Positions 1-32,695 of a stretch of 32,695 bases of DNA are shown piece after piece. Position 1 is the stretch's first letter. Each line of letters starts with the position of its first letter. The notes below the pieces were generated by a model. It made no database searches. It worked only from the letters and a program-made list of their open reading frames with translations, and was not told the DNA's origin. A program made the translations under genes and the position numbers. The DNA is from Gammaproteobacteria bacterium (GTDB lineage Bacteria > Pseudomonadota > Gammaproteobacteria > Tethybacterales > Persebacteraceae): NCBI GenBank assembly GCA_020027345.1, contig JAHRAH010000120.1, forward strand, positions 1 to 32,695. The letters are read 5' to 3'.

Positions 1-41
1 TGGAGGACGCCCGTTAACTTCGGCGGCGACTGTTGTTTTGC

Positions 42-127
42 GGGCGCTCTCCACCCCCCCGGAGAATTCCCCGCCGACTTCGTCGTCGGGGAATTCTCCG
101 ACCCCCCCCCGCAAGCGGCGGGGGGTA
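42..127. repeat. Hairpin-containing repeat element, copy 1
   Basis: The right end (96-127, CTCCGACCCCCCCCCGCAAG and following) is identical over 32 bp to 12746-12777. The left end (42-60, CTCTCCACCCCCCC type) matches 12686-12704 with one difference. Between the ends is a near-perfect 18-bp stem, GGAGAATTCCCCGCCGAC (61-78) against 82-99, with a 3-nt loop and one mismatch. A second small hairpin is formed by the C-run and G-run around GCAAGC. The element stops about 20 nt before serC; the other copy also sits just upstream of a gene. The middle part differs completely between copies. Its function is unknown. Confidence 0.7.
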
Positions 128-147
128 ACTGTTTCTTTAATAGCGCA

Positions 148-1227
148 ATGACGCGCGCGCACAATTTTAATCCCGGACCCTGCCGCCTGCCGGACGCCGT
201 GATGGAGCGCGCGCGCGAGGAGTTTTGCGAATACCGGCAAACGCGCGCTTCGCTTATGGAGCTCTCGCACCGCGGCGCCGAGTTTTCGGCCGTGCGCGCG
301 CGCGCCGAGAATCTGCTGCGCGAACTTCTGGAAATACCCGAAGAATACGCCGTGCTTTTTCTTTCCGGCGGCGCGACCGGGCAGGCGGCGGCGCTGCCGC
401 TAAACCTGACATCCTCCGCAAACGATTGCGCCGCCTATCTGGTGAGCGGGCATTGGTCGCGCCGCGCCGCCCGCGAAGGCGCAAAATACTGCGACGCGCA
501 TATCGTCGCCGGCGGCGCGGAAGAGGAAAGCGGTTTTTCCGCATTGCCCGCGGAATGGAACGAGCCGGAAGGCGCGGCGTTTTTTCATTACGCCGACAAC
601 GAAACCGTGCACGGTTTGGAATTTCCCGCCCCGCCGAAAGCGCGCGCGCCGCTTGCCGCGGACATGTCGTCCAACATCGCCTCGCGCAAAATAAACGCGC
701 GCGATTACGGGGTGATATACGCCGGCGCGCAAAAAAACCTGGGACCTTCGGGCGTGACCGTCGTCGTCGTCCGCCGCGATTTAATTCGCGCGCGCCCGGA
801 AACGCCGCTGATATGGGATTACGCCGGGCAGGAAAAGGACGATTCCATGGCGAACACCCCGCCGACTTTTCAGATATACATGGTCGCGCTGGTTTTGGAA
901 TGGCTCAAAGAGCAGGGCGGCGTCGGCGAAATGGAAAAACAAAGCGCCGAAAAAGCGCGCCTGATATACGCGGCGGCCGACGAAGGTTTTTACCGCTGCC
1001 ATGTTTGCGAACCCGCCGCGCGCTCGCGAATGAACATACCCTTTTTTCTGCCGGAGGAAAACCTGACCGCCGAATTTTTGCGCGGCGCCGACGACGCGGG
1101 CTTGCTCGGATTGAAAGGCCACGCCGTCCTCGGCGGCTGCCGCGCCTCGCTCTACAATGCGACAACCCTCGCCGCCGCCGCCGACCTCGCCGCCTACATG
1201 CGCGATTTCGCCCGCCGCCGGGGATAA
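148..1227 (+). CDS. serC: Phosphoserine aminotransferase SerC
   Basis: PLP-dependent transaminase converting 3-phosphohydroxypyruvate and glutamate to phosphoserine in serine synthesis; the family also acts in pyridoxal phosphate synthesis. The 359-residue length is normal. The protein opens with the family motif NFNPGPC, followed by ELSHRG and the phosphate-site LSGGATGQ. The Schiff-base lysine is K196 in GAQKNLGPSG. The C-terminal GCRASLYNATT motif is also typical of SerC. There is no Shine-Dalgarno before the ATG; a weak -10-like TTTAAT lies 6 nt upstream, so the mRNA may be leaderless. The gene follows a hairpin repeat and precedes the M24 gene by 38 nt on the same strand, so the two may be cotranscribed. 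Assignment to SerC is secure. Confidence 0.95.
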   Translation: MTRAHNFNPGPCRLPDAVMERAREEFCEYRQTRASLMELSHRGAEFSAVRARAENLLRELLEIPEEYAVLFLSGGATGQAAALPLNLTSSANDCAAYLVSGHWSRRAAREGAKYCDAHIVAGGAEEESGFSALPAEWNEPEGAAFFHYADNETVHGLEFPAPPKARAPLAADMSSNIASRKINARDYGVIYAGAQKNLGPSGVTVVVVRRDLIRARPETPLIWDYAGQEKDDSMANTPPTFQIYMVALVLEWLKEQGGVGEMEKQSAEKARLIYAAADEGFYRCHVCEPAARSRMNIPFFLPEENLTAEFLRGADDAGLLGLKGHAVLGGCRASLYNATTLAAAADLAAYMRDFARRRG

Positions 1228-1265
1228 CCAAAAAACTTCCGCATTCCCGCGCGGAAAAGAATTAG

Positions 1266-2522
1266 ATGCAAAAATTCAATCCGCGCCTGCTGCGGGGAAA
1301 GGCGCGGTTTATGCCGTCGGCGGAAGAACCCGCCCCGCCGCAAACGGACGCGGGCGCTTTGCAAAGCCACCGTCTGCGCCGCGTGCGCGAAAGGATGCGG
1401 GCGCTCGGCTTTGGCGCGTGCATATTGTTTGATGCCGTAAACATTCGCTACGCCTGCGGCGCGCGCAATATGCAGGTTTTCACTTCGCGCAATCCGGCGT
1501 CGCGGTATTTGTTTGTTCCGGCGGAGGGGGATGTCGTGCTTTTTGAATTCCCCGGCTGCGCGCATTTGGCGAAGGGCGCGCTCGTCGGCGAAGTTCGCCC
1601 GGCGACCGTCGGCTCTTATGCCGCCGCCGGGGAAAAGCAGGCGGAAGTTTGCCGCAAATGGGCGGGCGAAATGGAGGATCTTTTGCGCCGCGGCGACTGC
1701 GGAAGAAAACTCGCGATGGAAGCGGCGACGCCTTTGCATATTCTGGAAATGCAAAAACGCGGTTATGCGATCTCCGACGCGCAGCAAATTATGGAAACCG
1801 CGCGCGCCGTAAAATCCGCCGAAGAAATACAATGCATCCGCCATTCGCTGCGCGTTGTGGAAGCCGGAGTCGCGCGCATGCGCGAAGCCGTCCGCCCGGG
1901 AATGAGCGAAAACCGATTGTGGTCGCTGCTGCACCGCGAAATCATTGCGGCCGGCGGCGACTACATGGAAACGCGCCTGCTTTCCTCCGGCGCGCGAACC
2001 AATCCGTGGATGCAGGAATGCGGCGAAAAAACAATTGAAGGCGGCGAACTCGTCGCGCTGGACACCGATGTCGTCGGTCCCTTCGGCTATTACGCCGATT
2101 TCTCCCGCACTTTTTTCGCCGGGGCGGGAAAGCCCTCGGCGAAACAAAAAACGCTTTACGCCCTCGCCCGCGAGCAGATATTTAAAAACATTGACATCCT
2201 GCGCCCGGGAATGTCCTTCCAAGAAATAGGCGAGCGCGCATGGAAAATACCGGAGGAATTCGCCGCCCGCCGTTATTTTGTCCTCGCCCACGGCGTCGGA
2301 ATGACCGGGGAATACCCCTACATTTTGCATTCCGCGGATTTTTCCGGCGGCTGCGACGGCGTCCTGCAGCCGATGACGACGCTCTGCGTGGAAAGTTTCA
2401 TCGGCTCGGAAAAAGGCGGCGAAGGCGTGAAACTGGAAGAGCAGGTATTAATAACCGAAACCGGCTGCGAAGTCCTCTCCCAATTCCCCCACGAAGAAAC
2501 CCTGACCGCAAGGGAAATCTGA
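1266..2522 (+). CDS. M24-family metalloprotein, DddP-like
   Basis: 418-residue pita-bread (M24) protein. It resembles the DMSP-lyase DddP subfamily more than ordinary Xaa-Pro peptidases: FDAVNIRYA, TNPWMQECG, LDTDVVGPFGYYADFSRTF and VLITETG match DddP as I recall it. Metal ligands are present with DddP-like spacing: D266, D268, D278, H342, E376 and E391. The residue six after the histidine, an aspartate proposed as catalytic in characterised DddP (D377 of the Ruegeria enzyme, from memory), is glycine here (HGVGMTGEYP). The tyrosine five before the histidine is kept (Y337). The protein is therefore probably a DddP homologue with another substrate, or a proline peptidase relative. The start has no clear ribosome site; ATG 1311 (M16) is an alternative. 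Family assignment is firm, function is not. Confidence 0.8.
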   Translation: MQKFNPRLLRGKARFMPSAEEPAPPQTDAGALQSHRLRRVRERMRALGFGACILFDAVNIRYACGARNMQVFTSRNPASRYLFVPAEGDVVLFEFPGCAHLAKGALVGEVRPATVGSYAAAGEKQAEVCRKWAGEMEDLLRRGDCGRKLAMEAATPLHILEMQKRGYAISDAQQIMETARAVKSAEEIQCIRHSLRVVEAGVARMREAVRPGMSENRLWSLLHREIIAAGGDYMETRLLSSGARTNPWMQECGEKTIEGGELVALDTDVVGPFGYYADFSRTFFAGAGKPSAKQKTLYALAREQIFKNIDILRPGMSFQEIGERAWKIPEEFAARRYFVLAHGVGMTGEYPYILHSADFSGGCDGVLQPMTTLCVESFIGSEKGGEGVKLEEQVLITETGCEVLSQFPHEETLTAREI

Positions 2523-2834
2523 CAACGGGGGAAACCCGACCACAAGGGAACCCTAACCACCCACAGGAAAAACAAAATTAATACTCCGAATTACCGCCGC
2601 GGCCGCCGCCGCCAAAACCGCGCAAACAACCGCAACCTTAACAACCCCCGAGCCAAACCGCCCGCCGCCGCCGTCAGCGACAGCCGCCTTCCGCAAGTCC
2701 CCTGCGCAATTCGTCATTCCCGGCATTTTACCGGAAAACTTTCGCCGCGCCCGCTCCAATTAATTAGGGACGGCGAGACGCCGCTCATGTTAACCCCAAC
2801 CGTCGTTTCCGCCGGCGGGTGTTATCATTGAAAT
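2523..2834. other. Intergenic region upstream of polA
   Basis: About 310 nt without a convincing gene; the short ORFs here lack recognisable motifs. It holds a degenerate member of the inverted-repeat family at about 2712-2736 (CGTCATTCCCGGCATTTTAC, then CCGGAA) and ends in the polA promoter. Nothing else was recognised. Confidence 0.6.
2820..2828 (+). promoter_or_regulatory. Extended -10 promoter of polA
   Basis: TGTTATCAT fits the extended -10 form TGnTATAAT. Only 6 nt separate it from the polA ATG, so transcription would start at or next to the start codon (leaderless). No clear -35 is seen. Confidence 0.6.
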
Positions 2835-5513
2835 ATGCGGTTGCTGCTTGCTGATGCTGCGGGGTATTTGTATCGCGCTTTTCACGCCGTCGGGGATTTG
2901 CGCACTTCCGGCGGGCAGCCGACGGGGGCGGTGTTTGGCGTGGTGCGGATGCTCGCCCGGCTGCGGCGGCGCTGGCCGCCGGAGAAAGTCGCCTGCATAA
3001 TGGACGCGCGCGGGCCGACATTCCGCCACAAAATGTATCCGCAATACAAAGCGCACCGCCCGCCGATGGACCCCGACCTCGCCGCGCAAATTCCGCTCGC
3101 AAAAGAGTTCATTCGCGCCGCCGGCTGGCCGCTGCTTTGCGTGGAGGGAGTGGAAGCCGACGATGTCATCGCCTCGCTCGCGCGCCTCGGCAAAGCGGCG
3201 GGAATGGAAGTCGTCATCGCTTCCGGCGACAAGGATTTGATGCAACTTGTCGGCGGCGGAACCCTCCTCTACGACAGCGCCTCCGACAAAACATACGACG
3301 CCGAAGGAGTGCGGGACAAGTTTTCCGTCCCGCCCGAAGCGGTCGCCGATTATCTCGCGCTGGTCGGCGACGCCTCCGACAACATTCGCGGCGTGGAAAA
3401 AGTCGGACCGAAAACCGCGGCGAAATGGCTGGCGCAGCACGGCACTTTGGACGCGATTGTCGCCGCCGCCGAAACCTTCCCCGGCAAAGTCGGCGAAAAC
3501 CTGCGCGCCGCCGTCGCCAACGGCGGGCTTGCGCTGGCGCGGGCTTTGGTCGCGCTGCGCGAGGATGTCGCCCCCGAAGGCGGATTGGAATCGCTCGCCC
3601 CGCGCGCGCCCGACGCGAAAGAATGGCGGCGGCTTTGCGACGAATGCGAATTCCGCGAATTCTCCTCCGCGCTGGAAACCGCGCCCGCAAAGGCGAAACC
3701 GCAACAGGAAGACGGACGCGCAAAAGCGGTGACCGTACGCGATGTCGCGACGCTAACAAAAATGCTGGAACAATCGCGCAAAAGCGGCGCGCTGGCGATA
3801 GACACCGAAACCGTCGGCGCGCCGGCGATGCAAGCGGAAATAGTCGGCTTTTCCTTCACCGCCGACGGCAAGACCGCCGCGTATGTCCCCCTCGCGCACA
3901 GCGAAAGCGCGGCGGAGGGCGAACAGTTGACGGTAACGCAGGCGGTCGCGGCGTTGCGCCCGTTTTTGGAAGACGCGAAACTGCGCAAGATAGCGCACAA
4001 CGGAAAATACGACATTCACATTTTCGCCCGTTGCGGCGCGCGCATAAACGGAATCTTTGACGACACAAAAATCGCCGCCTACATCGCCGAGCCGGGACTG
4101 CAAACTTCCATGCCGGCGCTGGCGAAACGGCATTTGAAAATGGAAAAGATAGTTTTCGGCGACCTCGTTGACAAAAAAACCGCAAAGGATTTTTCCGAAG
4201 TAAATGTCGACGCGGCGACGCGTTACGCCGCCGAAGACGCCGAAGCCGCTTGGCGCTTGCAAAAAATACTTTCGGCAAAAATGGATTCCGCCGCGCGCCG
4301 GTTGTACGAAACAATGGACCGCCCGCTGATGCCGCTGCTCGCAAAAATGGAACGGACGGGGGTGCGCATCAATTCCGAAGAACTCTCCGCTTTGGCGAAG
4401 GACATGCACGCGCGAATGGAAACGCTGGAAAAAGAAGCGGAAGAAGCCGCCGGGCATTCCTTTAATTTGAATTCGCCGCGGCAGTTGGAGAAAGTTCTCT
4501 TTGACGAAATGCGCGCGCAGCCCAAGCGCAAAACCGCCGGCGGAAAAGCGCGTTCCACAAGCGAGGAAGTTTTGGAATCGCTCGCCGCCGATTATCCGCT
4601 GGCGAAAATAGCGTTGGAACACCGTTCGCTTGCGAAACTTTCCGGCACCTACGCCGACGCCCTGCCGCGCGCCGTGCATCCGCAGACGGGGCGCGTGCAT
4701 AGCGAATTCAATCAAACTTCCGCGGCGACCGGGCGCATCGCATCTTCTTCGCCCAATTTGCAAAACATTCCCGTGCGCACCGCCGAGGGGCGCCGCATCC
4801 GCCGCGCGTTCGTCGCCGAAAAAGGAATGCTGCTCGCGTCCGCCGACTATTCGCAAATTGAATTGCGGTTGATGGCGCATTTTTCCGGCGACGAAAACTT
4901 GCGCGCCGCATTCGCGCGCGGCGAGGACATTCACCGCCGCACCGCCGCCGAAGTTTTTCATTTGCAAGCGGAAGAAGTGGACTCCGAACAAAGGCGCGCG
5001 GCGAAGGCGATAAACTTCGGGCTGATATACGGAATGTCCGCTTTCGGTCTGGCGCAAACGCTGCATATTCCGCAGGAGCGGGCGCGGCATTATATGGACC
5101 GTTATTTTTCGCGCTATCCGGGCGTCGCCGAATATATGGAAAACATTCGCGCGCAAGCGGCGCAAAACGGATATGTGGAAACCGTCTTTGGCCGGCGCCT
5201 TCCCGCCGGGCGCGGCGCCGGGCGCGCGCAAGCGGCCGCCGGGCGCGCAGCAATCAACGCGCCGATGCAGGGGAGCGCCGCCGATTTGATTAAAATGGCA
5301 ATGCTCGCCGCCGACGAGTGGCTGCAAAAAAACAAAATGCAAACAAGAATGATTTTGCAGGTCTACGACGAACTGCTTTTGGAAGTCGCCGCCGGCGAAG
5401 AAGCCGAAGTGCGCGCGCGCCTGCCCGAACTGATGTGCGCGCAGGGCGAATCGCTCGCCGTGCCGCTCGCCGTGGATGTCCGCCTCGGCGAAAACTGGGA
5501 CGCCGTCTCTTAA
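2835..5513 (+). CDS. polA: DNA polymerase I
   Basis: 892-residue replication and repair polymerase with all three Klenow-plus-FEN domains. The 5'-nuclease part is N-terminal, from DAAGYLYRAFHAV through ASGDKDLMQL to VGDASDNIRGV. The 3'-5' exonuclease retains D323 and E325 in IDTETVG, plus AHNGKYD and a final YAAEDAE, so proofreading looks intact. The polymerase part has motif A ASADYSQIELR (D671), the O-helix RRAAKAINFGLIYGMSAFGL and motif C with D845-E846. Motif C reads QVYDELLLEV, with tyrosine where most family-A enzymes have histidine (QVHDE). The start is fixed by the adjacent -10 element and by homology of the first residues. Length and domain order are normal for the family. Confidence 0.97.
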   Translation: MRLLLADAAGYLYRAFHAVGDLRTSGGQPTGAVFGVVRMLARLRRRWPPEKVACIMDARGPTFRHKMYPQYKAHRPPMDPDLAAQIPLAKEFIRAAGWPLLCVEGVEADDVIASLARLGKAAGMEVVIASGDKDLMQLVGGGTLLYDSASDKTYDAEGVRDKFSVPPEAVADYLALVGDASDNIRGVEKVGPKTAAKWLAQHGTLDAIVAAAETFPGKVGENLRAAVANGGLALARALVALREDVAPEGGLESLAPRAPDAKEWRRLCDECEFREFSSALETAPAKAKPQQEDGRAKAVTVRDVATLTKMLEQSRKSGALAIDTETVGAPAMQAEIVGFSFTADGKTAAYVPLAHSESAAEGEQLTVTQAVAALRPFLEDAKLRKIAHNGKYDIHIFARCGARINGIFDDTKIAAYIAEPGLQTSMPALAKRHLKMEKIVFGDLVDKKTAKDFSEVNVDAATRYAAEDAEAAWRLQKILSAKMDSAARRLYETMDRPLMPLLAKMERTGVRINSEELSALAKDMHARMETLEKEAEEAAGHSFNLNSPRQLEKVLFDEMRAQPKRKTAGGKARSTSEEVLESLAADYPLAKIALEHRSLAKLSGTYADALPRAVHPQTGRVHSEFNQTSAATGRIASSSPNLQNIPVRTAEGRRIRRAFVAEKGMLLASADYSQIELRLMAHFSGDENLRAAFARGEDIHRRTAAEVFHLQAEEVDSEQRRAAKAINFGLIYGMSAFGLAQTLHIPQERARHYMDRYFSRYPGVAEYMENIRAQAAQNGYVETVFGRRLPAGRGAGRAQAAAGRAAINAPMQGSAADLIKMAMLAADEWLQKNKMQTRMILQVYDELLLEVAAGEEAEVRARLPELMCAQGESLAVPLAVDVRLGENWDAVS

Positions 5514-5521
5514 TATGCCGA

Positions 5522-5527
5522 TATAAT
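5522..5527 (+). promoter_or_regulatory. -10 element of the IMPase-family gene
   Basis: A perfect TATAAT lies 9 nt before the ATG at 5537, just after the polA stop. It predicts a transcript with at most a few leader nucleotides. Confidence 0.6.
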
Positions 5528-5536
5528 TAAACGCCG

Positions 5537-6322
5537 ATGAAGGACGCCGAAGAACTCTGCCGCTTTGCCGAAGCGCTCGCCGACGCCGCGCGCGCCGCCG
5601 CCCTCCCGCATTTTCGCGCAGCCGTCGCCGTGGAATGCAAAGCCGACGCCTCGCCCGTTACCGCCGCCGACCGCGCCGCCGAAAAAGCGATGCGCGAAAT
5701 GATAGAAAACAATTACCCCTCGCACGGCGTCATCGGCGAAGAATTCGGCAACGAACGCGAAGGCGCGGAAACGGTGTGGTCGCTGGATCCGATTGACGGC
5801 ACCCGCAGTTTTATCACCGGCAGCCCGCTTTTTTGCTGCCTCATCGCGCTGTTGCGCGGGGGGTTGCCCGTCATCGGCGTCATAGATTTGCCCGCGCTTA
5901 ATGAACGCTGGCTCGGCGTTGACGCGAACGGTTTGCGGCGCGCTTTGTTTAATAAAAAACCCTGCGCCGTTTCGCAATCCGCGTCGCTCGCAACCGCGAC
6001 GATGATAACGACGACTTTGGGACTCGCCGAAGACGAACGCGAAAACTCTTTGCGCAAACTTTGCAACGCCGCCGGGCAAACGCGGCTCGGCGGCGACGGC
6101 GGCGCTTACGGCTGCGTCGCTTCCGGCTTCGCCGATTGCGCCTGCGATTACGAAATGCAGCCGCACGATTATCTTCCGCTGCCGCCCATTGTGCGCGCCG
6201 CCGGCGGCGTCGTCAGCGACTGGGAAGGAAACGAAAACATCGGCGCAAAAAACGGAAAAACAAAAATACTCGCGTCCGCTTCGCGCGCGTTGCACGAAAG
6301 CGCGCTGAAAGAATTGCAGTAA
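5537..6322 (+). CDS. Inositol-monophosphatase-family phosphatase (HisN-like)
   Basis: 261-residue Mg2+/Li+-dependent sugar-phosphate phosphatase fold. The metal-binding motifs are visible: GEEFG (E68, E69), DPIDGT (D84, D87), and a late aspartate in QPHDY (D211) where family members usually have a W-D pair. The DGTRSFITGSPLF stretch resembles HisN-type histidinol-phosphate phosphatases more than CysQ, but substrate choice cannot be read safely. The gene is separated from polA by 23 nt, which contain their own TATAAT. It is followed by galE after 4 nt, so the two form an operon. No Shine-Dalgarno is visible, in line with a leaderless start. Confidence 0.88.
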   Translation: MKDAEELCRFAEALADAARAAALPHFRAAVAVECKADASPVTAADRAAEKAMREMIENNYPSHGVIGEEFGNEREGAETVWSLDPIDGTRSFITGSPLFCCLIALLRGGLPVIGVIDLPALNERWLGVDANGLRRALFNKKPCAVSQSASLATATMITTTLGLAEDERENSLRKLCNAAGQTRLGGDGGAYGCVASGFADCACDYEMQPHDYLPLPPIVRAAGGVVSDWEGNENIGAKNGKTKILASASRALHESALKELQ

Positions 6323-6326
6323 AACA

Positions 6327-7331
6327 ATGAACGCGAAAGTTTTAATAACCGGCGCCGCCGGATACATCGGCAGCCACACCGCGTGGGATTTTATTGATTC
6401 CGGCTGCGAAGTCGTCGCGCTGGACAATTTATGCACCGGCTTTCGCGAAATGTGCCCGCCGCCGGCGAAGTTTGTGGAAGGAAACGCCGGCGACGCCGAA
6501 TTGCTTTCGCAAATTTTCCGCGCCGAAAATATATCCGCCGTCGTGCATATCGCTGGCAGCGCAAGCGTCCCCGAATCGGTCGCCGACCCGGAAAAGTATT
6601 ACCGCAACAACACCGCCGCGTCGCTGGTGTTGATGGAGGAATGCGCGCGAAACAATGTGCGCGATTTTGTTTTTTCGTCGTCCTCGGCGGTGCAGCACGG
6701 AACGCCGGGCGAGTTTTTGGACGAAACAATGCCAACAATAACCATCAGCCCCTACGGCGCGAGCAAACTGATGACCGAGCAAATGCTCGCCGACATCGGC
6801 GCCGCGCGCGGCTTGCGCTGGTGCGCGCTGCGGTATTTTAATGTTTGCGGCGCCGACGAAAAAATGCGCGCCGGCGACTGCAAAAAAAACGCGACGACTT
6901 TGGTGAAAGCCGCGATGGAATGCGCCGCCGGTTTGCGAAAAGAAGTGCGCGTTTTCGGCGAAGATTACAAGACCGAAGACGGCACCGCCGTGCGCGATTA
7001 CATTCATGTCTCCGACATCGCCGCCGCCCACCGCCTCGCGCTCGCGCATCTCGCCGCGGGCGGAAAAGGCGGCGCGTTCAATGTGGGAATCGGAAAAGGA
7101 TTCAGCGTGCGCGAAGTCATCGCCGCCGCGCAAAAAGCAAGCGGCAAAACTTTTCCTACCCCGTCCGCCCCCCGCCGCCCCGGCGACCCCCCCCGCGTCG
7201 TCTCCAACCCCGCCCGCGCCTTCAAGGAATTAAACTTCCGCCCCCGCTTCGCCGAAATAACCCCAATGCTAAAAACCGCATGGCAATGGGAAACCCTCCT
7301 GCGCGAAAAAAACGGCGAAAAACGGAAATGA
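6327..7331 (+). CDS. galE: UDP-glucose 4-epimerase GalE-like
   Basis: 334-residue extended short-chain dehydrogenase/reductase. It interconverts UDP-glucose and UDP-galactose (or the N-acetyl forms) for envelope polysaccharide. The NAD-binding motif TGAAGYIGSH lies at the N-terminus. The catalytic pair is Y143 and K147 in SPYGASK, with a serine-rich FSSSSAVQHG loop before it. GalE-type RYFNVCGAD and DGTAVRDYIHVSDIA follow. The start lies 4 nt after the preceding stop without a Shine-Dalgarno, so translation is likely coupled. Other UDP-sugar epimerases share these motifs, so the exact sugar is uncertain. Confidence 0.88.
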   Translation: MNAKVLITGAAGYIGSHTAWDFIDSGCEVVALDNLCTGFREMCPPPAKFVEGNAGDAELLSQIFRAENISAVVHIAGSASVPESVADPEKYYRNNTAASLVLMEECARNNVRDFVFSSSSAVQHGTPGEFLDETMPTITISPYGASKLMTEQMLADIGAARGLRWCALRYFNVCGADEKMRAGDCKKNATTLVKAAMECAAGLRKEVRVFGEDYKTEDGTAVRDYIHVSDIAAAHRLALAHLAAGGKGGAFNVGIGKGFSVREVIAAAQKASGKTFPTPSAPRRPGDPPRVVSNPARAFKELNFRPRFAEITPMLKTAWQWETLLREKNGEKRK

Positions 7332-7342
7332 CGGCACTGTCT

Positions 7343-7368
7343 CGTTACATCTCTCCAGAGATGTAACG
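7343..7368. repeat. Perfect hairpin after galE
   Basis: CGTTACATCTCT and its exact reverse complement AGAGATGTAACG are separated only by CC, giving a 12-bp perfect inverted repeat. There is no T-run after it. It could be an operator-like site or an RNA-stabilising stem at the 3' end of the galE transcript. Confidence 0.7.
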
Positions 7369-7378
7369 CAGCCAAAAA

Positions 7379-7400
7379 GAGCGGGCGTCCCCGCCCGCTC
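7379..7400 (-). terminator. GC-rich hairpin with flanking A-run
   Basis: GAGCGGGCG and CGCCCGCTC form a 9-bp stem with a TCCC loop. An A5 tract precedes it, which reads as a T-run on the minus strand, so as an intrinsic terminator it would face left. No minus-strand gene enters from the right here. A role in ending galE transcription through the stem alone is possible. Confidence 0.35.
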
Positions 7401-7408
7401 AAACTAAC

Positions 7409-7446
7409 CGTCATTCCCGCACTCCTGTTAAAAACGGGAATCCGGC
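7409..7446 (+). repeat. Inverted-repeat family, long form, single copy
   Basis: CGTCATTCCCGCACTCCTGT followed by TAAAAACGGGAATCCGGC. It matches the copies at 30271-30309 (minus) and 30541-30648. The ends ATTCCCG and CGGGAAT pair, so the RNA would form a stem. Confidence 0.7.
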
Positions 7447-7490
7447 AAATTAATCAGGGGCGGCGGGGGCGGCGTTTATGGCGAATGCGT

Positions 7491-7496
7491 TATAAT
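7491..7496 (+). promoter_or_regulatory. -10 element of soeA
   Basis: A perfect TATAAT lies 9 nt before ATG 7506 and inside the longer ORF that begins at 7485. It argues that 7506 is the true start and that the mRNA is nearly leaderless. Confidence 0.6.
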
Positions 7497-7505
7497 CCGC
7501 GGGGT

Positions 7506-10403
7506 ATGTCCGGCAAACTTCCCGCTTTTGAAAATCATTGCGCGCAGGAGACGCGGTTTACCACTTGCTACATGTGCGCCTGCCGCTGCGGCGTCAAGGT
7601 TACGCTGGAAGGCGGGCGCATACGCTTTATCCAGGGCAACCCCAACCACCCCGTCAACCGCGGCGTGCTTTGCGGCAAGGGCAACGCCGCCATTATGAAA
7701 CAGCAGTCGCCGGCGAAACTGCGCGCGCCGATGCTGCGCAAGCCCGGCAGCGAGCGCGGCGCCGGCGAGTTTTCCGAAATATCGTGGGAGGAAGCGCTGG
7801 ACATCCTCGCAAAAAAACTCGCCGCCATCCGCGCGAGCGACCCGGACAAACTCGCATTCTTCACCGGGCGCGACCAAATGCAGGCGCTCACCGGATTGTG
7901 GGCTTCGCAATTCGGCACGCTCAACTGGGCGGCGCACGGCGGTTTTTGCTCCGTCAATATGGCCGCGGCGGGGCTTTTGACGACCGGCTTTTCCTTTTGG
8001 GAATTCGGCGAACCCGACTGGGAGTTGGCGCGCTATTTCCTCCTCTGGGGCGTCGCCGAAGACCACGCCTCCAACCCGCTCAAAATAGGAATGAAAAAAC
8101 TCAAAGAGCGCGGCGCAAAAATAGTCGCCATAAACCCCGTGCGCACCGGTTATCAGGCGATTGCCGACGAATGGATTCCCGCGCGCCCGGGAACCGACGG
8201 CGTTTTGGCGATGGCGATGGCGCAAACTTTATTGCGCAGCCGGAAAATGGACGAGGAGTTTCTCGTCCGTTACACAAATATGCCGTGGCTGGTAATTCAA
8301 AATCCCGGCGGCGCGAATCACGGTTTGTTTGCGCGCGGCGAAAACGGCGGCCCCCTCGCGTGGGATTTGGAAAACGAAAAAACAATCGCCGCGAATCTCC
8401 CGCAAATCGCGCCGGCGCTTTTCGGCGAATACAAACTCGCAAACGGCGCGCGCGCAAAAACCGCGATGACGCTCTTCGCCGAGCGCGCGATGGAAACAAC
8501 ATACGCGCCAAAAAACGCCGCAAAGATTTGCGGAATACCCGCGGCGACCATTGAAAGAATTGCGGATGAAATGTCCGCCGCCGCTTTGGAAAATCCGCAA
8601 ACGATAAAAACGCAATGGACGGACTGTCACGGCGCAAAACATCAATCGTTCGCCGCGCGCGCGGTCGCGATGCACGCGATGCGCGGAATATCGGCGCATT
8701 CCAACGGCTTCCAAACCTGCCGCGCGATTCATTTTTTGCAGGCGCTGCTCGGCGCGATAGATGCGCCCGGTTCGCATTTGGCGAAGCCGCCTTACCCAAA
8801 AAACCCGCCGTGCAGTCCCCCGCCGGCAAAAACTTCCGCGCCCGGAAAACCCTTAAGCTGCGCGCCTTTGGGAATGCCCGCATCGCCCGCCGACCTCGTC
8901 GTAAACAAAAAAGGCGAGCCGCTGCGCATTGACAAAGCGTTTTCGTGGGACGCGCCCTTCGCCGCGCACGGGCTTTTGCATAATGTTCTCGCAAACGCCG
9001 CAAACGCCGACCCCTATCCCATAGACGCGCTGATGATTTTTATGGCGAACCTCGCGTGGAATTCCTCAATGGATTCCAAAGCCGCCGTTCGTTATCTCAC
9101 AAAAAAGCGCGGCGACGGTTACGCCATTCCTTTCGTCGTCGTTTGCGACGCCTTTCATTCCGAAACGGTAAACTACGCCGACCTCGTTTTGCCCGACACG
9201 ACATATTTGGAGCGGCACGATGTCATCTCGCTTTTGGACCGTCCGATTTCGGAAGCGCACGCGGTTTGCGATGCGGTGCGCGCGCCCGTTGTCCCCCCGC
9301 AACACAACACCCGTCCGTGGCAGGAAGTGCTTGTGGAACTCGGCGAGCGTTTGAAGTTTCCGATTTTTACCAAAGAAAACGGCGAACGAAAATACGACGG
9401 CTATCGCGACTTCATCGCGCGATGGGAAAAAACCCCCGGCGTCGGCTTTCTCGCCGGATGGCGCGGAAAGAACGGCGAAAAAACCGTAACCGGCGAGCCG
9501 AACCCCGGACAATGGAAACAATACGAGGAAAACGAATGCTTTTTCCGCGAAGAACTCCCGCCCGCCGCGCGGTATTTGCGCTTTGCCAACCGCGATTATT
9601 TGCGTTATGCAAAAAACGCCGGCTGGATTGCAAGCGAGGAGCAAATTGTTTTGCAGTTGTATTGCGAGCCGCTGCAAAAATTCCGATTGGCGGGCGAGGG
9701 TTTTGGCGACGCCGTCCCGCCGAAGGAATGTCAGCGCGAGCGTTTGCGCGAGCATTGCGACCCGCTCCCCTTTTGGTCGCCGCCGCTTTTGCATAAAACA
9801 AATGCGGGGGACAAAAAGGGGGGGCTCTTTTACGCCGTAACGCAGCGCCCGATGTTTATGTATCATTCGTGGGATTCGCAAAACGCGTGGCTGCGGCAGA
9901 TAGCCGACCGCAATCCGGTTTTCCTAAACGCCGCCCGCGCCGCCGAAGAAGGATTGCGCGACGGCGACTGGGTCTGGCTTTCCTCGCCTTTGGGGCGCGT
10001 CGCCGCCGCCGTAAAAACAATGGACGGCGTGCGCCCCGACACCGTCTGGACATGGAACGCAATCGCAAAAAACACTTCCGCCCCCGGCGCGTGGGGGCTT
10101 TCCGCCGATGCCGCCGAAGGCGCCGAGGGTTTTTTGATGAATCACATCATCCCCGAAATATTGCCGGAAAACGGCGAAGGAAAAACCGCCATAAACAACA
10201 GCGACCCGGTAACCGGCCAAGCGGCGTGGTACGACCTCCAAATCCAAATAACAAAAATGACCGACGCCGAACGCGAACAACAAATGCAAAAAACCGCCTC
10301 TCCGAAAAACCCGCCCCCCGAAGGCGAAAAACAATTGCGCTACGCCACCCACAAAGCCGTCCACCTGACCCGCCCCCTGCGCGATGTCCTGACGCGGAAA
10401 TAA
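7506..10403 (+). CDS. soeA: Molybdopterin oxidoreductase, SoeA-like sulfite dehydrogenase catalytic subunit
   Basis: 965-residue Mo-bisMGD enzyme of the DMSO reductase/CISM superfamily. The N-terminal [4Fe-4S] site is C21-x2-C24-x3-C28 plus C56 (GVLCGKG). C148 in HGGFCSVN is the likely Mo ligand, as in the PsrA/PhsA/SoeA branch. There is no twin-arginine signal, so the protein should act in the cytoplasm, as SoeABC does. With the [4Fe-4S] subunit (11832) and the eight-helix anchor (20716) it makes a complete SoeABC-type set, which would oxidise sulfite and pass electrons to the quinone pool. The three genes are normally adjacent but here are separated by accessory DNA. A thiosulfate or polysulfide reductase is the main alternative. 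The upstream ATG at 7485 is rejected because it precedes the TATAAT. Confidence 0.8.
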   Translation: MSGKLPAFENHCAQETRFTTCYMCACRCGVKVTLEGGRIRFIQGNPNHPVNRGVLCGKGNAAIMKQQSPAKLRAPMLRKPGSERGAGEFSEISWEEALDILAKKLAAIRASDPDKLAFFTGRDQMQALTGLWASQFGTLNWAAHGGFCSVNMAAAGLLTTGFSFWEFGEPDWELARYFLLWGVAEDHASNPLKIGMKKLKERGAKIVAINPVRTGYQAIADEWIPARPGTDGVLAMAMAQTLLRSRKMDEEFLVRYTNMPWLVIQNPGGANHGLFARGENGGPLAWDLENEKTIAANLPQIAPALFGEYKLANGARAKTAMTLFAERAMETTYAPKNAAKICGIPAATIERIADEMSAAALENPQTIKTQWTDCHGAKHQSFAARAVAMHAMRGISAHSNGFQTCRAIHFLQALLGAIDAPGSHLAKPPYPKNPPCSPPPAKTSAPGKPLSCAPLGMPASPADLVVNKKGEPLRIDKAFSWDAPFAAHGLLHNVLANAANADPYPIDALMIFMANLAWNSSMDSKAAVRYLTKKRGDGYAIPFVVVCDAFHSETVNYADLVLPDTTYLERHDVISLLDRPISEAHAVCDAVRAPVVPPQHNTRPWQEVLVELGERLKFPIFTKENGERKYDGYRDFIARWEKTPGVGFLAGWRGKNGEKTVTGEPNPGQWKQYEENECFFREELPPAARYLRFANRDYLRYAKNAGWIASEEQIVLQLYCEPLQKFRLAGEGFGDAVPPKECQRERLREHCDPLPFWSPPLLHKTNAGDKKGGLFYAVTQRPMFMYHSWDSQNAWLRQIADRNPVFLNAARAAEEGLRDGDWVWLSSPLGRVAAAVKTMDGVRPDTVWTWNAIAKNTSAPGAWGLSADAAEGAEGFLMNHIIPEILPENGEGKTAINNSDPVTGQAAWYDLQIQITKMTDAEREQQMQKTASPKNPPPEGEKQLRYATHKAVHLTRPLRDVLTRK

Positions 10404-10427
10404 AAAGAACAACCCCCGTTTCCCGGC

Positions 10428-10545
10428 CGTCATTCCTGCGAAAGCAGGAATCCACCGCCGAACGCCAACGGCGTCGGCGGCTAATCCCCCGATGCATTGA
10501 CACCTTCGGCGTCAACGCTGGATTCCTGCTTTCGCAGGAATGACG
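10428..10545. repeat. Perfect 27-bp inverted repeat pair after soeA
   Basis: CGTCATTCCTGCGAAAGCAG... (10428-10454) and its exact reverse complement (10519-10545) flank 64 nt that contain smaller GC-rich palindromes. Each arm is itself a hairpin around GCGAAAGC. Similar pairs occur at 11195-11268 and 12547-12666. The pair lies between the soeA stop and the promoter of the next accessory gene. Confidence 0.9.
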
Positions 10546-10560
10546 GAATTGACGGCGTTA

Positions 10561-10569
10561 TGTTATACT
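10561..10569 (+). promoter_or_regulatory. Extended -10 promoter of accessory gene 10624
   Basis: TGTTATACT matches the extended -10 form. It lies about 55 nt before the start codon, so this gene has a real leader, which carries an AAAGGA Shine-Dalgarno. Confidence 0.5.
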
Positions 10570-10623
10570 TCACCCCGTCCGCGCCTTATCACGCTGGCAC
10601 GGAAACCAAAAGGAAAAACAGCA

Positions 10624-11184
10624 ATGAAAAACATCAAACACCTGTTGCAAGAGCGCGCGCCGGAATTGTTGCGCGCCGAAATCAAACTCGTGCGGCATGT
10701 GATTAAAAATAAACGCAAATACCCGCCTGAATTGCGGACATTTGTCAGGAGTTCCAAAGCGAACTTTGCCGAATGGCAATGCGTGATTGGCAAAAAAAGC
10801 AACGGCAAACATTTGCGCAAGTGCGATCTTTTCGTGTCGTCTTGCGATTTGCCGGACGGGCGCGCATTGTTCACCGGCGTGTTCCGCAACGGTAGCGGCA
10901 ACTCGCCGCCCACGCTGGCACTCGGTGACCTGTCCCCGGCACTCGCGGACATTTACCGGGTGTTATACCGCCGGGAAAGGGCAAGGGGGCAAAAACCGGA
11001 TGAGCGCTATCTTTTCCAATTCCGAAAAGATTCGCGTTTTGCGGACTTGGAGCGGCGCGTCGTGATTGTGTGGGGGGCGGGCGCCCGCGCTTGGGTGCAG
11101 AATTTTGACTCCAATAATCCGAAGAGAATTTTGCCTGCTTTGGGCGAACCGCGTCCGATTTTTAACGAGGGTTACGACGATTGA
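10624..11184 (+). CDS. Hypothetical protein, 186 aa
   Basis: Soluble, basic protein of unknown function. ATG 10624 was chosen because of the upstream AAAGGA and the promoter; the ORF-track start at 10540 lies inside the repeat. The N-terminus is helical and charged (LLQERAPELLRAEIKLVRHV). The C-terminal RRVVIVWGAGARAWVQNF followed by PKRILPALGEPRP faintly recalls a conserved segment of some bacterial nuclease-like proteins, but no catalytic motif is visible and no function is claimed. It sits between two inverted-repeat pairs inside the soe gene set, with its own promoter, which marks it as an inserted gene. Confidence 0.7.
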   Translation: MKNIKHLLQERAPELLRAEIKLVRHVIKNKRKYPPELRTFVRSSKANFAEWQCVIGKKSNGKHLRKCDLFVSSCDLPDGRALFTGVFRNGSGNSPPTLALGDLSPALADIYRVLYRRERARGQKPDERYLFQFRKDSRFADLERRVVIVWGAGARAWVQNFDSNNPKRILPALGEPRPIFNEGYDD

Positions 11185-11194
11185 ACTCTGCCCC

Positions 11195-11268
11195 CGTCAT
11201 TCCCGCGAAAGCGGGAATCCATACAAACCCCGCGCCCTCTATGGATTCCCGCTTTCACGGGAATGACG
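11195..11268. repeat. Inverted repeat pair after accessory gene 10624
   Basis: CGTCATTCCCGCGAAAGCGG... (11195-11221) and an inverted copy (11242-11268) with one mismatch, separated by 20 nt. It starts 11 nt after the preceding stop codon and may serve as a terminator or stem for that transcript. Confidence 0.9.
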
Positions 11269-11275
11269 AATTATG

Positions 11276-11284
11276 ATACAATGT
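11276..11284 (+). promoter_or_regulatory. Extended -10 promoter of accessory gene 11337
   Basis: TGATACAAT fits the TGn-TAnAAT extended -10 form. It lies directly after the inverted repeat and about 50 nt upstream of the ATG. Confidence 0.45.
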
Positions 11285-11336
11285 CAATCTGCGTCATACT
11301 GGAATGTGACGCCACGCAAATGAAAGGACGCCACAA

Positions 11337-11822
11337 ATGAACGAACCATTGAATTTTTCCCCCGCCAAAATTTTGGCGGGTATGCGCCCCCTTTCCATCA
11401 TCGCCGTTGGTCATGGTGTTGCCGCCCTGCTTTTCGCTTTGACGCCCGCCGCCGGCGCCGAGGAATATCAGTCGGAAACCGAAAGGCGGCTGGGAATCAT
11501 TAAGAAAAAGTGCGAAACAGGCGAACTTACGCACTGCCCGCACTTGGAAAAGAAACGGCCGCAAAACGGTGCGGATACCCCAAAACAAGTATCCCGGTCC
11601 TGCATTTCCGACGGCTTTCGCGGAATCAGGCCCCCGATTCGCGTGGAACGCGCAGTCAAGGAGGTTTTGGCAGACCCCGGCAGTTATGAGTTTGTCAGCG
11701 CCAGCCAAATAGGGCGCGACATTATCATTGTGTTTCGTGGCAGCAACGCCTACGGCGCAAAAGTTGTTGACCGTGCAGTTGTTACTACGGACGGTAACTG
11801 CAATCCGGTGTCGGTAAAATAA
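11337..11822 (+). CDS. Small exported protein of unknown function
   Basis: 161 residues with an AAAGGA Shine-Dalgarno 9 nt before the ATG. A hydrophobic stretch (VAALLFALTPAAGA) at about residues 28-41 ends in an AGA site, suggesting a signal peptide with a long n-region; ATG 11382 (M16) would give a more standard one. The mature part has several cysteines, and a C-terminal region (VKEVLADPGSYEFVS ... NAYGAKVVDRAVV) of the type seen in small periplasmic or lipoprotein-like proteins. No enzyme motif is seen. It is the second accessory gene between soeA and soeB and ends 9 nt before soeB, so soeB could be read from its transcript. Confidence 0.7.
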   Translation: MNEPLNFSPAKILAGMRPLSIIAVGHGVAALLFALTPAAGAEEYQSETERRLGIIKKKCETGELTHCPHLEKKRPQNGADTPKQVSRSCISDGFRGIRPPIRVERAVKEVLADPGSYEFVSASQIGRDIIIVFRGSNAYGAKVVDRAVVTTDGNCNPVSVK

Positions 11823-11831
11823 AAACTGACG

Positions 11832-12545
11832 ATGAAACTCGGGCTCGTCATTGACTTGGACACTTGCGTCGGCTGCCATGCTTGCGCGACCGCTTGCAAG
11901 CAGTGGAACACATCGGGGGCGACGGGGCCGCTGACCGACGAACGCCCCTACGGGCGCGACCCGGAGGGCGTTTGGTTTAACCGGGTGCGCACTTTTGAAG
12001 CGGAGGATTCGCCGGAAACGCCGGGCGGGCGCGCCGTGCATTTTCCGATGTCGTGCATGCATTGCGAGGACGCCGACTGCGTGACCGTCTGCCCGACCGG
12101 CGCGTCTTACAAACGCGAAGAGGACGGCGTCGTTTTGGTGGACCAGGAAAAATGCATGGGATGCAATTTGTGCGCTTGGGCCTGCCCCTACGGCGCGCGC
12201 GAATTGGATTCCGCCGACGGCACGATGAAAAAATGCACGCTGTGCATAGACCGCATTTACGACGAAAACCTGCCGCCCGCGGAAAGGCAGCCGGCTTGCG
12301 TTTTGACATGCCCGACCAACTCGCGCGTGTTCGGCGATTTTGACGACCCCGATTCGCAAGTTTCCAAACTCACGCGCGAGCGCAACGGCGCCGGCTTGCT
12401 CCCCGAGCTCGGTTACAAACCGGTAAACCAATACCTCCCCCCCCGCAAACCCGCAAAAGCAACCCCCGCCCCCGCGCAAACGGAACCGCCCCCCGCCCAA
12501 GAATCCCCCCCCCGCAACTGGATAAACAAAATCATCCGGCGGTAA
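11832..12545 (+). CDS. soeB: [4Fe-4S] electron-transfer subunit, SoeB-like
   Basis: 237-residue ferredoxin-type subunit carrying four cysteine clusters in the DmsB/PsrB/SoeB order: CVGCHACATAC, CMHCEDADCVTVCP, CMGCNLCAWACP, and CTLC with a late CVLTC. It would relay electrons from the molybdenum subunit to the membrane anchor. It is cytoplasmic, with no signal peptide. The C-terminal 35 residues are proline-rich (TEPPPAQESPPRN) and unlike the core. A TAAAAT at 11815-11820, inside the end of the preceding gene, is a possible -10, 11 nt before the ATG; no good Shine-Dalgarno is seen. Its partner soeC lies 8.2 kb downstream. Confidence 0.88.
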   Translation: MKLGLVIDLDTCVGCHACATACKQWNTSGATGPLTDERPYGRDPEGVWFNRVRTFEAEDSPETPGGRAVHFPMSCMHCEDADCVTVCPTGASYKREEDGVVLVDQEKCMGCNLCAWACPYGARELDSADGTMKKCTLCIDRIYDENLPPAERQPACVLTCPTNSRVFGDFDDPDSQVSKLTRERNGAGLLPELGYKPVNQYLPPRKPAKATPAPAQTEPPPAQESPPRNWINKIIRR

Positions 12546-12546
12546 G

Positions 12547-12666
12547 CGTCATTCCGGCGAAAGCCGGAATCCATACGGGCTTTGCTTTTGCCGACGGATT
12601 GCGGACGGCGGCGGATTTGGCTTTTTCTCCGGCCTTGTATGGATTCCAGCTTTCGCCGGAATGACG
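12547..12666. repeat. Inverted repeat pair after soeB
   Basis: CGTCATTCCGGCGAAAGCCG... (12547-12573) and its inverted copy (12640-12666), with one mismatch, flank 66 nt. The pair begins one nucleotide after the soeB stop codon and marks the left boundary of the restriction locus. Confidence 0.9.
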
Positions 12667-12685
12667 GGGTGTTGATGGATTTAAT

Positions 12686-12777
12686 GGGCGTTCTCCACCC
12701 CCCCGGGGGTTTTTCGCCCCCCAAAGCCCCGTGGGGGCGGCCAAACTCCGACCCCCCCCCGCAAGCGGCGGGGGGTA
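12686..12777. repeat. Hairpin-containing repeat element, copy 2
   Basis: It shares its right 32 bp exactly, and its left 19 bp with one difference, with 42-127. The central hairpin is different: CGCCCCC pairs with GGGGGCG around AAAGCCCCGT. It lies immediately upstream of the methyltransferase promoter. Confidence 0.75.
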
Positions 12778-12793
12778 TAGTAGGCGCAAACGG

Positions 12794-12802
12794 TGGTATC
12801 AT
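12794..12802 (+). promoter_or_regulatory. Extended -10 promoter of the restriction operon
   Basis: TGGTATCAT is an extended -10 element located after the repeat. It would start a transcript near 12809 that covers the four overlapping genes. Confidence 0.5.
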
Positions 12803-12846
12803 TAACTCATCCGCCCATGCAAAACGGCGGGCGGGGGAAACGAACG

Positions 12847-15393
12847 ATGGCAAAACGCAAGATTGAAAACTACCAGCATTCCGGCAAGGAGCGCCCGAAC
12901 AACCCGCCGGTGGGGCTGGTAACGCCGAAGACCGACGCCGACGCGGGCAAACAAAAATACGCCCACGACCCGCATCTGGACCCGCAACTGCAATGGGCGG
13001 GCAAGCGCGAAAACGCCGGGTTTGAAGTGCCGACGGTTTCGCTGCATGTCCACGAACGCATAGACCCGCGCACGATAATGGACGCCGTGCGCAAGCACAA
13101 CGGCGCCGGGCATTTGCAGGGCGCGCTTTTTGCCAAAGAGCGCAAAATCCCGCTGCGGCAGGAAATTGAGTTTTACCGCCATTCGCACAATTGGAGCAAC
13201 CGCCTCGTCGCCGGCGATTCCCTGCTGGTGATGAACTCCCTGCTGCAAAAAGAAAACATGGCGGGAAAAGTCCAGTGCGTTTATATGGACCCGCCTTACG
13301 GAATCAAATACGGCTCCAACTTTCAGCCCTTCGTCAACAGGCGCGAAGTCAAGGACGGCAAGGACGAGGATTTGACCGCCGAGCCGGAAACGATTAAGGC
13401 CTTCCGCGACACTTGGGAATTGGCGATACATTCCTATCTTTCCTATTTGCGCGACCGGCTTTTGCTGGCGCGCGAACTGCTGACGGACAGCGGCAGCGTT
13501 TTTTTGCAAATCGGCGACGAGAATGTGCATCGCGTTGGAATGGTGATGGACGATATTTTTGGAGCGGGAAACCGCGTGGCGACTATATCTTTCGCCACGA
13601 CCAGCGGCAGTTCCACCGCGCATTTGCCGCAAGTGGCGGATTATTTGTTGTGGTATGCCAAAGACAAAAAAACAATGAAATACCGTCAATTGTATGAACC
13701 GCTTTCGCGCGCGGAAATTGTGGAACATTTTAGTTCCTATGCAATGGTGGAATTACCCGATGGCAAGTGCCGCAAGTTGAGCGCGGAGGAAGTATTTTCT
13801 CCTGACAAATATTTGCCGGAAGGCGCGCGCCTTTACCGCCGCACAGGGCTTGATTCACAAGGCGTTTCCAAAACAGGTCGTTCCGAACCGTATAAATGGA
13901 ATGACAAAACTTTTCGTTGCTCGGAAAAGCGGCAATGGTCGGTGTCCAAAGAGGATATGGACCGTCTGGCGAAAATGGGACGGCTGGAAGCGATTGCAGG
14001 AAAAGAAAATTCCCTGATGTGGAAAAGATACGAAGATGAAGTTCCGGGGCGGCGCATCAATAATGTTTGGCCCGTGCAGATGTATCCGAGCGAAAAACGG
14101 TATGTCGTGGAAACTTCCACAAAGGCGATTCAGCGTTGTGTGCTAATGGCGACCGACCCGGGCGACCTTGTTTTTGACCCGACTTGCGGCAGCGGCACGA
14201 CTGCGGTTGTTTGCGAACAGTGGGGGCGGCGCTGGATAACCTGCGACACTTCGCGCGTCGCTTTGACTCTCGCGCGCCAGCGACTGATGACCGCTCATTT
14301 TGATTATTACAACCTCGCCTATCCGAAAGAGGGCGTCGGCAGCGGTTTTGTTTATAAAACCGTCCCCAAAGTGTCCGCCAAGATTCTGGCGGAGGGAAGA
14401 AACACTTACGAAACCCTTTACGACCAGCCGGAAAAGGACGCGAAAAGAGTGCGCGTAACGGGTCCATTTACTGTGGAAGCGGTGCCGGCGCCGACGGTAA
14501 AACCGTTGCGGGAAAGCGACGCGCCGCCGATGCCGGCCGACGATTCGGTCGCGCGCAGCGGCGAAACGCTGCGGCAAAAAGAATGGCGGGAAGAACTTTT
14601 TAAGACCGGCATTCTCGCCAAAGGCGGGCGCAAACTTTCGTTTTCGCGCGTGGAACCGCTGCCCGGCAACTGGCTGCACGCCGACGCCGAAACGGACGCC
14701 CAAGGGAACGACGGCAAACCGCTGCGCGCGGTTGTTTGCTTCGGCCCCGAACACGCGCCGATGGAACAGCGGCAAGTGGAAAACGCAATACAGGAATCGC
14801 AAACGCTGCTGCCGCGCCCGGGCATAGTCGTTTTCGCGGCTTTTCAGTTTGACCCCGAAGCGGCGAAGGACATAGACGAAACGCGCTGGGAGGGGATGAT
14901 TTTTCTCAAGGCGCAGATGAATCCCGACATGCAAACCGGCGATTTAAAAAAGAAAAGCGCGGGCAGCCAGAGTTTCTGGCTGGTGGGGCAGCCCGAAGTG
15001 GATGTTCGGCGGGTGCTTAAAGGCCCCGACAGCAACCGCTGGGAAGCGGAGGTTTACGGCTTTGATTACTTCAACACGCAAACCGGCGAAATGGAAAGCG
15101 GCAACGCCGAAGACATCGCCGTGTGGATGCTGGACACGGACTACGACGGGCGCTGCCTGTATCCGGCGCAGGTGTTCTTCCCGCTCGCGGGCGAAGGCGG
15201 CGGCTGGGCGAAACTGGCGCGCAACCTGCGGGGGGAAATTGACGAGGAACTGATAGAGGCATACCGGGGGACGGTGTCGCTGCCCTTTGACCTTGACAAA
15301 AACCGCCGGGTTGCGGTTAAAATAGCGGACAAGCGGGGGATAGAAAGCATCGCCGTGGTGCAAATCCGCCCGCCGGGAAAAATCGGCAAATGA
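12847..15393 (+). CDS. Type III-like DNA methyltransferase (Mod)
   Basis: 848-residue S-adenosylmethionine-dependent DNA methyltransferase of beta-class order. The catalytic motif DPPYG (D148) comes before the AdoMet motif DPTCGSGTT (D444), as in adenine-N6 Mod subunits of type III systems. The region between holds target-recognition sequence, and a roughly 390-residue C-terminal extension carries no motif I recognise. ATG 12847 (MAKRKIENYQ) was chosen because a GGGGGAAA precedes it and homologues begin similarly (from memory); ATG 12817 is possible. The stop overlaps the next start as ATGA. With the helicase-nuclease at 17266 it forms a modification-restriction pair that would mark self DNA and cut unmodified invading DNA. 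The target sequence cannot be read from the protein. Confidence 0.9.
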   Translation: MAKRKIENYQHSGKERPNNPPVGLVTPKTDADAGKQKYAHDPHLDPQLQWAGKRENAGFEVPTVSLHVHERIDPRTIMDAVRKHNGAGHLQGALFAKERKIPLRQEIEFYRHSHNWSNRLVAGDSLLVMNSLLQKENMAGKVQCVYMDPPYGIKYGSNFQPFVNRREVKDGKDEDLTAEPETIKAFRDTWELAIHSYLSYLRDRLLLARELLTDSGSVFLQIGDENVHRVGMVMDDIFGAGNRVATISFATTSGSSTAHLPQVADYLLWYAKDKKTMKYRQLYEPLSRAEIVEHFSSYAMVELPDGKCRKLSAEEVFSPDKYLPEGARLYRRTGLDSQGVSKTGRSEPYKWNDKTFRCSEKRQWSVSKEDMDRLAKMGRLEAIAGKENSLMWKRYEDEVPGRRINNVWPVQMYPSEKRYVVETSTKAIQRCVLMATDPGDLVFDPTCGSGTTAVVCEQWGRRWITCDTSRVALTLARQRLMTAHFDYYNLAYPKEGVGSGFVYKTVPKVSAKILAEGRNTYETLYDQPEKDAKRVRVTGPFTVEAVPAPTVKPLRESDAPPMPADDSVARSGETLRQKEWREELFKTGILAKGGRKLSFSRVEPLPGNWLHADAETDAQGNDGKPLRAVVCFGPEHAPMEQRQVENAIQESQTLLPRPGIVVFAAFQFDPEAAKDIDETRWEGMIFLKAQMNPDMQTGDLKKKSAGSQSFWLVGQPEVDVRRVLKGPDSNRWEAEVYGFDYFNTQTGEMESGNAEDIAVWMLDTDYDGRCLYPAQVFFPLAGEGGGWAKLARNLRGEIDEELIEAYRGTVSLPFDLDKNRRVAVKIADKRGIESIAVVQIRPPGKIGK

Positions 15394-16772
15394 TAACCAA
15401 ACTGACATTGGGGAATTTCCGCCTGTTTGACGAGCCGGTGACGGTTCGCTTCCGCCCGGTCACGGTGCTGATAGGGGGCAACAATTCGGGCAAGTCGTCC
15501 GTCATCAAGTTTCTGCTGATGCTGCAGCAGTCGCTGAGCCCGCTCTCGCCGGATTTTCTCAACCCGGAGGGGGAGCGGGTGAAGTTGGGGGAATTCAAAT
15601 CCCTGAAAAACACGCAGTCCAAAAAGGACATGCTGACTTTCGCGCTGGAATTGGAAACCGCGAAGGTTTCGCGCGGGGCGGAATTGATAATTGACGCGAT
15701 GGGAACGGGGAAAAAGCCCGAAGAGACCCCTCCGTTGCCCGAAGGAAAAATTGATTGGGATGTCAAAGCGCGGTTTTCTATTTCCGCCGCTGTTCCTTAC
15801 CTGAGGGCAAAAAAAGGCGAGCATACGGTGACTGCAACCAGCAGCAGCGGTTTTGTGCTTTTCCCGTTGCATCGGAAAATTAGGAGGCACTCGTCCGTGT
15901 TTATGGGGTTTACCCAATTGGCTGAAAAGGCCATGCTGGAACAATCCGGGAAAATGATAGATGATTTTTTAAAAAAGGTTGCCACGGCAACGGGCAACGC
16001 TGATTCTCTTCCGGGCGGCATTCTTTATCGCCCCGTCAAAGAAATGTACACCGAGGCGTATATTGAAGGTGCGCGAATGGAGATCATCGGAATGCGGCAT
16101 CTTGCCCCAACGCGCCAAACTTTCAGTCGCGTCATGGAATTGGCTTCGCCGCCGGAAGGAATTGTGGGATTTGACGGCAAACATGCGATGCCGCATCTGA
16201 AAAAAATCATGGATAATCGCGGGGGCGCGCAAACCGAGTTGGTTTCGCGTTACCTGAATCTGATTTGCGACATTGAAAAAATTCGGTTTAGCAAAACCGA
16301 TTATTTGTCGGATGCTTACATTAAAGTAACTGCCACCAACAGGCACACCCACGCCACCCACCACTTGCCGGACTTCGGCTTTGGCGTCAGCCAGGCCCTT
16401 CCGATTATCGTTCAGGGCGCGATTGCGCCGAAAGGCGCGCAGTTTATGGTTGAGCAGCCGGAGGCGCAATTGCATCCGACCGCGCAATTGGAATTGGGGA
16501 GTTTTTTCGCGGACATTTGGAAAAAATTCGGCGTGGGCTCAATTATAGAAACCCACAGCGACAACATTCTCCTGCGCCTGCGCCGCCTCGTTGCAAACGG
16601 CACTCTCAGCAAGGACGATGTCTCCGTCGCCTTTTTTGAAATTGACAAAAAAGGCAAGGCGACGGTAAAAAATCTTGACATAGAAGCGGACGGCTCAATG
16701 GATCCGGGCTTGCCGATGGAGTTTTTCCACGCCGACATCATTGAGGGATTGGAACTCGGAGTCGGCAAATGA
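15390..16772 (+). CDS. AAA ATPase (AAA15/OLD-like) in restriction operon
   Basis: 460-residue ABC/SMC-type ATPase of the kind found in many anti-phage systems. The N-terminus LTLGNFRLFDEP leads into the Walker A GGNNSGKSS (K35). The Walker B region is MVEQPEAQLHP (E355, E358), followed by the switch-like IIETHSDN. A long middle segment separates the two halves, as in OLD, RecF and AAA15 proteins. No TOPRIM or HNH domain is fused, so the effector is probably a separate protein; the PIN-like product encoded next is the obvious candidate. The start overlaps the Mod stop (ATGA) and the stop overlaps the PIN start (ATGA). It could be a sensor/motor that controls the nuclease, or an accessory of the restriction complex. 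Confidence 0.88.
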   Translation: MITKLTLGNFRLFDEPVTVRFRPVTVLIGGNNSGKSSVIKFLLMLQQSLSPLSPDFLNPEGERVKLGEFKSLKNTQSKKDMLTFALELETAKVSRGAELIIDAMGTGKKPEETPPLPEGKIDWDVKARFSISAAVPYLRAKKGEHTVTATSSSGFVLFPLHRKIRRHSSVFMGFTQLAEKAMLEQSGKMIDDFLKKVATATGNADSLPGGILYRPVKEMYTEAYIEGARMEIIGMRHLAPTRQTFSRVMELASPPEGIVGFDGKHAMPHLKKIMDNRGGAQTELVSRYLNLICDIEKIRFSKTDYLSDAYIKVTATNRHTHATHHLPDFGFGVSQALPIIVQGAIAPKGAQFMVEQPEAQLHPTAQLELGSFFADIWKKFGVGSIIETHSDNILLRLRRLVANGTLSKDDVSVAFFEIDKKGKATVKNLDIEADGSMDPGLPMEFFHADIIEGLELGVGK

Positions 16773-17269
16773 CTTTTCTCCGCGACTGCGTCGCCATAGA
16801 CACGAATGTGTTTGAGCATCTTCTTAACCCGCAAGAAAACACTTGCGGGCACATCACCGTCCTGTTGACGGCGCTGGCCAAATGCGGCTCCGTCCTGATA
16901 GTCGACGAAAAGCAAGAAATTGAGAAAGAATACAATCACCGCTTGAAAAAATTAATTAAGGCGGCGCACAACAAAGACCAAAGGGTCGGGAGGTTGTTGA
17001 GATTTTGGATTCGGGCAAAGCCCAAATCCAAGACGCGAATCGCCGTGAATTATAACGACGCGCTGATGACCGGCATCAAACGGATAATCCCCCGGAATTC
17101 CATTGACCGGATATTTGTTTATGTCGCGCTTCACAAGGATCGCGCGCTAATATCCAACGACCACTGGGACATCATCGGCGAAAAAAAGAATCTGTTGCGC
17201 CTCAGAAAAGGCGCGAATTCTGCTATCCTTACTTCCGGGGAAGCCGCCGCCTGTTTGCAAAAACAATGA
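16769..17269 (+). CDS. PIN-like nuclease in restriction operon
   Basis: 166-residue protein with a PIN-domain layout. It starts with VAIDTNVFEHLL (D11) on the first strand, has acidic residues after the next strand (VDEKQEIEKEY), and ends with a DRIFVYVAL helix and an ALISNDHWDI strand. PIN domains are metal-dependent RNases, so an RNA-cutting effector role is plausible. No antitoxin-sized partner lies beside it. Instead it is coupled by ATGA overlaps to the ATPase before it and the restriction helicase after it, which suggests that the ATPase keeps it in check. Toxicity and substrate are inferences. The PIN call rests on motif pattern only. Confidence 0.78.
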   Translation: MTFLRDCVAIDTNVFEHLLNPQENTCGHITVLLTALAKCGSVLIVDEKQEIEKEYNHRLKKLIKAAHNKDQRVGRLLRFWIRAKPKSKTRIAVNYNDALMTGIKRIIPRNSIDRIFVYVALHKDRALISNDHWDIIGEKKNLLRLRKGANSAILTSGEAAACLQKQ

Positions 17270-20001
17270 CCGAGAAGCCGGACAGTTTGATTATCAACTC
17301 GCCCTACGGCGAGCCGGCGGAGCATTGGCGGGCGGTGGAGGGCGCGGAATCGCTGGCGCGCGAGCCGGGGCGCAGGTCGGCGGGGTATATGACCGCCGAC
17401 CCGAAAGCGAAGCCGCATCAGGACGGCGGGATATTCGTCCCCCTGCCGCTGGTCAATCAAATCCGCGGGCGCGTCGGCAAATGGCGCGGCGAGGGCTACC
17501 CCGGCGTTACCGGCGCGACCAAAACGCTTTTGGAATACTGGTGCGACAAAGAGCAGCGGGAATTCCCTTTTTTCTTTTGCCAGATGGATGCGATTGAAAC
17601 GCTGATATGGCTTGTTGAAGCGCCGGACGCCGGAAAAACCGGCGCCGGCATTCCCTCCGACGGCGGCGCCTTCCGGCGGCTTTGTTGCAAACTGGCCACC
17701 GGCACCGGCAAAACCGTCGTGATGGCGATGCTCGCCGCGTGGCAAATCATAAACAAAGCCGCAAACCCGCAGGACGCGCGGTTTTCCAAAAACATTCTTG
17801 TCGTCGCCCCCGGACTGACGGTAAAAGACCGGCTGCAGGTTTTGCTTCCTTCGGGCGGCGGCTATTACGACGAATTCGGCGTCGTCCCCCCCTCTTTCGC
17901 CGACAAACTGCGGCAGGGAAAAATAGTCATACTTAACTGGCACGCGCTCGCATGGGAAAGCGAAGAAAAAATCAAAAACAAAAAAGGCGCGGACAAGCGC
18001 GGCGCAAAAAGCGACGACGCATGGTTGCGCGACACGCTCGGCGAAATGTCCGCCGCGCGCGGCCTCGCCGTCATAAACGACGAGGCGCATCACGCATGGC
18101 GCGTTTCGGCGAAAACAAAAGGCGCGAAAAAGGACGAGGTTGACCGGGCGACAAAATGGATAGGCGGGCTGGACCGCATCCACCGCGCGCGCGGCGTTTT
18201 GAATTGTTTTGATTTTTCGGCGACGCCGTTTGTTCCGGGCGGGAAAAAAGCCGCCGAGGAAGGTTTGTTCGGCTGGATTGTCAGCGACTTCGGGCTGAAC
18301 GACGCGATTGAATCCGGGCTGGTTAAAACCCCGCGCATCGTCGTGCGCGACGACGCCCCGCCCGACGCCAAAACCTACAAGCCGCGCCTTTACCACATCT
18401 ACAACGATTCGGAAGTGAAGGACGACCTGAACCGCAAAGCGGGGGCAAAAGAACCGCTGCCGGCTTTGGTAACCGCCGCCTACACCCTGCTGGGCTGGGA
18501 CTGGGAAAAGACAAAAAAAGAATGGAAAAAGCGGAACGCGCAAACGCCGCCGGTGATGATTAGCGTGGTAAACCGCATTGAAACGGCGGACCGCGTAAAA
18601 TTCATGTTTGACCGCAAAGCGGTGGAAGTTCCCGCGCTGTGCGAGCGCGAAGGCATTTTGCAGATAGACACCAAAACTCTTAAAACCGCGGAAACCCCCG
18701 GCGGCGGCGCGGAAACAAAAACCGGCAAACAATCCGCGGAAACATTGCGGGGGCAACTCAACACCGTGGGGCAGCCGGAAAAATCCGGGCAAAACATCCA
18801 AAATGTAATATCCGTGGAAATGCTTTCCGAAGGATGGGACGCGCGCACGGTCACGCATATTATGGGGTTGCGCGCGTTTTCCAGCCAACTGCTTTGCGAA
18901 CAAGTTATCGGGCGCGGATTGCGGCGCGCGTCCTACGATGTCAACGAACAAACCGGAATGTTTGAGCCCGAATATGTGAATGTGTTCGGCGTGCCGTTCA
19001 GTTTTCTGCCGCACGAAAAAGAAGCGGATTCCCCGCCGCCGCCGCCGCCGAAAAAGACGGTGATGCCGGACCCCGCAAAAAGCGAATTTGCGCTGACTTG
19101 GCCGAACATTGTCCGCATAGAACGCTCGTTCAACCCGGCGCTCGCTCTCAACGCAAAAAAAGCCGCGCCGCTGACGCTGAACGCTTCGGAAACTCCGCAA
19201 CTTGCGGAAGTCGCCCCGTCCGTCGGCGGCAAGCCCGACCTTTCGCGAATAACCGACATCAATCTGGAAGAATTGCGGAAAAAACAGCGCCGGCAGCAGG
19301 TCGTTTTCCGCGCGGCGAGCGACATTTGGCATCAGATGAAACCCGGCTGGAAGGGTTCGCCGCAGGCGTTGATGGCGCAGATTGCCGGCATCACCGAAGA
19401 TTTTATCGCGTCCGGGCGCATTACGGTGACACCCGCCCTCTTTAACGAAGGCAAAAACAAATTGCTGGTCATCACGCTCAATATGTCCAAAGTCGTTCAG
19501 CATATTTGGCATGCGATTGAATTCGCCAACACCGAAACACTGCGCCCGGTTTTTGACGACGCCCGCCCCGTCCGTTCCACCGCGGACATGCGCCCGTGGA
19601 GAACCGGAAAACCCTGCGAACACGCGCGCCGCAGCCACATTAATTTGTGCGTTTACGACAGCGCGTGGGAAGCGTCCGAAGCGCACGAACTGGACAAAAA
19701 CAAGGATGTCGCGGCGTGGGCAAAAAACGACCATCTCGGTTTTGAAGTAGTTTATATTCACGCCGGCGCGGTTAGAAAATACCGCCCCGATTTTATCGTC
19801 CGGCTGCGCGGCGGCGAAATGCTGGCGCTGGAAGTCAAGGGGCAGGAAAGCGAACAGGACCGGGCAAAACGCCGCTTTCTGAAAGAATGGGCGAAAGCGG
19901 CAAACAACCACGGCGGATTCGGCCGCTGGTCGGTCGCCGTTTCCAAAACGCCCGGCGACATAAAAGATATTATCGCCCGGTGCGCGCGCCCGCAACGGTG
20001 A
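17266..20001 (+). CDS. Type III-like restriction helicase-nuclease (Res)
   Basis: 911-residue superfamily-2 helicase with a C-terminal nuclease. Helicase motifs in order: LATGTGKTVV (K149), NDEAHHAW (D272), FSATPF, and QVIGRGLRR. The C-terminal PD-(D/E)xK site is RPDFIV with D842, then LEVKG with E856 and K858. This is the architecture of Res subunits paired with a Mod methyltransferase. A proline stretch and a middle region without known motifs separate helicase and nuclease. The gene is the last of the four coupled ORFs; its ATG overlaps the PIN stop. The 976-aa minus-strand ORF over the same region is a shadow. Cleavage would need translocation or ATP hydrolysis, as known for the family. 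Confidence 0.92.
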   Translation: MTEKPDSLIINSPYGEPAEHWRAVEGAESLAREPGRRSAGYMTADPKAKPHQDGGIFVPLPLVNQIRGRVGKWRGEGYPGVTGATKTLLEYWCDKEQREFPFFFCQMDAIETLIWLVEAPDAGKTGAGIPSDGGAFRRLCCKLATGTGKTVVMAMLAAWQIINKAANPQDARFSKNILVVAPGLTVKDRLQVLLPSGGGYYDEFGVVPPSFADKLRQGKIVILNWHALAWESEEKIKNKKGADKRGAKSDDAWLRDTLGEMSAARGLAVINDEAHHAWRVSAKTKGAKKDEVDRATKWIGGLDRIHRARGVLNCFDFSATPFVPGGKKAAEEGLFGWIVSDFGLNDAIESGLVKTPRIVVRDDAPPDAKTYKPRLYHIYNDSEVKDDLNRKAGAKEPLPALVTAAYTLLGWDWEKTKKEWKKRNAQTPPVMISVVNRIETADRVKFMFDRKAVEVPALCEREGILQIDTKTLKTAETPGGGAETKTGKQSAETLRGQLNTVGQPEKSGQNIQNVISVEMLSEGWDARTVTHIMGLRAFSSQLLCEQVIGRGLRRASYDVNEQTGMFEPEYVNVFGVPFSFLPHEKEADSPPPPPPKKTVMPDPAKSEFALTWPNIVRIERSFNPALALNAKKAAPLTLNASETPQLAEVAPSVGGKPDLSRITDINLEELRKKQRRQQVVFRAASDIWHQMKPGWKGSPQALMAQIAGITEDFIASGRITVTPALFNEGKNKLLVITLNMSKVVQHIWHAIEFANTETLRPVFDDARPVRSTADMRPWRTGKPCEHARRSHINLCVYDSAWEASEAHELDKNKDVAAWAKNDHLGFEVVYIHAGAVRKYRPDFIVRLRGGEMLALEVKGQESEQDRAKRRFLKEWAKAANNHGGFGRWSVAVSKTPGDIKDIIARCARPQR

Positions 20002-20047
20002 CGCCGCATTCGGCGGACGATTAATTATTGCCGCGGCTGCTTGCGCT

Positions 20048-20677
20048 TTGCTGGAAAACACAATTCAATTTGCCGTTGTTGCTTTTGCGCTGGTGGTTTC
20101 GCCGGGGCCGGACACGATGGTTATTTTGCGCCACAGCGTCGGCGGGGGCGGGCGGCGGGCGGGGTTTTTTGCCGTTCTCGGGGTGCAGGCGGGGCTGGTC
20201 GGGCATATTATTCTGGTTGTTTCCGGGCTTAGTTTAATTGTCGCCGCCGACGCGCGGCTTTTGCGCGCGCTCGCATTTGCCGGCAGCGCGTATTTGGCGT
20301 GGCTGGCGGCGGGGATTGTCCGCTCGCCCATCGCCGTCGCCGGCGCAAACTCCGAAATTGCGGCGCGCGCCGGCGAACCGTTCCGGCAGGGATTGTTTTC
20401 CAATCTTTTAAATCCGAAGGTGATATTTTTGTTCGTCGGGCTGATGCCGAACTTCGCCGGCGCAAAAAGCGCGCCGCCGGAATTGCAATTCGCCGTTTTG
20501 GGCGCGACGCTCATCGTCATCAACACGATGTATCAAAGCGCGCTCGCGGCCTTCGCCGATTCCGTCCGCCGCTTTCTTTCCGACGACGCGAAGCAAAAAA
20601 CGGCGCGCTGGATTTTGGGCGGCGCGCTATTTTTTTTCGCCGCCGTGCTTTTTGTGGAAAATGTTTTGGAAAAATGA
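20048..20677 (+). CDS. LysE/RhtB-family amino-acid exporter
   Basis: 209-residue inner-membrane exporter. The family signature VSPGPDTMVILRHS lies near the N-terminus and NLLNPKVIFLFVG in the middle, with about six hydrophobic segments. Such proteins export amino acids such as threonine, homoserine or lysine. The start used is TTG 20048, since MLENTIQFAVVAF matches the usual family N-terminus and no better in-frame ATG is seen. It lies 46 nt after the restriction gene and 38 nt before soeC. Whether it belongs to the insertion or to the old soe neighbourhood is unclear. Confidence 0.88.
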   Translation: MLENTIQFAVVAFALVVSPGPDTMVILRHSVGGGGRRAGFFAVLGVQAGLVGHIILVVSGLSLIVAADARLLRALAFAGSAYLAWLAAGIVRSPIAVAGANSEIAARAGEPFRQGLFSNLLNPKVIFLFVGLMPNFAGAKSAPPELQFAVLGATLIVINTMYQSALAAFADSVRRFLSDDAKQKTARWILGGALFFFAAVLFVENVLEK

Positions 20678-20715
20678 ACTTCGCCGTTTTGCGCGGTAGA
20701 ATTGCGGCGCATTGA

Positions 20716-21633
20716 ATGAAGCCCGCGCTTTCCATCGTTGTTTTCACCGTGCTTTCCGGCGCCGGGCTGGGGCTGGCGGCGGCGCTCGCTTTTTTCGGCG
20801 GCGGCGACGCGCTTTTTTGGCGCGCGGCGGCGCTTTCGGTTTTGCTCACCGGCGGCGGCTTGCTGGCGAGCGTTTGGCATTTGGCAAACCCCAAAAACGC
20901 GTGGCGCGCGGTGATGCGCCTGCGCTCGTCGTGGCTTTCGCGCGAGGCGGTTTTGGCTTTTTTGTTTTTTGCGCTGACGGCGCTTTGGGCATTGCATCGT
21001 TACCGCAACGGCGGCGGCGGAATCGGCGGCGCGGTTTTGCCCGCGGCGGCGGGGTTTTGCGCGCTGGCGACGGTGTTTTGCACTGCGATGATTTATCAAT
21101 CGCTGAAACCGATAGCGGCGTGGAATCATCCGTTGACATCCATTAATTATCTCGCCCTTTCGCTGACGAGCGGAGCGGCGCTTTTTGCCGCGCTTTCCGG
21201 CGGGCGCGGCGCGGCTTTTGCGGCGGTTGTTTTTGCGGCGACATCCGCAGTCGGAAAATTAATGCATTACCGCCGCATCGGAAAAGCGAAAGGAATCCGC
21301 ATAGGCCGCGCGGCGGGCTTTTCGCGCGCGAAGGCGAAACTGCTGGAAGCCGGACATACGGGGCCGACTTTTCTCACGCGCGAATTTATATTTGACGCGC
21401 CCGCGGATTTGCTGCGGCGGTTGCGAATTGCCGCGATGCTTTTGTGTTTTGCCCCACCGGTCGCCGGCGCCTGCGCGATATTATTTGCAAAAGCCGCGCC
21501 GTCCCCGTTCGCGGAAACAGTAATGGCGGCGTCCATCCCCCCGATGTTTTGCGGCTTGTTATGCGAGCGCTGGCTGTTCTTCGCCGAAGCCCGCCACGCC
21601 GTCCGCGCCTACCACGGCGACGGCGCGCCGTAA
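20716..21633 (+). CDS. soeC: DmsC/SoeC-like membrane anchor subunit
   Basis: 305-residue integral membrane protein with eight predicted helices, from LSIVVFTVLSGAGLGLAAAL to the last near MAASIPPMFCGLLCERWLFF. DmsC-type features include HLANPKNAWRAVMRLRSSWLSRE after helix 2. It would anchor the molybdenum and iron-sulfur subunits and reduce quinone. It is the third subunit of the soe set, 8.2 kb from soeB. A TAGAAT 13 nt before the ATG is a possible own -10, so it may be transcribed separately since the insertion. The last 66 nt or so have a diverged second copy at 22304. It converges on the NYN gene with 12 nt between stop codons. Confidence 0.85.
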   Translation: MKPALSIVVFTVLSGAGLGLAAALAFFGGGDALFWRAAALSVLLTGGGLLASVWHLANPKNAWRAVMRLRSSWLSREAVLAFLFFALTALWALHRYRNGGGGIGGAVLPAAAGFCALATVFCTAMIYQSLKPIAAWNHPLTSINYLALSLTSGAALFAALSGGRGAAFAAVVFAATSAVGKLMHYRRIGKAKGIRIGRAAGFSRAKAKLLEAGHTGPTFLTREFIFDAPADLLRRLRIAAMLLCFAPPVAGACAILFAKAAPSPFAETVMAASIPPMFCGLLCERWLFFAEARHAVRAYHGDGAP

Positions 21634-21645
21634 ACGGCGCGGGCG

Positions 21646-22278
21646 TTACGCTTTTTTCCGGTGCGACAAATCCAAAGGCAACGATGCGCGGCGGGCAACC
21701 GGCGGATGACCGGGTTCGGACTCTTCCACAAAAGTGACCGACTCGTAAAAATCGTCCAGCGCGACAAAGACGCCGTTTTCTTCCGCCCACTTTCGCATGC
21801 GCAGGTTGCAGGAATACTCCCACGAAAGAACTTCTATGCGCCAGCCGCGCTTGTGCATCCGTTCCAGCGCGCAGTGAAATCCCTTGCCGGGACCTTCGTA
21901 ATATCCTTTGCCGTCGCCGGTGAGTAGCACGACGATGCCCGGGTCGCCGTTGTTGTCCAGCGCGTCCTCCATCATTTCCAACTGCAAAAAGCGGTCGGGG
22001 ACTTCCTGCTCGCCGCGCAGGGAACGCTCGCGGTCGTAGAGTTCCACCTTCACGCCCTTGCTGCGCAGGTTGCTCCAAAGCCGGCGCAACTGCGGCGGCA
22101 CCGAACCGGTCGCCAGCGCCTTTGCCACCGCACGGTCGGCGTGGGCCAGACGGTACATGTTTTCAAAATTGACGCGCAAACGGTAACTGGCGTCCGGGCT
22201 GCCCTCGCGCTCGTCCGCCAGCCCCTGCGCCCCGATAAAAATGTTGGAGTTGTCCCAGTAAACGAAAATCTTGTCCAT
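21646..22278 (-). CDS. NYN-domain (LabA/DUF88-like) protein
   Basis: 210-residue protein of the NYN family, a PIN-like RNase fold. The first strand KIFVYWDNSNIFIG carries the conserved Asp-Asn pair, and a central VVLLTGDGKGYY carries the second acidic cluster. The family is linked to RNA processing and is common in accessory and defence DNA. The ORF track starts far upstream, but an extended -10 TGTTATAAT ends 7 nt before ATG 22278, fixing the start and giving a leaderless mRNA. Upstream is a fragment of the soeC 3' end, then the DUF2130 gene on the other strand. The role here is unknown. Confidence 0.85.
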   Translation of the reverse strand: MDKIFVYWDNSNIFIGAQGLADEREGSPDASYRLRVNFENMYRLAHADRAVAKALATGSVPPQLRRLWSNLRSKGVKVELYDRERSLRGEQEVPDRFLQLEMMEDALDNNGDPGIVVLLTGDGKGYYEGPGKGFHCALERMHKRGWRIEVLSWEYSCNLRMRKWAEENGVFVALDDFYESVTFVEESEPGHPPVARRASLPLDLSHRKKA

Positions 22279-22285
22279 ACGGTTG

Positions 22286-22294
22286 ATTATAACA
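22286..22294 (-). promoter_or_regulatory. Extended -10 promoter of the NYN gene
   Basis: On the minus strand this reads TGTTATAAT, a consensus extended -10, 7 nt from the start codon. It is the clearest example in the window of a leaderless arrangement. Confidence 0.7.
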
Positions 22295-22303
22295 CGATAA
22301 CGC

Positions 22304-22369
22304 CTGATGCTTTGCGGACTTCTGTGCGAGCGCTGGCTATCCTTTGCCGAGTCCTGCCGCGCCGTCCGC
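22304..22369 (+). pseudogene. Diverged duplicate of the soeC 3' end
   Basis: This segment aligns without gaps to the last part of soeC (21541-21606), about 52 of 66 positions identical by eye. The translation MLCGLLCERWLSFAESCRAVR compares with MFCGLLCERWLFFAEARHAVR. Many differences are synonymous, so this is a remnant of another, diverged soeC-like allele and not a fresh copy. It has no start, no membrane helices before it and no stop. It reads in frame into the DUF2130 ORF, which explains the over-long ORF-track entry. Confidence 0.75.
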
Positions 22370-22385
22370 ATACCTGTTACCGTTT

Positions 22386-22416
22386 TTGATACAAAAAGAG
22401 CGGAATTTGTTATAAT
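22386..22416 (+). promoter_or_regulatory. Promoter of the DUF2130 gene
   Basis: TTGATA (22386-22391), a 19-nt spacer, then an extended -10 TGTTATAAT ending at 22416. The leader to ATG 22442 contains GGGAGAG as Shine-Dalgarno. Confidence 0.65.
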
Positions 22417-22441
22417 AGAGTCACAATCGGGAGAGCGCGAG

Positions 22442-23968
22442 ATGAAAAAAGAAGACCTGGTGACATGCCCCAAATGCGATAATGAGTTTCCGCTTGCCGA
22501 AGCGGTGAGGGGAGCGTTGCAGACGGAACGCGTTGCTTTGCGCGCGGAGATTGAACAAACAACACGCATGAGCGCGAAAGCGGAACGGGATGCGGCGGTT
22601 AAAGAAGCCCTCCGCGAGGTGGAGGAAAAAGCCGGCCGTGAAAAACAGGCGATGCAAGAGCGCCTTAAGCAATCCGACTTGACGGCCGAAAAAGCCAGTA
22701 AAGAGGCGGCCAAAGCCATTGAAGAACAGATGAGGGCGGAAAACGCTCTTAAAAAAGCGGAGGCGGAAACCGCCGAAAAAGCGAGCGTTATGGCGCAAAA
22801 ATATGTGAACGACGCCGTTCAGGCCGAAGTCCGAAAAGTGAAACTTGCCGCAGGGCGCGAAGTGCAGGCAATGCAAAATCGCCTGAATGACTCCGACAAG
22901 CGGGCAAATCAGGCCCGGGAAGATGCGAACGAAGCCATCAGGAAAAAGACGGAACTGGTCACTCGCATTAAAAGCATGCCCGCGGAAGTTGCTGAAAAGG
23001 CGGAGACGCTTGCGAAGCAACAAGTGGAAGGCGCCGTTAAAAGCGCGGTACAGGAAACGGAAGCAACCATGCGCCGGGAACACAATGCGACGGTTGCCGC
23101 GCTTAGGGCCGCGAAAGAAAGTGCAACGAAACGCGCAGAAGAACGCGAGAGTCAAATCCGCGCGGAAGAGGCGGACAAACAGCAATTGACGATTGCGACC
23201 AAAGAAAAAACAATTGGCGATTTGCGCCGGGAATTGGCGTTGCTGCAAAGCAAAGCCACTCCCGCACATCCGGAGTCGGAGGGCGAAGTACTCGAACAAA
23301 TCGTCCAAAGCAAATTGGAAAGGTCGTTTGTCATTGACGGGGTTCAACCCATTCCCAAAGGCGTGGCTGGGGCTGACATTTTGCAGGAGGTGCGCGATGA
23401 CAGCGCCCGTTTTTGCGGCCGCATTTTGTGGGAAGTTAAAAACGCCAAGTTGTGGCAAAAAGCATGGTTGGGAAAATTAAAAAATGACCAGCAAAAAGCG
23501 GAAGCTGACATTGCTGTGATTGTTTCTGATGCTCTTCCCCCGGAAGCGGAAGGCACCGGCTTCGCGCTCGCCAATAATGGCGTCTGGATAACCGGGAAAA
23601 AAGGGGTTATTCCTCTGGCCACTGCGTTGCGCGTCCAATTAAAGGAGGTGTCGGACGCCCGCGCCTATTCCGTGGGCAAAGAAGAAAAGATGGACATGCT
23701 GTACAAGTATTTGACCGGGCCCCAATTTAAGCGGCTGGTTGAATCCATTGGCAGCGCCTACGAGGAGATGAAAGTCCAATTGGAAAAAGAGCGCGCTCAA
23801 ATGGGCAAACACTGGGCAACGCGCGAAAAACATCTGAATCGCGTGCTTGAAGGCATGGCCACCATGCGCGGGGACTTTGAAGGCATCGTCGGAAAGCAAC
23901 CCGCGCTTGACATGTTGGGAGATGAGGTTTTGGGAATAGACAACGATGAGGGCGGGGAAGATAAATAA
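22442..23968 (+). CDS. DUF2130 coiled-coil protein, possible nuclease
   Basis: 508 residues. The N-terminus is a short zinc-knuckle-like segment (LVTCPKCDNEFPLAEAV). Residues of about 25-280 form a long charged coiled coil rich in A, E, K and R. The C-terminal half is the DUF2130 domain. It contains GADILQEV (D312) and, 19 residues later, LWEVKN (E331, K333). This is the spacing of a PD-(D/E)xK nuclease site, so DNA cleavage is possible but unproven. The start is set by the promoter and the Shine-Dalgarno; the 45 codons before it in the ORF track are the soeC remnant. The product could sense or bind nucleic acid. Together with the adjacent NYN gene it looks like accessory, perhaps defensive, DNA. 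Confidence 0.82.
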   Translation: MKKEDLVTCPKCDNEFPLAEAVRGALQTERVALRAEIEQTTRMSAKAERDAAVKEALREVEEKAGREKQAMQERLKQSDLTAEKASKEAAKAIEEQMRAENALKKAEAETAEKASVMAQKYVNDAVQAEVRKVKLAAGREVQAMQNRLNDSDKRANQAREDANEAIRKKTELVTRIKSMPAEVAEKAETLAKQQVEGAVKSAVQETEATMRREHNATVAALRAAKESATKRAEERESQIRAEEADKQQLTIATKEKTIGDLRRELALLQSKATPAHPESEGEVLEQIVQSKLERSFVIDGVQPIPKGVAGADILQEVRDDSARFCGRILWEVKNAKLWQKAWLGKLKNDQQKAEADIAVIVSDALPPEAEGTGFALANNGVWITGKKGVIPLATALRVQLKEVSDARAYSVGKEEKMDMLYKYLTGPQFKRLVESIGSAYEEMKVQLEKERAQMGKHWATREKHLNRVLEGMATMRGDFEGIVGKQPALDMLGDEVLGIDNDEGGEDK

Positions 23969-23986
23969 CCGCAACTTAGCCGGCGA

Positions 23987-24502
23987 TTAACCGCCGCTTT
24001 CAAAAACTCCGGCTTTGCGGTTTTTTTTGGCGGTGGCGGCGGGGAGGATTTTTCCGTTTATTGCTATGTAGACGCCGGTTGGCAGCAGGCGGGCGCAGGC
24101 GAGGGCGAAGCCGATGTTGAAGTCGGAATCGCTTTCGCGGAATTTGGCGGGGGAGAAAGCGCCGGTGAAGACGACGGTTTTATTCTTTGCCGGTTTTTGT
24201 TTGAGCGCGGATTCCACGGCGCGCGCGGTTTGCGGCATTGTGTCGGTGCCGTGCGTTATCACCATTCTTTTCGCTTTGCATTTGCGCACGGCGGCGGCGA
24301 TTGTTTCGCGGTCGGCGGCGGTGATATCCAAACTGTCCTTGCGCAAAAGCGATTGCGGCGCGGCGACTTCGGCCTCGGGGGCGATTCGCGCGCGGCGCAA
24401 AACGGCTTCGGCGGCGGGCTTGCCGACGCGGTAGGCGCTTTTCGCGTCAAAATAGATTTTGTCAATGGTTCCGCCGCAGCAGAGTATGGCGATTTTTTCC
24501 AT
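23987..24502 (-). CDS. Single-domain asparaginase-family protein
   Basis: 171-residue protein equal to the N-terminal catalytic domain of type I/II L-asparaginases. It has the two threonine motifs CCGGTIDKIYF near the start and VITHGTDTM in the middle, plus VVFTGAFSPAKF. The C-terminal domain of full-length enzymes (about 330 residues) is absent. Short stand-alone homologues are known, so it need not be broken. ATG 24502 was chosen because a GATAAT lies 6 nt upstream. It is transcribed away from mfd, and the 46 nt between the two starts hold both -10 elements. Activity on asparagine is uncertain. Confidence 0.82.
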   Translation of the reverse strand: MEKIAILCCGGTIDKIYFDAKSAYRVGKPAAEAVLRRARIAPEAEVAAPQSLLRKDSLDITAADRETIAAAVRKCKAKRMVITHGTDTMPQTARAVESALKQKPAKNKTVVFTGAFSPAKFRESDSDFNIGFALACARLLPTGVYIAINGKILPAATAKKNRKAGVFESGG

Positions 24503-24508
24503 CGGCGC

Positions 24509-24514
24509 ATTATC
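24509..24514 (-). promoter_or_regulatory. -10 element of the asparaginase-family gene
   Basis: On the minus strand this reads GATAAT, 6 nt before ATG 24502. It lies back to back with the mfd -10 element, so the two promoters share about 45 bp. Confidence 0.5.
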
Positions 24515-24535
24515 GCACGGCGGGCGGGCGGCGTT

Positions 24536-24541
24536 TATAAT
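24536..24541 (+). promoter_or_regulatory. -10 element of mfd
   Basis: A perfect TATAAT lies 7 nt before ATG 24549. It shows that the ORF-track start at 24459 is too far upstream and predicts a leaderless mRNA. Confidence 0.65.
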
Positions 24542-24548
24542 TAACGCG

Positions 24549-27500
24549 ATGAAAATTGCGCGCACCGCATCGCCGCCGGGAACGGTTTTGCGGCGGGCGG
24601 CAGTTTGCGGGGCGGGTGAGGCGCTGCTTCTCGCCGATGCGGCGCGCGATTCGCCGGCGCTTTTTTTGGCGCGCGATGCGGCGCAGGCGGCGCACATAAT
24701 GGACGAACTCGCATTTTTTGCGCCCGCGCTTCCGGCGCGGCTTTTGCCCGATTGGGATGTTTTGCCCTACGACATTTTTTCGCCTTCGGCGGAAACCGCG
24801 GGCCGGCGCATTGCCGCGCTCGCCGCGGCCGGCGGCGACGGCATAACCGTCGCGGCGGCGGCGACGGCTTTGGAAAAATTTCCGCCGCCGGAGTTTGTCG
24901 CCGCGCGCACTTTTGATTTGCAAACCGGCGGCAAACTGGATTTGCATGCGATGAAGGAACGGTTGCTGCGCTGCGGTTACACAAACACGGGGCGGGTTTG
25001 CGCGCCGGGGGAGTTTTCTTTGTGCGGCGGGCAGATGGATGTTTTCCCGCCCGGATGCGATTCGCCTTTTCGCTTGGTGATGCTGGACGACGAGATTGAA
25101 CAGATTCGCATATTTGACCCGCGCACGCAGCGTTCGCAAAAAGAAACTTCGCGCGTGCGCTTGCTGCCGGCGGGCGAATGCGATCTTTCGGCGGAAGGGC
25201 GCGAGCGTTTTCTTTCGGCTTGGCGCGAACGATTCGGCGAAGAAGAACCGCCGCCGGAAATGTCGGCGGAAAAAGCGCCGGCGGGCGCGGAATGTTTGCT
25301 GCCGCTGTTTTTTGAAAAAAGCGCGGCGCTTTTTGATTATTTAACTTCGCGGCATTTGCTTTTTGTCGCGGACGGCGCGCGGGATGCGGCGGCGGATTTT
25401 TTGCAAAGAGCGCGCGAGCGCGAAACCTCGGCGCGGGCGCGCGGGCGCGCGGTTTTGCCCGCCGAGGAATTGTTTTTGAACGCGCGCGAGTTTTTTGCGC
25501 GCGCAAAAGCGCAGGGCGCGATTGAACTTCGCGGCGCGCTTTCCGCGACAAAACCCCCGCCGCTTTTGCGCCGCGCCGGCGAAACTCCCGCGCAATCGGC
25601 GGCCGCTGCGGCGCGCGCGGTTGCGGCGAAGGGAATGCGCGTTGTCGTCGCGACCGCGGGCGAAGGCGCGCGCGCGGCGATGCTGCGGGAGTTCGCAAAA
25701 GAAAAAGAAACAAACCGCGCGCGCGCGATTGACGGCTTTGGCGAATTGGAAAAATGCGGCGCGGGGGAAATAACCGTCGCCGTCGCCGCATTGCGCGGCG
25801 GCTTTCTTTTGCCGGAACGCAAACTCGCGGTGATTTGCGAAAACGAAACGACCGCCGGCGCGCGCGCGGTTTTGCGCGCGCAAAACTCCGGCGATTTTTC
25901 CGACGCCGGCGAAATATTGCCCGGCGATTTTGTCGTTCACCGGCAGCACGGAATCGGAAAATGCCACGGATTAAAAACCGCGACGCTCGGCGGAATCGCC
26001 GGGGAGTTTTTTGAAATTGAATACGCCGACGAAAAACGACTGTGGCTGCCGGTCGCGCAAATGCATCAGTTGTGCCGTCACCACGGCGGCGGCGCGCTTT
26101 CTTCTTTGGGCGGCGGCGGCTGGCGGCGCGCGCGCAGGCGCGCGGAAAAAAACGCGCGCGACACCGCGGCGCGGCTTTTGGAAATTCACGCGCGCCGCCT
26201 CGCCGCCGGCGGCGGGGGGATTCGCCCGGACGAAAAAACGCTGGCGCAATTCGCTTCGCGCTTTCCCTGGCCGGAAACTCCGGACCAGTCGCGCGCGATT
26301 GAAGAAACGCTCGCCGACATGCGCGCGGAAAAACCGATGGACAGATTAATCGCCGCCGATGTCGGCTTCGGCAAAACGGAAATAGCGATGCGCGCCGCCT
26401 GCGCCTGCGCGCTTTCGGGCGCGCAAACCGCAATTCTTGCGCCGACTACATTGCTCGCCGAACAGCACGCGCGCAACTTCGCCGACCGCTTCGCGGGCTT
26501 TCCGGCGACCGTCGGCGCGCTCAACCGCCTCACCGGCGCGCGCGAAAAAAAACAACTGCTGCAATCGCTCGCCGAAGGAAAAACGGACATTGCGGTCGGA
26601 ACGCACGCGCTTTTGCAAACTTCGGCGCGTTATAAAAATCTCGGACTGGTTGTTATTGACGAAGAGCACCGTTTCGGCGTGCGGCAGAAAGAGCATTTTA
26701 AATCGCTGCGCGCGAATGTCAATGTTCTTTCGCTTTCAGCGACGCCAATACCGCGGACGACGGCGATGGCGACGGAGGGCTTGCGCGATTTGTCCTTGGT
26801 TTCCACTCCGCCGGCGGGGCGGCTGCCGATACAAACTATGGTCCGCCCTTTTTCGCGCGGCGTAATCGCCGAAGCGTGCGAGCGCGAAATGCAGCGCGGC
26901 GGGCAGATATATTTTGTGCATAACGACATCGGCGGCATTGAGGACGCCGCGCTGCAACTGCGCGAATGGATTCCGCGCGCGCAAACGGCGGTCGCGCACG
27001 GGCGAATGCCGGCGGCGCGGATAGAAGAAGCGATGCGCCGTTTTTTGCGCGGCGAAGCGCACATACTTGTCTGCACGACGATAATAGAAAGCGGCTTGGA
27101 CATTGCGAATGTCAACACCGTCATCGTAAACCGCGCCGACGCGATGGGCGTTTCGCGCTTGCATCAATTGCGCGGGCGGGTCGGGCGCGCTTTGCATCAG
27201 GGTTACGCGTATTTTCTCACGCCCGCATTTGGCGCGGCGACGAAAGAAGGAGCGGAGCGGCTTGCTGCCGTTCGCGATTGCGCGCAATTGGGCGGGGGGT
27301 TTTTATTGGCGATGCGCGATTTGGAAATACGCGGCGCCGGGGAAATACTCGGCGAAAGACAAAGCGGCGAAATAGCCGGAGTCGGCTGCGCGTTGTATCA
27401 GAAAATGGTGCGCGAAGCGGCGCGCGCATTGCGCGGAAAACCGGCGCAGTCGCCGGTTACCGTGGATTTGGGCGAACAGGCGCGGCTGCCGGAAAACTAT

Positions 27501-27887
27501 GTTTATTCCGCCGGGGAAAGAATGCGGTATTACTGGCGGCTGGGCGGATGCGAATCGCAAAGGGCGGTCGGCGATGTTTTGGCCGAATGGGAGGACAGAT
27601 TCGGGCGCGCGCCCGCCGCCGCGCAAATATTAATCGCAAGCCACCGCGTGCGTTTGCTTGCGGAATCGGCGGGGGCGAATTCCGTGCGCGCCGCAAGGGG
27701 AGGGAAAACTGTTATTGATTTTTCCGGCGACGAAATATGCCGCGAAAGTTTAATGCAAAAAAGCGGCGAAGAAGAATGCGAATGGTCGGGCGAAACGGTA
27801 ATGCTCCCCCCTTGCGAAAGCGCATTGGCGCGCGCCGAACAAGCCGGAGATTTCTTGCGCGCGCTCGGCGAAAAAGCGGCGGCGTAA
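24549..27887 (+). CDS. mfd: Transcription-repair coupling factor Mfd
   Basis: 1112-residue DNA translocase that removes stalled RNA polymerase at lesions and recruits UvrA. The N-terminal third is the UvrB-like module (LLPDWDVLPYDIFSPS, with GQMDVFPPG). The RNA-polymerase-interaction region contains GDFVVHRQHGIGKCHG and FEIEYADEKRLWLPV. The RecG-like motor has Walker A ADVGFGKTEIAM (K609), DEEHRFG (D704), LSATPIPRT and HQLRGRVGR. The C-terminal domain is present but short. The gene is complete and its length is near the family norm of about 1150. Its last 16 codons are duplicated at 30473-30530, beyond the accessory TPR and zinc-ribbon genes. Confidence 0.96.
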   Translation: MKIARTASPPGTVLRRAAVCGAGEALLLADAARDSPALFLARDAAQAAHIMDELAFFAPALPARLLPDWDVLPYDIFSPSAETAGRRIAALAAAGGDGITVAAAATALEKFPPPEFVAARTFDLQTGGKLDLHAMKERLLRCGYTNTGRVCAPGEFSLCGGQMDVFPPGCDSPFRLVMLDDEIEQIRIFDPRTQRSQKETSRVRLLPAGECDLSAEGRERFLSAWRERFGEEEPPPEMSAEKAPAGAECLLPLFFEKSAALFDYLTSRHLLFVADGARDAAADFLQRARERETSARARGRAVLPAEELFLNAREFFARAKAQGAIELRGALSATKPPPLLRRAGETPAQSAAAAARAVAAKGMRVVVATAGEGARAAMLREFAKEKETNRARAIDGFGELEKCGAGEITVAVAALRGGFLLPERKLAVICENETTAGARAVLRAQNSGDFSDAGEILPGDFVVHRQHGIGKCHGLKTATLGGIAGEFFEIEYADEKRLWLPVAQMHQLCRHHGGGALSSLGGGGWRRARRRAEKNARDTAARLLEIHARRLAAGGGGIRPDEKTLAQFASRFPWPETPDQSRAIEETLADMRAEKPMDRLIAADVGFGKTEIAMRAACACALSGAQTAILAPTTLLAEQHARNFADRFAGFPATVGALNRLTGAREKKQLLQSLAEGKTDIAVGTHALLQTSARYKNLGLVVIDEEHRFGVRQKEHFKSLRANVNVLSLSATPIPRTTAMATEGLRDLSLVSTPPAGRLPIQTMVRPFSRGVIAEACEREMQRGGQIYFVHNDIGGIEDAALQLREWIPRAQTAVAHGRMPAARIEEAMRRFLRGEAHILVCTTIIESGLDIANVNTVIVNRADAMGVSRLHQLRGRVGRALHQGYAYFLTPAFGAATKEGAERLAAVRDCAQLGGGFLLAMRDLEIRGAGEILGERQSGEIAGVGCALYQKMVREAARALRGKPAQSPVTVDLGEQARLPENYVYSAGERMRYYWRLGGCESQRAVGDVLAEWEDRFGRAPAAAQILIASHRVRLLAESAGANSVRAARGGKTVIDFSGDEICRESLMQKSGEEECEWSGETVMLPPCESALARAEQAGDFLRALGEKAAA

Positions 27888-27890
27888 ACG
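27833..27890 (+). repeat. mfd 3'-end direct repeat, left copy
   Basis: 58 bp covering the last codons and stop of mfd plus three nt. It is identical to 30473-30530 except for one position (27884 G, 30524 A), which is synonymous in the final alanine codon. The two copies are 2640 bp apart and bracket the TPR and zinc-ribbon genes. Confidence 0.95.
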
Positions 27891-27941
27891 CCGCTATGCC
27901 GATTGTGTGCATCGGGGCGGGCTGCCGGAAAGCGGTTTTTG

Positions 27942-27950
27942 TGGTATAAT
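27942..27950 (+). promoter_or_regulatory. Extended -10 promoter of the TPR gene
   Basis: TGGTATAAT is a consensus extended -10 about 58 nt before the start codon. The resulting leader carries a strong hairpin and a Shine-Dalgarno. Confidence 0.65.
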
Positions 27951-27961
27951 GGCGTCAAACG

Positions 27962-27987
27962 CCCGGCGGCGGGATGCCCCCGCCGGG
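27962..27987 (+). promoter_or_regulatory. Leader hairpin of the TPR gene
   Basis: CCCGGCGG (27962-27969) pairs with CCGCCGGG (27980-27987), extended inside by GGG/CCC around ATG with one bulged C. It is followed by AAATTTTC and then GGAGCGGAGAA before the start codon. It may stabilise the mRNA or act as an attenuator; only the structure is seen. Confidence 0.5.
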
Positions 27988-28008
27988 AAATTTTCTTGGA
28001 GCGGAGAA

Positions 28009-29379
28009 ATGACGGTGATGGATTTGACAGAACTGAAAAAACAGGCGGGCCAACTTCTGTATCAGCAGAAGTGGAACGAATCGATTGCGGCGCTGACCGA
28101 AATCATTTCGGTTATGCCGAACAATCCTGAAAAAGCCGAGGTTTACAATAACCGCGGCAGCGCTTACGCCAACAAAGGCGAGCAGAAGCTTGCCATCGCC
28201 GACTACAATAAAGCGATTGAATTGGATTCCAATTACGCCATGGCGCATAGCAATCGCGGTGTTGCCTACGGCAAAAAGGGCGAACACGAACTTGCCATTG
28301 CCGATATGAGCAAGGCGATCGAGTTGAAGCCCGATGACGCCGAGGCGTGTAATAACCGTGGCGTCGCCTACAAAAACAAGGGAGATTACGACCTTGCCAT
28401 CGCCGACTTGGACAAGGCGATAAAGTTGAAGCCCGATTACGCTGATGCGTATAATAATCGCGGCATTGTCCATAGCAAAAAAGGAGAGCATGACCTTGCC
28501 ATCGCCGACTTGGACAAGGCGATAGAGTTGAAGCCCGACGACGCTGAGATGTATAATAACCGCGGCATTGTCCACAAAGGCAAAGGGAATTACGACTTCG
28601 CCATCGCCGATTACGACGAGGCGATAAAAATAGACCCTAAGTGCGCCAATGCGTATAACAATCGCGGGCTTGCTCGCGGCAAAAATGGCGAGTATGATCT
28701 CGCCATTGCCGATTTTGACAAAGCGATAGAAATTAATTCCGGGGACAAATCGGCGATTCACAACCGCGGGGTTGCGATGGCACTGAAAGACGCGAAGGCG
28801 GCGCGCACGGAAATTGAGGAACAATATAAGAAACAGGCAGAGTCCGACCAGAAAAAATTTGAGCAAACGCTCGAAAAATATCGGTCCGACATTTTAGGGC
28901 GGGGTGGTTACAAGCAACGCGCGAGCAGATATGACGACGCTTTCAAGCGCGTGGATGCGGATATTGCGGCCAAAACTCAGCGTCTGCAAAAGTTGGCCAT
29001 TTGGATTTTTGGGACAATTGGAGGCGTTGGAGTGTTTATATGGTTGGCTGCGAAACCGACGAGCGCATTTTGGCTTTTGCCTTTTGTCACCCTCGGTGCA
29101 TTGGTGCTGGCACCCTTTTGGTGGGAGATTCGGCTGCTTAACTGCGACAAAACGAAAGTGTGGGCGTTGCGCGAAGACGCTTATACGAAAGGCGTTCTCG
29201 CCACGCTGATTGATGTGGACAAAGAATCGCGAGCGGAGCGGGTTAATCGCTTTTTTGACCACCACGACCGGCGAGGGAGTGCGCAGTTAATTCTGGATTC
29301 CGAAAGCGCACGGAAGGACGACGGCGTTGCGGAACGGATGATAAATGTCATTCGCTCGGGCGATGGAAAAAAGGAGTAA
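28009..29379 (+). CDS. TPR-repeat membrane protein
   Basis: 456 residues. A degenerate first TPR (about 8-41) is followed by six regular 34-residue TPRs (about 44-247), each like NNRGxAYxxKGExxLAIADxx. A charged coiled coil (about 262-325) leads to two transmembrane helices (about 330-347 and 352-371) and an 85-residue charged tail, probably cytosolic. It is likely a membrane-tethered protein-protein scaffold; no enzyme motif is seen. ATG 28009 follows GGAGCGGAG, which favours it over the ORF-track start. Codon choice is more AT-rich at third positions than in mfd (AAT, GAT, TAT, CGT are common), which hints at foreign origin. It lies between the two 58-bp mfd-end repeats. Confidence 0.85.
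   Translation: MTVMDLTELKKQAGQLLYQQKWNESIAALTEIISVMPNNPEKAEVYNNRGSAYANKGEQKLAIADYNKAIELDSNYAMAHSNRGVAYGKKGEHELAIADMSKAIELKPDDAEACNNRGVAYKNKGDYDLAIADLDKAIKLKPDYADAYNNRGIVHSKKGEHDLAIADLDKAIELKPDDAEMYNNRGIVHKGKGNYDFAIADYDEAIKIDPKCANAYNNRGLARGKNGEYDLAIADFDKAIEINSGDKSAIHNRGVAMALKDAKAARTEIEEQYKKQAESDQKKFEQTLEKYRSDILGRGGYKQRASRYDDAFKRVDADIAAKTQRLQKLAIWIFGTIGGVGVFIWLAAKPTSAFWLLPFVTLGALVLAPFWWEIRLLNCDKTKVWALREDAYTKGVLATLIDVDKESRAERVNRFFDHHDRRGSAQLILDSESARKDDGVAERMINVIRSGDGKKE
28138..28749 (+). repeat. Six tandem 102-bp TPR-coding units
   Basis: Each 34-codon TPR is recognisable at DNA level. Blocks such as CTTGCCATCGCCGACTTGGA and GCGATAGAGTTGAAGCCCGA recur nearly unchanged every 102 nt, especially between units 3 and 4. 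Such similarity allows gain or loss of units by recombination. This is a coding repeat, not a CRISPR. Confidence 0.8.
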
Positions 29380-29624
29380 ATTTTTTCTTCGTCATTTCGC
29401 GCCCTTTTAAAAAAATGGAAAAATGCGGCTTCGCCGAAAGGCAATCCAACAAGCCAAAAAGGCACGGAAAAGGGCGGCGCAAGATAGCGTAGGGCAACGC
29501 CTTGTGTCGCGGTAATCTCGCGCAGTCCTGTGCCGGGATAGTCAGCCCAGCGTTTGCCGCCGCGCTGACAGGAGTATTGCCACGGTTATCACCATCGTTG
29601 CCGCCCTGTAAAAAATATTTTCTT

Positions 29625-29649
29625 AAATGGGAAAGAACGCCCATTTTTT
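29625..29649 (+). terminator. Possible terminator before the zinc-ribbon gene
   Basis: AAATGGG and CCCATTT form a 7-bp stem with an 8-nt loop, and the T-run continues after it. It could end the TPR transcript. The preceding 245 nt (29380-29624) show no gene or other recognisable feature. The T-run abuts the next promoter. Confidence 0.35.
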
Positions 29650-29657
29650 GGTATACT
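29649..29657 (+). promoter_or_regulatory. Extended -10 promoter of the zinc-ribbon gene
   Basis: TGGTATACT, an extended -10, lies 6 nt before ATG 29664, so the mRNA should be leaderless. Confidence 0.6.
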
Positions 29658-29663
29658 GATGGA

Positions 29664-30020
29664 ATGGCTTTAGGACAATGCCACGAATGCGGCGGGAAAA
29701 TGAGCACCGAGGCGGCGACTTGTCCGCATTGCGGTGCGCCGGGTAAGGGCGCATCAAAATCGGAATCCGCTGTTGCGCCTGTCTCCCCTACGCCCCCGTC
29801 GCCGCCGAATAATACCGCGGCGAAATCGGACGGTGTCTACGCCACTACCCAAGCCACGGGCAAAAAGTGGAAAGGGCTGAAATTAATCGCTTTGGGGGCG
29901 ATGGTGTTGGGACTGGTTATTTCTTTCAACACAGCAGGATTTTCCGGATTGGTTATTGGCGCAGTCGGGGTCGTGTTACTTATTTACGCCTCTCTGATGT
30001 CGTGGTGGCATCACGACTGA
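29664..30020 (+). CDS. Zinc-ribbon membrane protein
   Basis: 118 residues. An N-terminal zinc ribbon with two CxxC pairs (CHECGGKMSTEAATCPHCG) is followed by a proline/serine-rich linker of about 40 residues. Two adjacent hydrophobic helices follow (LIALGAMVLGLVISF and GLVIGAVGVVLLIYASL), and the protein ends in WWHHD. This is a common layout for small bacterial membrane proteins of unknown function. The start is set by the -10 element 6 nt upstream; the ORF-track start at 29502 lies in non-coding DNA. It shares the mfd-end-bracketed cassette with the TPR gene, and a partnership between the two membrane proteins is possible but unproven. Confidence 0.78.
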   Translation: MALGQCHECGGKMSTEAATCPHCGAPGKGASKSESAVAPVSPTPPSPPNNTAAKSDGVYATTQATGKKWKGLKLIALGAMVLGLVISFNTAGFSGLVIGAVGVVLLIYASLMSWWHHD

Positions 30021-30270
30021 AAATTCTTGTCGTTTTTTGCGGCTATCGCCGTTTAGAGATGCTCTGAAGTCGTCAAAATCGCGCGTTTTGCCCGAAAAAC
30101 ACTGCCCGAAAAAGCAAAAGGGCGAAAACGGCGGACAATGGCAATTTCCGCTTTCCGGCGGCGAGAGAATTGATTGCTGGCTGGAATCTGAGCGATTGGT
30201 GGAGGTGGAGCGCAGTCGGGGTGTTGGAGTAACTGGGGTTGCCGTCTGTTGTTTCGTGGCGGGGGAATTG

Positions 30271-30309
30271 GCTGGATTCCCGCCTCTTAACAGGAATGCG
30301 GGAATGACG
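30271..30309 (-). repeat. Inverted-repeat family, long form, minus copy
   Basis: The reverse complement begins CGTCATTCCCGCATTCCTGT and ends GGCGGGAATCCAGC. It matches the units at 7409 and 30541. Confidence 0.75.
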
Positions 30310-30472
30310 GGGGTTGTTTTGCCGGGTTTTCGCTTTTTGGTGGGGGGCGCAGGTGTGTCCAATTAAAATTCTTCGCCCATCGCCGTAAGGGTTACCGTTT
30401 GCGGGATTACCGTACACGGCAAATCGGTGCGAAACTCACCCTCCCCCGAAGGAGCAGCGCAAATTAGTGCAA

Positions 30473-30530
30473 CGCCGAACAAGCCGGAGATTTCTTGCGC
30501 GCGCTCGGCGAAAAAGCGGCGGCATAAACG
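30473..30530 (+). repeat. mfd 3'-end direct repeat, right copy
   Basis: 57 of 58 bp are identical to 27833-27890, including the terminal mfd codons and the TAA. Upstream, in the mfd reading frame, a TAG follows KLTLPRRSSAN, so this is a non-coding remnant, not a second mfd. It marks the right boundary of the accessory cassette. Confidence 0.95.
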
Positions 30531-30540
30531 GCATTCTTCT

Positions 30541-30648
30541 GCGTCATTCCCGCACTCCTGTTAAAAGGCGGGAATCCAGCGAATTAAAACCATCCGCACA
30601 AATTAATTTGCTGGATTCCCGCCTCTGGAAAAAGTGCGGGAATGACGC
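30541..30648. repeat. Inverted pair of long-form repeats
   Basis: GCGTCATTCCCGCACTCCTG... (30541-30580) and an inverted copy (30610-30648) with a differing centre, separated by 29 nt. The right arm ends 2 nt from the stop codon of the minus-strand exported-protein gene, so the pair could form a bidirectional terminator-like stem. Confidence 0.85.
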
Positions 30649-30650
30649 GG

Positions 30651-32695
30651 TTAGGGTGCTATGGAGCCGTCCAGCCGGGTGTCGCCGGAGCGGCAGCGAC
30701 TGTTGCATCGCGCCCCCGCCGATTTCAGGTAGGTGCGCGTCGCTTCCCGGTTGCGCGAATTGGCGGTATCCAGCGGAGTAAAGTTGAATTGTGCGTCCAC
30801 CCGATTTATATTCGCCCCCGCTTCCACGAGAACGCGCGCCGCCGTTGTGTTGCCGCTAAACCCGGCGAGCCATAGCGGAAAATTGGAACTGCCGCCAATA
30901 TCTTCCTCAATATCCGCCCCCAGCGATATCATCATCCGCAGCAAATTTTCACTCGGCGCGCTGCCGCTCCATCCGGCGACGCCGTTCCACGAAAGGCGGG
31001 CGCAGGAGCTCATAATGGAACATTCAAATGATTCCAGCGTAAGCAAAAGCGTTACAGGCGGAGTTGCCGCCGAATCGTCGTCCGCAGTTATCGTCCCCGT
31101 AACCGTCCGCGCCCCGGTCGTTACAAACAATATTATGCTGCCGCCGACTTCCGAAAAACCGCCCGGCAGCGAAAAAGTGTAATCGCTCCCGGAATCCAAA
31201 TGCCCGCCGCCGATGCTCACCGAAATAGTCCCCGTGGAACCGGAAATAAACGAAGTGCCGGAAATAGTGGCGGAAACGCTAATATTGGAAAAAGCAGTAA
31301 CCGCGACCGTCAAAAACATATCGGCGACGCCGGAATGCGAATCACTTGCGCGGACGGTTGTCGTAAATTGTCCCGCCGCCGCCGCGTTTGCGACAATCAA
31401 AACAGTGTCATTGACAAAAGAAAAACCGTTCGCCGCGCCCGCAAAATCCGCATTCCCCGGATTGTCTCCGCCGGAGATTGCAACAGTCCCCACCGTCTTC
31501 CCCCCGGCAACAGTCAAAAAGGAAAGCGTCGGCGTCCCCTCAAAACCGATAGTCAACTCCGGCGGATTGACAATTTCCAATGTAACCGCTGCCGTCGCAA
31601 TTTGCAATTCGCCGATGAGGTTTTGCGCGCTCGCAGTCGCCGTCACCGAAACCGTTATCGGCAAATGCGGATTAACCGAAAAACGCAATTCGCCGTCATC
31701 AGTGTCAATCGCAAATGTCGGCGATGCGGGCGCATTAAACAAACCGTAATGAATGCCAGTCCCGCCGCCCGCCGCGAATTGCGCAAGCGGATTGTAATCC
31801 GTATGCGTCGTTACCGTCAAAACATCGCTGTGCGGCGGCGATAACGCAATCCCCGTCACCAGCGTAACAAAAACCGTCAACGAAACCCCGTCGGTATTGT
31901 CGTGCGAATCATTTGCCGTAACCGTTACCGTGAATACCGATGCATTTCCCGCATCAGTAAAAAACAAAAGCCCGTTTGCGTTCAGATTAAATCCGCCCGC
32001 CGGAGTGCCGAGTATCGCCGTAGTGCGAACGCCGTAACCGCCGCCGACGGCGACATTGCCGACGGTCGCATTGTCCCCCGTCGTAAGAAAAACAAAACTC
32101 CCCGCCGACGCAAAACCGATTCCCAAATCGGCGAGTATTGCCCTCGCGTTGCCGACAGCGGATATCGTAAACGGCGCGCTCGCCCCGACAACCGAAACAG
32201 TCCCTTCGTGCAATGTCATAGTCGTGCCGCCGCCGCCGACACCCCACGAAAAACGCGTTCCCAAAAGTCGCAAAGTAACGCCGGGCATTATCACCGTTTG
32301 CAGTCGGTTATTTCCAAAGCGTTCAAACTCGCCGCCGCCGCCGCTCACCGAAAGAATGCGCGCAGTTTGCAAAATGGCGACGGTGCTGTTTGCGTTTAAT
32401 GTCAGATTCCATCCCCCCGCCTGTTGCCGGAAAAACGCCTCGTTGCCGGTTGTGCCCGTTGTTATGTTTACATCGGAAGTCATTGCGAACGCATAGTTGA
32501 CGGTGTTTGCCGCCCGCGCGAATGTCGTTGCCGTCACCGCGCTGCTTATGCCGACCGCCAAACCCGAAGAAACCAAAACCGCCGCGAATTGCGAACCACC
32601 AACACCGGCGCGGGAGATGCGCTGCGAATATTCCCGGCGCGCTGAATCATAAAAATGCAAGCGCGGATTAAAACTCCCCGCCTTTTCCGCGCCCG
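30651..32695 (-). CDS. Large exported protein with cadherin-like and ankyrin repeats (5'-partial)
   Basis: At least 680 residues, open to the right edge; the frame continues past the TTG used by the ORF track, so the true start is probably outside. A hydrophobic stretch (FAAVLVSSGLAVGISSAV) near the start suggests a signal or membrane anchor. The middle is low in charge and rich in G, A, S, T and V, with repeated beta-type units ending in motifs like FTVTVTANDSHDNTDGVSLTV and FTTTVRASDSHSGVADMFLTV, as in cadherin-like modules. The last 130 residues contain two or three ankyrin repeats (LLRMMISLGADIEED, AARVLVEAGANINRVDA). Cell-surface or secreted adhesion and binding is the likely role. No catalytic motif is seen. 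Confidence 0.75.
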   Translation of the reverse strand, partial: GAEKAGSFNPRLHFYDSARREYSQRISRAGVGGSQFAAVLVSSGLAVGISSAVTATTFARAANTVNYAFAMTSDVNITTGTTGNEAFFRQQAGGWNLTLNANSTVAILQTARILSVSGGGGEFERFGNNRLQTVIMPGVTLRLLGTRFSWGVGGGGTTMTLHEGTVSVVGASAPFTISAVGNARAILADLGIGFASAGSFVFLTTGDNATVGNVAVGGGYGVRTTAILGTPAGGFNLNANGLLFFTDAGNASVFTVTVTANDSHDNTDGVSLTVFVTLVTGIALSPPHSDVLTVTTHTDYNPLAQFAAGGGTGIHYGLFNAPASPTFAIDTDDGELRFSVNPHLPITVSVTATASAQNLIGELQIATAAVTLEIVNPPELTIGFEGTPTLSFLTVAGGKTVGTVAISGGDNPGNADFAGAANGFSFVNDTVLIVANAAAAGQFTTTVRASDSHSGVADMFLTVAVTAFSNISVSATISGTSFISGSTGTISVSIGGGHLDSGSDYTFSLPGGFSEVGGSIILFVTTGARTVTGTITADDDSAATPPVTLLLTLESFECSIMSSCARLSWNGVAGWSGSAPSENLLRMMISLGADIEEDIGGSSNFPLWLAGFSGNTTAARVLVEAGANINRVDAQFNFTPLDTANSRNREATRTYLKSAGARCNSRCRSGDTRLDGSIAP

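Follow-up and report, generated by a model that had tools for sequence, protein, structure and literature searches.

A 67-bp segment at positions 22303-22369 of the window (the whole 32,695-nt stretch of DNA analysed here) is interpreted, with about even confidence, as the worn scar of an insertion in which an NYN-domain gene was placed behind soeC by the route proposed below, so that the 3' end of soeC became duplicated as a long direct repeat. The segment forms a direct repeat with sharp edges, an accessory gene lies between the copies, the outer copy has decayed, and the arrangement recurs at seven core genes of the genome.

The intact core gene soeC (20716-21633, plus strand) encodes a predicted SoeC/DmsC-like membrane anchor subunit (PF04976, E = 1.9e-17), with orthologues 59% and 55% identical in two genomes of the same family. 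Its segment 21540-21606 (proximal copy, plus strand) was aligned without gaps to 22303-22369 (distal copy, plus strand) at 53 of 67 positions (79%) and a spacing of 763; the pair was found by repeat search and again by BLAST. An earlier note, made from the sequence alone, had matched 22304-22369 to the end of soeC at about 79%, which was borne out with the correction that the homology stops 27 nt before the stop codon. The distal copy, truncated at both ends, lacks the conserved tail (A/L)YHG. The ungapped score of the pair was 25 (+1/-2); in 150 dinucleotide shuffles of the sequence behind soeC the scores averaged 9.1 and never exceeded 13, by which chance and low complexity were ruled out as the source of the match. 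When the soeC protein was compared with the whole genome, only soeC itself and the distal fragment were matched. The NYN gene reported between the copies is real (21646-22278 including the stop codon, minus strand; PF01936, E = 2.9e-7). It is convergent with soeC, the two stop codons being separated by 12 nt, and the distal copy sits behind its start, followed by a DUF2130 gene (22442-23968, plus strand; PF09903, E = 2e-47). The soe operon is also split elsewhere, by two small genes in the soeA-soeB interval and, in the soeB-soeC interval, by a restriction-modification set of type III that includes AAA and PIN genes; single REP-like repeats (10511-10545, 11234-11268 and 12632-12666) were seen at the edges of these accessory blocks.

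Six soeC orthologues, from the two same-family genomes and four more distant metagenome-assembled genomes, were used for comparison. All six carry ERWLFFAEA near the C-terminal end, followed in most of them by RH.VR and a YHG-like tail. The in-gene copy keeps this consensus (ERWLFFAEARHxVRxYHG), whereas the distal copy reads L-S-FAE-S-C-R, with four changes at residues kept in nearly all relatives. Because conserved residues are altered and the tail is lost, the distal copy is taken to be a fragment in decay, and it shows no sign of function. At one position soeC has Pro and the fragment Leu, where the relatives have Leu (3/6) or Ile (2/6), a slight hint that the fragment was not derived from the present soeC allele.

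A second pair lies in the same window, as the earlier note had also seen, at a gene which we take, by recognition of its sequence, to be mfd. The proximal copy (27833-27890, plus strand, 58 bp) extends 3 nt beyond the stop codon, and the distal copy (30473-30530, plus strand) is identical to it at 57 of 58 positions. A TPR-repeat protein (27907-29379, plus strand; PF00515, E = 1.2e-60) and a zinc-ribbon-like open reading frame (within 29502-30020) are encoded between them. The cassette may be a patchwork, since 45 bp of it (29521-29565) recur with 100% identity in the start region of a gene called on another contig (G000:C114; L124 8247-8783, minus strand). Directly behind the distal copy stands a REP-type inverted doublet of about 108 bp (30541-30648, plus strand), which belongs to a large family with very many relatives genome-wide.

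The source genome is a 2.36-Mb draft of 194 contigs, 86.5% complete and with 0.71% contamination, of which 1.36 Mb (58%) was surveyed for low-copy partial gene copies within 15 kb. Genes were called by codon usage and named by Pfam, and the restriction enzyme was named by PADLOC. In this 58% of the genome the convincing cases were seven core genes, ruvA, an xdhB-like gene, soxG, nusB and purL being added to soeC and mfd. In all seven pairs the truncated copy lies downstream in the same orientation, 0.1-6.4 kb away, is 50-200 bp long and lacks the 5' part of the gene, and accessory genes or a REP doublet stand between the copies. The soeC (67 bp, 79%) and mfd (58 bp, 98%) pairs enclose the NYN gene and the TPR gene with the zinc-ribbon-like frame, respectively. 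The ruvA pair (L026; 50 bp, 96%) and the nusB pair (L141; 90 bp, 91%) have only a REP doublet and a REP element, respectively, as 'cargo'. The pair at the xdhB-like molybdopterin enzyme gene (L077; 100 bp, 94%) encloses another NYN gene, only distantly related to that of the window; the soxG pair (L017; 200 bp, 95.5%) a type IIG restriction enzyme and a GNAT/PIN protein; and the purL pair (L118; 87 bp, 89%), whose copy ends 126 nt before the stop codon, PGM/PMM-like genes. In six of the seven pairs the point where homology is lost falls close to the stop codon, from 27 nt upstream of it to 3 nt downstream, and the edges are abrupt. No common sequence was found at the joints of the seven pairs.

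All nine downstream matches in the gene-end class of the survey were in direct orientation. No convincing counterpart was found at gene 5' ends, the matches of that class being paralogues and the soeC pair seen from its other side; the asymmetry between 3' and 5' ends gives P = 0.016 at 6:0 and P = 0.008 at 7:0. Four further, weaker gene-end matches were set aside: L011 (a tandem EF-hand-like region), L074 (multi-copy and REP-rich), L081 (protease repeats with the gene call on the wrong strand) and lipA (copies on different contigs). In L074 a segment of about 90-114 bp with the end of a membrane-protein gene occurs three times in a REP-rich stretch (375-488, 564-650 and 850-960), and lipA-like 3' ends lie on three contigs (L094 4594-5265, L076 291-395 and L136 4772-5356), that of L076 being a 105-bp intergenic fragment. 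In 400 kb sampled from a relative (G001) no comparable case was found; two would be expected at an equal rate and none has a probability of 0.13, so an absence from that genome is not implied.

The differences between copies were examined in the reading frame of the gene. Under duplication in place, the gene copy gathers synonymous changes and the fragment gathers all changes. Of the 14 differences in the soeC pair, seven were synonymous and seven nonsynonymous when averaged over paths (8:6 on the shortest path), and the description of these changes as mostly synonymous in the earlier note did not hold. Their synonymous share is above the neutral expectation of 25% (P about 0.01-0.04), and 7-8 of 14 agrees with duplication in place and later decay (P = 0.12-0.25) at least as well as with a diverged donor allele. 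When the seven pairs were pooled, 29.5 of 50 changes were synonymous, whereas duplication in place would give about 41% (P = 0.011); in the five less decayed pairs, a split chosen after the data had been seen, the figure was 19.5 of 26 (P about 0.001-0.002). Synonymous to nonsynonymous ratios were 7:1 in nusB, 6.5:2.5 in soxG, 3:7 in purL and 7:7 in soeC. The pooled synonymous excess, together with homology that ends at the stop codon, favours an origin of the gene end, along with the cargo, from a related but diverged lineage, a choice that soeC alone does not decide. An end of homology near the stop codon is as expected if the downstream DNA of the donor differed. The suggestion that the cassette arrived with flanking DNA from a different strain is thus supported by the pooled pairs, but not by the divergence of soeC itself. 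A donor soeC allele, which the earlier note had proposed to look for, was not found; the two same-family genomes compared, both from other genera, have soeC genes 59% and 55% identical and lack synteny.

In the route that we propose, incoming DNA from a related lineage would carry the soeC 3' end and an accessory gene and would be homologous to the chromosome at one of its sides only. The piece would either be closed by end joining to a circle, which a single crossover within the gene end would then integrate, or be joined once by homology and once illegitimately. The product would be the full gene, the cargo, the truncated gene end and the old downstream DNA in this order, and the truncated copy would decay afterwards. 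Homologous recombination, as suggested earlier, would hence be retained in a modified form: ordinary two-sided recombination leaves no second, 5'-truncated gene end, and either one-sided homology with an illegitimate joint or a single-crossover circle is needed. Insertion at a 3' end leaves the gene and its promoter intact, for which reason such ends would be favoured; as only 3'-end insertion does so, the absence of 5' cases needs no special targeting. Because ComEC was not found in the 86.5%-complete bin and Ku was not found in the genome, neither natural transformation nor Ku-type end joining is claimed as the entry or closing step. The proposed route is also weakened by the two cases whose only 'cargo' is a REP doublet, and by the draft state of the genome, for whose junctions there is a single assembly of the species.

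The most serious alternative, which we consider possible though clearly less probable, is duplication in place, in which, during the capture of foreign DNA, 50-300 bp of the gene end of the recipient itself are copied through staggered breaks or slipped repair, so that the copies start identical and the distal one is unconstrained. This is the literal sense of the term 'target duplication' in the literature, and it fits the topology and the decay seen at soeC and purL (7:7 and 3:7); for the soeC pair its log-likelihood was -10.1, against -12.1 for two functional alleles. Against it stand the pooled synonymous fraction, which is too high (P = 0.011, with nusB at 7:1 and soxG at 6.5:2.5), a homology that halts at the stop codon rather than entering intergenic DNA, and the lack of Ku. 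That two strains' alleles were joined in a metagenome assembly chimera has very little probability: the bin is a draft of 194 contigs, the copy pairs resemble strain alleles and REP repeats can mislead assemblers, but contamination is 0.71%, and a k-mer assembler could cross the left edges of the distal copies, which are not repeats, only with real reads that span them. The distal copies of soeC and purL, moreover, have decayed and are not functional alleles, and the 3'/5' asymmetry also speaks against a chimera.

Movement or recombination of REP doublets, driven by a REP-associated (RAYT) transposase and dragging or duplicating the adjoining gene end, appears improbable. Four of the seven proximal copies are immediately followed by a REP core, as are 15% of gene ends overall (P = 0.012), the copies of ruvA and of nusB have only a REP element between them, and one Y1 transposase is present in the genome; yet REPs gather behind genes anyway, none is found at soeC or xdhB, and REP or IS200-type movement is not known to make a target duplication of 50-200 bp. 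REP elements may supply joints, though soeC and xdhB are without them. The single Y1 (RAYT-like) transposase gene, on G000:C83, has REP cores on both sides. A site-specific recombinase that integrates islands into the 3' ends of genes, at an attachment site carrying the gene end as for e14 at icd, would produce an equal anatomy, with the end restored, the old end displaced downstream and the copies diverged. Islands of the e14/icd type need an integrase and one specific target gene, and leave a displaced, diverged gene end behind the insert. Such an end is also seen here, but there is no recombinase between the soeC copies and no constant attachment core; neither the 0.7-kb soeC nor the 0.8-kb xdhB cargo holds an integrase, the seven targets are unrelated, the duplications range from 50 to 200 bp and no core site is shared at the edges. 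This explanation is very unlikely, being already largely refuted by the variety of targets.

Among known systems, the soeC pattern fits a further case of insertion with long target duplication, a kind that is known but rarely catalogued. Insertions of this kind were reported in Helicobacter pylori (Nobusato et al. 2000) and are characterized, as described in PMC1643837, PMC3031569 and PMC4978471, by accessory genes, often of restriction-modification systems, that have no obvious recombinase and are flanked by direct repeats of host sequence, long and of variable length. On that description the likeness lies in an insert between long direct host repeats (67 bp at soeC and 50-200 bp at the six others), and in lengths that vary and targets that differ among the seven insertions. 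A restriction-modification gene, the type IIG enzyme at soxG, is carried in one of the seven cases; the soeC cargo is an NYN gene. The present cases differ in that a core-gene 3' end is almost always what has been duplicated, in that NYN and TPR genes are among the cargo, and in that the two copies resemble diverged alleles; they are known here from a single genome, with no empty-site strain available for comparison. It is unusual that the cases are so many and are confined to core-gene ends. In Escherichia coli, when the incoming DNA shared homology with nothing but the end of lacZ, 56 of 60 clones had partial duplications of lacZ (109-950 bp) and not deletions; these were attributed to shortening of the DNA, its re-closure to a circle and one crossover (PMC3240628). 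The present order is the same, namely the full gene, the insert and a truncated 3' end downstream in direct orientation, although lacZ was targeted by a laboratory plasmid, whereas natural cargo and diverged copies are seen here (HFIR/lacZ, PMC3240628). Neisseria minimal mobile elements, whole-gene cassettes swapped between conserved genes by homologous recombination, differ in that, as they are defined, both conserved flanks are used in the exchange and no gene end need be left behind (PMC3082526).

The NYN family has an RNase-like fold. A paralogue of the window gene (73% amino acid identity; G000:C157 15683-16315, L041) lies directly before an rne-like (RNase E-like) gene, and the gene is absent from the four other genomes of the order that were compared. 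Its subfamily is rare (4 of 274 genomes of the class) and adjoins soeC, an rne-like gene or a gyrA-like gene; this distribution and the varied neighbours are consistent with a mobile accessory gene. No evident gene-end copy was seen by eye at the other NYN loci on C12, C98 and C189, and a scan of viral contigs gave no match to the NYN protein.

The entry of short accessory genes into chromosomes without integrases or transposons is usually invisible. Here at least seven scars of differing age (98% to 79% identity between copies) lie at core-gene ends, and their substitution pattern can separate copies made in place from ends borne by a donor; duplication of a core-gene end also provides a simple search rule for recent gene gains. 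It is a bolder and rather doubtful proposal that this lineage gains genes mainly by a recombinase-free route at core-gene 3' ends, with the donor's gene end travelling along and leaving a datable allele fossil. If this were true, the donor and the age of each accessory gene would be readable from its scar.
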